Part shown: piece by piece, positions 1 through 47,896 of the stretch
Position numbering within the stretch: the stretch's first letter is position 1
Layout: each line of letters begins with the position of its first letter
NCBI GenBank assembly: GCA_021793235.1
Contig: JAJYTD010000033.1
Coordinates: forward strand, 1 to 47,896
Direction of reading: 5' to 3'
DNA from: Actinomycetes bacterium
Lineage (GTDB): Bacteria > Actinomycetota > Actinomycetes > Streptosporangiales > Streptosporangiaceae
DNA: 47,896 nt
Position numbers and translations under genes: made by a program
Notes under the pieces: model-generated
The model's database searches: none
Told to the model about the DNA's origin: nothing
What the model saw: only the letters and a program-made list of their open reading frames with translations

Positions 1-1232
1 ATCGGCTCCTGGAGGACCTTCGGGGCTTCGCCCGCACGGAACTCGATGACGCGGGCGCCGGCGAAACCCCCGTGGTCCTTCGGGGAGGAAGCGAACGGGA
101 CGAGGCCGGGGCCGGTCCACTCCTTCGCGCCGAGCGCGTCGATCAGGCTCTGCCGGGTCAGGTCCTCCCCGGCCTCCATGAGCACTTGGGCGAATATCGT
201 GGCCTGCACCATGCCATAGATCGTGGTGTTGGTCAGCGGCCCCTCGCCGTACTCGTCGTGGATCTGGCTGTAGAGCTCGATCCAGGGGTCGTCGACCTCG
301 TTGATCGGCGGCAGGTAGCCCGTGCTGATCAGGCCGTCGAGGAGGTCCTCGGCGGCGATGTCCCCGGCCCCCGCCTCCTCGGCGAACTCCTTGAGCATCC
401 CCTGCAGGGTCGCGGTGTCGGAGCCGATGCTGCTCACCACCCACTGCGGCTCATACCCGATGCTCTGCGCCTCCAGGATGGCCAGGGCCATGAAGCTGGG
501 GATGCAGCCGCAGACCACGACCTCGGCGCCTTCCTTCTCCAGGGAGGCGATCTGCGGGCCGAGGTCGGTGTTGCCCGGGTCGTAGGACTCGTCGACGACG
601 ACCTGGTCGGCCAGGTACTGGTCCAGCCCGGCCTGGGAATCGGTGCCGACGTCGTCGTTCTGGTGCAGGTAGCCGATGTCGGCGTCGCCGAACTCCTCGG
701 AGAGGTACTTCCCTTGGATCTTGGCTTCCTTGGTGTAGTCGATCTGGTAGCCGTAGGTCAGGGGGTACTCCTCGGGCTGGTTCCACATCAGGGCGCCCGA
801 GGAGACGAACAGGTCCGGCACCCCCTCGTTGTCGAGGTAGTCGATGACCTTGGAGTGGGTGGGCGTGCCCAGTCCGCCCAGCATGGCGAAGATCTCGTCG
901 TTGAGCACCAGGTCCCGGGTGACCTCGATGGTCTTGGCCGGGTCGTAGACGTCGTCCTTGACGCGGTAGTCGATCTGGCGGCCGTTGACACCGCCGTTGT
1001 CGTTGATGTAGTCGAACACGGCCTGCGCACCCGCCGGGATCTGGCTGTAGCCGGGTGCGGCCGGGCCGGTGAGCGGCATGTGGGTGCCGATGACGACGGA
1101 GTCGTCGGTGACGCCCGGAGCGACGTCGAGGTCGGCGGACGCGCCTTCGTCGACCTCGCCCGCTCCGCTGCAGGAGGTCGCCAGCATGGCGCCCGCCACC
1201 GCGACGGCCAACGGGATTCTCGGTGATCTCAT
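1..1232 (-). CDS. Branched-chain amino-acid-type ABC transporter substrate-binding lipoprotein (3' end outside window)
   Basis: The ATG at 1232 is preceded by an AGGGAGAG ribosome-binding site. The first residues form a lipoprotein signal ending in the lipobox LATSC (Cys21). After it come an acidic linker and a periplasmic-binding fold of the LivJ/LivK type, seen in the stretches VVIGTHMPLTGPAAPGY, INDNGGVNGRQI and LGGLGTPTHSKVIDYL. More than 400 residues are read and the frame is still open at base 1, so the C-terminus is missing. It should be membrane-anchored and capture an amino acid or similar small ligand for the permease pair encoded just upstream on the same strand (61-nt gap after livM). 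The ligand cannot be told; related proteins bind Leu/Ile/Val, urea, amides or aromatic acids. Confidence 0.9.
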   Translation of the reverse strand, partial: MRSPRIPLAVAVAGAMLATSCSGAGEVDEGASADLDVAPGVTDDSVVIGTHMPLTGPAAPGYSQIPAGAQAVFDYINDNGGVNGRQIDYRVKDDVYDPAKTIEVTRDLVLNDEIFAMLGGLGTPTHSKVIDYLDNEGVPDLFVSSGALMWNQPEEYPLTYGYQIDYTKEAKIQGKYLSEEFGDADIGYLHQNDDVGTDSQAGLDQYLADQVVVDESYDPGNTDLGPQIASLEKEGAEVVVCGCIPSFMALAILEAQSIGYEPQWVVSSIGSDTATLQGMLKEFAEEAGAGDIAAEDLLDGLISTGYLPPINEVDDPWIELYSQIHDEYGEGPLTNTTIYGMVQATIFAQVLMEAGEDLTRQSLIDALGAKEWTGPGLVPFASSPKDHGGFAGARVIEFRAGEAPKVLQEP

Positions 1233-1293
1233 GTTCACTCTCCCTGGGGAATGTCGGGGGATGGGAAAAGACGGTCCGGAAACGGCATAGTGA

Positions 1294-2373
1294 TCACCCG
1301 CGGCGGCGCACGAGCGCGCCCAGCCGCCGGACCATGCCGTGCAGGCCCTGCGGCCAGATCAGGACGATGAGGATCAACAGCACGCCGAAGAGCACGATCG
1401 GCACGTTGTTGGCGACATTGGTGCTCAGGTCGAGCGAATGGGCGAGCTCGGTGCCCCAGAGCTCGAAGTAGACCAGGGCGATGGCGCCCCACAGCGCGCC
1501 CCACAGGCTGCCCAGGCCGCCCAGGACCAAAGCGGCCAGCAGGCTCAGCGACAGCGTCAGGGCGAACGAACTCGGGGTCGCCGTGCCCAGCAGGTAGGTG
1601 TGCGAGGCCCCGGCGAGCCCGCCGCATCCGGCGCTGATCACGAACGCGATCACCTTGGTGCGGCCCACGGGGATGCCGGCCAGCGCCGCCGCGGCCTCGT
1701 CGTCGCGGATGGCGCGCATGCGCCGCCCCATGCGTCCGGAGCTGATGGTGGCCAGGATGACCAGCCCGATCAGTGTCGTCAACCACACGACAACGGCATG
1801 CCACTGGCTGTTGGTGATGAGGCCGGACAGCGCCGGCGGGGCACCGCGCGTGGTGATGGACAGCCCGTTGTTTCCGCCGAGGAGCTCGGGGAAGCGCACG
1901 GTGAGAGAAGGCAGCCCGACCGCCAGAGCGAGAGTGGCCCCGGCCAGGTAGGGGCCGTGCAGGCGCGCGGTGGCGGCGCCGACGAGCACGCCGGCGACGC
2001 AGCTCACCACGACGGTCGCCGCCATGTTCAGCCACAGGGGCAGCATCGGCTGGTGCAGGACCAGCAGAGCCATGGTGTAGGCGCCGATGAACATGAAGGC
2101 GCCGTGGCCCAGGGAGATCTGGCCGCTGAAACCGATCAGCAGTTGGAGGCCGGCGACGGCGAGCATGTAGTAGCCGACACTGGCGATGTGCAGGTCGGTT
2201 ATGGGGCTGGTGACCGAGGTCAGCAGGAAGATCCCGAGGAGGGCGGCGGCCGCCGCGAGCAGGTTGCGCGCCAGGACCGGCAGCGCGCGCCACCGGTCGG
2301 CGAGTGCCCTGCTGCCGCGGCCGCGCCGCGGTGTCCCCGCGGCCGCGGCTTCGGAGTGTTCCAGGGAGACCAT
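1294..2373 (-). CDS. livM: LivM-type branched-chain amino-acid ABC permease
   Basis: This 359-residue, very hydrophobic protein has the LivM family pattern: a charged N-terminal tail (residues 1-33), then about eight to ten membrane spans. It carries the typical stretch LQLLIGFSGQISLGHGAFM and the cytoplasmic coupling segment RMRAIRDDEAAAALAGI. It forms half of the membrane channel for the importer whose other parts are encoded at 2376-3227, 3238-3960, 3953-4747 and 1-1232. Its start lies 2 nt after the livH stop, so translation is almost certainly coupled. The length is normal for the family. Substrate is uncertain, as for the binding protein. Confidence 0.92.
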   Translation of the reverse strand: MVSLEHSEAAAAGTPRRGRGSRALADRWRALPVLARNLLAAAAALLGIFLLTSVTSPITDLHIASVGYYMLAVAGLQLLIGFSGQISLGHGAFMFIGAYTMALLVLHQPMLPLWLNMAATVVVSCVAGVLVGAATARLHGPYLAGATLALAVGLPSLTVRFPELLGGNNGLSITTRGAPPALSGLITNSQWHAVVVWLTTLIGLVILATISSGRMGRRMRAIRDDEAAAALAGIPVGRTKVIAFVISAGCGGLAGASHTYLLGTATPSSFALTLSLSLLAALVLGGLGSLWGALWGAIALVYFELWGTELAHSLDLSTNVANNVPIVLFGVLLILIVLIWPQGLHGMVRRLGALVRRRG

Positions 2374-2375
2374 GC

Positions 2376-3227
2376 CTACACCTTTCGCGCGGTCGGTCGG
2401 GTGAACAGTCCGTCAGGCCGAACACTGAGCACCACGACGAGGATCGCCAGGGCGGCCAGCGTCGTGAGTTCGGGGCCGGCGTAGCCGGACACATAGGACA
2501 GGCTGACGCCGATGAGCAGGCCGCCGACCAGCGCTCCGAACGGGTTCTCCAATCCACCCACGACGGCGGCCGTGATACCGAAGATGAACACCGCGTCCAG
2601 CACGTTGGGGTAGACGAAGGGCGGCGTGGCCAGCATCCCCGCAAGGGCGCCGATCACCGAAGCGATGGCCCACCCGGTCATCAGCATCAGTCCGACGCGC
2701 ACACCGGTCAGGCGCGCGGCTTCCGGGTGGAAGGCGGCGGCGCGCATCCGCAGTCCGAGCGGGGTCGCGCGGTACAGGCCGAACAGGAGCAGCGCGGCCA
2801 CCCCGACCGAGGCGAGGGCGAAGATGTCCGAGGGGGAGAAGCGGCCCCGGAAGTCCAGCGGATAGGGGAAGGAGTGGGGTTCGTTGCTCCATATCATGCC
2901 CGCGGCTCCCTGCAGGACGAGGAGCAGGCCCAACGTCACGATGACCGCGTTGAGCGGGGAGGTGCCATGCACCGGCCGAATGAGTATCCGTTCGGTGGCG
3001 GCCCCCAGGACGAGGCCGGTGACCAGCGCGGCGGCAAAGCCGAGCCAGTAGTTCCCCGTGGCTTGGGTCACCGTGTATGCGATATAGACCGCGATCAGCG
3101 CGAGGGCCGGCTGGGCGAAGTTGATGACCCGGGTGGCCTGGTAGATGATGACCAAGGACAGCGCCAGAGCCGCATACACCGCTCCGGCCGCCAGGCCGTT
3201 GAGCGTCAGATCGATGAAGTGATTCAC
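2376..3227 (-). CDS. livH: LivH-type branched-chain amino-acid ABC permease
   Basis: A 283-residue integral membrane protein beginning MNHFIDLTLNGLAAGAVYAA, the usual LivH opening, with ALSLVIIYQATRVINFAQP in the next span. The coupling helix RMRAAAFHPEAARLTGV and the GGLENPFGALVGGLLIG stretch near the C-terminus are family hallmarks. It pairs with the LivM-type subunit to make the translocation path. It sits 10 nt after livF and 2 nt before livM in one tight operon. Nothing is missing relative to the family length of about 290 residues. Confidence 0.92.
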   Translation of the reverse strand: MNHFIDLTLNGLAAGAVYAALALSLVIIYQATRVINFAQPALALIAVYIAYTVTQATGNYWLGFAAALVTGLVLGAATERILIRPVHGTSPLNAVIVTLGLLLVLQGAAGMIWSNEPHSFPYPLDFRGRFSPSDIFALASVGVAALLLFGLYRATPLGLRMRAAAFHPEAARLTGVRVGLMLMTGWAIASVIGALAGMLATPPFVYPNVLDAVFIFGITAAVVGGLENPFGALVGGLLIGVSLSYVSGYAGPELTTLAALAILVVVLSVRPDGLFTRPTARKV

Positions 3228-3237
3228 TGTTCCACCT

Positions 3238-3952
<715 letters not shown>

Positions 3953-3960
<8 letters not shown>

Positions 3961-4747
3961 CGGGACCCTCCTCCGTGTCCGCGCCCAGGTACGCCTTTGT
4001 GACCGCGGGATCGGCCTGGATCTCGGCCGGGGTGCCGGCGGAGATGACCTCCCCGAAGTTCAGGACGACGATGTGATCGCAGATCTCCATGACCAGGTCC
4101 ATGTGGTGCTCGACCAGGAGCACGCCCATCTGCTCGCTGAATTCGCGGATGCGTTTTCCCAGGGCGGTGATCTCGGCCCCGGACAGCCCGCTCGCGGGCT
4201 CGTCGAGCAGCAGCAGCTGTGGATCGGCGACGACGGCACGGGCCAGTGCCACCTGCTTCTGCACGCCGTAGGGCAGTGTTCCCGGCAGTGCGCGTGCCGC
4301 GTCGGCGATGCCGAACTCCTCCAGCGCGGCCATTGCCCGCTCCCGGAGCCGGCGCTCGTCGCGCTGGTAGCGGCCGAGGCCGGTGAGCATCTCCGGCATC
4401 GTGCCGGAGGCCAGCCGGTCGGCCCCGACGATGACGTTGTCGAGCACCGTCATCCCCGGGAACAGGTTCAGGCCCTGAAACGTCCGGGCGATGCGCCGCT
4501 TGGCGAGGTGGTGGGGGCGGTGGTCGCCCAGTGGGGCCCCTTTCCACAGAATGCGGCCCTGCTGGGGGTGGACGACTCCGGAGACGACATTGAACAGGGT
4601 CGTCTTCCCGGCCCCGTTGGGCCCGATGAGCCCCACGACGGTGCCGGGCGCAACGGCCAGGCTGACGCCGTTGAGGGCGGTGAGGCCGCCGAAACGAACG
4701 GTGATCCCTTCGGCCTCGAGTAGGGGATCGGCCGTGGTCGTGGCCAT
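3953..4747 (-). CDS. livG: LivG-type ABC transporter ATP-binding protein
   Basis: A 264-residue ABC ATPase and the first gene of the liv operon. Walker A is GPNGAGKTT and Walker B is LLLLDEPASGL. The signature reads LPYGVQKQ instead of LSGGQ, as usual in LivG. The insert between Walker A and the signature (RRIARTFQGLNLFPGMTVLDNVIVG) also fits LivG. ATG at 4747 follows a purine-rich GAGAAAGAGAG stretch. The operon lies 128 nt downstream of the LAL regulator gene on the same strand, so the regulator could be co-transcribed or could control it; neither can be shown from sequence. Confidence 0.94.
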
Positions 4748-4875
4748 CAGCTCTCTTTCTCTCTGCCGGCGGTGGCGGCCGGGTGTGCGGTGGTCGGCAA
4801 ACCGACTAGTTGGGATGTGTAGCGCGGAATGGGGTCCTGGGACGGGTATCGCAGTCTCTGCCTAGGGCGGGGAAC

Positions 4876-7641
4876 TCAGCGGAACAGGCGCGCCAGGTCC
4901 ACCCGGGAGCGGATGTTCAGCTTGCGGAAGATTCCGCGTAAATGGTGTTCGACGGTGCGCGGGCTGATGAACATGTGCGCCGCGACCTCACGGTTGGTCG
5001 CGCCTTCGGCGACCAGCAGCGCGATCTGGTGCTGCTGGGCGGTGAGCCCGCTGGTGGCCGCCGGATCGTTCGCGGACTCGGGATCGCCGAGAGCGCGCAG
5101 TTCGGCGCGTGTCTGGTCGACCCAGAGCCGGGCGCCGATCCACTCGAAGGTCTCCAGGGCCTCGCGCAGGTGCTGGCGGGCCTTTCCGGGAAGGCGGTTG
5201 CGGCGCAGCGAGGTGCCGTAGAGCAGCGCGGTACGGGCCCGCTCCACGTCATCGTCGGCACCCTGCCGGTGCAGCCGCAGCGCCTCTTCGAAGTGCGCGC
5301 TCGCCTCCTCAGGAGCGGCGAGCAGTCCGCGGCACCGGGCGGTGAGCGCCAGTGCGCCGGTGCTGCCGGTGGCCTGCGCCCAGCACGCATAGCCGTCCAG
5401 CACCTTCTCAGCACGCTCGGTCTCTCCCGTGCGCACCGCTGCCTCCACGAAGACCGGTGCGGTCAGCAGCCGCATCGTGGGGTGGCCGTACCCCGTGCCG
5501 GCGCGGGCCAGCACCCGCAGCCGGGAGCAGGCGCCTGCGGCATCCCCGCTGGCCAGCTCCAGTACGGCCAGTGCCCATGTGCTCAGGGCCGCCGGAAGCC
5601 CCAGGCTGTTCTCGCTCGCCTTCTCTGCGACCACACGGGCACGGGCATGGCAGGTTTCGGCATCGCCCTGGATGGCCGCCAGCAGGGAGAGAGCGGCGAG
5701 GTGGTGGGTGGCGGAGTTGGCCTGGCCCGTTTCGCGCGCCAGGCGCAGGCCGGCCATGCAGTTGCCGATGGCCGAAGGGAAGCGGCCGCTCCAGAACTCC
5801 GAGTAGACGACGAACTCCAGCGCCTGCGGCACCGTGGACAGCGCGCCGCGGCGGCGCGCTGTGGTCACCGCGCGCGTGGACAGCGTGCGCGCCATGGGGG
5901 CATCGCCCAACCGCAGCGCGGCGATGCTCGCCCAGATCAGCTCGTGGGGCTCGGTGACCTCGGCGGCCAGTTCGACAGCTTCGCGCAGAGGGCCGACGGC
6001 CCTGCCGTAGTCCCCGGCGAAGGAGGCGTCGCAGCCCTCCATAAAGGCGAAAGCCAACCGCATGGCAGGGGGGTCGGCCGCGCGCACCAGCGACGGCAGG
6101 CGCTGCGCCGCAGCCGTGTGCCGGGCTGTGTCGCCGGCCAGCGACGCCGCATCGGCGGCGCGCAGAAGCGCCCGAACGGCGAGTTCGCGGTCGTGGGGGG
6201 CCAAGCGGTCGGCTGTGGCCAGCAGCGAGTCCGCGGCGTCGGCCGCGTTGCCGTCGCGCATCGCCATGTGGCCGCGGATGAGCTCGATCAAGCCCGTCTG
6301 CCGTTCGGACGTGGCACTGGGCTGTGCCCGGTCGAGCAGGGTCCTCGCCCGCTCCGGCAGCCCCGCGAGCCAGGCGTCCTGTGCCGCCCCGGACAGCCGG
6401 TAGGCGCGCAACCGCGGAACAGGCGTCAGCTCCGCGGCGCGCTCCAAGGCCGCCGAGGCGACGGCGTGGCCGTTCAGCTCCTTGGCGGTGAGCGCGGCGA
6501 TGGCGACCTCGGTGGCCAGGTCATGGTCCGGCCCCTCAGCGGCGGCCGCGCGGTGCCGGGCATAGCGCGAGGGCTCCCGCTGCGAGTCCAGGACCCGCGC
6601 CAGCATCGCGTGGGCGGCCCGCCGGCGGACAACGGAGGCGTCCTGGTAGACCGCCTTGCGCATGAGGGGGTCGGCGAAGTGCAGCCGGTCGCCGTCGATC
6701 CGCACCAGCCCGGCCTCCTCGGCCGGTGCGAAGGCGCCCACCGACAGTCCCGGCCGCGCGGCGGCGCGCACGAGGACGTCCACACCCGCCTCCGGGTCGG
6801 CCGCGGCGAGCAGCAGGAGCCGCCGGGTGGCCTCCGGCAGCGCGGTCAACCGGGGGATGTAGGCCCCTGACAGCCGGGCGTCGAGGGGCAGCGATTCCGG
6901 GAGAGGGCACATCCCCGCGAGCTGGTCCTTGGTGAGCCCGGCGGCGAACGACCGCGCGGCCAACGGGTTGCCGTGGGCGGCCCGGATCAGTTCGGCACGC
7001 ACGCTCGCGGCGATCGCGTGCGGGGTGGCGTCGCCCAGGACGCCGCGGATCGCGTTGTCGCGCAGGGGAGACAGCACCAGGGTCGGCACACCGGGGACGA
7101 CCGGCTTGACCTGGTCGTCGCGGGCGGCGAACACCATGGCGACCGCGTCGGCGCCCAGCCGCCGTGCGGAGAAGGCGAGCACGTTGAGGCTGGCCTGGTC
7201 GACGAGCTGGGCGTCGTCCACGCAGCAGAAGAGGGGGGAGGGGCGGCTCAGTACGGTCAGCAGCCCCAAAAAGCCGATGGAGAGGGTGAACAGGTCGCTC
7301 TCGGCCACGTGGCCGGTTTCGAGCGCCTGCCGGATGACCTTCGCCTGCGCTGCGGGAAGCTCGCTCACCCGGTCGGCGACCGGGCGGAGCAGCTGCTGCA
7401 GACCGGCGAAGGCGAGCTCGGACTCCGACTCCGCGCCCTGGGCACGCAGTACGGTGAAGCCGCGCGCCGTCGTGCACGCGGAGTCCAGCAGGGCCGACTT
7501 GCCCAGGCCGGGGCCGCCCACGACGAGCAGCGCCGCGCCTCGGCCGGACCGTGCATCCTCCAGCGCGGTCGCGAGCCTCTGCTCCTCTGTGTCCCTGCCC
7601 CGGAGGCGAACAGAAGGGGCTATCGGGCATTCACCAACCAC
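4876..7641 (-). CDS. Large ATP-binding LuxR-family (LAL) transcriptional regulator
   Basis: A 921-residue protein with the LAL/MalT architecture. It has an N-terminal AAA-type ATPase with Walker A GGPGLGKS at residues 42-49 and a Walker B-like LFCCVDDAQ. A long helical, TPR-like middle follows, rich in Ala/Arg/Leu. A LuxR-type helix-turn-helix occupies about residues 865-921, with the motifs LVAEGATNREVAAHMFIS and PRTVEHHLRGIFRKL. Such proteins bind an inducer, oligomerise with ATP and activate transcription. The start chosen is GTG at 7641; its ribosome-binding site is weak, so the true start could be slightly downstream. It lies upstream of, and in the same direction as, the liv operon. Confidence 0.9.
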   Translation of the reverse strand: MVGECPIAPSVRLRGRDTEEQRLATALEDARSGRGAALLVVGGPGLGKSALLDSACTTARGFTVLRAQGAESESELAFAGLQQLLRPVADRVSELPAAQAKVIRQALETGHVAESDLFTLSIGFLGLLTVLSRPSPLFCCVDDAQLVDQASLNVLAFSARRLGADAVAMVFAARDDQVKPVVPGVPTLVLSPLRDNAIRGVLGDATPHAIAASVRAELIRAAHGNPLAARSFAAGLTKDQLAGMCPLPESLPLDARLSGAYIPRLTALPEATRRLLLLAAADPEAGVDVLVRAAARPGLSVGAFAPAEEAGLVRIDGDRLHFADPLMRKAVYQDASVVRRRAAHAMLARVLDSQREPSRYARHRAAAAEGPDHDLATEVAIAALTAKELNGHAVASAALERAAELTPVPRLRAYRLSGAAQDAWLAGLPERARTLLDRAQPSATSERQTGLIELIRGHMAMRDGNAADAADSLLATADRLAPHDRELAVRALLRAADAASLAGDTARHTAAAQRLPSLVRAADPPAMRLAFAFMEGCDASFAGDYGRAVGPLREAVELAAEVTEPHELIWASIAALRLGDAPMARTLSTRAVTTARRRGALSTVPQALEFVVYSEFWSGRFPSAIGNCMAGLRLARETGQANSATHHLAALSLLAAIQGDAETCHARARVVAEKASENSLGLPAALSTWALAVLELASGDAAGACSRLRVLARAGTGYGHPTMRLLTAPVFVEAAVRTGETERAEKVLDGYACWAQATGSTGALALTARCRGLLAAPEEASAHFEEALRLHRQGADDDVERARTALLYGTSLRRNRLPGKARQHLREALETFEWIGARLWVDQTRAELRALGDPESANDPAATSGLTAQQHQIALLVAEGATNREVAAHMFISPRTVEHHLRGIFRKLNIRSRVDLARLFR

Positions 7642-7898
7642 ACGCTCAAATTACCCACGCGTTACCGCCGGGCGACAGGTCCGGGGTCGTGGACTGGTGA
7701 TTTCACCGATGCGTCGGAACAGGCGCTGCGCTCGGGTTTTTCCCCGGCTCCCTCGCGCGGGGGAGCACGCGCCCGCGAGTCCCCTCCCGCGTGGGAGGCA
7801 TCCGGCCCGTGCCCGCGGCAGAATCGGAGACAGGTCCTCGGTGCGACGACGTGCGACGACGTCAGTGGAGGAGGGCCTTCCGGGACGGGGAGGACGGC
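7642..7898. other. Divergent intergenic region between LAL regulator and membrane protein
   Basis: No gene is seen in these 257 bp, which must hold promoters for both flanking genes. A run rich in short inverted repeats occupies 7746-7800. It includes CCTCCC(GCGT)GGGAGG and, on the minus strand, pieces (GTGCTCCCC and CTCCCACGCGGG) that also occur in the two CRISPR-repeat-like elements at 26275 and 35053. I could not place a convincing -35/-10 pair. Confidence 0.5.
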
Positions 7899-9020
7899 AT
7901 GGCAGAACAGGAAGCGAGTACGACCCCGGGCCCGGGGAGGGCGCGCCCCCGGGGATGGCCGCGGTGGGCACCGTATGCGGCGGTGGCCTGGTCCCTGGTC
8001 TACGCCGCGATCGGAGCCTACTGGGCGGCGACCGGCCACGGGTTCCCCTATGCTCCCGGGAACATGGACCCCGAGGTCGGACCTGTGGTAGGCAAGCTCG
8101 GGCCGGGGGCGGCATGGGCTGCCGTGCTCTTGGCCGGAGCGCCGGCCGCGTTGGTGGGAACGGCCATGCTGCGCGGCGTGCGCACGGGGCGCCGGCCGCT
8201 CATCGCGGCGGGAGCCCTGCTCGCGGTGATGCTCCTGCTGCTGATGACCGATGTCGGCCTGCTGCAGCTGGTGGGCTATGCCCCCTACGGGGTCTTCGGC
8301 CTCCTCACCGGTGCTGAGATCGGCCACGCCTACCTCGACTCGCTACTGCGCTGGTCCACGGCGAACCAGGTGCTCTGCCTGCTGGGCGGCTTCCTCTGGG
8401 CGGCGGCGACTATCGGCTACGCCCGCCGCGCGGGCGGGGCCTGCCTGAGTTGCGGCCGACGCGGAAGCGGCGGGGGCTGGAACGGGCGGCGCAGCGCCGC
8501 GCGATGGGGCCGCTTCGCCGTGTACACGGCCATGGCGGTGCCGCTGTTCTACGCCCTCACCCGCTTCGCCTGGGCGCTGGGCATCCCGCTGGGAATCAGC
8601 GAGGGCCTTCTGCGCCGTGGCCAGGAGACCGGGATGTGGACCTCAGGGGCCTTCCTGGCCGCCTTCGGCGTGGTGGGCGCGGTCCTCACCCTCGGGCTGG
8701 TGCAGCGCTGGGGCGAGGTGTTCCCCCGCTGGATGGTCGGCCTGGCCGAAAAGCGGGTCCCGATCGCCCTCGCCGTGGTCCCCGCCTCGTTCGTGTCCGT
8801 GCTGATGACGGTCGGCGGCATCGCGATGTGGTCCGGCTACGCCCAGATGGTCAGTGGCTCCGTCACGGGATCGGGCGGTGGCATGGGGGTGATCGGTGCG
8901 GCGCCCACAGCGCTGTTCCCCGTCTGGGGCATGGCCCTGGCCGCGGCCGCACTCGCCTACTACTACCGCCGCCGCGGCGCCTGTCCGGACTGCGGCCGCA
9001 AAGAGGAGCTCCCCGAGTGA
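7899..9020 (+). CDS. Multi-pass membrane protein of unknown function
   Basis: The start is the ATG at 7899, preceded by GGGGAGGA at good spacing; an upstream in-frame ATG at 7791 would add an arginine-rich stretch with no ribosome-binding site. The product is 373 residues with roughly eight hydrophobic spans, for example VAWSLVYAAIGAYWAA, LLAVMLLLLMTDVGLLQLV and GVVGAVLTLGLVQ. Two small CxxC-like pairs stand out: CLSC in the middle loop and CPDC at the C-terminus, suggesting a cytoplasmic metal or redox site. The conserved-looking GHGFPY motif follows span 1. I do not recognise a characterised family. Confidence 0.85.
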   Translation: MAEQEASTTPGPGRARPRGWPRWAPYAAVAWSLVYAAIGAYWAATGHGFPYAPGNMDPEVGPVVGKLGPGAAWAAVLLAGAPAALVGTAMLRGVRTGRRPLIAAGALLAVMLLLLMTDVGLLQLVGYAPYGVFGLLTGAEIGHAYLDSLLRWSTANQVLCLLGGFLWAAATIGYARRAGGACLSCGRRGSGGGWNGRRSAARWGRFAVYTAMAVPLFYALTRFAWALGIPLGISEGLLRRGQETGMWTSGAFLAAFGVVGAVLTLGLVQRWGEVFPRWMVGLAEKRVPIALAVVPASFVSVLMTVGGIAMWSGYAQMVSGSVTGSGGGMGVIGAAPTALFPVWGMALAAAALAYYYRRRGACPDCGRKEELPE

Positions 9021-9197
9021 GTCGGCCCTCCCCCGGGCGCTTTGGCGGCGTGTACACCACTGACCGCGGCGGTGGAGGAGCTGCGCACGGAGTGGGTTCT
9101 GCGCGATACGCGGCCCCGAGCGTGCACGCTGACCCTCTCTCATCCGGTTGACCACGGTGAATGCGCTGATCGCGGTGGAGCCGGCCGGTCCGGGCGG

Positions 9198-9668
9198 TCA
9201 GGTCACATACAGGGTGCTCCCTGTCTCGCGGGCCCGCAGGGCGCCCGAGAGGCGGGGAGCGAGGGCCTCGGGGAGCATGCCGACGGCCTCGCCCGGGTCG
9301 ACGAAGGCGTAGCCGTCCAGCTCCTCCTTCTGGAGGGTGATCGCACAGTCGGCGGCGACGGTTCCGCAGTCGAAGACGAAGGCGAGGAAGGGTTTGGGCC
9401 GCACCCCCATCGGCGCGCTCCACTGGATCGACAGCAGGGGACCGGCGGTGCGGACCAGGCCCACCTCTTCGGCGACCTCCCGCTCGCAGGCCAGGTGCGG
9501 CGCCTCGCCGTCCTCCACCACGCCGCCGGGCAGTGTCCAGTGCTCCCGGTAGTTGGGGTCGACCAGCAGCACTCTGCCGGATTCGTCGGTGATGAGGCCG
9601 AACGAGGACAGATAGGCGGTGGGCAGTGAGGCGAACCACTGCTCGGGTGGAAGGGGCTGTTGCGACAT
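9198..9668 (-). CDS. NUDIX hydrolase
   Basis: A 156-residue protein with a full Nudix box at residues 49-71: G49, E55, R63-E64, E67-E68 and G70 match Gx5Ex7REUxEExGU. It would hydrolyse a nucleoside diphosphate linked to another moiety, using Mg2+ held by the glutamates. [19 protein letters not shown] resembles the 8-oxo-dGTP/ADP-ribose pyrophosphatase-like group, but the substrate cannot be assigned. It is transcribed alone, divergent from the kinase gene at 9968. The 177 bp between its stop and the membrane protein's stop hold no gene I can recognise. Confidence 0.93.
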
Positions 9669-9967
9669 ACCGGAAGGCTATGAGGTGCCGCCGGGGAAAG
9701 CGATCCGGGCACCGGGCAGCGGCGGAAGGCCGCTGCCGCCGACCGGCCTCCCCCAACACGCCTATTGATCTACGCTGTAAAGGTTACGCTTTGTCCGCCC
9801 TCACCACCTAGACTGGACTTCTTCCTGACAGCTAGTGACATCCCGCCCCGTCCGCACGGAAACACCCGTACGCTATGGGAGCTCAGCGCGGATTTCGAGC
9901 GGCACGCGCCGGTTCGGCCGCGATCACGGGGGTGCGACGACACAGCGGCGAATGCGGAGGTTGAGAC
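9669..9967. promoter_or_regulatory. Divergent promoter region, NUDIX gene and kinase gene
   Basis: 299 bp without a gene. AT-rich words such as TTGATC (9766) and GTTACG (9782) suggest promoter elements, but no pair with good spacing is convincing. The kinase start is set by GCGGAGG at about 9955-9961, just before GTG 9968. Confidence 0.4.
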
Positions 9968-11758
9968 GTGGGCCCACTGGAGCACGGCGACCCGGACAGG
10001 ATCGGCCGGTACCGGCTGATCGGTCGGCTGGGTGCCGGAGGCATGGGTCAGGTGTTCTTCGGGCGTTCGGCCGGCGGCCGCGCCGTCGCAGTCAAGCGGA
10101 TCCACCCCCACCTGGCGACCGATGCCTCCTTCCGCGAGCGCTTCGCCCGTGAGGTGACGGCGGCCCGCCAGGTGAGCGGCGCGTTCACCGCACCCGTCAT
10201 CGACGCCGACCCCGATGGCGAGGTGCCGTGGCTGGTCACCTCCTACGTCCCGTCCCTGCCCTTGGACGAGGCGGTGCGCACCTACGGCGCGCTGCCCGAA
10301 CACACGCTGCGCGTGCTGGCCACGGGCCTGGCCGAAGCGCTGACCGAAATCCACCGGGTGGGACTGATCCATCGGGACCTCAAGCCGGGAAACGTCCTGC
10401 TCGCCGAGGACGGCCCGCGCGTCATCGATTTCGGTATCGCCCGGGCCACCGACGGCCCGGCGGCCACCCAGTCGGTCATCGGCACGCCGGGGTTCATGTC
10501 GCCCGAGCAGGTCCAAGGCGAGCACCTGACCCCGAGCAGCGACATGTTCGCCTTCGGCGCCGTCCTGGTCTACGCCGCCGCCGGTGTCGGACCGTTCGGC
10601 GAGGGGGCGATGCACACCATGGTCATGCGCATCCTGCAGCATGAGCCCGACATCTCCGCTATCCCCCCTTCCCTGCAGCGGCTGGCAGCGGCCTGCCTGG
10701 TCAAGGACGCACGCCGCAGGCCGGGGCCGGGCGACCTGCTCGACGCACTGGGAGACGTCCCCATCAGCGACTCCTGGCTGCCCCCCGAAGTCATGCGGGG
10801 TGTCAGAGAGCAGGTCAACAAGGTCAACGCCGCACTCAGCGGGGCACCGGCCACCGGGGCCACCGATCCGAGCGGCGCGACGTCGGTGATGGGGGCGGCC
10901 GCGGCCGGCGCGGTCGGCGGTGCCGCCGCGGGAGCCGCGGCGGGCTCCATGCTCGGCGACCACCAGGCCACGCGGATGGCGACGCAGCAGGGCGGCGCCG
11001 ATTCCACTTCGGTCATGGGCGCCCAGGACGGCCGGACCGCGCAGTACCCGCCGTACCAGCCGCCGCACACGGCGGCCTATGGGACGGCCACCAGCGGGGA
11101 GCAGCCGCCGCCGTACCAGCCGCCGCACACGGCGGCCTACGGGGCGGCCACCAGCGGGGAGCAGGCCCCGCCGACCGCGGCCATGCCCCCGGTCGGCGAA
11201 CAGGAACAGGACGCCTACTCCGACCTGTTCCGCGGGTCGGACTACGACAGGGAACGGCAGCGGCTCGAAGAGCAGCGTCGGCGGCAGGAAGAACAGCTCC
11301 ACCGGCAGCGGCAACGCGATGAGCAGCGCCTCCGTCGGCAGGAGGCCGAGAGCGCCCGCCGCAACCGGGTCCGCGCCGAGCAGCAGGCCGCCCGGCGTGC
11401 GCAGGCGCAGGCGCGCAGGGCCGACCAGCCCGGCCTGTGGAGCTTCGTCAAGCTGCTCCCGCTGCTGATCATCCCGATCATCCAGATCCCGCTGGGGTGG
11501 GGCGCCTCGTTCGCCTGGCAGTGGTTCACCACCGAATCAGGGTTCTGGAACGGCGCCGCGTTCTACTACGAAGGCATCTTCACCAAGAGCGGCTTCTTCC
11601 ACGCACTGTTCCTGGGTTACTTCCTGCTGAACAACGTGGTTGCGCTGGAATACCTGGTCCGGTCGCTGCGCACGGGCTTTGTGACCGGTGTGCTGCTCGC
11701 CGGGGCGGTGGTCGCCGCGACCAACGGCGCGCTCTACTACCACGGCTTCTTCGGCTGA
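9968..11758 (+). CDS. PknB-like serine/threonine protein kinase with C-terminal membrane spans
   Basis: The start is GTG at 9968. Residues 14-280 form a Hanks-type kinase: glycine loop GAGGMG (22-27), ATP lysine K43, catalytic HRDLKPGN (D137), DFG (D154) and APE-like SPEQ. A low-complexity Ala/Gly/Pro linker follows, including two near-identical 20-residue repeats (PPYQPPHTAAYG...). Next comes a strongly charged Arg/Glu/Gln coiled-coil segment, then three hydrophobic spans at the very C-terminus. PknB kinases usually have one span followed by extracellular PASTA domains. Here there is no extracellular sensor domain, only a membrane tail, so the signal is probably sensed in or near the membrane. 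No cognate phosphatase is adjacent. Confidence 0.92.
   Translation: MGPLEHGDPDRIGRYRLIGRLGAGGMGQVFFGRSAGGRAVAVKRIHPHLATDASFRERFAREVTAARQVSGAFTAPVIDADPDGEVPWLVTSYVPSLPLDEAVRTYGALPEHTLRVLATGLAEALTEIHRVGLIHRDLKPGNVLLAEDGPRVIDFGIARATDGPAATQSVIGTPGFMSPEQVQGEHLTPSSDMFAFGAVLVYAAAGVGPFGEGAMHTMVMRILQHEPDISAIPPSLQRLAAACLVKDARRRPGPGDLLDALGDVPISDSWLPPEVMRGVREQVNKVNAALSGAPATGATDPSGATSVMGAAAAGAVGGAAAGAAAGSMLGDHQATRMATQQGGADSTSVMGAQDGRTAQYPPYQPPHTAAYGTATSGEQPPPYQPPHTAAYGAATSGEQAPPTAAMPPVGEQEQDAYSDLFRGSDYDRERQRLEEQRRRQEEQLHRQRQRDEQRLRRQEAESARRNRVRAEQQAARRAQAQARRADQPGLWSFVKLLPLLIIPIIQIPLGWGASFAWQWFTTESGFWNGAAFYYEGIFTKSGFFHALFLGYFLLNNVVALEYLVRSLRTGFVTGVLLAGAVVAATNGALYYHGFFG
11041..11168 (+). repeat. 60-bp tandem repeat inside the kinase gene
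   Basis: Bases 11041-11100 and 11101-11160 are almost identical 60-bp units, and a third begins at 11161. Each encodes 20 residues with the core QPPHTAAYG and SGEQ. The unit keeps frame, so copy number can change without breaking the protein. Confidence 0.95.
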
Positions 11759-11767
11759 CCGGGCGGC

Positions 11768-11805
11768 CAGTGGTCCCCGTCCGCGATCGCGGACGGGGAC
11801 CACTG
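11768..11805. terminator. Bidirectional terminator: 38-bp perfect palindrome
   Basis: Two 19-bp arms are perfectly complementary around the centre 11786/11787 (core GCGATCGC). The palindrome begins 9 nt after the kinase stop and lies about 95 bp beyond the stop of the convergent WYL-regulator gene. As RNA it gives a very stable hairpin with a GAUC loop in either direction. There is no U-tract, as is common in actinomycetes. Confidence 0.85.
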
Positions 11806-11899
11806 CCGCGTTAACGGGTATTTCAGCGGGTCCGCGGAAACCGGGACGCGCCCCGAGCGGCGTCTGCGGGCGGCCGCCGCGCCGGGAGCGGGCCGCGGG

Positions 11900-12910
11900 T
11901 CAGCCGCCTTCGTAGAGGGCGGCGGTGGCGCGGGCGTATGCGGCCAGGGCGCTGCGGAGTTCGGGCGGTTCGAGGACCTCGATGTCGGGACCGTACATGG
12001 CGAACTCGACAACGGCGTGCCGGACCGATTCGACGAGCAGATCGGTCTCGTACCAGCCGTCTTCGCCGGGTTCGGCGCCGTTGGTGCCCGCGGCGGTGAT
12101 GGGGGAGGACAGTGTGCGCAGCATCTCGAGTCCGCGCTCGCTGAGGCGGACCCGGGCGCGCATGGTGTGCCGGCTCTCCTCGAACTTCTGGGACAGCGTG
12201 GTCCATACGGAGGCGAGGTCGAAGTCGCCGGGGCGCTGGAAGGTCTGCCCGGTGTCGGTCAGTTCCTGGACGCGTGACACGCGGAAGGTGCGGACGGCGT
12301 CGTGATTCGGGTGCTCGGCCACCGGCCCGGCCGCGGCGCCCGCGTGCGGGCGCGCGAGGAAATACCAGGAGCCGCCCTTGAGGACGATGCCCAGAGGGTC
12401 GAGTCTGCGCTGGACGAGACGGGAGTCCCACCGCAGGTAGGCGAGGTCGACCGTGTGCTGCTCCCACACCGCTGAGGCCAGTGCGGCCAGGTGCGGTGTC
12501 TCCTCGGGGGTGCGCCACCATCCCGGGGCGTCCAGGTGGAAACGGGCGCGGATCCGTTCGGCGCGGTTGCGCACCCCGTCCGGCAGGGCCGCGAGGAGTT
12601 TCAGGTGGGCGGCCGTCATCTCCGCGCCCAGGCCCAGTTCGGCGGCTGCGCCGGGGATGCCGGTGAGGAACAGGGATTCGGCCTCGCCGCCGGTGAGCCC
12701 GGTCAACCGGGTGCGGTAGCCGCCGAGGAGCCGGTAGCCGCCACCGCTGCCGCGTTCGGCATAGATCGGGATGCCGGCGGCGCTGAGCGCTTCCACGTCG
12801 CGGTAGATGGTGCGTTCGGAGACCTCGAGTTCCTCGGCGAGTCCGGCGGCGGTCATCCGGCCCCGGTTCTGCAGCAGCAGCAGTAGGGAGAGCAGTCGGC
12901 CGGCGCGCAT
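11900..12910 (-). CDS. HTH/WYL-domain transcriptional regulator (YafY/PafC type)
   Basis: A 336-residue regulator. Residues 1-60 contain a DeoR-like winged helix (MTAAGLAEELEVSERTIYRDV) followed by the GIPIYAERGSGGGYRLLGGYRTRLTGL wing/linker typical of WYL proteins. The middle holds the WYL ligand-binding region (DPLGIVLKGGSWYFLARP). The C-terminus is the WCX extension. WYL regulators bind nucleic acid or small ligands and usually control neighbouring or DNA-damage genes. The frame is open 58 codons further upstream, but that sequence is not family-like, so ATG 12910 was chosen. The gene is divergent from the LacI gene at 13136. Confidence 0.9.
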   Translation of the reverse strand: MRAGRLLSLLLLLQNRGRMTAAGLAEELEVSERTIYRDVEALSAAGIPIYAERGSGGGYRLLGGYRTRLTGLTGGEAESLFLTGIPGAAAELGLGAEMTAAHLKLLAALPDGVRNRAERIRARFHLDAPGWWRTPEETPHLAALASAVWEQHTVDLAYLRWDSRLVQRRLDPLGIVLKGGSWYFLARPHAGAAAGPVAEHPNHDAVRTFRVSRVQELTDTGQTFQRPGDFDLASVWTTLSQKFEESRHTMRARVRLSERGLEMLRTLSSPITAAGTNGAEPGEDGWYETDLLVESVRHAVVEFAMYGPDIEVLEPPELRSALAAYARATAALYEGG

Positions 12911-13089
12911 GACACCAGTATGGCCCCCTGGCTTGACACGGCGCGGCGGTCGCGCCCGTGCGTGCAGCCGGGTGTCCGTTCCCGGACCGGCGGTGCGCGT
13001 GTGACATAGGGCGGCGGTCGTCGGAATTCCCGGGCGGTGAACCAGAAATCCCAGGCGGTGCCGTGTGTCGGTTGGTAGGATCACGGCAG

Positions 13090-13101
13090 TGAACCGGTTC
13101 A
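13090..13101. promoter_or_regulatory. Probable LacI-family operator TGAACCGGTTCA
   Basis: A perfect 12-bp palindrome with the central CG expected of LacI/GalR operators, 34 bp before the LacI gene's ATG. Position and symmetry suggest autoregulation by the protein encoded at 13136-14155. I saw no second copy in the window. Confidence 0.65.
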
Positions 13102-13135
13102 GTCGGGGGTCCGGTGCGCGACCAGGGGGCAGGGC

Positions 13136-14155
13136 ATGAAGCGTCCGACCATTGTCGACATCGCCAAGGCCGCAGGCGTCTCCAAGGGCGCGGTGTCCTG
13201 CGCGCTCAATGGGCGTCCCGGTGTCTCCGAGGCCACGCGCGGCCGGATCCTGGAGATCGCCGGGCGGCTGGGCTGGGCGCCGAGTAGTGCGGCCCGGGCG
13301 TTGTCCGACGGCAAGGCGGGCGCTATCGGCCTGGCCGTCGACCGCCCCGCGCTGGTGTTGGGCACCGAGTCGTTCTTCATGCGGCTGGTCGCCGGGATCC
13401 AGGAGGAGCTCGGCGACGGCCCCATCGGTCTCCTGCTGCAGTCGTCAGGTGATCCCGGAATGGAGCAGACCACGCACAAGCGGTGGTACGCCGAACGGCG
13501 TGTCGACGGGGTGCTCCTGACCGACCTGCGCAGAGACGATCCCCGGGTCGAGGAGCTGGCCGACTTGCGGCTGCCCGCGGTGGCCATCGGCGGGCCGTCA
13601 GGGACCGGCGGGCTGCCGTGCGTGTGGTCCGATGACGCCGGTGCGATGCGCCTGGTGGTGGAGTACCTGGCCGGGCTCGGGCACCGCCGGATCGCCCGGG
13701 TCGCGGGGCCGGAGGTGTTCGTGCACACGAAGATGCGCTCCGACGCCTTCGCGCGGACGGCGCGCGAACGGGGGATGGTGCGGGCCGAGGTGGTGCATGC
13801 CGACTACACCGGTGACCGGGGAGCCGCTCTCACCCGTGAGCTGCTGGCGGCGCCAAAGCCGCCGACCGCGCTGGTCTTCGACAACGACCTGATGGCGGTC
13901 GCGGGCGTGGGGGCGGCCCAGGAGCTCGGTATCCGGGTGCCCGAGCAGCTGTCCATTGTGGCCTGGGACGACTCGCCTCTGTGCCAGGCGGTGCGGCCGT
14001 CCCTGACCGCGGTGCGCCGAGATGTGCCCGCCCACGGCAGGCTCGCGGCGTCACTGCTGCTCAAACAGGTGGCCGGCGGTGCGGTCGAGGATATGGAGAC
14101 GCCCTCGGCCACTCTGGTCCCGCGCGCCAGCACGGCGCGTGTTCCGCGCGGCTGA
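13136..14155 (+). CDS. LacI-family transcriptional regulator
   Basis: A 339-residue protein. It has a classic LacI helix-turn-helix at residues 4-30 (IVDIAKAAGVSKGAVSCALNG), a hinge helix (SSAARALSDG) and a periplasmic-binding-like effector domain ending in the usual SIVAWDDSPLCQAVRPSLTAV region. A purine-rich AGGGGGCAGGG precedes ATG 13136. Targets are unknown. It does not look like CelR/CebR, whose operator lies 130 bp after its stop, so it may have served the decayed enzyme locus downstream or genes elsewhere. A palindrome in its own promoter argues for autoregulation. Confidence 0.93.
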   Translation: MKRPTIVDIAKAAGVSKGAVSCALNGRPGVSEATRGRILEIAGRLGWAPSSAARALSDGKAGAIGLAVDRPALVLGTESFFMRLVAGIQEELGDGPIGLLLQSSGDPGMEQTTHKRWYAERRVDGVLLTDLRRDDPRVEELADLRLPAVAIGGPSGTGGLPCVWSDDAGAMRLVVEYLAGLGHRRIARVAGPEVFVHTKMRSDAFARTARERGMVRAEVVHADYTGDRGAALTRELLAAPKPPTALVFDNDLMAVAGVGAAQELGIRVPEQLSIVAWDDSPLCQAVRPSLTAVRRDVPAHGRLAASLLLKQVAGGAVEDMETPSATLVPRASTARVPRG

Positions 14156-14175
14156 AGCGCGCGGAACACGCGCCG
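14133..14175 (+). terminator. Terminator hairpin overlapping the LacI stop codon
   Basis: An 18-bp perfect stem pairs 14133-14150 with 14158-14175 around a 7-nt loop. The gene's TGA (14153-14155) sits in the loop, so the left arm encodes the last residues (ARVPRG). It separates the regulator from the CelR-type promoter that follows. Confidence 0.85.
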
Positions 14176-14192
14176 CCCCAGGGCGTTTGCGA

Positions 14193-14206
14193 GCGGAGCG
14201 CTCTCT
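14193..14206. promoter_or_regulatory. Weak second CebR/CelR-like site
   Basis: GCGGAGCGCTCTCT matches 10 of 14 positions of TGGGAGCGCTCCCA, keeping the AGCGCT core, and lies 93 bp upstream of the perfect site. It could be an auxiliary operator or a decayed copy. Confidence 0.35.
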
Positions 14207-14285
14207 GGGGGAGATTTCCGGAGAGTTTCCACGCGTCTACCTATTGTTGTCTTTTGCCGATCCTGTTAACTTGAACACAGTGATA

Positions 14286-14299
14286 TGGGAGCGCTCCCA
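14286..14299. promoter_or_regulatory. CebR/CelR operator, perfect 14-bp match
   Basis: TGGGAGCGCTCCCA is exactly the operator known for the cellobiose-responsive LacI repressors CelR (Thermobifida fusca) and CebR (Streptomyces). It lies about 425 bp upstream of the mannanase remnant. The intervening sequence holds a ribosome-binding-like AGGAAGGAAAG at 14340-14350 with no start codon after it. The operator is intact although the genes it once controlled are broken. Confidence 0.85.
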
Positions 14300-14723
14300 A
14301 GCAGGGGGTGCCGGTGGCCGAACCCGTACGGCACCACAGGAAGGAAAGAGCCAGCGTCGATTGACATCGCCGTAGCCCGTCCGGGGATCTGACCGATGCC
14401 CGCGGGAACGGGGCGGCGCCAGCGGACAAGCGCGGCTGCCGATCAGTGAGCCGCCCTGTGGCGGTAACCGCGCCGCGTCCCGGCGGATGCCCCCCGCACT
14501 GCCCGCTCCCACCCCTCCAGCGGCCGCCGTCGGCGGCCCGTCGGCGAGACCGCACATCCTTGCCCCCTCTGTTCGATCCGCGGCGCGGACACAGCCGCTC
14601 CACGGCGAACCCTTCGGCTGACCCGCTTCCGGCCGACGTGGGCTGACCCGCTCCCGGCCCACCCCTCCAGGCGCCCGGCATACACATCAACGGCACTACG
14701 ACCACCGATCGGGAACAACGGCC
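14300..14723 (+). other. Gene-free stretch between CelR operator and mannanase remnant
   Basis: 424 bp with no gene I can support. It contains an imperfect direct repeat of GCTGACCCGCTTCCGGCC (about 14619 and 14642) and a repeated CCCACCCCTCCAG (about 14507 and 14659). It looks like degraded leader or coding DNA. Confidence 0.5.
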
Positions 14724-14948
14724 ATGAGCAGAAAACGACGCGTCCTCGCCACCGCGCAGCCCGCGCACGCCGAGACGGGGCTCCGGGTGGACAACGGGCG
14801 GCTGCGGGACGCCAACGGCGGCGGGGTGGAGCACCTGGACATGGTGCGGGACTTCAACGGCGGCGAACCGACCTCGTGGGGTCGGCGGATCTTCAATGGC
14901 GCCAATGGGATCGCGCAGACCTCCGAGGAGGCCTCCGTCCACCGATGA
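14724..14948 (+). pseudogene. GH5 beta-mannanase remnant with internal in-frame deletion
   Basis: The 74-codon frame starts MSRKRRVLAT and jumps straight to AQPAHAETG, the end of a secretion signal without its hydrophobic core. GLRVDNGRLRDANG follows, the opening of the catalytic domain of actinomycete GH5 mannanases. Directly after this the frame continues GGGVEHLDMV...TSWGRRIFNGANGIAQTS, which corresponds to the last part of the same domain. About 250 residues, including both catalytic glutamates, are missing. The join lies in a run of GGC repeats around 14813-14825, suggesting deletion at microhomology. It would have been a secreted mannan-degrading enzyme under CelR/CebR control. Confidence 0.8.
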
Positions 14949-15119
14949 CCCGCACCGGATCGGCGGAGACGCCCCTCTCCGGCCGGTCCCGCCCGCTCCC
15001 GAGGAAGGGAGGTGGTACCCCCGGAACGCTTTATGCCCCTTTCAAGCGCCCGGAGCCGGACGCATCCATATCACCGCGGCCCCGTGCGGCCGGCTCCGGG
15101 CCGCTGCACAGACCTGTGC

Positions 15120-15495
15120 GGCCTTCCCCCACGAGGAACCGGTGTGCGAATAGGACGCCTTCAACGCGGCCCGTACCGACTGGCCTACGACCGACCTGTC
15201 CTCAGGGGCCACCGCCACCTTCCCGCGCAACACCTGAGCCGCCCATCCGGGCACGTTCTCCATTTACAGCACCAAGGACGGATGGGCCCGAGCCAGCCCC
15301 TGGGCTGGGACGGCATCGAGCTCATCGACACCGTCACCGACCCGCCCCTGCGGCAGGGCGGCGAGCAGGGCGCCGAATACCACTGGGACGTCCGGATTTC
15401 CGCGGAAGAGCGGACACCACGTGACCTCCTCCGCGCGGGAGCGCTCGGACAGTCCTGAGGCGTTCCACAACTGCTCCGACGTGGACTTCGGCTGA
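15120..15495 (+). pseudogene. AA10 lytic polysaccharide monooxygenase pseudogene (chitin/cellulose-binding type)
   Basis: Reading across frames recovers the C-terminal half of an AA10 monooxygenase. DAFNAARTDWPTTDLSSG, a TGA, then AAHPGTFSIYSTKDGW lie in one frame (15155-15288). A frameshift near 15290 leads to PSQPLGWDGIELIDTVTDP and YHWDVRISAEE. Another shift near 15408 leads to ERSDSPEAFHNCSDVDFG and the natural stop at 15493-15495. In-frame stops (TAG about 15150, TGA about 15235) and two frameshifts make it non-functional. The N-terminal histidine-brace part is not recognisable. Intact relatives are secreted copper enzymes that cleave crystalline cellulose or chitin. Confidence 0.82.
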
Positions 15496-15597
15496 TGCCT
15501 TCGCCGCCGTAGCGGGTGACGTAGAGCTTGGCGGAGGGGGTGGCTGCGTGTGCCGGGTGAGCGCCTCGGCGATATCGCCGGATCGCCGGCCCATGTT

Positions 15598-15610
15598 CCG
15601 AAAGTTTCGG
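15598..15610. promoter_or_regulatory. Orphan BxlR-like operator CCGAAAGTTTCGG
   Basis: A perfect 13-bp inverted repeat around a central G. It matches 11 of 13 positions of the site in the bxlE promoter (16847-16859). It lies in a convergent intergenic gap between the monooxygenase pseudogene and the LacI gene, where no promoter is needed. It may be left over from a lost gene or act as a distal repressor site. Confidence 0.6.
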
Positions 15611-15634
15611 AGTGTTTGCGACTGGTTCCGCCGA

Positions 15635-15660
15635 CACGGGCCGTGGTGGGGCGGCCCGTG
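15635..15660 (-). terminator. Terminator of the LacI (bxlR-like) gene
   Basis: CACGGGCC (15635-15642) pairs with GGCCCGTG (15653-15660) around a 10-nt loop, 13 bp beyond the stop codon at 15673 on the minus strand. Confidence 0.65.
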
Positions 15661-15672
15661 ATGGGCCGCCGT

Positions 15673-16722
15673 TCAGCGGGAACCGGGGACGGCCGTGCTC
15701 TGCCGCACGACGAGGTTGGTGGCCAGGTCCAGCCGCAGGTTGGCGGGGCGCTCTCCGCGGCTGAGGGCCAGGGCGAGCCGGGTCGCCTCCTCGGCCATCT
15801 CGGTGAGGGGCTGGCGCACCGTGGTCAGCGGCGGGCCGACCCAGCGTGCCACGGGCAGGTCGTCGTAGCCGACGACGCTGAGGTCCTCGGGGATGCGCAC
15901 GCCCAGCTCGCGGGCTGCTTCGTAGAGACCCATCGCCTGAAGGTCGCTGCCGGCGAAGATCGCCGTCGGCGGATCGTCCAGGAGCAGCAGGTCCCGGCCG
16001 TTGTCGCAGCCGCCCTCGACATGGAAGTCGCCCCAGCGGATCAGCTCCGGGTCGACGGGCAGCCCCGCGGCCTCCAGCGCGGAGCGGTAGCCGTCGATGC
16101 GGGCCCGGCTGCACAGGACGTTGCGGGGGCCGCCGATGACGGCGATGCGTCGGTGGCCGAGGTCGATGAGGTGCCGGGTGGCGGCCAGGCCGCCGTTCCA
16201 GTTGGCCGAGCCGATCGAGGGGACGTCGTCGCCCGAGTTGCCGGTGGGGTCGACCACGACGAACGGGATCCCGCGGGCCGTCAGCCGGGTGCGCTGCTCG
16301 GGAGCCAGGTCGGACAGGACGAGGATGGCGGCCAGCGACTGGCGGGCCAGCACGGACTCGACCCAGGCGTTCTCGGGGGTCTGCTCGCCGCCGGACTCGG
16401 CGAGCACGACGTTGAGGCCCTCGGCCCGCGCGACCCGTTCGACACCGCGGATGACCTCGATGGCCCACGCGCTGTTCAGCTCATGGAAGACCAGGTCGAT
16501 GGTCGAGGAGCGGCCTCCGCCCGGGCCGCGGCGGCGCCGGTAGCCGTGGCGGTGGATGAGCTCTTCGATCCGCGACCTGGTTTCGGGCGCGACGTCGGCG
16601 CGGCCGTTCAGAACCTTGGAGACCGTCGGGACGGATACGCCCGCGGCTTTCGCAATTTTCGAGATGGTGATGGGCTCTGAATCACGGCCGGCTTGGGGAA
16701 GCGGTGTCGGATCTGCAGTCAC
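15673..16722 (-). CDS. bxlR: LacI-family repressor of the xylobiose-type operon
   Basis: The helix-turn-helix reads ITISKIAKAAGVSVPTVSKVLNGRADVAP, followed by the hinge and a sugar-binding effector domain (DLGHRRIAVIGGPRN, AIFAGSDLQAMGLYEAA, SVVGYDDLPVARWVGPPLTTV). GTG 16722 was chosen, giving 349 residues: a TAAAAT box on the minus strand lies 8 nt before it, which fits leaderless initiation. An ATG at 16803 would add 27 unlike residues and would overlap the divergent bxlE promoter. The position next to an ABC sugar importer and a GH3 enzyme mirrors bxlR of Streptomyces, which responds to xylobiose. The symbol is by analogy. Confidence 0.8.
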   Translation of the reverse strand: MTADPTPLPQAGRDSEPITISKIAKAAGVSVPTVSKVLNGRADVAPETRSRIEELIHRHGYRRRRGPGGGRSSTIDLVFHELNSAWAIEVIRGVERVARAEGLNVVLAESGGEQTPENAWVESVLARQSLAAILVLSDLAPEQRTRLTARGIPFVVVDPTGNSGDDVPSIGSANWNGGLAATRHLIDLGHRRIAVIGGPRNVLCSRARIDGYRSALEAAGLPVDPELIRWGDFHVEGGCDNGRDLLLLDDPPTAIFAGSDLQAMGLYEAARELGVRIPEDLSVVGYDDLPVARWVGPPLTTVRQPLTEMAEEATRLALALSRGERPANLRLDLATNLVVRQSTAVPGSR

Positions 16723-16872
16723 GACCCACGATTTTACCCGCTTGTTTCGGTCTTCGCGGGAAGGAGGTGGTGAAGGTCTCACCAAGGTATTGACGTTCCT
16801 CATTGCTGGGACGTAAATTCATGCCCCACAGCTTGCGATAACAAGTCCGATAGTTTCGAAAACGGAGTGGCG
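16723..16872. promoter_or_regulatory. Divergent promoter region of the bxl locus with operator
   Basis: On the plus strand TTGACG (16790-16795) and TAAATT (16814-16819) are 18 bp apart and form a plausible vegetative promoter for bxlE. The operator CCGATAGTTTCGA (16847-16859) follows just after the expected start point, as for a blocking repressor. On the minus strand ATTTTA (16731-16736) is a -10 box for a leaderless bxlR transcript. Confidence 0.65.
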
Positions 16873-18147
16873 ATGAATACCTCTAGAGCCGGCGCCGCCG
16901 GGGCCATCGCGATCGGCCTCCTCACCGTGACCGCCTGCGGGGGCGGCGGTTCGGCCGACGGCAAGATGCACGTCTGGATGTACCAGGACAGCCTCGCTGT
17001 AGTGCAGAAGTCCGCCGTCGAGAGGTTCAACGAGGACGCCGATATCGAGGCGGTGGTCGACGAAGTACCAGGGGACACCTACCAGGACAAGGTCCGCACG
17101 GTGATGGGCTCGGGCGACCAGCCCGACGTCTTCTTCAACTGGGGGGCCGGCAGTATCCAGCCCTACGTCGAGCAGGACATGCTGCTGCCGCTCGACGACG
17201 CGCTGGAGAGCGACCCGGAGTTCGCGGACGCCTACATCTCCTCGGTCATGGAGGCCGGCAAGGTCGATGGTGTCCAGTACGGCATCCCCTTGCGCGGCAC
17301 CCAGCCCGTGATCCTCTTCTACAACAAGGAGGTCTTCGAGGATGTCGACGCCGAGGCCCCCGAGACCTGGGACGACATCATCGACCTGACCGACACGTTC
17401 AAGGACGAGGGGATCACCCCCTTCGCCCTCGGCGGCGCCGACGCCTGGACCGAGCAGATGTGGCTGCAGTACCTGGTCGATCGCCAGGGCGGACCGGAGG
17501 TCTTCCAGCGCATCCAGGACGGCGACTCCGAGGGGTGGCGCGACCCGGCGGTCCTGAAGGCCGCCGAGACCGTCGAGGACCTGGTCGAGCGCGGCGCTTT
17601 CGGCGACAACTTCGCCTCGGTCAGCTACACCGAGGGCGCGGCATCGGACCTGCTCGCCCAAGGCAAGGCGGCCATGCACCTGATGGGGTCCTGGGAGTTC
17701 TCGACCCACCTGGACCAGGCACCGGAGTTCGCCGAGGAGGGCCTGGGCTACGTCGCCTTCCCCGCGCTCCCCGACGGTGAGGGCGACCCCGCCAACGTGG
17801 CCGGCAACCCGACCAACTACTTCTCGGTGAGCGCCGACAGCGAATACACCGAGGAGGCGGTCGAGTTCCTCAAGACGACCTCCTCGGAGGAGTACGTGCA
17901 GGACATGGTCGACAACGGCGAGGTGCCGACCACGACCGGCGCCGAGGAGCTCCTCAAGGACAGCCCCGACCCCGACTTCGCGACCTTCCAGTACGAGATG
18001 GTGCAGGACGCCCCGCACTTCCAGCTCTCCTGGGACCAGGCGCTGCCGCCGGAGGTGGCCACGCCCATGCTCACCGAGATCGAGAAGCTGTTCAACGGCC
18101 AGATCAGCCCTGAGGAGTTCGTCGACGCAGTGGCGGAGCTCCAGTGA
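16873..18147 (+). CDS. bxlE: Sugar ABC transporter substrate-binding lipoprotein (xylobiose-type)
   Basis: ATG 16873 follows CGGAG at good spacing; the GTG at 16867 overlaps the ribosome-binding site and was not used. The product is 424 residues. The signal ends in the lipobox VTAC (Cys22), followed by a family 1 extracellular solute-binding domain (MHVWMYQDSLAVVQKSAVERF, GDQPDVFFNWGAG, GSWEFSTHLDQAPEFAEE). It is anchored outside the cell and delivers an oligosaccharide to the permeases encoded immediately after it (GTGA overlap). Substrate assignment to xylobiose or xylo-oligomers is by analogy with bxlEFGA and by operator type. Confidence 0.85.
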   Translation: MNTSRAGAAGAIAIGLLTVTACGGGGSADGKMHVWMYQDSLAVVQKSAVERFNEDADIEAVVDEVPGDTYQDKVRTVMGSGDQPDVFFNWGAGSIQPYVEQDMLLPLDDALESDPEFADAYISSVMEAGKVDGVQYGIPLRGTQPVILFYNKEVFEDVDAEAPETWDDIIDLTDTFKDEGITPFALGGADAWTEQMWLQYLVDRQGGPEVFQRIQDGDSEGWRDPAVLKAAETVEDLVERGAFGDNFASVSYTEGAASDLLAQGKAAMHLMGSWEFSTHLDQAPEFAEEGLGYVAFPALPDGEGDPANVAGNPTNYFSVSADSEYTEEAVEFLKTTSSEEYVQDMVDNGEVPTTTGAEELLKDSPDPDFATFQYEMVQDAPHFQLSWDQALPPEVATPMLTEIEKLFNGQISPEEFVDAVAELQ

Positions 18148-19064
18148 GCACCACCGCACTGAGCCGAGTCCGGTCCGGGGCCGCACCCCGGACCGGCCGA
18201 CCCGGCGCCGTTTGGGCCCTGCCCGGCCTGCTGTTCTTCGGGATATTCGCCGTCCTGCCCATGGGGCTGGTCGCCTACCTCTCCCTGACGAGTTGGGGCG
18301 GGCTGGGCGCGCCGCGCTTCATCGGTATGGAGAACTGGTCGCGGCTGGCCGGCGACACCGTCATGCACAAGGCCATCGTCCTCAGCCTGGTGCTGACCGT
18401 GGCCAACTGGGCGGTGCAGACCCCCATCAGCCTTCTGCTGGGGGTCTGGGCGGCCGGACCGCAGCGCAACCGGGCCGTCCTCTCGGCGGTCTTCTTCACC
18501 CCGCTGCTGCTGTCCTCCGCGGCGATCGCGATCATCTGGAAATCGCTGCTCGACCCCAACTTCGGTCCCCTCGCCCAGGTCGGCCCCTGGCTGGGCTACC
18601 CCGGCGCCGATGTCCTCGGCGACTCCACGGGCGCCTTCGCGGCGATCGTGTTCGTCAGCGCCTGGCAGTTCATTCCGCTGCATATGCTCCTCTACCAGGG
18701 AGGAGCGCGGCAGATCCCCGAATCGCTGTACCGGGCCGCCGAGATCGACGGGGCCGGGCGGCTGCGCTCGTTCTGGCACATCACCCTGCCCCAGCTGCGG
18801 CACACGATCACGACATCGTCGGTGCTGATGGTGGTGGGTTCGCTGACCTACTTCGAGACCGTGCTGATCCTCACCGACGGCGGCCCCGGGACCGACACCT
18901 CGATCGTCCCCTACCTGATGTACCAGGTGGGCTTTGAGAGCTGGAAGACGGGCTATGCCAGCGCGATCGCCTTCACTCTCGTCGTCGTGGCCACGGCCGT
19001 CTCGCTCATCATGGTCCGCCTCACCGGGTTCGGGGCCATGCGCAGTACGAAGGAGGGGATGTGA
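18144..19064 (+). CDS. bxlF: Sugar ABC transporter permease (MalF type)
   Basis: 306 residues with six membrane spans, starting at GTG 18144, which overlaps the previous stop by 4 nt. The coupling motif EAA-like ESLYRAAEIDGAGRLRSFWHITLPQL is complete. Hydrophobic segments such as GLLFFGIFAVLPMGLVAYLS open the protein. It forms the importer channel with the next permease. The ATPase is not encoded here; in actinomycetes such importers share the multipurpose ATPase MsiK encoded elsewhere. Confidence 0.9.
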   Translation: MSTTALSRVRSGAAPRTGRPGAVWALPGLLFFGIFAVLPMGLVAYLSLTSWGGLGAPRFIGMENWSRLAGDTVMHKAIVLSLVLTVANWAVQTPISLLLGVWAAGPQRNRAVLSAVFFTPLLLSSAAIAIIWKSLLDPNFGPLAQVGPWLGYPGADVLGDSTGAFAAIVFVSAWQFIPLHMLLYQGGARQIPESLYRAAEIDGAGRLRSFWHITLPQLRHTITTSSVLMVVGSLTYFETVLILTDGGPGTDTSIVPYLMYQVGFESWKTGYASAIAFTLVVVATAVSLIMVRLTGFGAMRSTKEGM

Positions 19065-19981
19065 AGCAGATGACACCGGCGCCTCCGGCCACTCCCCGGG
19101 AACGGCCGGCCGACTCCGGGGCCGTGCAGGTGCCTGATGCGCCGCGCCGCCGGCGCCGCCGACCCATTCGGCGCCCCAACCTGCTGGCCGGAGCAGGGGT
19201 GTTCCTGTGGCTGCTGGTCGTGGGCATACCCGTCTATGCCCTGATCATCGCGACCTTCCAGCGCAGCTCCGACTACCGGGCCGAAGGGCCGCTCACCCCC
19301 ACCGGGGATCCGACGCTGCAGAACTACGTCGCGGCGTTCGAGAACGGACTGCTCGGCTTCGTACTGAACACGCTCGTGGTCACCGCGGCCGTCGTCGCAC
19401 TGGTCGTGTTCTTCGCTACGACGATCGGCTACGCCGTGATCCGCTCCCGGACCCGGTGGACCTCGGGCATCTTCCGGGTGTTCCTCTTCGGCCTGGCGAT
19501 CCCGGCGCAGGCCGTGGTCATCCCCGTCTACCTCATCATCCGCGAACTCGGGCTCTACGACTCGCTGACCGCGATCGTGCTGCCGACCGCGGCGTTCGCG
19601 CTGCCGGTGTGCGTGCTCATCCTCACCGGTTCGATGCGCGACATCTCCGAAGAGCTCTATGAGGCCATGGCGCTCGACGGGGCCGGTCCGGTGCGCACGT
19701 TCCTGCAGCTGGTCGTCCCGCTGTCGCGCTCGGGGATCAGCACGGTGGGCGTGTACGCGGCACTGCAGGCCTGGAACGGCTTCATCTTCCCGTTCATCCT
19801 CACCCAGTCTCACGACAACCGGCTGATCACTCTGGGCCTGTTCGAGTTCCAGGGCCAGTACCGCGTGGACATCCCCGGTTTGCTGACTGCGGTGCTGCTC
19901 TCCGCGATCCCCATCTTCATCGTCTACCTCGTCGCGCGTCGCTCCCTGGTCAACGGACTGATGGGCGTCGGTGGGAAATAA
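19061..19981 (+). CDS. bxlG: Sugar ABC transporter permease (MalG type)
   Basis: 306 residues, GTG start overlapping the previous stop by 4 nt. After a cytoplasmic arginine-rich tail (RRRRRPIRRP) it has six membrane spans and the coupling motif EELYEAMALDGAGPVRTFLQLVVPLS. The segment YAALQAWNGFIFPFIL is typical of MalG-type subunits. It completes the heterodimeric channel with the preceding protein. A 73-nt gap separates it from the GH3 gene, still within one likely transcript. Confidence 0.9.
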   Translation: MKQMTPAPPATPRERPADSGAVQVPDAPRRRRRRPIRRPNLLAGAGVFLWLLVVGIPVYALIIATFQRSSDYRAEGPLTPTGDPTLQNYVAAFENGLLGFVLNTLVVTAAVVALVVFFATTIGYAVIRSRTRWTSGIFRVFLFGLAIPAQAVVIPVYLIIRELGLYDSLTAIVLPTAAFALPVCVLILTGSMRDISEELYEAMALDGAGPVRTFLQLVVPLSRSGISTVGVYAALQAWNGFIFPFILTQSHDNRLITLGLFEFQGQYRVDIPGLLTAVLLSAIPIFIVYLVARRSLVNGLMGVGGK

Positions 19982-20054
19982 CCGCCGCACATCGACGACC
20001 GCACGTACCACCAGAGGCTCCGCGACCCGGAGCACCGATCCAGAAAGGCGACAC

Positions 20055-22487
20055 ATGACGCCTCTTCCCCAGTCCGCCGATGATGGCCGTACTCGTGGGC
20101 CGTACTCGGAAAGTGCTGCAGCCGGCGCCGATGCGGCCTGGCGGGACCCGTCACTGCCGGCACCGGAGCGGGCGAAGCTGCTGCTTCGGCTGATGACCCT
20201 GGAGGAGAAGACCGCCCAGCTCTACGGCGTCTGGGTGGGGGCCGAGGCTTCGGGAGAAGGGGTTGCGCCCTACCAGCACGACCTGACCGAGGAGCCGCCC
20301 GGCTGGGAGCAGGTCATCGCTGACGGGCTGGGGCAGCTCACCCGGCCCTTCGGCACCGCACCGATCGACCCCGCCATCGGCGTGCAGGCGCTCGCGCGCT
20401 CGCAGAAGGAGATCGCGGCCGCGAACAGGTTCGGTATCCCGGCGCTCGCCCACGAGGAGTGCCTGGCCGGATTCACCGCCTGGACCGCCACGATCTACCC
20501 CGTCCCCCTGTCCTGGGGGGCGGCGTTCGACCCCGACCTGGTCGAGCGCATGGCCGCACGGATCGGGACGAGCCTGCGCGGCGTCGGCGTCCACCAAGGG
20601 CTGGCGCCCGTCCTCGACGTCACCCGCGACCCGCGGTGGGGGCGCACCGAGGAGACCATCGGCGAGGACCCCTACCTGGTCGGCACGGTCGGCACGGCCT
20701 ATGTCCGCGGGCTGCAGTCCACGGGGGTCGTCGCGACCCTCAAGCACTTCGTCGGCTACTCGGCCTCCCGCGGCGGCCGCAACCTCGCGCCGGTCTCCGT
20801 GGGGAGCCGCGAAATGGCCGACGTGTTGCTGCCCCCGTTCGAGATGGCGGTGCGCGAAGGCGGCGCGAGGTCGGTCATGCACGCCTACAACGACAACGAC
20901 GGCCTCCCGGCCGCGGCGGACACCGGCCTGCTCACCAACCTGCTGCGCGACACGTGGGGCTTCGAGGGAACGGTGGTGGCCGACTACTTCGGCATCACGT
21001 TCCTGCACACCCTGCACGGTGTCGCGGGCTCGTTGGCGCAGGCCGCCGGAGTCGCCCTCTCCGCGGGGGTGGACGTCGAGCTGCCGACGGTGCGCTGCTT
21101 CGGGGCCCCGCTGGCGGAGGCCGTGCGCGCGGGCGAGGTCCCTGAAGACCTGGTCGACCGCGCCGCTCTGCGGGTACTGACCCAAAAGTGCGAGCTGGGG
21201 CTGCTCGACCCGGACTGGGAGCCGCTGCCGCCCGGAGTGGGGGAGACCGCATCGGAGCAGGGCGGTATCGACCTGGACCCCGATGACGGCCGTGAACTCG
21301 CCCGCCGCCTCGCCGAGGAGTCGGTGATCCTGCTCGCCAACCCCGCGGATGCGCTTCCGCTGCCGGCCGGGGTGGCGCGCCTGGCCCTGGTCGGCCCCAA
21401 CGCCGACACCGCGGAAGCGATGCTGGGCTGCTACTCCTTTCCCTCCCACATCGGATCGCAGTACCCGGACCTGCCGCTGGGAGTGGAGATACCCACGCTG
21501 CTGGACGGGCTGCGCGCCGAGCTGCCCCAGACCCGCATCGACCACCGCCGCGGATGCGGTGTCGATGGAGACGACGAGTCGGAGATCGCGGCGGCGGTGG
21601 AGGCGGCACGCTCCGCGGAGGTCTGCGTCGCCGTGCTGGGTGACCGCGCCGACCTCTTCGGCCGGGGAACCTCGGGTGAGGGCTGCGACGCGGCGGACCT
21701 GCAGCTGCCCGGAGTCCAGCAGCGGCTCCTGGAAGCCCTGATCGCCACCGGCACCCCCGTGGTCCTGGTGCTGTTCACCGGTCGACCCTACGCTCTGGGC
21801 GGGCTCGCCGAGCGGTGCGCTGCGGTCGTGCAGGCGTTCTTCCCCGGCGAAGAGGGCGGGCCCGCGGTGGCCGGCGTCCTCACCGGACGGGTGAACCCGA
21901 GCGGCCGGCTGCCCGTGAGCGTGCCCCGCGCCCCCGGAGGGCAGCCCGCGCCCTACCTCGCGCCGGCGCTGGGCCACCGCAGCGAGGTCAGTTCGGTGGA
22001 CCCCACACCGCTCTACCCCTTCGGACACGGCCTCTCCTACACCCGCTTCTCCTGGACGAACCCGCGCATCGAGGGCCGTCCCGCGGGGGAGGGGGCGGAC
22101 CCGGTGGCGGTGCCCACGGACGGAGCGGTCACGATCGGCTGCACGGTCCGCAACGAGGGCGGCGCCGCCGGTGCAGACGTCGTCCAGCTCTACCTGAGCG
22201 ACCCCGTGGCGCAGGTGGCCCAGCCGCAGCGCCGGCTGGTCGGCTACGCGCGGGTCGCCCTGGAGCCGGGGGCCGCGCGCCGGGTGGAGTTTCGGGTGCA
22301 CGCCGACCTGGCGGCCTATACGGGGCCGGACGGGCGGCGCATCGTGGAGCCCGGCGACCTGGAGCTGTGCCTGGCCGCCTCCAGCGCCGCGCCGCGGTAC
22401 ACGGCGCGGCTCCGGCTGGAAGGCGGGCTTCGCGTTGTCGACCACACCCGGCACCTGGTGAGCGAGGTGACGGTGCGCGACTGCTAG
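20055..22487 (+). CDS. bxlA: Glycoside hydrolase family 3 (beta-xylosidase or beta-glucosidase)
   Basis: 810 residues from ATG 20055, preceded by AAAGG; the 28 codons further upstream are not family-like. The GH3 N-terminal barrel shows DPRWGRTEETIGEDPYLVG, KHFVGYSASRGGRN and the nucleophile motif VVADYFGI with D310. The alpha/beta sandwich (ILLANPADALPLP...) and a C-terminal fibronectin III-like domain (VTIGCTVRNEGGAAGADVVQLYL) follow. There is no signal peptide, so it acts in the cytoplasm on imported oligosaccharides, matching its position last in the importer operon. Family members of this layout are often xylosidases; glucosidase activity is possible. Confidence 0.88.
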   Translation: MTPLPQSADDGRTRGPYSESAAAGADAAWRDPSLPAPERAKLLLRLMTLEEKTAQLYGVWVGAEASGEGVAPYQHDLTEEPPGWEQVIADGLGQLTRPFGTAPIDPAIGVQALARSQKEIAAANRFGIPALAHEECLAGFTAWTATIYPVPLSWGAAFDPDLVERMAARIGTSLRGVGVHQGLAPVLDVTRDPRWGRTEETIGEDPYLVGTVGTAYVRGLQSTGVVATLKHFVGYSASRGGRNLAPVSVGSREMADVLLPPFEMAVREGGARSVMHAYNDNDGLPAAADTGLLTNLLRDTWGFEGTVVADYFGITFLHTLHGVAGSLAQAAGVALSAGVDVELPTVRCFGAPLAEAVRAGEVPEDLVDRAALRVLTQKCELGLLDPDWEPLPPGVGETASEQGGIDLDPDDGRELARRLAEESVILLANPADALPLPAGVARLALVGPNADTAEAMLGCYSFPSHIGSQYPDLPLGVEIPTLLDGLRAELPQTRIDHRRGCGVDGDDESEIAAAVEAARSAEVCVAVLGDRADLFGRGTSGEGCDAADLQLPGVQQRLLEALIATGTPVVLVLFTGRPYALGGLAERCAAVVQAFFPGEEGGPAVAGVLTGRVNPSGRLPVSVPRAPGGQPAPYLAPALGHRSEVSSVDPTPLYPFGHGLSYTRFSWTNPRIEGRPAGEGADPVAVPTDGAVTIGCTVRNEGGAAGADVVQLYLSDPVAQVAQPQRRLVGYARVALEPGAARRVEFRVHADLAAYTGPDGRRIVEPGDLELCLAASSAAPRYTARLRLEGGLRVVDHTRHLVSEVTVRDC

Positions 22488-22510
22488 GCGGCTCGACCGC
22501 CTGACCATCT

Positions 22511-22545
22511 CGGCTTCCCCGGAGAGAGCTTCTCCGGGGAAGCCG
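22511..22545 (+). terminator. Terminator of the sugar operon
   Basis: A 15-bp perfect stem (22511-22525 with 22531-22545) closes a GAGCT loop, 24 bp after the GH3 stop codon. Confidence 0.9.
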
Positions 22546-22577
22546 GACCGGTAGTAGAAGGATACGTACGACCGGTT

Positions 22578-22591
22578 GGAAAGCGCTTTCC
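22578..22591. promoter_or_regulatory. Orphan LacI-type operator GGAAAGCGCTTTCC
   Basis: A perfect 14-bp palindrome with central CG, beyond the operon terminator and about 160 bp before the Mut7-C gene. It resembles LacI/CcpA-type sites. No sugar gene follows. Confidence 0.55.
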
Positions 22592-22655
22592 GAGTCCGGG
22601 ACCTCGACGGTGCCGTCCCGATCAGCTGATCAGGGGTAGCCCCGGTTTTCGGCCT

Positions 22656-22705
22656 GCGGGCGCCTGGCCTGCGGGGGCGCGGGCACCCGCAGGCCAGGCG
22701 CCCGC
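22656..22705. terminator. Strong hairpin (20-bp stem) upstream of the Mut7-C gene
   Basis: Arms 22656-22675 and 22686-22705 pair perfectly over 20 bp with a 10-nt loop. It starts about 170 bp after the GH3 stop and ends 43 bp before the next gene's ATG. It may be a second terminator or an mRNA leader structure. A separate 12-bp palindrome, GATCAGCTGATC, lies at 22620-22631. Confidence 0.6.
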
Positions 22706-22748
22706 GCGTTCGGCTGCGCTGCCTTGTTCCCGGTGGCATGCTGGCCGG

Positions 22749-23483
22749 ATGGACCGGCTGTGCCTGCGCTTCGCCGCCGAGCTGCGGTTCTTCCTCGCGC
22801 CGCGCCACCGGGGCGGCGCGGCGCGGGTCGGCCACGATGGGACGTCGTCCCTGGGGCACGTGGTCGAGTCGCTCAAAGTCCCGCTCACCGAAGTCGGCGC
22901 CCTGCGCGTGGACGGCCGGCCGGTGGCGCCCTCCCACCGCCCCCGCGGAGGCGAGACCGTGGACGTTCTCGCCGTGCGGCGGCCCCAGGAGGTGCCTTTC
23001 CCCGTACCGCGTTTCGTCCTCGACGTCCACCTGGGAGCGCTGGCGCGCCGACTGCGGCTCGTCGGCGTGGACAGCGCCTACCGCAACGACATGGACGATG
23101 ACGCGCTCGTGGCGCAGGCCAACGCCGAACAACGGGTGCTGCTGACCAAGGACCGCCGGCTGCTGCACCGCAGGAGACTGCAGGCCGGCGCCTACGTGCG
23201 CGGTGCACACCCCGACCGCCAGCTCGACGACGTCCTCGAACGCTTCGCACCGCCTCTGGCGCCCTGGAGCCGGTGCACCGCCTGCAACGGCGCCATCGTC
23301 CCCGTTTCCAAGGACGACGTCGCCGACCGGCTCGAACCGGGCACCCGCGCTGACTACGACACCTTCGCCCAGTGCCGGTCCTGCGGCCGGATCTACTGGC
23401 CGGGTGCCCACCACCGGCGCCTGGCCGCTGTCGTGGCCGTGGCCCGGGAGGCCGTCGCGCGCAGCGGCTGCGAGCAACCCTGA
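22749..23483 (+). CDS. Mut7-C RNase-domain protein with N-terminal ubiquitin-like fold
   Basis: 244 residues. Positions 1-80 look like the Mut7-C ubiquitin/MoaD-like domain (VGALRVDGRPVAPSHRPRGG followed by VDVLAVRRPQ). From about residue 88 the Mut7-C domain follows (RFVLDVHLGALARRLRLVG, NDMDDDALVAQA, RVLLTKDRRLLHR), a PIN-like nuclease fold with conserved aspartates. It ends in a zinc ribbon with two Cys pairs (CTAC and CRSC). This layout is common in actinomycetes and is thought to bind or cut RNA; no partner is adjacent. The ribosome-binding site before ATG 22749 is weak. Confidence 0.85.
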   Translation: MDRLCLRFAAELRFFLAPRHRGGAARVGHDGTSSLGHVVESLKVPLTEVGALRVDGRPVAPSHRPRGGETVDVLAVRRPQEVPFPVPRFVLDVHLGALARRLRLVGVDSAYRNDMDDDALVAQANAEQRVLLTKDRRLLHRRRLQAGAYVRGAHPDRQLDDVLERFAPPLAPWSRCTACNGAIVPVSKDDVADRLEPGTRADYDTFAQCRSCGRIYWPGAHHRRLAAVVAVAREAVARSGCEQP

Positions 23484-23512
23484 AGACCACCGCGGCCGCT
23501 TCCTTCGGTGCC

Positions 23513-23528
23513 GGCTTCGGTGCCGAAG
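23513..23528. terminator. Candidate bidirectional terminator
   Basis: GCTTCG(GTGC)CGAAGC lies between the convergent Mut7-C and acylase genes (56-bp gap). The stem is 6 bp with a tetraloop. Confidence 0.45.
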
Positions 23529-23539
23529 CGCCTCGCGTG

Positions 23540-26182
23540 TCAGGGCCGCAGCGTGAGCGTGTCCTCGGCCGCCTCGCGTACCGCCTCAGGGCTGAACGGC
23601 ATCGGGATGGTCGCACCCGCCGCCCACAGCGGGGTCTGGTCCTGGTAGTGCTCGTGGAAGGCGTGGCCGGAGACCCCGGTCAGGTCGATCCAGCGCGCCG
23701 AGTCGAAATCGGAGAGGTCGATGACCATCCGCATCGACGGCACTGTGGTCACTGCATAGCCCTCGGCGGGGTTCCACCCGGTGGCGTTGACGATACTGGA
23801 GCCGCCCGCCGCCTCCACGGGGTCGCCGTTGAACAGCCACTCCACGGGTGCGATACCGGAGACGCCCAGGGACTGGTTGCGTGCGGTCAGAACGTGCAGA
23901 TCGCCCCAGCGCCACTGGGCGGGGTCGTCCCCGAGGCGGTCGGTGAGCTCGTCGGCCGCCCGCTCCATGGCCAGCGCCACGACCTCGTCCCGGCCGCTGG
24001 CCTTTGCGCCGTCCCACCACGCGGAGTCGGGGTCCTCCAGCAGGCCGGCCAGCACGACGAACCCGCGGGAGCCGCTGTCCATGGGGTAGTCCTCGCCGAG
24101 TTCGTCGAAGGTCAGCGGCAGCAGGTGGCGCCAGGTCGCGTTGTAGAACGCCGCCTGCGGGGAGTCGGTGCCCTGCTGGAAGTCCCAGTCGGCCAGCAGC
24201 TTCTGGGCCTCGGCGGCCGTGCCGTCGACGTCGGCCGCGAGCAGGTGGGGGACGACGGCGCGGGCGCCGCTGTTCTCGGCGTCGGCCTGGATGTCGGCCA
24301 TGTCCGCGGCGGTGACCTTCGCGCCGCCCTCGACGGTCGCGGAGAGGAGGTCGTTGATGCGCTGCGAACGGTACCCGTAGTCCCAGTCGAAGGTGAGGTG
24401 GTGCGGGTACGCGGTGTCGGTCACCGCCTGGTTCGCGGTGACGATGAACCCCGATTCGGGGTTGTGGACACTGGGCAGCTCCTCGAAGGGGATCTCGCCG
24501 TCCCAGTCGTATGCGGAGTCCCAGCCGGGCGCGGGCCAGCGCCCGTCGCCCTTTCCGCGGACCGGGATCCGCCCGGGCGCCTGGTAGCCGATGGTTCCGT
24601 CGGTGTCGGCATAGACCAGGTTCTGCGCGGGCACCTCGAAGGAGCGCGCGGCCTCGCGGAACCCCTCGAAGTCCGTTGCGCGGTTCAACAGGAAGATGGC
24701 ATCGGCGGTGGTGCCGGGCTGCAGCGCGGTCCAGCTCAGCGCGACGGCGTAGTCGCCGCTCTGCGCCTGCTCCGCCGGTTCGCCGTCACCGTCGACCGGC
24801 GGCTCGGCGCCGATCTCGCGCAGGTCGGCGGCGGCGTCGGAGAGCAGCGGCCCGTGGCGGGTGGAGCGTACGGTCAGTTCGACATCGTCCCCGCCCGCGA
24901 CCGCGATCGTCTCCTCGCGGGTGCGCAGCGGCTCCTTCTCGCCGTCGACGATGGCGGCGTCGCCGTCGATGCGCTCCAGGTACAGGTCGGCGACATCGGG
25001 GCCGAGGTTGGTGAACCCCCAGGCGATATCGGCGTTGTGGCCGATGACGACACCGGGCAGTCCGGCGAACCCGAACCCGGTGACGTCGAACGGGCACTCC
25101 TGGCTGACATCAGTGCAGTGCAGGCCCACCTGGTGCCACACCGACGGCATCTGCGCGCCGAGGTGGGGGTCGTTGGCCAGCAGCGGAAGGCCGGACTCGG
25201 TGTGCTCACCGGAGACCACCCAGGAGTTCGACCCCAGCTCGGGGGAGGCGGGCCCGAGCAGCTGGGGCAGTGCCTCCAGGCCGTTTGCCACCTCGGTGAG
25301 CGCGGTCGCCGCTTCCACTGGCACCGCCTCCGCCGGCGGCGGATCGGCCGGTGCATCCGGTGCATCCGGTGCTTTCGGGGCGTTGCGCGCCGTGCCGTCG
25401 GCGGGCGGCAGCGCCTCGTCGGCGGGGCCGCTTTCCCCGGCGCTGAATTCGCCGTCGCTGACCGTGCCCCCGGTGACGATGGGGGCGTGGTCGGCCTCGG
25501 GGTAGTCCGGGTACAGCTCCTCGACCTGCTCCCGGGTCAGTCCGGAGGCGAGCAGCCCGGCGCGGTCGGTCTCCTGCTGCATATTGCCGCGCAGGTCCCA
25601 GGCCATCGCCTTCAGCCAGGCCAGGCTGTCGACGGGAGTCCACTCCTGGATCTCGTAGTCGGGAGCGATGAACCCGAGCACGGCGTATTCCAGGCTCACC
25701 TCGGCCCCGTCGCGGTCGGCGAGGTAGGCGTTCACCCCGTCTGCGTAGGCGGTGAGGTAGCGCTGCGTGTCCTCTGCCAGCAGGTCGAACTCCTGCTCGG
25801 CGACGTGGCGCCAGCCCATCGTGCGCAGGTAGGCGTCGGTCTCCACCTGATCGGGGCCGAACATCTCCGCCAACCGCCCCGCTGTGGTGGCCCGGTTGAC
25901 GTCCATCTGCCAGAACCGGTCCTGGGCGTGCACGAACCCCTGGGCGGTGAACAGGTCTTCGGCGGTGTCGGCATAGATCTGGGGGATGCCGTAGGCGTCG
26001 CGGTACACCGTCACCGGGGCGTCGAGCCCGGGCAGCGCCAGTTCCCCGTCGTAGTCGGGAAACGATCGCTGAACAGTGAAGACACCGACTCCGGCGGCGA
26101 TGAGGACCAGGACGGCGAGCCCGGCGAGGACGCCCAGCGCCCAGCGCTTCGGGCGGGTCAGGCGGGATCGAGCGGTAGACAT
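23540..26182 (-). CDS. Penicillin acylase family protein (Ntn hydrolase)
   Basis: 880 residues. An N-terminal hydrophobic segment (about residues 13-37) exports or anchors it. The alpha part (VTVYRDAYGIPQIYADTAEDLFTAQGFVHAQDRFWQMDVNR) is followed by an Ala/Pro/Asp-rich spacer of about 60 residues. The autocleavage site is ELG|SNSW, making Ser318 the N-terminal nucleophile of the beta chain; LLANDPHLG and the later FVVLAGLLEDPDSAWWDG region fit the family. Such enzymes hydrolyse amides, including penicillins, acyl-homoserine lactones and cyclic lipopeptide side chains; the true substrate is unknown. It is transcribed alone. Confidence 0.93.
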   Translation of the reverse strand: MSTARSRLTRPKRWALGVLAGLAVLVLIAAGVGVFTVQRSFPDYDGELALPGLDAPVTVYRDAYGIPQIYADTAEDLFTAQGFVHAQDRFWQMDVNRATTAGRLAEMFGPDQVETDAYLRTMGWRHVAEQEFDLLAEDTQRYLTAYADGVNAYLADRDGAEVSLEYAVLGFIAPDYEIQEWTPVDSLAWLKAMAWDLRGNMQQETDRAGLLASGLTREQVEELYPDYPEADHAPIVTGGTVSDGEFSAGESGPADEALPPADGTARNAPKAPDAPDAPADPPPAEAVPVEAATALTEVANGLEALPQLLGPASPELGSNSWVVSGEHTESGLPLLANDPHLGAQMPSVWHQVGLHCTDVSQECPFDVTGFGFAGLPGVVIGHNADIAWGFTNLGPDVADLYLERIDGDAAIVDGEKEPLRTREETIAVAGGDDVELTVRSTRHGPLLSDAAADLREIGAEPPVDGDGEPAEQAQSGDYAVALSWTALQPGTTADAIFLLNRATDFEGFREAARSFEVPAQNLVYADTDGTIGYQAPGRIPVRGKGDGRWPAPGWDSAYDWDGEIPFEELPSVHNPESGFIVTANQAVTDTAYPHHLTFDWDYGYRSQRINDLLSATVEGGAKVTAADMADIQADAENSGARAVVPHLLAADVDGTAAEAQKLLADWDFQQGTDSPQAAFYNATWRHLLPLTFDELGEDYPMDSGSRGFVVLAGLLEDPDSAWWDGAKASGRDEVVALAMERAADELTDRLGDDPAQWRWGDLHVLTARNQSLGVSGIAPVEWLFNGDPVEAAGGSSIVNATGWNPAEGYAVTTVPSMRMVIDLSDFDSARWIDLTGVSGHAFHEHYQDQTPLWAAGATIPMPFSPEAVREAAEDTLTLRP

Positions 26183-26274
26183 GGGATGACCTTAGAAGCC
26201 CCCGGCCACGGTAGAACCCGTTGCAGATATCGCTTCCACAACATCGGCCGATCCCGGGCGGCGGTGGCGGGTCC

Positions 26275-26304
26275 GTGCTCCTCTCCCACGCGGGGATGGC
26301 TCCC
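26275..26304 (+). repeat. Solitary CRISPR-repeat-like element, copy 1
   Basis: A 30-bp element starting GTGCTCC and containing CTCCCACGCGGGGATGG, with a short hairpin CCCacgcGGG. It matches the copy at 35053 at 27 of 29 positions plus one extra base. From memory it resembles type I-E repeats of actinomycetes (GTGCTCCCCGC...GCGGGGATGGTCCC). There is no array or spacer periodicity here. It lies in the 270-bp gap 26183-26452, which otherwise holds no gene I can support. Confidence 0.5.
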
Positions 26305-26452
26305 AGCGGCTCTGGGCAACGGTGCCGTATCGCAGCAGGCGGCAAGAGCGCTCCATGGAGCATCGCCGCCAGCGGTGTGTGGCAGCCCTACCTCGCCATC
26401 ACCACCGCCGCCATCCTTGCTGGATGGGCTCTGCTAGCGGCGGGTGACGCGG

Positions 26453-27211
26453 TCAACGCCGGTCGATGCGGGCTTGGATGCCGTCGAGGATCGTGTCGAG
26501 GCCGAACGCGAACGCGTGCTCGGGGTCCTGTGCGGCATTGAACTCGGCGCCGACGGCGCTGCCCACGCGGCCGGACAGGACGAGGTCGGCGTCGACCATG
26601 ACCTGTTCGAGCACGGGGGCCACGATGCCCCACCACTGGGCATCGGACATGCCGGAGTCGTCCTGTGTGCGCGAGGCGGTGCGGTCGGCGCGGGCGGCGC
26701 TGTCGACGTGGCTGAGCACCAGCGCAAGGGCGGCGTCCATCTCGATGTCGGAGAGGCCGATGCCTTCGAGCGGGCGCAGCTCGGTCTCGTACTTGCGGCT
26801 GACGTTCGGCCCGAGGAGCGGCCGGGATGGACGCAGGTCGAGCAGCCAGGGGTGGCGCGCGTAGAGGTCCCAGTTGCGGCGGGCGACGAACCGCATTCCC
26901 GCACGCCAGCCGCCTGCGCGGGCCGCGGCCTCGACGTCGTTGTCGTAGAGCTCTGCATAGACCGCGTCGGCCATCAGCGCGGTGAGGTCGTCCTTGCTGG
27001 GCACGTAGGCGTAGAGCGACATCGTGCCCGCGCCGAGGTGGTCGGCGACCTTGCGCATCGACACGGCGTCGAGTCCGGCGGCGTCGGCGATCTCGATTCC
27101 GGCCCGCACGATGGCGGAGACCGTGAGTCCGGACCGCCCGGGGCTGGGGTGGTGACCCCAGAGCAGGTAGATGCTGCGGACCAGGTCAGGGGCAGGGGAG
27201 CGTCGGGCCAC
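26453..27211 (-). CDS. TetR-family regulator of the DrrAB-like exporter
   Basis: 252 residues from GTG 27211, preceded by GAAAGGA; the open frame continues upstream through the divergent gene, but that part is shadow. The N-terminal TetR helix-turn-helix is SMRKVADHLGAGTMSLYAYVPSKDDL. The C-terminal domain resembles the tetracycline-repressor C-terminal class (WDLYARHPWLLDLRPSRPLLGP). Divergent placement from an ABC exporter with palindromes in the 124-bp gap marks it as that exporter's local repressor, released by the exported drug or metabolite. Confidence 0.9.
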   Translation of the reverse strand: MARRSPAPDLVRSIYLLWGHHPSPGRSGLTVSAIVRAGIEIADAAGLDAVSMRKVADHLGAGTMSLYAYVPSKDDLTALMADAVYAELYDNDVEAAARAGGWRAGMRFVARRNWDLYARHPWLLDLRPSRPLLGPNVSRKYETELRPLEGIGLSDIEMDAALALVLSHVDSAARADRTASRTQDDSGMSDAQWWGIVAPVLEQVMVDADLVLSGRVGSAVGAEFNAAQDPEHAFAFGLDTILDGIQARIDRR

Positions 27212-27270
27212 GGTCGGCGGGTCCTTTCGGGCGGAATAGGCGGGTGCCGAAATTTTTGCGCCTTCAGGCA

Positions 27271-27315
27271 AGCGTACTGTACGCTCTTTCCGTACAGCGT
27301 ACGATACGTCGTACC
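27271..27315. promoter_or_regulatory. TetR operator cluster between regulator and ABC exporter
   Basis: AGCGTAC-T-GTACGCT (27271-27285) is a perfect 15-bp inverted repeat. It is followed by the overlapping repeats CGTACAGCGTACG and GTACGA-N4-TCGTAC. The last contains TACGAT (27300-27305), a plausible -10 box for the exporter, so bound repressor would block it. Confidence 0.65.
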
Positions 27316-27335
27316 GGGAAGTTTGGGAGAGTGGG

Positions 27336-28343
27336 ATGCGTGGACGTGAACCGGACTCGGCCATCGAGGCACGTGGAGTCCGCAAGAAGTACCCTTCCGC
27401 CGCCCCAGAGGAGCGGTCGGCCCTGGACGGGTTCGATCTGACCGTCGCCCGCGGGAGCGTGCACGGGCTGCTGGGGCCCAATGGTGCGGGTAAGACCACG
27501 GCGGTGCGCATCATGGCGACGCTCCTCGACCTCGACGCGGGCGAGGCGCGGGTGGCCGGGTATGACGTGGCGCGAGAGGGTCGCCAGGTCCGCCGGCGCA
27601 TCGGGCTGGTCGGCCAGTACGCCGCTGTCGACGAGGAGCTGTCCGGTCTGCAGAACTTGGTGATGTTCGGCCGGCTGAGCAGGCTCTCGCCGCGCGCGGC
27701 ACGACACCGGGCCGAAGAACTGTTGGAGCAGTTCGGCTTGGCCGAGACCGGACCGAAGCGGATCAGCGCTTATTCCGGCGGCATGCGTCGGCGGCTCGAC
27801 CTGGCCGCCGGGCTGGTCGTGGCACCACAGATCCTGTTCGTCGACGAACCGACCACCGGACTCGACCCCGCCGGCCGCCGGGACGTCTGGGACGCGATCC
27901 GCATCCTGGTGGACGGCGGCACCACGGTGCTGCTGACCACGCAGTACCTGGAGGAAGCCGACCGGTTCGCCGATCGCATCTCGATGCTCGCCCACGGCCG
28001 CGTGGTCGCCGACGGGACACCCGCCGAGCTCAAGGCCCGGGTCGGCAGCGACTGGCTCGAAGTCCTTCCCCGCGCCGAAGCCGACATCCCCCGCATCACA
28101 AAGGCCGTCCGCCGCTGGGCCAGCGGCGACATCCGCACCGTCAACGGCCGGGTCCGGGTCCCCGTCCTCGACCGCACCACCTCCCTCCTCGGCGCCGCTG
28201 CCGCACTCCAGGACGCCGGCATCGCCCTCGACGACCTCACCGTCCGAACCCCCACCCTCGACGAGGTCTTCATCCAGCTCACCGGCGCTGCCGCTACAGA
28301 CGACACCACCCCGGCCGACGACACCCAGAAAGTGCCCGCATGA
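27336..28343 (+). CDS. DrrA-like ABC exporter ATP-binding protein
   Basis: 335 residues. Walker A (GPNGAGKTTAVRIM), Q-loop, signature (YSGGMRRRLDLAA), Walker B (ILFVDEPTTGLDP) and switch region (TTQYLEEAD) are all intact. The C-terminal extension of about 100 residues (VRRWASGDIRTVNGRVRVPV...) is typical of the daunorubicin-resistance DrrA group. It powers efflux through the permease encoded next, whose start overlaps by 4 nt. The GGGAGAG stretch before ATG 27336 is a good ribosome-binding site. Confidence 0.93.
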   Translation: MRGREPDSAIEARGVRKKYPSAAPEERSALDGFDLTVARGSVHGLLGPNGAGKTTAVRIMATLLDLDAGEARVAGYDVAREGRQVRRRIGLVGQYAAVDEELSGLQNLVMFGRLSRLSPRAARHRAEELLEQFGLAETGPKRISAYSGGMRRRLDLAAGLVVAPQILFVDEPTTGLDPAGRRDVWDAIRILVDGGTTVLLTTQYLEEADRFADRISMLAHGRVVADGTPAELKARVGSDWLEVLPRAEADIPRITKAVRRWASGDIRTVNGRVRVPVLDRTTSLLGAAAALQDAGIALDDLTVRTPTLDEVFIQLTGAAATDDTTPADDTQKVPA

Positions 28344-29164
28344 CCAGCCGCACCGTGACCCACGACCGCCCGATCGACCGGCTCCGCCGGGCTCTGGCCG
28401 ACACCTGGACGATCACCCTGCGCGAACTCCAGCACTGGCGCAGCAGACCCGGCGTCATAGTCTTCAACTGGCTCTTCCCGGTCCTGACGATGGGGATGTT
28501 CATCGGCCTGCTCGGCGGCGCGATCGGTGCCGCCACCGGCAGCTCCTACGTCGACTTCGTCATGCCCGGGGCCTTCGCCATGGCGATGTTCTTCGGCCTT
28601 GAGGCAACGATGACGGCCGTCTGCACCGACGCCTCCAAGGGCATCACCGACCGATTCCGGTCGCTGCCGATGAGCGGGTTCGCGGTTGTCGCCGGACGCT
28701 GCACAGCCGACATGATCAACTCGCTCGTCTCGCTGGCGGTGGTGGTGACCGCCGGACTGCTGTTCGGATGGCGCCCGGACGCCTCCGCCCCGGCGATCGC
28801 CGCCGCATTCGCACTCCTGCTCCTGCTGCGGTTCGCGGTGCTGTGGATCGGTGTCTTCATCGGGTTGAAGGCCACGAGTCAGGAAGCCGTTGCCGCCGTG
28901 CAGATCGCAGTATGGCCGCTGCTGTTCCTGTCCGGTGTGTTCATCGACACCGCCACCATGCCCCGCTGGTTGAGAGCCATCGCCGAAGCCAACCCGCTCT
29001 CGGCCACCGCGACCGCGGCCCGCGACCTGTTCGGCAACCCCGGCTTCGCCGGCGAGTCGTGGTTCGCCGAAAACGCCGCACTACTGGCCGTGGCCTGGCC
29101 GATCCTGCTCGTCCTGGTCTTTCTGCCCCTGTCCGCCGCCACCTACCGGCACCTGCGCCGGTGA
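28340..29164 (+). CDS. DrrB-like ABC-2 type exporter permease
   Basis: 274 residues with six membrane spans, ABC-2 family. It includes PGVIVFNWLFPVLTMGMFIG, the conserved DRFRSLPMSGFAVVAGR stretch and PLLFLSGVFIDTATMPRWLRAIAEANPLS. It partners the preceding ATPase, with start and stop overlapping (ATGA). The predicted role is export of a hydrophobic drug or metabolite under TetR control. The substrate is unknown. Confidence 0.93.
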   Translation: MTSRTVTHDRPIDRLRRALADTWTITLRELQHWRSRPGVIVFNWLFPVLTMGMFIGLLGGAIGAATGSSYVDFVMPGAFAMAMFFGLEATMTAVCTDASKGITDRFRSLPMSGFAVVAGRCTADMINSLVSLAVVVTAGLLFGWRPDASAPAIAAAFALLLLLRFAVLWIGVFIGLKATSQEAVAAVQIAVWPLLFLSGVFIDTATMPRWLRAIAEANPLSATATAARDLFGNPGFAGESWFAENAALLAVAWPILLVLVFLPLSAATYRHLRR

Positions 29165-29171
29165 CCGCGCA

Positions 29172-29200
29172 CCCCGGGGGTTCGGCTAGCACCCTCGGGG
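29172..29200. terminator. Terminator after the exporter operon
   Basis: A 10-bp stem (29172-29181 with 29191-29200, one G-U pair) with a 9-nt loop. It begins 8 bp after the permease stop, between convergent genes. Confidence 0.75.
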
Positions 29201-29235
29201 CACCGCAAAAGCCCGCCCGGCCTCCTGCCCGGCGC

Positions 29236-30273
29236 TCACAAGGTGTCGCGCGGCGATAGGCCGAACATGTGCCCGAGGAGGCGGTGGGAGTGGCGGCGGG
29301 CAGCGGGATCGGCGATCAGGTCCTGAACCATCAGCTCATCGGCGCCGCTCTCCTCGATCATCTGTTCCAAGGTGGCGCGCACGTCGTCGGGTCCACCGGC
29401 TACGAACCTGGGCCACTGGCCGTCCGCGATGGCCGTGGGCTCGCCTTTTTGGGCGTCGGTCATCTCCTGGGCCGCGTCGTCGGGCGACGGGACGGTCACG
29501 GACCCGGCGGCGCGGCCGGCGCGGCCCAAGCGTGCGTAGAAGCCCTTCGCGGAGTTCACCAGGTGCCGGCCCTCGGCCGCCGTGTCGCCGACGGTGACGT
29601 TGACCGCGAGGATCGCGCGCGGTGAGTCCAACCCGAAACCCTGGGGGCGGAAACTCGTGCGGTAGTGGCGCACGGCCGGCGCAGCGCCGGCCGGGTTGAT
29701 GAATCCGGCGAAGGTGTACCCGATGCCGAGGCCGGCGGCCAGGTTGGACCCGTTCGGGCTCGACCCGAGGAGCCAGGTCTGCGGGACCTCAGGCACGGTG
29801 TCCATCAACCGGTGACCGGCGAAGGGATGATCGTCGGGGAACGCGTCATACAGCCACGCCAGGGTCTCCATGACCTGCTGCTGGTGGTCGGCCTGGGCCG
29901 GGTTCTGGCGGTCGCGCTGCAGCGCCAGGTCGATGACGGGACCGGCGGTGGCGCGCCCCATGCCCAGATCGATCCGGCCCGGCGCCATCGCCTCCAGCTG
30001 CTTGAACATCTCAGCGACCTTGAAAGGGCTGTAGTGGTTCATCAGCACCGCCCCTGAACCCAGCCGGATCTTCGAGGTCTGCATGGCCGCCGCCGCGATC
30101 AGCAGCTCAGGGTGGTGCGAGGCCCCCGAGCGGCTCAGGTGGTGCTCGGCGAACCAGATCCGGTGGAAGCCTGCGGCCTCGGCGTGGCGGGCGGTCGCCA
30201 AGGAGTCCGCCAGCGCGTCGGTCTCGCTCGTGCCGGGCGCGACGGTCCCCAGGTCGACGATGGACAGCTTCAT
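29236..30273 (-). CDS. LLM-class flavin-dependent oxidoreductase
   Basis: 345 residues of the bacterial luciferase-like monooxygenase superfamily. Motifs are MKLSIVDLGTVAPG at the start, HAEAAGFHRIWFAEHH, IRLGSGAVLMNHYSPFKVAE and the F420/FMN-pocket stretch LGMGRATAGP. WLLGSSPNGSNLAAGLGIGYTFAGF is characteristic of the MsnO8-like subgroup. It uses reduced flavin to oxidise an organic substrate in the cytoplasm; the substrate is unknown. It is divergent from a MarR gene, which probably represses it. Confidence 0.92.
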   Translation of the reverse strand: MKLSIVDLGTVAPGTSETDALADSLATARHAEAAGFHRIWFAEHHLSRSGASHHPELLIAAAAMQTSKIRLGSGAVLMNHYSPFKVAEMFKQLEAMAPGRIDLGMGRATAGPVIDLALQRDRQNPAQADHQQQVMETLAWLYDAFPDDHPFAGHRLMDTVPEVPQTWLLGSSPNGSNLAAGLGIGYTFAGFINPAGAAPAVRHYRTSFRPQGFGLDSPRAILAVNVTVGDTAAEGRHLVNSAKGFYARLGRAGRAAGSVTVPSPDDAAQEMTDAQKGEPTAIADGQWPRFVAGGPDDVRATLEQMIEESGADELMVQDLIADPAARRHSHRLLGHMFGLSPRDTL

Positions 30274-30350
30274 CGCGAACTCCTCAGCGATCGGGGAGGT
30301 GCGCCCGGGCCGCGCGCTACCAGATGCAGCCGACCGTAGCGCATTTACTT

Positions 30351-30364
30351 GGTTGGCCCCAACC
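30351..30364. promoter_or_regulatory. Probable MarR operator GGTTGG-CC-CCAACC
   Basis: A 6-bp inverted repeat around CC in the divergent promoter (30274-30399), within the wider word ACTTGGTTGG..CCAACCTTGT. Placement before both genes suggests that the MarR protein controls itself and the oxidoreductase. Confidence 0.6.
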
Positions 30365-30399
30365 TTGTTCGTCGGTCATGCCGGGGCTACGCTGCAGGG

Positions 30400-30915
30400 G
30401 TGAAGGAAAGACCGGCGCTTGGTGATCTGGAGCGCTCCTTGGCCGCGGTCCTGCGGCTGCTCACCGACCGCGCCACCATAGGCGACATCGCACGGCGCTC
30501 AGGCTATGATCTGCCCCCGGCATCCTGGGCCCTGCTGGAGCACCTCGACGCTCGTGGGGCCCGCAGAGTTTCGGACATCGCCGCCTGCCACGGGATCGAC
30601 ATCTCCTCGGTCACGCCGCGCCTCAAGCGGCTGGAGAACGCCGGACTGGTCTCACGCGAGCGGGTGCCCACGGACGCGCGGGCCTTTCTCATCAGCATCA
30701 CCACCGAGGGCGTCCGTGCCCTGCAAAGCGTTCACGCTGCCCGCCGAGAACTCCTCGAACGGGCCGCCGGGGACACCGACACGGCACAGCTCGCGGTCGC
30801 CGCCGAGGTCCTCTCCCGCATCGCGCACCGCCTGGCCGACGAGTCCGCTACAGCGCAGCGGGCTGATCATCCTGCAGGCGGCTCCGCTGAACGCAGCAGC
30901 CTGCCGGGCCGATAG
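30400..30915 (+). CDS. MarR-family transcriptional regulator
   Basis: 171 residues from GTG 30400 (VKERPALGDL); 17 upstream codons to an ATG at 30349 run through the operator and were excluded. The winged helix is seen in GARRVSDIAACHGIDISSVTPRLKRLENAGLVSRERVPTDARAFLISIT. MarR proteins act as dimers and are released by phenolic or oxidant ligands. The C-terminus (SAERSSLPGR) is short and unstructured. It is followed by the stump of an enolase-superfamily gene on the other strand. Confidence 0.9.
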   Translation: MKERPALGDLERSLAAVLRLLTDRATIGDIARRSGYDLPPASWALLEHLDARGARRVSDIAACHGIDISSVTPRLKRLENAGLVSRERVPTDARAFLISITTEGVRALQSVHAARRELLERAAGDTDTAQLAVAAEVLSRIAHRLADESATAQRADHPAGGSAERSSLPGR

Positions 30916-30926
30916 CGCCACGTAGA

Positions 30927-31052
30927 TCACCCAGGCGTGCGATCACGTGACCGGGGAAACGGATCGCGCCCGTGCGGCCACCTCCGGGGGCGGACGTGAC
31001 CAAGCGGCGCGCGCAGGCCGACCTGGTGGAGCTCGATGCGGGTGATCTTCAT
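30927..31052 (-). pseudogene. Truncated enolase-superfamily (mandelate racemase/MLE) gene stump
   Basis: The frame opens MKITRIELHQVGLRAPLG, the standard N-terminus of the mandelate racemase/muconate lactonising group (normally about 360 residues). It stops after 41 codons, with an Arg/Pro-rich tail that is not family-like. ATG 31052 overlaps the stop of the upstream oxidoreductase, so it was once translationally coupled to it. Everything including the catalytic barrel is gone. Confidence 0.6.
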
Positions 31053-32167
31053 TCCGCCGCCTCCTGCTCGTCCGGGGCGGCCGAGTCCCGGGGGGCGGGC
31101 GGCGGTGGGATGAGGACGAGCTTGCCGGCGTGCTTCTTGGAGAGGAAGTCCTGCTGTGCGCGTGCGATGTCGGCCAGGGGATAGGTCTTCGAGACGAGAG
31201 GGTGGATCTCGTCGCGCTCGATGTAGCCGATGAGGTTGGCGAACACATCGTCGTCCTGGAAGGTGCATCCCAGCAACCGCAGGTCGTTGAGGTACACGGT
31301 GCGCAGATCGATCTCGACGTTGGGACCGTCGATGGCTCCGGCGACCGCATAGGCTCCGCCGGGGCGCAACAGGTCCAGCAGCAGCGCTACCTGGGGACCG
31401 CCCACGATGTCGATCACGGCGTCGACGGATCCGCGGCCGAGGGCGCCGACGAGGTCCGTTCCCCGGTCGAGCGTGTGGTCCGCGCCGTGGGCGAGGACCT
31501 GGTCGGCCTTTGCCGGGGAGCAGACCGCGACCACGGATGCGCCGCGGCGTTTGGCCAACTGCACGGCGGCAAGGCCGACTCCTCCGGATGCGCCGGTCAC
31601 CAGGACCCGCCCGGCACTCACGCCGGCGCGGTGCAGCATGTTCTCGGCCGTGGAGTAGGCGCAGGGCACGGCGGCCAGGGCGACGTCGCTCCAGTCGCAG
31701 TCCACGGCATAGGTCTCCTGTGCGGGGGCCACCGTGAACTGGGCGAACCCGCCGTCGCATTCGCTGCCCAGTGTCCAGCATTCGAAGGGGCGGTAATCGA
31801 CGTAGGTGCGCAACATGTTCCGCACCAGGACCCGCTCGCCGATGCGGCCGGCGGACACGCCTTCCCCGACCGCTGCGATCCGTCCGCAGACGTCCGCGCC
31901 TTGGATGCGGGGGAAGGCCAGCGCATGGCCGGACCACGTCGCATCGGAGGCGGCGATGCCCGTGAACCCCGCCACGCCGCCGGCATCGGTTCCGGATGCC
32001 ACCGTTCTGGAGTACCAGCCGATGCGCGTATTGATATCGGTGTTGTTGATGGCGGAGGCGGCCACCTCGATGAGCACTTCCCCCCGCTGCGGGTGGGGTA
32101 CGGGGACGTCGGTGCGGTAGTCGAGCTTGTCCAGACCGCCGTGGCCGGTGAGCACCGCTGCGGCCAT
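31049..32167 (-). CDS. Zinc-type alcohol dehydrogenase/quinone oxidoreductase family protein
   Basis: 372 residues from ATG 32167 (MAAAVLTGHGGLDKLDY). It has the MDR N-terminal fold (RIQGADVCGRIAAVGEGV), then a Rossmann domain (VLVTGASGGVGLAAVQLAKRRGASVVAVCSP) and a C-terminal catalytic part. The structural-zinc cysteine cluster is missing, so a quinone-oxidoreductase-like NADPH enzyme is likely. A clear ribosome-binding site (AGAAAGAAGGA) stands 6 nt before another ATG at 32184, which is out of frame with this protein. Either ATG 32167 is used with poor signals or a frameshift lies between the two. Confidence 0.85.
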   Translation of the reverse strand: MAAAVLTGHGGLDKLDYRTDVPVPHPQRGEVLIEVAASAINNTDINTRIGWYSRTVASGTDAGGVAGFTGIAASDATWSGHALAFPRIQGADVCGRIAAVGEGVSAGRIGERVLVRNMLRTYVDYRPFECWTLGSECDGGFAQFTVAPAQETYAVDCDWSDVALAAVPCAYSTAENMLHRAGVSAGRVLVTGASGGVGLAAVQLAKRRGASVVAVCSPAKADQVLAHGADHTLDRGTDLVGALGRGSVDAVIDIVGGPQVALLLDLLRPGGAYAVAGAIDGPNVEIDLRTVYLNDLRLLGCTFQDDDVFANLIGYIERDEIHPLVSKTYPLADIARAQQDFLSKKHAGKLVLIPPPPAPRDSAAPDEQEAAE

Positions 32168-32222
32168 CGTGTCGGCAGTGCCATAGCGGATCCTTCTTTC
32201 TGATCGTCTTTGCCGGCCCACC

Positions 32223-32549
32223 TGCGGCGGATGGGGCACCGGCTGGACCGTCTTCCACTGAGTGTGGTGGGTGGCCTAGTGCCCCTCTGTCGGCACCTTT
32301 ATCGCGCGCATCTCGCGCGGGTGTACCGTCCGCGAGTTCATCGTCGGCATCCTCGTGGTCCCGGCGGTGGTGAGCCCGGCGTGGTTCGCCGTCATGGGCG
32401 GAACGGCGATGCGACTCGAACTCCCCGGCCGGGCCCCGCTCTCCCGAGCGCCGGCGGACTCCGGCGAAGAAGGCGCCCTCTTCGCGATGTTCGACCACCG
32501 GCCGCTGCCGATGATCACCTCTGCATCGCTTTCTTCCGCGAGCTGCTAA
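32223..32549 (+). pseudogene. BCCT-family betaine/choline transporter pseudogene fragment
   Basis: One reading frame gives GTGWTVFH, stop, VWWVA, stop, CPSVGTFIARISRGCTVREFIVG, then PAWFAVMGGTAMRLEL and GALFAMFDHRPLPM. This is the conserved core of BCCT transporters (WTIFYWAWWISWAPFVG..., FVWFAVFGGTAL). Both stops (TGA 32259, TAG 32277) replace tryptophan codons of the family signature. The ends are missing: no N-terminal spans upstream and a stop at 32547. About 100 of the usual 500 or more residues remain. Intact relatives import glycine betaine for osmoprotection. Confidence 0.8.
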
Positions 32550-32589
32550 AGGAGGCCGGACCCGTCCCCGCGGTCTTCCCCGCCCATGA

Positions 32590-32613
32590 GGGCCTCCCCT
32601 GAGAAGGAGGCCC
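32590..32613. terminator. Terminator between BCCT remnant and MFS gene
   Basis: GGGCCTCC (32590-32597) pairs with GGAGGCCC (32606-32613) around an 8-nt loop. It serves the minus-strand MFS gene ending at 32642. Confidence 0.65.
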
Positions 32614-32641
32614 GGCCGCGACCGCCGCCACGGGCTCGGCA

Positions 32642-33883
32642 TCACCGGCGAGCCGGCTCGCGGCGCCGAGCGCGGCGGACCGATACCACCGCGGCGGCGG
32701 CTATCGGCACCAGGAGGGCGGCCGCCGCTGTGACCCATGTCGTCGCGGTGGCCAGCGGCGTCGCGAGCGTGATCAGGCCGATGGCGACCGCCGGGAGCCC
32801 GGCGCCCAGGTAGAAGGCGAGGTAGAGGGCGCCGGTGACGGCGCCGCGCCGGTCCCCGGGCACCGCCTCCTCGACGGCGGCCGCCGCACCGCCGTAGGCC
32901 AGCCCGTGCCCGGCGCCGGACACGACCGCCGCGGCCAGGGTGAGCGCCATCGAACCCCCGACGGAGAGCGCCAGCAGGACGAGGCTGGAGAAGACCGCGG
33001 CGAGCCCGGTGAGCTGGGCGTTCCATGCGCCCAGCGCGGGCACCAGGCGCTGGGTGAGGACGGAGCAGATCAGGACGGTGCCGAGCATGCCTCCGATGAC
33101 CGCCAGGCCGCTCTGGTCCGCGTGATCGAGCAGCATAGGGATGACCGACAGGAACAGCCCGGCCGCCGTCCACGCGAGAAAGCCGGTCAGGGCGGCGGCG
33201 GCGAAGTGCGGCCGGATGGCGGCGGGGATCTGTGGGCGGGTGGGTGTCCACTGCCGCATCCCTGCCCCGGGGGCTCCAGCGAGGGCCGAGACGCGGCGCC
33301 ACCCGATCCACAGCAGGGCCAGGTGCAGGGCGAACGGCAGGGTGTGAGGGGCCGGCGCGTACTCGGCCAGCAGACCGGCGACGATCGGACCGGCGGCGGT
33401 CCCGGCCACGAACGCGGTGCTGGCCAGCACGGTCGCCTGCCGGCTGCCCGGGGCGTGTTCCCGCGCGCTGATCAGGGCACCGGCCGCACCGGTTGCCGCA
33501 CCCAGCGCGAGCCCCTGGGCGGCCCGGCCGGCTATTAGCCAGCCGGGGCCGGATGCGAGTGCGAAGCAGGCCGAGCCGACGGCGGCGACCGCGATGCTCA
33601 TCCGCAGCACCGCCCGGGGCCCCAGCGCGTCCGACGCGGGTCCGAAGAGCAGCAGCGCCGGCGCGCTGACCAGAGCGAACGTCGCGTAGGTGAGCGTCAT
33701 GACCAGGTCGTCGACACCGAACGCCTGCTGGTAGCCGGGATAGAGCGGACTCGGCAGGTAGGCGCCCGCGGTGAGAACGACCAGGACATAGACCCCGGTT
33801 GCGACCTCGCGGGAGCGTTCGGCGGCGCGGGGGCGGTCGGAAGGGACGTGGGTGTCGGTGGCGCTCCAATGCTTCGTAAACAT
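32642..33883 (-). CDS. MFS transporter (efflux type)
   Basis: 413 residues with 12 predicted membrane spans, from ATG 33883 (MFTKHWSATDTHVPS). The open frame continues upstream into the LysR gene as shadow. YVLVVLTAGAYLPSPLYPGYQQAFG opens span 1. The loop 2-3 motif FGPASDALGPRAVL matches MFS motif A, and GRAAQGLALGAATGAAGALI matches a drug-efflux-like span 4-5. The upstream region is unusually AT-rich and holds the LysR operator, so the divergent LysR protein probably regulates it. The substrate is unknown. The ribosome-binding site is poor. Confidence 0.9.
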   Translation of the reverse strand: MFTKHWSATDTHVPSDRPRAAERSREVATGVYVLVVLTAGAYLPSPLYPGYQQAFGVDDLVMTLTYATFALVSAPALLLFGPASDALGPRAVLRMSIAVAAVGSACFALASGPGWLIAGRAAQGLALGAATGAAGALISAREHAPGSRQATVLASTAFVAGTAAGPIVAGLLAEYAPAPHTLPFALHLALLWIGWRRVSALAGAPGAGMRQWTPTRPQIPAAIRPHFAAAALTGFLAWTAAGLFLSVIPMLLDHADQSGLAVIGGMLGTVLICSVLTQRLVPALGAWNAQLTGLAAVFSSLVLLALSVGGSMALTLAAAVVSGAGHGLAYGGAAAAVEEAVPGDRRGAVTGALYLAFYLGAGLPAVAIGLITLATPLATATTWVTAAAALLVPIAAAAVVSVRRARRREPARR

Positions 33884-33921
33884 CACAAGAGTAGTCTGAC
33901 CAAAAAAACTGCTGAAGAGAA

Positions 33922-33958
33922 GCAAACATTTTTTGCGCCAACCGTGCAAAATGTTTGC
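33922..33958. promoter_or_regulatory. LysR-type operator: 11-bp inverted repeat
   Basis: GCAAACATTTT (33922-33932) and AAAATGTTTGC (33948-33958) are perfectly complementary across a 15-bp spacer. The right arm ends directly at the LysR start codon (ATG 33959). The site lies between the divergent MFS and LysR genes in a strongly AT-rich patch. Regulator binding would cover the LysR translation start. Confidence 0.75.
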
Positions 33959-34891
33959 ATGATTGATCCGAAGCTCAAGGTACTGCAGATGGTCGCCCGC
34001 CATGGGACGGTCACCGCCGCGGCCGAGGCGATGCACTACACGCCCTCGGCGGTCTCCTACCGCCTGCGCCAGCTGGCCGAGGAGCTCGGCGTGGAACTGC
34101 TGGCCCAATCCGGGCGGGGCGTCACGCTGACCGACGCCGCCCGCATCGTGCTGCGCCACACCGAGGCGCTCAACGCCCAGGCCGAGCACGCCTACGCCGA
34201 ACTCGCCTCGGCGACGGAGGAGCCCACGGGGTTGTTCACGCTGTGCGGCTTCTCCACCGCGGCCACCCACCTGCTCCCTCCGGCGGCCGCCGCCCTGCGG
34301 GAACGCTATCCCCAGGTGCGCATCCGGGTGATGGAGGCCGAACCGGCGCGCTGCTTCGATCTGCTGCTCTCCGGTGACGCCGACCTCGCGCTGGTGATCA
34401 GCACCGCCGACACGCCCTCCATCGGAGACGAGCGTTTTGACCAGCAGCCCCTACTCGACGATCCCTTGGACCTGGTGGTACCGGGCGAACATCGGCTGAC
34501 GCGATCGCCCAAGGTCACCCTCGCCGATGCCGCCGAGGAGCCGTGGATCCTCGGCAATGCCGGGAGCACCTACTACCAGCTGGTGCTGACCGCATGCATG
34601 ACCGCGGGGTTCACCCCGAACATCGCCCACTACGCCGATGAGTGGGATACGGGAACGGCGCTGGTGGCGCACGGTTTCGGCATCATCCTCGTGCCCCGGC
34701 TCGCGCGGATCAACGACTGGGCGGTCGTGCGGATACCGCTCCATGGCGAGCCCGCCCCCGCGCGCCGCATCGTGGCGGCCACACGCATGGGACGCCGCGA
34801 CCACCCGGTGGTCGCGTCCGCGCTGTCGATGATCAGCACGACCGCGACGACGCTCCAGGCCTCGCGGCAGCAGACCGAGGACGGAAGGTGA
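33959..34891 (+). CDS. LysR-family transcriptional regulator
   Basis: 310 residues from ATG 33959; upstream in-frame codons lie within the operator. The helix-turn-helix is LKVLQMVARHGTVTAAAEAMHYTPSAVSYRLRQLAEELGVELL, followed by a LysR substrate domain (FTLCGFSTAATHLLPPAAAALRERYPQVRIRV, GDADLALVI, GFGIILVPRLA). It is divergent from an MFS exporter, the standard arrangement for a LysR regulator of efflux. No SD sequence precedes the ATG, so leaderless translation is possible. Confidence 0.92.
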   Translation: MIDPKLKVLQMVARHGTVTAAAEAMHYTPSAVSYRLRQLAEELGVELLAQSGRGVTLTDAARIVLRHTEALNAQAEHAYAELASATEEPTGLFTLCGFSTAATHLLPPAAAALRERYPQVRIRVMEAEPARCFDLLLSGDADLALVISTADTPSIGDERFDQQPLLDDPLDLVVPGEHRLTRSPKVTLADAAEEPWILGNAGSTYYQLVLTACMTAGFTPNIAHYADEWDTGTALVAHGFGIILVPRLARINDWAVVRIPLHGEPAPARRIVAATRMGRRDHPVVASALSMISTTATTLQASRQQTEDGR

Positions 34892-35052
34892 ACCGCTCGG
34901 CGGGGAGCGCGATCTGGCCGGCGTATGCGCCGTGCGAGCCGGCCGGGCGCGTACAGCGGTGTCCCAACCCCGGTAGGCAGGCTCTGGTACATGCCGGTCC
35001 GTGGCTGCTCCGGCCCACCGATCGGTGCGCAGCGAGCACGGCGCCTGGTGCC

Positions 35053-35082
35053 GTGCTCCCCTCCCACGCGGGAATGGTCCCG
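35053..35082 (+). repeat. Solitary CRISPR-repeat-like element, copy 2
   Basis: GTGCTCCCCTCCCACGCGGG followed by AATGGTCCCG. Nearly identical to the element at 26275, 8.8 kb away. No second unit follows at CRISPR spacing (about 60 bp) on either side. Confidence 0.5.
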
Positions 35083-35162
35083 GGACTCTGGCGCGGGTCC
35101 GCGCTGCGCCGCCCCGCTCCCGGCCACCGCGGTCCGGCCGGTGGAAGCGGGGGAGGAAGGGG

Positions 35163-35192
35163 CAGGCGCCGCCCGAAGGCAGGCGGCGCCTG
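35163..35192. terminator. Terminator of the second MFS gene
   Basis: An 11-bp perfect stem (35163-35173 with 35182-35192) around an 8-nt loop, 8 bp beyond the minus-strand stop at 35201. It may also serve the convergent LysR gene. Confidence 0.8.
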
Positions 35193-35200
35193 GTCGGGGG

Positions 35201-36412
35201 TCAGGCGCCTGCGGGGCGGGCCGCCTCGGCCTGCTTGTTCGGGGACGTTGTGCAGGCGGTGGCCTCCCGCCGGGCCGTGCGCGCGCCGATGGCGGCGGGG
35301 GCCATCGCGGCCAGTGCGAGGAAGGCCAGGACGACGCCGACCCACAGCGGCGCGCGCAGGCCGAAGGCGCCGATGCCGAGGCCGCCGAGCCAGGAGCCGA
35401 CCACGACGCCCATGGTGATGAACGAGGAGTGGAGGGTGTTGACCAGGGCGCGGGCATTGCCGGCCCGCTGGACCCGGGTGATCATCGCCGGGTTCAGGGT
35501 GATGCCGACGAGCCCGATGCCGACCATCGCGAGCAGCGCGGGGACCTGAAGGTCGGCGAACAGGGCGAAGGCGGTCAAAAAGAGCGTGTTGAGGAGGAGT
35601 CCGGTGACGATGACGGTGATGGTGCGGGACATGGCCAGGCGGCCGACGACGATGGTGCCCACCACGGTCGCCGCGCCGTAGCCGAGCAGCAGGAGCGGCA
35701 CGACTTCCCGGGAGAAGCCGGTGACCTCGGTGAGGATGGGGGTGAAGTAGGAGAAGGCCGCGAAGGTGGCGCCGATGATGAGGGTGGAGGTGGCCATGGT
35801 GGCCCACAGCCGGGGCCTGCCGAACACGGTGAGTTCGGAGCGGAGCCGGGCCGCCTCCTCGGACTTCTCCAGGCGGGGTAGCGAGAACATGGTGGCCGCC
35901 GCGACGACGACGGTCAGGGCGCCGACCGCGGCGAAGGCGGCCCGCCACCCGAACTGTCCGCCGATGAGCGTGGACAGTGGCAGGCCGAGCAGGGTTCCCA
36001 CCATGAGCCCCTGAAGGGCCGTACCGGTTGCGCGTCCGTGCAGGTGCTGCGGGGTGATCTGGGCGACCGCGGACAGTGCGACACCGAAGAACGCCCCGGC
36101 GGCGGCGCCCGTGATGACCCGAGCGACGACCATGGGCCAATAGGAGGGGGAGACGGCGGCGAGGGCGTTGCCGATGAAGAAGACGGCGAACAGGATCAAG
36201 AGCGCATGGTCGGTGCGGAGGCTGAGGACCGCGACCGTGGCGAGCGGGCCGCCGATCGCCATGGCGAGGGCGAACGCGGTGATGAGGTAGCCGATCTGCG
36301 GGATCGTGGCTCCCAGGTCCCCTGCCATCTGCGGCATGAGGCCGCCGACGAGGAGTTCGCTGGTGACCATGGCGAAGATGCCGAGCGCCATGAGGTAGAC
36401 GGGTTTGGGCAC
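35201..36412 (-). CDS. MFS transporter (DHA1, AraJ-like efflux)
   Basis: 403 residues from GTG 36412, preceded by AAGGAGAG at 8 nt; an ATG at 36463 would overlap the operator. Twelve spans are visible, opening LMALGIFAMVTSELLVGGLMP, with TSELLVGG and AGAAAGAFFGVALSAVAQI typical of AraJ/NepI-type proton-drug antiporters. The C-terminal tail carries two Ala/Arg-rich stretches. It is controlled by the TetR regulator encoded just downstream on the same strand, whose operator also stands in front of this gene. Confidence 0.92.
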   Translation of the reverse strand: MPKPVYLMALGIFAMVTSELLVGGLMPQMAGDLGATIPQIGYLITAFALAMAIGGPLATVAVLSLRTDHALLILFAVFFIGNALAAVSPSYWPMVVARVITGAAAGAFFGVALSAVAQITPQHLHGRATGTALQGLMVGTLLGLPLSTLIGGQFGWRAAFAAVGALTVVVAAATMFSLPRLEKSEEAARLRSELTVFGRPRLWATMATSTLIIGATFAAFSYFTPILTEVTGFSREVVPLLLLGYGAATVVGTIVVGRLAMSRTITVIVTGLLLNTLFLTAFALFADLQVPALLAMVGIGLVGITLNPAMITRVQRAGNARALVNTLHSSFITMGVVVGSWLGGLGIGAFGLRAPLWVGVVLAFLALAAMAPAAIGARTARREATACTTSPNKQAEAARPAGA

Positions 36413-36430
36413 GGGGATGTCTCTCCTTAG

Positions 36431-36452
36431 TTTTGTACAGATCAGAACAAAA
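36431..36452. promoter_or_regulatory. TetR operator, copy in front of the MFS gene
   Basis: TTTTGTAC-N6-GAACAAAA, 19 bp upstream of the GTG start. The outer 16 positions are identical to those in the site at 37156-37177 before the tetR gene. Confidence 0.8.
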
Positions 36453-36543
36453 TGAGGGTGCACAGCGGCGGGGTACGTGAACAGGTCGGGCCGGCAGAAG
36501 CGCGGCGCCGACCGGATCGAGAGTGTGCGGCGGTCGCCGGAGA

Positions 36544-37137
36544 CTACGGGGTCAGCGCCTGGACGCCGACCGCCGCGATGCCCTCAAGCGCCTCGCGGTC
36601 CGCTCCCGCCTGGCCCGCGATCCGTATCCCGGAGATCAGCGAGGTCACGTACCAGGCCGCCGCGTCCGGGTCGCGGTCGGCGGCGATCGAGCCGTCGAGC
36701 CGGCCGTCCATGACGGCAAGACGCAAAGATGCCAGGCGCTTGTGCAGATCGGCCTCCACGAGCCGGGCGATGGCGGGGTTGCGCGCAGCGATCGTGGTGA
36801 TGGTGTTGACGGTGAAGCACCCCGACTGGCCGCTCTGCCGGTTGGCCGCCTCGTCGTCCACGATCGCGGCCAGCAGGGACCGGATGCGCTCCAGGCCGTT
36901 GGCCCCCTGCGTGTCGAGGATTGCTCCCTGGCGCGCGGTCATGGTGCTGACGTAGTGCGAGAGCGCCCGTCTGAACAGGTGCTCCTTGGAGTGGAACGTG
37001 TTGTAGAGACTGCTGCGCGGCAGCCCGGTCGCCTGGCACAGGTCCTCTGTCGATGTCCCGTCGAACCCCTTGGCCCAGAATGTGCGGCACGCTGCCTGGA
37101 CCGCATGCTCCTCGTTGAACTGGCGTGGTCTCCCCAT
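36544..37137 (-). CDS. TetR-family regulator of the adjacent MFS exporter
   Basis: 197 residues from ATG 37137 (MGRPRQFNEEHAVQAACRTFW). The helix-turn-helix is DGTSTEDLCQATGLPRSSLYNTFHSKEHLF. The C-terminal half (SGCFTVNTITTIAARNPAIARLV) resembles the AcrR/YcdC-like TetR C-terminal domain. Identical operators stand before this gene and before the MFS gene, so it represses both itself and the exporter. The frame is open far upstream, but that is antisense shadow of the neighbouring DNA. Confidence 0.93.
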   Translation of the reverse strand: MGRPRQFNEEHAVQAACRTFWAKGFDGTSTEDLCQATGLPRSSLYNTFHSKEHLFRRALSHYVSTMTARQGAILDTQGANGLERIRSLLAAIVDDEAANRQSGQSGCFTVNTITTIAARNPAIARLVEADLHKRLASLRLAVMDGRLDGSIAADRDPDAAAWYVTSLISGIRIAGQAGADREALEGIAAVGVQALTP

Positions 37138-37466
37138 GGGCAGGAACCTACCAGGTTTTGTACCGAATGGAACAAAACTGGTGCGGGTCTCGGCGCGAAA
37201 CGATCGGTACGCGGGTCGCCACCGCTTCGGCTGGGCCTCGACCACGCAGACGCGGCCCGCTGCGTCGTGGAGTGTGCGTACCGTTCGGCGCCGAGGGCGG
37301 TTCAGGCCATGGCCGACACGGGAGCACACGGCGGGCAGCGGTAGCGGGCACAGGGCGAAGACCGCGGAGCGCCGCCGTACCCGCGGTCCTTGTATCGGTG
37401 AACCCGAAAAGAGCCCGCCGACACCGCAGACCGGTCGCTGTCCACGGGGCCGTGTGCGGCCCGCGG
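37138..37466. other. Gene-free stretch between tetR and acyltransferase gene
   Basis: 329 bp. It holds the tetR promoter and operator (37156-37177). A possible terminator for the acyltransferase lies at GACCGCGG 37360-37367 and CCGCGGTC 37381-37388. Otherwise I see nothing recognisable. Confidence 0.5.
37156..37177. promoter_or_regulatory. TetR operator, autoregulatory copy
   Basis: TTTTGTAC-N6-GAACAAAA, 19 bp upstream of the tetR ATG. Outer bases CCAG and CTGG extend the symmetry to about 32 bp. Confidence 0.8.
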
Positions 37467-38789
37467 TCACCGGGTGCTGCGCCGCCACGGCACCGTGGCG
37501 GTCAGGCCGGCCGCCACCGCGAATACGCCCAGCACCGGGAGAACCCCGGGGTCCAGGCCGCCGGTCAGCAGGATGACCAGGCCGGCGCCGGTCAGCGCCG
37601 CCGCGGCCAGGGAGCCGGCCATCCCCGGGTCGCCGCGCAGCGCCCGCGGCGGCTCCTCGAACCGCACCGCCCAGGCGGCCACCGGCCACAGCAGCGGGAC
37701 GAGCAGCCCGACCCCGGCCGCGCACCACAGCAGCCACCGCCCGGTGAGCGGTTCCGGCGTGTCGATGCCCAGGCCGATGACCAGCACCCCTGCGAGGGCG
37801 GCGAGCGGGGCCATGTGCCACAGGTACACCGTCATCAGCCGCGGCCGAGCCCAGTCCAGCACCCGGCCCGGGACCGGGCGGGCGGCCCAGGTGCGGATCC
37901 GGCCGCGCAGCAGCACCGCCAGCCCGACCTGCCCGGCGCCCACCGCGGCCAGGACCAGGGTCGGCGGGGCGATGTTGGACGCCTCGGCGGCGAACACCCC
38001 GGTCATGTTCGGCGAGTACGGGCCGAACACGGCCAGCGCACCCCCGGCGGCCGTCCCGCCCAGCGCCAGCAGCGCGGCCGTCCGGCGGCCGAGCGCGCCG
38101 CCCGCGTAGCAGAAACCGAGCTGGTGCACGCCCAGCCAGACGAAGGCGACGTTGAGGTAGCCGATCTCTGCTGCTCCGGTCGCGAACCGGAGGAGGTCCA
38201 CGGTGGCCGCCGCGGCCAGCAGCGCGCCCACCACGCCCCACCCGTAGCGGTTTTGAGCGCGGGCCAGTACCGGGGTCGCCACGACGACCAGCACATACAC
38301 CGCAAGGAACCACAGCACGATGCCCGCGGCCGCGGCGCCGACCCGGACCGGCTGCTCGGGAACACCGGCGGCGATCAGCAAGTAGGAGGAGGGGAGCCAC
38401 AGCGCCGCCAAGGGGACCACCGGCCACGCCAGCCGGCGCAGCCGCCGGGCCAGCCACGCGGAGACGGCGGTCCCCTTGGCGGCGGCGGCCCGCAGGCTCA
38501 GCAGGTTCGCAGCGCCGCCGACGAAGAAGATCAGCGGCATGACCTGGGCGATCCACGTCAGCGCGAATCCGCCGGGGGTGTCGAGAACGCTGCCCATGGC
38601 CAGGGTTCCCGAGGAGAAGGACAAGGTGGGCAGCGCCCAGTGCTGCACCACCACCCAGACGATGACCAGCAGCCGCAGCGCGTCGAGGAACAGGTCGCGT
38701 TCGCCGCCGCCTGGGCGGCGCGGGGCCGCGGCCGGGCCGGACACGGTCGTCCGCGCGCCTGGCCGCTCCAGTACGGGGATCGGGGGCAT
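37467..38789 (-). CDS. Integral membrane acyltransferase (acyltransferase 3/OafA-like)
   Basis: 440 residues from ATG 38789 with AAGGAG 6 nt before it. About ten to eleven membrane spans, beginning FLDALRLLVIVWVVVQHWALP, whose arginine and histidine are the conserved acyltransferase-3 elements. IFFVGGAANLLSLRAAAAKG and VYLWHMAPLAALAGVLVI also match. Members transfer acyl groups onto sugars or peptidoglycan at the membrane; the acceptor is unknown. It is transcribed alone and bordered upstream by repeat copy A of the KAP element. Confidence 0.88.
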   Translation of the reverse strand: MPPIPVLERPGARTTVSGPAAAPRRPGGGERDLFLDALRLLVIVWVVVQHWALPTLSFSSGTLAMGSVLDTPGGFALTWIAQVMPLIFFVGGAANLLSLRAAAAKGTAVSAWLARRLRRLAWPVVPLAALWLPSSYLLIAAGVPEQPVRVGAAAAGIVLWFLAVYVLVVVATPVLARAQNRYGWGVVGALLAAAATVDLLRFATGAAEIGYLNVAFVWLGVHQLGFCYAGGALGRRTAALLALGGTAAGGALAVFGPYSPNMTGVFAAEASNIAPPTLVLAAVGAGQVGLAVLLRGRIRTWAARPVPGRVLDWARPRLMTVYLWHMAPLAALAGVLVIGLGIDTPEPLTGRWLLWCAAGVGLLVPLLWPVAAWAVRFEEPPRALRGDPGMAGSLAAAALTGAGLVILLTGGLDPGVLPVLGVFAVAAGLTATVPWRRSTR

Positions 38790-39294
38790 TGGTGGCTCCT
38801 TCGCTTCCTGAGACGGGCCCTGTGCGCACAAGTGCCGCGAGACGGGGCCGCCTCAGGACACGGAGGGCTGGGTCGATGCGGGCGCCCTGCTTATCGGTGA
38901 ACGCTTCCGCCGGGCCGGTGGCCCGGCTCGGCCACCGCATCGATGGTTCGACCCTAGGGCCAGCGGTCGGCGGGCCGCGATATTGCCGGCCCCCCTCCTC
39001 GCGGGCCTGGTCTCCACCGGCGGGGGTGGTGCCCGCCCTACCACCGCCCGGCCGCGGGGCCGAGCGCGGGGAAACGCGGACTGTCCGCGGCCGACGAGTA
39101 CCGCCGAGATCCGTGCCCCGGCTGGGCGTCTGAATCGCAGAAACGGTCACCCGGGACGCGGATTCCCGGGTCGACGCGGTTAAAAAAGCCCGTTTGCTGA
39201 TAAGGCGGAATTCTTCGGTGCCCGGCAGTAGTGTGCTTATTACGGAGAAAATGGCCTCTGGTTGTAGCCGTGCTCAGATTCCGGGAGAAGCAGC
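38790..39294. other. Gap upstream of the KAP gene: repeat copy A, palindrome, AT-rich leader
   Basis: 505 bp without an intact gene. It holds the direct repeat (38846-39057), a 15-bp inverted repeat CGCGGAC-T-GTCCGCG (39075-39089), and a lower-GC leader (39180-39290) with words such as TTGCTGATAAGG. The leader probably contains the KAP promoter, but I cannot fix its boxes. Confidence 0.6.
38846..39057. repeat. Direct repeat copy A flanking the KAP-receiver gene
   Basis: 212 bp running from GGCCGCCTCAGGACACGG to CCCGGCCGCGG. It is almost identical to copy B (41251-41433) except for a 29-bp insertion (about 38953-38981, beginning CCTAGGGCC) and a handful of substitutions. The insertion puts a stop (WFDP then TAG) into a frame that stays open in copy B. 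Both copies are in the same orientation, 2,405 bp apart. Confidence 0.9.
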
Positions 39295-41082
39295 GTGGGT
39301 GATCCAGAGCAGTGGCGGTTCTCGTTGCTCAATGACGAGCCGGTCACCAATCCTGCGGAGGATTCCTTAGGGGGCGGGCGGGCCGCTCGCGAGCTGGCCG
39401 ACCTGATAGTCGCTTCACGAGGATCGACGCCGTTCACCTTGGCGGTCGATTCCGGATGGGGCACGGGGAAAAGCAGTCTCATGCGGCTGGTCGAGGCAGA
39501 GCTCGCAGAGACGGGCGACGTGTATACGGTCTGGTATAACGCGTGGACCTCGACGGGAGCGGACGCTCTGGAAGGAATCATCAAGTCCGTCCTGATGCGC
39601 CTTGATCGCCACGTTCTGCGCCGCGCCCTACAGAGGGTCTCTGACCGCCGGTCGGTGCTGAAAGCGGTACGCGCCTTGTCGACGCTGGCCGCCGGAGCGT
39701 TAGGGGTGGCCGGCCTGGTGGATGAGCTATGGAAGAGCCTGTCCGCGAGTCCGCAGGCACGCAATGAAATGAAAGACGCGATCCGTGACCTGACACAGGA
39801 GTGGGCCGAATCCGATGCGTTCTCGCCGCGGCGCCTGCTCGTGGTGTTCATCGATGACCTGGACCGCTGCCCGGAGGAGACGGTGCTCGCTGTGTGCGAG
39901 GCCGTCAAGGTCTACCTCGATGTTCCGGGACTCGCGTTCGTCATCGGCTGTGACCGGTCCGCGCTCGCTCCCGGGGGCTTCCTAGGCGATTTATCCCCCG
40001 CTGGGATGTCATTTATGGAGAAGATCTTCCAAACGAACTACCGGATCCCTGTGCCCGACGAAGAGGAAGCCGCAGAGTTCGTGCGCCGCCACCTCCATGA
40101 ATCAGGTGTGCATGCGCTTGTCAACGATGGGCTGGTCTCGCTGATCGCTGAGCGCTCAAACCGCAACCCTCGCCGAATAAAAAGGGTGATCAACGGGATT
40201 GTTCTCGAGGGCCGCCTGAACCCGGTTTGGCGAGGGAGTGATCGCGAGACAAACGATACCATGGTCAGGGTCCTGCTGCTCCAGTATCTTTACCCCGGAT
40301 TCTATCGGACTCTGGTCAGCGGGATAACTCAGGGTGACGCTCTTGGGGATTTCATACTATACCGCAAGGCCAGGCGTGTACTGCGCGGAATCGAACCGTA
40401 TCCTCATGACGACCATGAATTCCATAATTTCTTCGCCGAGCGTGATGTAACGGCACCCAATCCATCAAACAAAGAAGAGTGGGGGGCCATTCTAACCGAG
40501 CTGGAGTCGCGGCTTCCCAGTATCTTTCCTGCGCTGGCCGCCGATCGGGGGCTCGTTTCGCTGGTCAAAGACCTATCGGACCTATCGCGGCAGACAAAGG
40601 TGGCCGGGTTGCTGATGAAACGACCGTTCACGGGTGTCAGCAGTGTGGCCGACGAACAGAGTTCCCATCAACCAGAACAGGGCTGGTCCTTCGGAGATGG
40701 GTATGCCCCAGAACTAGGAAATCCGCTAGCAGGAAAATGCCTCCTCTGGATCGATGACAATCCAGCCAGCATCGACATCGAGGTTGAGAAGTTCCGTAGG
40801 AAAGGAGCTTTCTTGGTTGTGGTCACCAGTGTGCAGGAGGCGGAAGATCACCTTGCCGACAGAGATTGGGATCTTCTCATCTCTGACATTACCCGGTATG
40901 GAGACAGAGAGGCTGGATTCCGCGACTTGGAGCGTATCCGGGAGGCAGGCTACAAACGTGTCCCCGTGGTCTTCTACACCGGTGATGTAGATCGTTTTCG
41001 AGAGCGGCAGGCAAAGGACCTTGGAGCCATTGGCATAACCAATTCCCCCGGCCGCCTCCATCGGCTCGTGGCCGAGGCCTGA
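39295..41082 (+). CDS. KAP-family P-loop NTPase fused to a response-regulator receiver-like domain
   Basis: 595 residues from GTG 39295, preceded by GGGAGAAG. Residues 25-370 form a KAP NTPase: Walker A GWGTGKSS (54-61), Walker B VVFIDDLDR (D187, D188), then VIGCDRSAL and a C-terminal SNRNPRRIKRVIN sensor. A weakly hydrophobic stretch (ALSTLAAGALGVAGLV) sits where KAP proteins usually carry membrane spans. After a linker, residues about 480-592 form a receiver-like fold: acidic pair D487-D488, phosphoacceptor-like D531 (LLISDITR) and PVVFYTGD. The usual lysine is replaced in GITNSPG. GC is visibly lower than in the neighbours and three TTA codons (residues 25, 136, 233) occur, signs of recent acquisition. 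KAP proteins are linked to membrane-associated conflict systems; its function here is unknown. Confidence 0.85.
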   Translation: MGDPEQWRFSLLNDEPVTNPAEDSLGGGRAARELADLIVASRGSTPFTLAVDSGWGTGKSSLMRLVEAELAETGDVYTVWYNAWTSTGADALEGIIKSVLMRLDRHVLRRALQRVSDRRSVLKAVRALSTLAAGALGVAGLVDELWKSLSASPQARNEMKDAIRDLTQEWAESDAFSPRRLLVVFIDDLDRCPEETVLAVCEAVKVYLDVPGLAFVIGCDRSALAPGGFLGDLSPAGMSFMEKIFQTNYRIPVPDEEEAAEFVRRHLHESGVHALVNDGLVSLIAERSNRNPRRIKRVINGIVLEGRLNPVWRGSDRETNDTMVRVLLLQYLYPGFYRTLVSGITQGDALGDFILYRKARRVLRGIEPYPHDDHEFHNFFAERDVTAPNPSNKEEWGAILTELESRLPSIFPALAADRGLVSLVKDLSDLSRQTKVAGLLMKRPFTGVSSVADEQSSHQPEQGWSFGDGYAPELGNPLAGKCLLWIDDNPASIDIEVEKFRRKGAFLVVVTSVQEAEDHLADRDWDLLISDITRYGDREAGFRDLERIREAGYKRVPVVFYTGDVDRFRERQAKDLGAIGITNSPGRLHRLVAEA

Positions 41083-41583
41083 AGGATTCTCCCAATCACC
41101 CTCCAATGACGGCTGCCGCGGCGGGAAGAGCGCTCCTGGCGAGTGATTGTGTCCACCCATCACGGTTGCCCGCCAGGGCGGCCCGGCCAACTTGACGTTG
41201 CGCACCTCAAAACCCGCATGTGGACTTTCGGGGTTCTCGGGATACTCAGAGGCCGCCTCAGGACACGGAGGGCTGGGTCGATGCGGACGCCCTGCTTATC
41301 GGTGAACGCTTCCGCCGGGCCGGTGGCCCGGCTCGGCCACCGCATCGATGGTTCGACATTGTCGGCTCCCCTCCTCGCGGGCCTGGTCTCCACCGGCAGC
41401 GGTGGTGCCCGCCCTACCACCGCCCGGCCGCGGTCGATCGATGCGCCCTTGTCATCGGTGTCGAGGAGCGGTCCGGCTACGGCCCGGGCCGGCTGATTGC
41501 GGGCATCCGAGCGCAAGCGGCCGTTGGTAGGGGTGTCCCACCGCGGTGGTACGGGTAGTGCGTGCGGAGAGGGAGGGTGCGTG
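41083..41583. other. Gap downstream of the KAP gene with repeat copy B
   Basis: 501 bp. 41083-41250 shows nothing recognisable. 41251-41433 is repeat copy B. From 41220 to 41558 the plus strand keeps a 112-codon open frame through the repeat, containing CALVIGVEERSGYGPGRL after it. This looks like a degraded gene end but cannot be assigned safely. A ribosome-binding site (GGGAGGG) for the GrpB gene lies at about 41570. Confidence 0.5.
41251..41433. repeat. Direct repeat copy B flanking the KAP-receiver gene
   Basis: 183 bp, the shorter version of copy A without the 29-bp insertion. Recombination between the copies would remove the whole KAP gene together with one repeat. Confidence 0.9.
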
Positions 41584-42120
41584 ATGGCTTCAGCAAAGTG
41601 GCCGGTCTGGGCCACCGAGCGCGTCGAGATCGCGGTGCCCCGGTCCGACTGGTCCGCGCGGGGCGAGCGGGAACGGGAAGCGCTGGAGGCCGCGCTGGCC
41701 GCCTGGGTGCTCGGCCGGGTGGAGCATGTAGGCTCCACCGCGGTACCGGGCCTGGCGGCAAAGCCGATCCTGGACTTCCAGGCCCGGGTGGCCGACCTCG
41801 GCTGCGCGCCGCGGATCGCGGCGGCACTGGCCGATCAGGGGTGGCACCTCGTTCCGGTGGAGCTCAACGGGCGTGACTGGGAGCGGTTCTTCGTCCGGGT
41901 GGCCCACGACCGGCGCGCGGCGCATCTGCACCTGCTCGAAGCGGACGCGCGGCAGTGGGGCGAGCGGTTGGCCTTCCGCGACGCCCTACGCGCCGAGCCC
42001 GCCCTCGCCCGGGCCTACGCCGCGGTGAAAGCCGACCTGGCGGCCCGGTACGCCGACGACCGCGAGGCTTATACCAGGGGAAAGGCCGATTTCATCCGCG
42101 GCGTTCTGGGCACCCGGTGA
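41584..42120 (+). CDS. GrpB-family protein (UPF0157)
   Basis: 178 residues from ATG 41584 (a GTG one codon earlier is also possible). The family motif VEHVGSTAVPGLAAKPILDFQ is complete, with FFVRVAHDRRAAHLHLLEAD and LAFRDALRAEP further on. GrpB proteins belong to the nucleotidyltransferase superfamily; the HVGSTAVPGLAAKPILD stretch is the degenerate catalytic region. No precise reaction is established. It often stands alone, as here, convergent to the next gene. Confidence 0.9.
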   Translation: MASAKWPVWATERVEIAVPRSDWSARGEREREALEAALAAWVLGRVEHVGSTAVPGLAAKPILDFQARVADLGCAPRIAAALADQGWHLVPVELNGRDWERFFVRVAHDRRAAHLHLLEADARQWGERLAFRDALRAEPALARAYAAVKADLAARYADDREAYTRGKADFIRGVLGTR

Positions 42121-42204
42121 CCCGGTGCGCAGGCGAGCGAGTACAGTGCCGATGAGCGGGGCGGCCGGGGGCCGGGGCGGCGAATGCGAGCGGGCGTGCC
42201 GCGC

Positions 42205-43107
42205 TCAGGGTGCGGGCTGTGTCCGGGGCATCGGCGGGATCGGCTTGTCCTGCCGCGCAGCGCACCCGGCCGGGCGCGGGTCGCGGTCCTCGGCGACGCA
42301 CCGCAGCACCTCGTGGGCGGCGATCCGCCCCGCCGCGCGGAAGCCGTACTCACTGGAGTCGGTCTCGTGCCAGATGGCGTCGCGCAGTACCACGCGGGCG
42401 GCGAAGACGGGGCGGCCGCCGCCGCGAAGCTCCCACGCCTCGCGCACGCCGTCGCTGAACGCGGCGGCGAACTCGGCCGGCAGGGGCTCCCCGGGGTGCC
42501 GGCACACCTCGGGCAGGTCCGCGGCGAACGCGTAGTCCTCGACCGTGTCCTCGGGCAGCGGCTCGACATCGGCCCACACCACGGCGAACGGACCGGAGCA
42601 GGAGGTCTGCCTGATGTGGCGGACATAGACGCCGGAGACGGCGCGGGGCAGCGCGGGCGGCCTTCCCCGGGCCTCGCACCCGACCGGGCGCGGGTCGCGG
42701 TCCTCGGCCAGCGCCTGCACCGCCTCGCGAACGGCCAGGGCGGCCGCGCTATCGAGGACGGAGCAGAGCGAATCGGCCCCCTTTGCAGCGGGCGCCGTGG
42801 TGTGCCATTCGGCGCGCCGCAGTACCGCGCGCACGGCGAACACCTCCCGCAGGTACCCTTCCTCCTCCCACTCGCGGCCCAGTTGCCACCCCAGCCTCTC
42901 GATCGGCTTCCTCGGCAGCGCACGCTCCGGCGCGGGGGCGTCCACGGCGAACGTGTAGCCCCCGGCCGCATCCTCGGGCAGCGGCTCGAAATCGATGGCG
43001 AGCCTGACACCGGTGCGACCGGCGCCGACCTGCCTGCTGTGGTCCACGCGCACGCCGGCGAGCCTTCGGGGCCGGAGGGGCGGGTACCGGTGCCGATCGG
43101 CGGGCAT
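42205..43107 (-). CDS. Hypothetical protein of two tandem EF-G domain IV-like repeats
   Basis: 300 residues from ATG 43107 with AGGAG before it. Residues 16-145 and 156-285 are two copies of one domain: both contain FEPLPED or VEPLPED, then a GVREA-like helix, AVLRRAEWH or VVLRDAIWHETDSSE, and end AEDRDPRPxGC. The second copy closely follows elongation factor G domain IV (EPLP, GVREA, V.L.D..WH..DSSE..FR.AG). No GTPase domain is present. EF-G-like proteins carrying domain IV protect or remodel ribosomes, so a ribosome-binding role is possible but unproven. Confidence 0.75.
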   Translation of the reverse strand: MPADRHRYPPLRPRRLAGVRVDHSRQVGAGRTGVRLAIDFEPLPEDAAGGYTFAVDAPAPERALPRKPIERLGWQLGREWEEEGYLREVFAVRAVLRRAEWHTTAPAAKGADSLCSVLDSAAALAVREAVQALAEDRDPRPVGCEARGRPPALPRAVSGVYVRHIRQTSCSGPFAVVWADVEPLPEDTVEDYAFAADLPEVCRHPGEPLPAEFAAAFSDGVREAWELRGGGRPVFAARVVLRDAIWHETDSSEYGFRAAGRIAAHEVLRCVAEDRDPRPAGCAARQDKPIPPMPRTQPAP

Positions 43108-43424
43108 GGGAGCTCCTGTTCGGGACGGGGCAGGCGGGGCGGTGGGAGCCCGCCGGCGGATCTCCGGGCGGGCACACACCGACGCTAGCCGCCGCACCTT
43201 CCGGCGCCAACCGGTTTCCCGCCGCCCGCGCGACAACCGCCGATACCGCGCCGGCGGATACGAGCGGCGGGAGGCATATGCGGTGGGCCCCGTCCCCGCG
43301 TCGGCGGCGGCCGGTGCCGGCGCCTTCCGCGGTTCCCGCCAGGGCCCGGCCCGTGCGCGCGGGCCGGGCCCGGCTAGGATTGTCCTCCTCCTCGACCGCC
43401 CCGGCCCAGAAGCGGGAGCCCCCC
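43108..43424. other. Divergent intergenic region, EF-G-IV protein and DUF3592 protein
   Basis: 317 bp without a gene. TAGGAT (about 43375) may be a -10 box for the downstream gene. Nothing else is recognisable. Confidence 0.4.
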
Positions 43425-44336
43425 ATGCCCGAGCTCGAATTCGGTACGATCGTCTTCCTGTGCATCGCCGCCGCGTTCCTGCTGTACCAGGGCGGGAGAC
43501 GGGTGCACGCGGCGCTGCGGCGGCGCAGGCGCGTCCAGGGCGGCGCCCGCGCGGAGGCGGTGGTGGAGTCGGTCGGCCCCCTCGCCCCGCCGACGGTCAC
43601 CGAGCACCCCTTCGTTCTGCGTTTCCGTTCCCCTTCCGGTGCCGAGTACGTGCACGAGTTCGCCCACGGTTTCGGGGGTATCGTCCCCGTCCCGGGATGG
43701 CGGGTGCGGGTGCTCTTCGATCCCGGCGACCCCGCCAACCTGGAGATCACCGACAACCCCTACACAGGGCCCATCGCGGGGGCCCCGCCGCTGCGGCGGC
43801 CCGGCACGTGGTCCCGGGTGCTTCCCAGGGTGCTCCCTTTTGCCGCCCTGGCCCTGTTCGGCGTTCTGTTCGTGGTCTCCGACATCGACGTGGGCCTTTC
43901 CCTGCCCCTGTTCGGGGTCGTCTTCGCCGGAATGGGGCTGTTCGCGCTCATCAGCGGAGTCGTCAACTGGCGAGCAGGGTCGCGGCTGCGCAGGTCGTCC
44001 GTTCAGACTGGCGGGACGGTCACCCACTCCTGGGAGGAGTGGGTGAGGCGGAGCGGCTCCAGCAACAGTACGTCCCGGAGCGTACGCGTCTACCCCTACA
44101 CGGTGTTGTACCCCTTGCCCGACGGCCGCCAGGTGCATCGGCGCTCATGGGGGGCCACCAGCACCGTCCGCTACCAGCCGGGGCAGCAGGTGAATGTGGC
44201 GTTCGACCCCTCGGACCCGACCCGCTTCACGGTCGGCCCGCACAGCAGCGGAGTGGCCGCCACCCTGATCGCGACTCTCCTGGGCGTCTTCTTCGTCGCC
44301 GTCGGCACGGGCATCATCGTCTTCTCCCTGACCTGA
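43425..44336 (+). CDS. DUF3592-like membrane protein
   Basis: 303 residues from ATG 43425 with GGGAG before it; the frame upstream is open but Arg/Pro-rich and not protein-like. An N-terminal span (FGTIVFLCIAAAFLLYQGG) is followed by a first beta-rich domain (FVLRFRSPSGAEYVHEF, VRVLFDPGDPANLEI). A double span, a second similar domain (YTVLYPLPDGRQVHRRSW, VNVAFDPSDPTRFTV) and a C-terminal span complete it. The duplicated beta domain with FDPxDPxxxxI is the DUF3592 signature. The family has no known reaction. Confidence 0.82.
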   Translation: MPELEFGTIVFLCIAAAFLLYQGGRRVHAALRRRRRVQGGARAEAVVESVGPLAPPTVTEHPFVLRFRSPSGAEYVHEFAHGFGGIVPVPGWRVRVLFDPGDPANLEITDNPYTGPIAGAPPLRRPGTWSRVLPRVLPFAALALFGVLFVVSDIDVGLSLPLFGVVFAGMGLFALISGVVNWRAGSRLRRSSVQTGGTVTHSWEEWVRRSGSSNSTSRSVRVYPYTVLYPLPDGRQVHRRSWGATSTVRYQPGQQVNVAFDPSDPTRFTVGPHSSGVAATLIATLLGVFFVAVGTGIIVFSLT

Positions 44337-44452
44337 GCCGGTATGCGCCCCTGGAGACCACCGCCGCCGCGTTCGGGGGCCGCCGTGTTCGCGGAGCGGA
44401 CTCTGCTGAGCCTCCCGGGCGAGCTGGGCCTACCCTGGTGCGCCCCGCCCTT

Positions 44453-44496
44453 CCTATTCGCGGCTTATTCACGCCTTAGCCACCTCTTAACGATGC
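44453..44496 (+). promoter_or_regulatory. Four 11-bp-phased direct repeats, probable response-regulator box
   Basis: CCTATTCGCGG, CTTATTCACGC, CTTAGCCACCT and CTTAACGATGC start at 44453, 44464, 44475 and 44486, exactly 11 bp apart, putting CTTA words on one face of the helix. This is the usual layout of OmpR/PhoP-type binding sites. The array ends about 75 bp before the DUF4956 start. The response regulator encoded at 47281-47896 is an obvious candidate partner. Confidence 0.65.
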
Positions 44497-44572
44497 CGCT
44501 TCTAGCGTCGGGTGCCAACGGCGACAGGTTCGGCCCGAACCGCTGCGCCCGGCACGCCAGAGGAGGACATTC

Positions 44573-45193
44573 GTGAGCCTGCTGCTTCTGCTCGCGCTTC
44601 CCGTCGATCTATTCGCGATCGCGGTACTCGCATATGCGATCTACTACCGGCGCCACCGCCGCGCCGACCTGATGTTCGCCTACATCGCGCTGAACACCGG
44701 GGTCTTCGCCGTCTCGGCGCTGATGGTCGCCCAGCAGGTGGAAATGGCCGTCGCGTTCGGGCTGTTCGGCGTCTTGTCCATCATCCGCCTGCGCTCGGAC
44801 GAGATCAGCCAGCGGGAGGTGGGATACTACTTCATCGCGCTGGCGCTGGGGCTGGTCAACGGGATCGGCGCGGCGCTGCCGCAGGTGATCCTGCCCATCG
44901 ACATCCTGCTGCTGGCCGCGATGTATGTGGCCGACCACCCCCGGCTGGCCCCCGGCGTGGAGCGGCGGACCCTCGTCTTGGACACCGTCCACGGCAGCGA
45001 CGAGGAACTGCGGGCCGACCTGCAGCGGCGCCTCAACGCCCACGTCCTCCGGGCGATGGTGAGCAACGTGGACTACGTACGCGAGACCACCACGGTGGAC
45101 GTGCGGTTCCGCAGGCCCGCCGCCCTCCCCGCGGGGCCCCCGCCCAGCGAGACCACCGTCGCCATGCCCCGCTCGACCGCGCCGCTCCGATGA
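44573..45193 (+). CDS. DUF4956 membrane protein
   Basis: 206 residues from GTG 44573, preceded by AGGAGGA. Four hydrophobic spans: LLLLALPVDLFAIAVLAYAIYY, LMFAYIALNTGVFAVSALMV, VAFGLFGVLSIIRL and YYFIALALGLVNGIGA. The conserved cytoplasmic segment FGLFGVLSIIRLRSDEI is diagnostic of DUF4956. It overlaps by 4 nt the VTC-domain gene, the standard partner of this family, so the two probably form a membrane complex handling polyphosphate or a related polymer. Confidence 0.9.
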   Translation: MSLLLLLALPVDLFAIAVLAYAIYYRRHRRADLMFAYIALNTGVFAVSALMVAQQVEMAVAFGLFGVLSIIRLRSDEISQREVGYYFIALALGLVNGIGAALPQVILPIDILLLAAMYVADHPRLAPGVERRTLVLDTVHGSDEELRADLQRRLNAHVLRAMVSNVDYVRETTTVDVRFRRPAALPAGPPPSETTVAMPRSTAPLR

Positions 45194-46038
45194 CGAACGT
45201 GCTCACCGCCCCCGGAACCGACCTGCGCGCCGCTTTGCTGACGGACGCGGCCGCCGGACTCGACCTGTTCCCCGGCATGGGCCTGGAAGAAGTGAACGCG
45301 CGCGCCGGACTGCAGACCCGCATCGACGCCAAGTACCTGCTCACCCCCGATGTCTGCGCCGCGTTCCTGGCCGGGCTCGCCGAACTCGGGGAGTGGTCGT
45401 GCCTGGAGATCGACGGACAGCGGCGGTTCCGCTACGCCTCGACCTACTTCGACACCCCCGACCTGCTCACCTACCGCCAGCACCGGCAGGGCCGGCGGCG
45501 CCGCTTCAAGATCCGCACCCGGCACTACGTCGACACCGGCTACTGCGCCTTCGAGGTCAAACTGAAAGGGGCCCGGGAAGCGACGGACAAGCAGCGCATC
45601 GACCACCCGCGCGCATACGCCGACCGCCTGACCGGCCAAGCGCGGCGCTTCCTGGAGGACGTCCTGCGCAGCACCTACCGCATGTCCGCGCCGGATTCGC
45701 TGGCCCCGGCCGCCACCACGAGCTACGTGCGCCACACCCTGGTCCAGCGCACCGGCGCCGCGCGCGTCACCTTCGACACCGGGCTGGTCTGCACCGCGCC
45801 GAGCGGGCAGCGGGTCGAGGCGCTGCCCCTGTGGGCGGTGGAGACGAAATCGGACGGCAGCGGGGGCGCCGCTGAGCGCCTCCTGTGGTCGCTGGGCGCG
45901 CGCCCACTGCGGATCAGCAAGTACTGCCTGGCCACCGCCGTCCTCAACCCCGGCCTCGCAGCCAACCCCTGGAACCGGGCGCTGCACCGGTGGTTCGGGG
46001 ATCGTGCCGGTCACCGGGACCGCCCAGGTCCACGGTGA
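45190..46038 (+). CDS. VTC-domain (polyphosphate polymerase-like) protein
   Basis: 282 residues from ATG 45190, in ATGA overlap with the DUF4956 gene. The VTC/CYTH-like tunnel fold is seen in TRIDAKYLLTPDV, RFRYASTYFDTPDLLTYRQHRQGRRRRFKIRTRHY, FEVKLKGAREATDKQRI and AVETKSDG. These are the basic and acidic tunnel residues expected of triphosphate-tunnel enzymes. In yeast VTC4 this domain makes polyphosphate from ATP; in bacteria the activity is inferred. Its last 95 bp overlap the 3' end of the convergent histidine kinase gene. Confidence 0.9.
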   Translation: MTNVLTAPGTDLRAALLTDAAAGLDLFPGMGLEEVNARAGLQTRIDAKYLLTPDVCAAFLAGLAELGEWSCLEIDGQRRFRYASTYFDTPDLLTYRQHRQGRRRRFKIRTRHYVDTGYCAFEVKLKGAREATDKQRIDHPRAYADRLTGQARRFLEDVLRSTYRMSAPDSLAPAATTSYVRHTLVQRTGAARVTFDTGLVCTAPSGQRVEALPLWAVETKSDGSGGAAERLLWSLGARPLRISKYCLATAVLNPGLAANPWNRALHRWFGDRAGHRDRPGPR

Positions 46039-47284
46039 TGACGGTCCCCGTTCCATCGGGACCCGTGCCCAACGCGATGCCGCCCCCGGAGGCCGCCGCC
46101 GTGCGCCGCACGATGTCCAATCCCAGCCCGGTGGACCCGCCGCCGCTGCGCCCCCGCTCCGCCAGGTCCTCGGCTGGCAGGCCCGGCCCCTCGTCGCCGA
46201 CCTCCACGACCGCGCCGCCTTCGGCGCGGGCCCGCAGCCGCACCGTGAACGGTGTTTCGTCGGGGGTGTGGGCGAACACGTTGCCCAGCAGCGCGTCCAT
46301 GGCCGCCGCCAGGTCGTCCGCGCCGACCCCGACCATGAGCGGCCCCGCCACCAGGTCGGTGCGGCACTCGCGCGCGGTCTCCTCGGCCAGTACGGACCAG
46401 AACTCGATGCGTTCGGCGACCACCGCCGCAGCATCGCACGAGGGGTCGCCGCGGGCGGGGCTACGGGCGGCGTTGATGGCCGCGTCGACGGCGCGCTGCA
46501 CCCCATCGGCGGCCGACTCGATGGTTTCGCGCTCGTGGGGGTCGCTGAGCGCTTCGGCCTCCAGGCGCAGCGTTGTGACCGGGGTGCGCAGCCGGTGGGA
46601 GAGGTCGGCGACGCGTTCCCGCTCGGCCACGAGCAGATCCTGGATGCGCGAAGCCAGACCGTTCAGCGCGGCCCCGACCTCCCGCAGCTCAGCCGGGCCG
46701 CTCACCTGCGCCCGCGCCTCCAGGTCGCCGCCTGCCAGCCGGTTGGCCACCCGGCTCAGCTCCGCCAGGGGCACCAGCAGTAGGCGGGCGAGCCGGTCGG
46801 CGAGCAGGAGCCCGAACCCGAGCAGGGCCAACCCCAGCACACCCAGGATGAGCCACGCACGGCCCACGTCCTCGGTGAGGTCGCTGTCGGCGACGTAGGC
46901 GCGGATGACCGCGGTCCCCTCCGGCAGCCCCTGCACCCCGAACAGGATCTCCCGGCCGCCCGGCGCCTCGGCGGTGATGCTGCGCCCGGTCGCGGCCAGC
47001 TCCACCGCGTCCGAGCGCGGCGCGTCAGCGCCCAGGACGGACCCGTCGGGCCAGAACACGGTGATCGGGTGGTCGGACACGGCGTTGAGCCGCTCGACCG
47101 AGGCCCGCACCGTGTCCCGGTCGGCGGTGGCCACAACGGCCGACAGTGCTTCGGCGTCCTGGGCGGCCTCGGTGACCACCCGGTCGCCGGCCACCTCCCG
47201 CAGCAGCAGCGCCAGCGGAACAGAGAACGCGATGAAGACCAGCGTCACCGTGGCCGCGACCAGCATCGTCAGGCGCCGCCTCAT
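45944..47284 (-). CDS. Sensor histidine kinase
   Basis: 446 residues from ATG 47284, which overlaps the response-regulator stop (ATGA). Two membrane spans (about residues 5-30 and 150-170) enclose an extracellular sensor region. HAMP (LLVPLAELSRVANRLAGGDLEARAQV), a dimerisation/phosphorylation helix with H230 (ADLSHRLRTPVTTLRLEAEAL) and the ATPase boxes (N: GNVFAHT; G: GDEGPGLP and GSTGLGLDIVRRTA) follow. The C-terminal 25 residues run antisense through the end of the VTC gene. It phosphorylates the adjacent OmpR-type regulator in response to an unknown envelope signal. Confidence 0.93.
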   Translation of the reverse strand: MRRRLTMLVAATVTLVFIAFSVPLALLLREVAGDRVVTEAAQDAEALSAVVATADRDTVRASVERLNAVSDHPITVFWPDGSVLGADAPRSDAVELAATGRSITAEAPGGREILFGVQGLPEGTAVIRAYVADSDLTEDVGRAWLILGVLGLALLGFGLLLADRLARLLLVPLAELSRVANRLAGGDLEARAQVSGPAELREVGAALNGLASRIQDLLVAERERVADLSHRLRTPVTTLRLEAEALSDPHERETIESAADGVQRAVDAAINAARSPARGDPSCDAAAVVAERIEFWSVLAEETARECRTDLVAGPLMVGVGADDLAAAMDALLGNVFAHTPDETPFTVRLRARAEGGAVVEVGDEGPGLPAEDLAERGRSGGGSTGLGLDIVRRTAAASGGGIALGTGPDGTGTVITVDLGGPGDRHDPRTTGAAPGSRGWLRGRG

Positions 47285-47896
47285 GGCCGCCCGCCCCCCG
47301 GGCCGCTGTACTGCGCCGACTGCGCGTCGGGGTCCACCAGCTTGATGCCGACCCCGCGGACCGTGTGCAGAAAGCGCGGCCGCTGCGCGGTCTCGCCCAG
47401 TTTGCGGCGCAGCCACGCGACGTGGACGTCGACCGTCTTGTCCGCGCCCCCGTAGGGGGCGCCCCACACGTCGGCGAGCAGCTGCCGCTTGGAGACCACG
47501 CTGCCCGCGTTCGACGCCAGGTAGTAGAGGAGGTCGAACTCCTTGGGGCTCAGCTCCAAGCGCTGCCCGGCGAGCCGGGCCTCACGGCTGCGGGGGTCGA
47601 TCCACAGGGCCTCGACGGTGATGCTCGGGTCGGCGGCGGCGTTGGCGGAGGCCCGCCGCATCACCGCCCGGGCGCGCGCGTCCAGTTGCCGGGCGGTGAA
47701 CGGCTTGGTGACATAGTCGTCGGCGCCCGCGTTGAGCACGCGGACGATCTCGTTCTCGTCATCGCGCGCGGTGGCGACGATCACCGGGACGTCGCTGACT
47801 CCGCGCAGCATCCGCAGCATCTCGACGCCGTCCAGGTCGGGCAGGCCCAGGTCCAATATGATCAGGTCCGGAGCGCCGTCGACGCCCCAGCCTTGT
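47281..47896 (-). CDS. OmpR-family response regulator (5' end outside window)
   Basis: The frame is open through the right edge. The visible part begins in the receiver domain at QGWGVDGAPDLIILDLGLPDLDG, whose aspartate (ILDLGLP) is the phosphorylation site. It continues with VIVATARDDENE, GADDYVTKPF (conserved lysine present) and a winged-helix DNA-binding domain (LSPKEFDLLYYLASNAGSVVSKRQLLADVWG, KTVDVHVAWLRRKLGE, TVRGVGIKL). Only about the first 45 residues are missing. It is the first gene of a two-gene operon with the kinase. The phased repeats upstream of the DUF4956 operon suit this class. Confidence 0.94.
   Translation of the reverse strand, partial: QGWGVDGAPDLIILDLGLPDLDGVEMLRMLRGVSDVPVIVATARDDENEIVRVLNAGADDYVTKPFTARQLDARARAVMRRASANAAADPSITVEALWIDPRSREARLAGQRLELSPKEFDLLYYLASNAGSVVSKRQLLADVWGAPYGGADKTVDVHVAWLRRKLGETAQRPRFLHTVRGVGIKLVDPDAQSAQYSGPGGGRP

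What the first reader, a model, noticed from the sequence alone, without database searches (positions are those of the whole stretch)
39295..41082. KAP P-loop NTPase fused to a C-terminal receiver-like domain
The sequence shows a complete KAP NTPase (Walker A 54-61, Walker B with D187/D188) joined to a receiver-like domain with acidic pair D487-D488, D531 and a threonine/serine position, but without the conserved lysine. KAP NTPases are known from membrane-associated, often plasmid- or island-borne genes, and several groups link them to phage defence. Fusion to a receiver-type domain is not an arrangement I know as described. Inference: the receiver-like domain may act as a signal-input or partner-binding module of a single-gene conflict system rather than as a two-component output.
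Basis: partly seen in the sequence, partly recalled or inferred. Interest (0 to 1): 0.75.

Follow-up and report, generated by a model that had tools for sequence, protein, structure and literature searches.

The report
KAP ATPase fused to lysine-less receiver
A bacterial gene, apparently acquired from elsewhere, joins a KAP-type ATPase to a signal-receiver domain that lacks a key lysine; relatives with the same join occur in other actinobacteria, but what the protein does has not been tested.

Summary
ORF 39295-41082(+) encodes 595 aa: a KAP NTPase (Pfam E 3.5e-30) and a C-terminal receiver (REC; 28.7 bits, just under Pfam's 30.2). AlphaFold2 and Foldseek show a receiver fold (TM 0.84/0.82 to RR468, 5uht). 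The fusion recurs: 31 of 33 homologous loci carry REC, two of them in tandem. In 30 aligned proteins (window included) D487 and D531 are invariant, D488 is 29/30, the conserved Lys is absent (0/30) and an Arg three residues after D531 is invariant. Seven of eight receivers from outside the family share the Arg and lack Lys; five are short proteins on viral contigs. The window gene looks acquired (GC 60% against about 72%; flanking 0.2-kb direct repeats). But 25 of 33 homologues share one chromosomal site with genome-like GC, and neighbour scans showed no defence island. Best reading: a single-gene, receiver-gated KAP ATPase switch, probably a conflict or stress module; phage defence is possible, unproven. 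In ten searches of an open-access library I saw no KAP-REC fusion described. New variant of a known kind.

The parts
39295..41082 (+). KAP-REC gene, 595 aa, GTG start
   Evidence: ORF list; GC 59.6%, GC3 0.674 against a minimum of 0.875 among 36 genes called in the window by my caller, which favours high GC3
39283..39289 (+). ribosome-binding-like GGGAGAA, 5 nt before the GTG
   Evidence: read by eye from the sequence
39385..40203 (+). KAP NTPase domain, residues 31-303
   Evidence: Pfam PF07693 E 3.5e-30; G56, G58, K59, S60, D187, D188, D190, R191, N291, P292, R293, R294 in 30 of 30
39454..39474 (+). Walker A GWGTGKS, residues 54-60
   Evidence: sequence; K59 and S60 30/30
39835..39870 (+). 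Walker B strand LLVVFIDDLDRC, residues 181-192
   Evidence: D187 and D188 30/30
39664..39720 (+). weakly hydrophobic segment between Walker A and B, residues 124-142; borderline for a membrane helix
   Evidence: Kyte-Doolittle 19-residue maximum 1.65; modelled as short helices 123-135 and 138-149
40204..40623 (+). helical region after the KAP domain, residues 304-443
   Evidence: AlphaFold2 model; mean pairwise identity 45% in the family
40624..40731 (+). flexible linker, residues 444-479; 16 to 147 residues in the 30 aligned proteins
   Evidence: pLDDT under 50 over 444-474; lengths
40732..41079 (+). Lys-less receiver domain, residues 480-595 (D487, D488, D531, R534, T562; S584 in place of Lys)
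38846..39057 (.). left direct repeat flanking the gene (212 bp)
   Evidence: in the genome only the two flanking copies plus one 38-bp partial match at E up to 0.001
41251..41433 (.). right direct repeat (183 bp; one 29-bp stretch missing, the two aligned blocks 99% and 94% alike)

Best explanation
It is a single-gene, receiver-gated KAP ATPase. Shown by computation: the two domains, the receiver fold, intact NTPase motifs, the conserved acidic pocket, loss of the receiver Lys, an invariant Arg three residues after the acceptor Asp, recurrence of the fusion, and a window copy with marks of acquisition. Inferred: the receiver is the input module. Its acidic pocket binds Mg2+ with a phosphoryl donor or a phosphate-bearing ligand without the Lys switch, possibly using the Arg, and by docking on or releasing the KAP part through the flexible linker it turns the ATPase (a probable oligomeric AAA-like switch) on or off. 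The output would be an action of the KAP part itself on membrane or nucleic acid. The likeliest setting is a conflict or stress response; anti-phage action is possible but not shown.
For: Architecture. Recurrence: REC in 31 of 33 homologous loci, two RECs in L078 and L080 (three of the 31, L002, L086 and L087, and the window were in the profile used; Pfam agrees for L064, L078, L080). Pocket in 30 aligned proteins, window included (L003, L078, L080, L085 not in this alignment): D487 30, D488 29, D531 30, R534 30, Lys 0. Same Arg without Lys in 7 of 8 receivers from outside the family; the eighth (L016) and two response-regulator controls keep Lys and lack the Arg. REC varies more than KAP (mean pairwise identity 44% against 68%, 435 pairs). 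No gene cluster follows KAP-REC to its different sites, save a HATPase_c_2 protein in 3 of 33 loci. Mobility marks: low GC in window, L002, L003, L061, L086, L087; repeats round the window gene; an integrase 3' end on both sides of the gene in L086; a TrwC relaxase 6.5 kb from L002's copy and a transposase 2.2 kb from L061's. Receivers without histidine kinases have been proposed as nucleotide-responsive switches in conflict systems (PMC8195603, passage).
Against: No ligand, phosphorylation, ATPase or phage assay exists to my knowledge. The full-length model is weak on domain arrangement (pTM 0.62), so docking of REC on KAP is not shown. The helical middle part varies as much as REC (45%), so fast change is not special to the receiver. 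25 of 33 homologues sit at one chromosomal site beside amino-acid metabolism genes, which fits an ordinary regulator as well. Two off-site copies, L057 and L077, have GC like their surroundings. One homologue (L003) has no REC but a Clp_N/AAA part in front, so REC is not obligatory in this KAP clade. The Thr is T or S in only 20 of 30. A HATPase_c_2 protein lies 140 nt upstream of KAP-REC in L077, so a kinase-like partner is not excluded there.
Confidence: 0.5

Rival explanations
1. Single-gene anti-phage system: the KAP part is a membrane- or nucleic-acid-acting effector like PifA, QatA or the PADLOC candidate PDC-S20, and REC senses an infection signal.
For: PADLOC matches of the KAP part: QatA 7e-25, PifA 1.6e-24, PDC-S20 3.4e-20. 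KAP is cited as implicated in anti-phage immunity (PMC8195603 and PMC10853773, passages). Mobile or acquired copies. Same receiver subclass on viral contigs.
Against: The matches cover only the KAP part; the QatA NCBIfam score is 98 against a cut-off of 600. No defence island seen. Most copies share one chromosomal site. The hydrophobic segment is borderline in the window protein.
Confidence: 0.3
2. Resident stress or development regulator of actinobacteria: a chromosomal ATPase whose receiver is phosphorylated by orphan kinases or small phosphodonors, occasionally carried by mobile DNA.
For: 25 of 33 loci at one site with genome-like GC; 18 of 18 non-carriers tested keep the neighbouring aminotransferase, so the gene is an optional resident; acidic pocket retained.
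Against: Found in only 29 of 392 genomes of the main genus; Lys lost in all 30; six of eight off-site copies, window included, have low GC.
Confidence: 0.35
3. The REC part is a degenerate scaffold that only binds a partner or mediates oligomerisation, with no ligand.
For: Lys 0/30, Thr or Ser lost in 10 of 30; REC varies more than KAP.
Against: D487, D531 and R534 are in 30 of 30 and in 7 of 8 outside receivers, which a mere scaffold would not need.
Confidence: 0.2
4. The fusion is a gene-calling or assembly artefact.
For: The Pfam receiver score of the window protein alone is just below the cut-off.
Against: Same continuous fusion in 31 of 33 separate loci; 60% identity over the whole length with a protein of Streptomyces sp. 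HPF1205.
Confidence: 0.01

Closest known systems
QatA (ATPase of the Qat anti-phage system; PADLOC PDLC02209, NCBIfam NF041923)
   Same: KAP-type NTPase part; E 7e-25 and 4.6e-28
   Different: 98.2 bits against a cut-off of 600; the best stretches lie in the KAP part. I did not search the window for the QatB, QatC and QatD partners (names recalled)
PifA (PADLOC PDLC02361)
   Same: KAP part, E 1.6e-24 over residues 12-258
   Different: 720-position model matched only at 6-260; here a receiver follows
PDC-S20 (PADLOC candidate; matched models of 446 to 464 positions)
   Same: KAP part, E 3.4e-20
   Different: Best match covers residues 22-258 only
Receivers without histidine kinase in VMAP, iSTAND2 and TERNS3 conflict systems (PMC8195603, passage; also PMC7159879, passage)
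   Same: REC in a conflict setting without a kinase, proposed as a nucleotide-responsive switch
   Different: Those are effectors of ternary systems; the passages name no KAP-REC fusion
Membrane helix with a WP signature fused to C-terminal receivers (PMC3710099, passage)
   Same: Three of the viral-contig proteins found here (L144, L146, L147) show a W-P in their hydrophobic stretch and a C-terminal REC
   Different: Output is a membrane helix, not a KAP ATPase; the passage says nothing of the Lys or Arg
cREC, cyclic-phosphate-processing receiver (PF20274; PMC7824862 and PMC9503650, passages)
   Same: Receiver-like domain with conserved aspartates, described as never found with a histidine kinase
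   Different: The window protein gives no PF20274 match at E up to 1; the E. coli hydrophobic REC protein gives only E 0.0046
RssB, PorX and RR468 receivers
   Same: Fold neighbours of the REC model
   Different: Response regulators with other or no output domains (recalled)

Membership tests
KAP P-loop NTPases | KAP_NTPase profile above gathering score | tested here: met
   105.7 bits against a cut-off of 20
KAP P-loop NTPases | Walker A, DDLDR Walker B and NPRRIKR stretch | tested here: met
   invariant or nearly so in 30 proteins
KAP P-loop NTPases | transmembrane segments inserted in the NTPase domain (recalled as typical of many members) | tested here: inconclusive
   window maximum 1.65; 11 of 30 proteins have no 19-residue window at 1.6 or above; in L081-L084 the best window lies elsewhere; L076 and L077 reach 2.11 and 2.33 in this segment
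Receiver (REC) domain | (beta-alpha)5 receiver fold | tested here: met
   pLDDT 96.4 and strand-helix order; Foldseek TM 0.84/0.82 to 5uht_B
Receiver (REC) domain | acidic pair and phospho-acceptor Asp | tested here: met
   D487 30/30, D488 29/30, D531 30/30
Canonical two-component response regulator | conserved Lys of the switch | tested here: not met
   0 of 30; S 20, D 6, G 3, N 1
Canonical two-component response regulator | cognate histidine kinase next to the gene | tested here: inconclusive
   none next to the window gene; a HisKA/HATPase kinase and a regulator with Trans_reg_C at 45947-47895 are about 4.9 kb away. Across loci no kinase-like cluster recurs except HATPase_c_2 in 3 of 33, adjacent only in L077. 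Orphan kinases elsewhere cannot be excluded
Qat system | QatA equivalog score | tested here: not met
   98.2 against 600
Anti-phage defence system | location in defence islands | tested here: not met
   102 neighbours scanned; 40 PADLOC families matched, 25 shown. Those traced (10 proteins rescanned) are Ser/Thr kinases and ABC-type ATPases plus a RecD-like helicase in L002; the four members matching mad2 were not traced
Anti-phage defence system | protection against phage | not testable with these tools
   needs plating assays
cREC domain | PF20274 match | tested here: not met
   not listed at E up to 1 for the window protein

The most novel reading that the evidence does not exclude
There is a receiver subclass, with the Asp pocket kept, the Lys lost and an Arg three residues after the acceptor Asp, that works without histidine kinases as a ligand-sensing switch and is plugged onto different outputs: KAP ATPases (single or tandem REC), short membrane proteins on viral contigs, and SAV_2336/MoxR conflict systems. 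KAP-REC would then be a one-gene immune or stress ATPase gated by a phosphate-bearing small molecule.
Probability: 0.2. Interest if true: 0.75.

Novelty: new variant of a known kind. Interest (0 to 1): 0.5.

Why it matters
KAP NTPases recur in phage-defence models, but how they are switched on is, to my knowledge, unclear. A KAP ATPase with a receiver covalently attached, in about 600 residues and with no evident partner, would let the input be studied directly by mutating a few pocket residues. The shared Arg-without-Lys pattern links it to putative membrane proteins on viral contigs and to a ternary conflict locus, so a ligand found for one could explain several.

Tried and rejected
Artefact or chance: rejected, since 31 of 33 homologous loci carry the same fusion. 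Ordinary response regulator: thought unlikely on the missing Lys and no recurring adjacent kinase. Qat membership: rejected on score. REC in more distant KAP proteins: the family REC profile found none at E 0.01 in frames of 100 aa or more in 17 KAP-bearing loci, 8 from the family search and 9 from viral contigs; fetched flanks were short in some (L026 ends in the gene), so this is not proof of absence. Empty site for the window: no result, since 0 of 14 fetched loci with the left-neighbour acyltransferase show GrpB in the fetched flank of about 1.5 kb (58 of 120 genomes, own included, had such a protein). Repeat origin: no match among plasmids. tRNA: none found by ARAGORN in L057, L061, L077, L086, L087, L002 or the window; L003 has a tRNA-Met about 0.6 kb before the frame. 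Phage and plasmid collections: no place covers 80% of the query, phages 45% at best. Papers: ten searches. Of the listed papers I looked for terms in nine (passages only) and saw no KAP-REC fusion; the rest of the listings were not opened. Burroughs and Aravind 2020, cited there, is not held under the DOI I tried.

Results that count against tidy readings: the family profile also scores L016, an ordinary receiver with Lys (E 1.9e-12), so a profile hit alone does not mark the subclass; in L140 an Arg stands in the Lys column. The outside receivers were found by likeness to this family (L015 and L016 by tblastn), though the tested Arg was not in the search patterns, so their agreement may be common descent. 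Dropped rows: one control (canon_window35) was mistranslated and is not counted; L014 (its gene is the same as in L137) and L141-L143 look like near-copies of L140 and were left out.

Full report
What is there. ORF 39295-41082 on the plus strand encodes 595 residues. Pfam finds KAP_NTPase at 31-303 (E 3.5e-30) and Response_reg at 484-592 (E 1.6e-6; 28.7 bits, gathering score 30.2). As the receiver score is marginal, I tested it in other ways. A profile of 30 family members hits PDB receivers over the REC part, best CheY at E 3.2e-10; the best stretches of all 60 rows shown (of 68) lie there. AlphaFold2 on the full protein gives mean pLDDT 79, pTM 0.62, with the REC blocks at about 88-96. REC alone gives pLDDT 96.4, pTM 0.90 and the strand-helix order of a receiver. 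Foldseek's listed matches for it are receivers, e.g. 5uht_B (RR468) TM 0.84/0.82 and RssB 7lcm 0.81/0.75. For the full model the best Foldseek matches are ORC/Cdc6 AAA proteins (E 1.1e-6), with the RdrA ring at 5e-5, all with rmsd above 10 A, so they say little beyond an AAA-like NTPase.

The fusion recurs. A full-length relative at 60% identity is in Streptomyces sp. HPF1205. In the window's own family 11 of 341 genomes matched at E 1e-20; three of these (own, G131, G261) align over nearly the whole length. In a class-wide draw 4 of 394 matched at 1e-40, in genus g85 29 of 392, in a phylum-wide draw 2 of 346 at 1e-35. Only three candidates per genome were scored in these searches, so counts are lower bounds. 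g85 is unnamed; that it is Streptomyces is my inference. I examined 33 homologous loci (L002, L003, L057-L087): 31 carry REC by a profile made from the window and three of them; two of the 31 (L078, L080) carry two RECs; two lack it (L003, and L085, whose frame is broken).

Receiver chemistry. In 30 aligned proteins D487 is 30/30, D488 29/30, D531 30/30, R534 30/30; T562 is T or S in 20; the Lys position is S 20, D 6, G 3, N 1 and never Lys. Of eight receivers from outside the family, seven have the Arg and no Lys: L140 (its near-copies lie in E. coli chromosomes), four more on viral contigs (L144-L147), a large protein on a viral contig (L148) and a SAV_2336-type protein beside MoxR (L015). 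The eighth, L016, follows a kinase-like ATPase stretch (by eye), keeps Lys and lacks the Arg, like two response-regulator controls. L140, L144, L145 and L146 have hydrophobic stretches of 2.29 to 2.71 and L147 one of 1.63, which suggests membrane proteins. The role of the Arg is inference.

Context. My neighbour calls (a simple GC-codon gene caller) place 25 of 33 homologues beside the same divergent aminotransferase, at most one called ORF apart; 21 of these, and L085, also have the amidohydrolase. Other genes there match D-serine-dehydratase/alanine-racemase, PfkB, IclR and RidA-type profiles. These copies have GC like their surroundings. All 18 non-carriers tested keep the aminotransferase; in eight of them the amidohydrolase or the trypsin-like gene that follows KAP-REC in carriers is seen in the 1.5 kb beyond it, so the gene is optional at this site. 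Seven homologues (L002, L003, L057, L061, L077, L086, L087) and the window lie elsewhere; L085 keeps the right flank of the common site. Of these eight, six have low GC: window 59.6%, L002 61.1, L003 57.4, L061 65.8, L086 59.4, L087 64.2; L057 and L077 do not. In L086 the 3' end of a phage-integrase gene stands on both sides of KAP-REC (78 nt, 88% alike). L002 lies 6.5 kb from a TrwC relaxase and L061 2.2 kb from a transposase. In a tree of 34 proteins the window groups with L086, and these with L002, L057 and L077, all off the common site, both at 98/99; L086 is a long branch of odd composition.

The window insert. Direct repeats of 212 and 183 bp flank the gene and were found nowhere else in the genome save a 38-bp piece. 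Integration by recombination or a local duplication could leave this; I cannot say which.

Defence link. The KAP part matches QatA, PifA and PDC-S20 models, but the curated QatA cut-off is far off. Of 127 listed neighbour proteins of the seven off-site loci and the window I gave 102 to a PADLOC scan: 40 families matched, 25 shown. Rescanning ten of them traced the PD-T4-6 and mad6 matches to two ordinary-looking Ser/Thr kinases and the mad3 and AriA matches to ABC-type ATPases (by eye); a helicase beside the TrwC gene matches RecD models. I did not trace the four mad2 matches. So I see no defence island, with that reserve.

Literature, passages only. Receivers without histidine kinases in ternary conflict systems, proposed as nucleotide-responsive switches, and KAP in place of STAND NTPases (PMC8195603); a receiver among vWA-linked effectors (PMC7159879); KAP beside Orc/Cdc6 genes in counter-invader loci (PMC10853773); a PYD/CARD-coil-REC protein in CoCoNuT systems (PMC11090510); cREC domains (PMC7824862, PMC9503650); REC among domains of predicted defence systems (PMC13092281, legend); a WP membrane helix fused to receivers (PMC3710099). 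PMC13194489 only holds both words apart. None of these passages describes KAP fused to REC.

Conclusion. Shown: architecture, fold, motif conservation, recurrence, an acquired-looking window copy. Inferred: REC as input and KAP as output. Open: ligand, activity, biological role.

Noticed in passing
L003:6387-9350: Plasmid of Streptomyces sp. NBC_00829: one 988-aa frame joins two Clp_N stretches, a ClpC-like AAA and a UVR motif to a KAP of this clade, without REC. The plasmid table lists no gene there; that table leaves out pseudogenes, so its status is unsure.
   Followed up: partly
L137:4045-6789 (E. coli) and L140-L143: An AAA_15/AAA_21 ATPase, an integrase-core fragment and a hydrophobic REC protein of the same receiver type lie between yfgI and guaA; the REC gene is in 26 of 5426 E. 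coli genomes and on IMG/VR contigs.
   Followed up: partly
L015:7285-11814: Rhizobium phaseoli plasmid: SAV_2336-related protein with a REC and a SLOG-like domain, directly after a MoxR ATPase and near a trypsin-like peptidase.
   Followed up: partly
L148:1782-5414: 1211-aa protein on a viral contig with a C-terminal REC of this type.
   Followed up: partly
L077:7984-8430: HATPase_c_2 protein 140 nt upstream of KAP-REC; relatives also near KAP-REC in L002 and, some 6 kb off, in L085.
   Followed up: partly
window 42205-43236 (-): 343-aa frame with an EF-G domain IV match (E 2.8e-7) and two pairs of repeated DNA stretches inside.
   Followed up: no
genus g85, site beside the aminotransferase: In several of 11 non-carriers looked at, the site holds other, differing frames, which suggests a variable spot.
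   Followed up: partly
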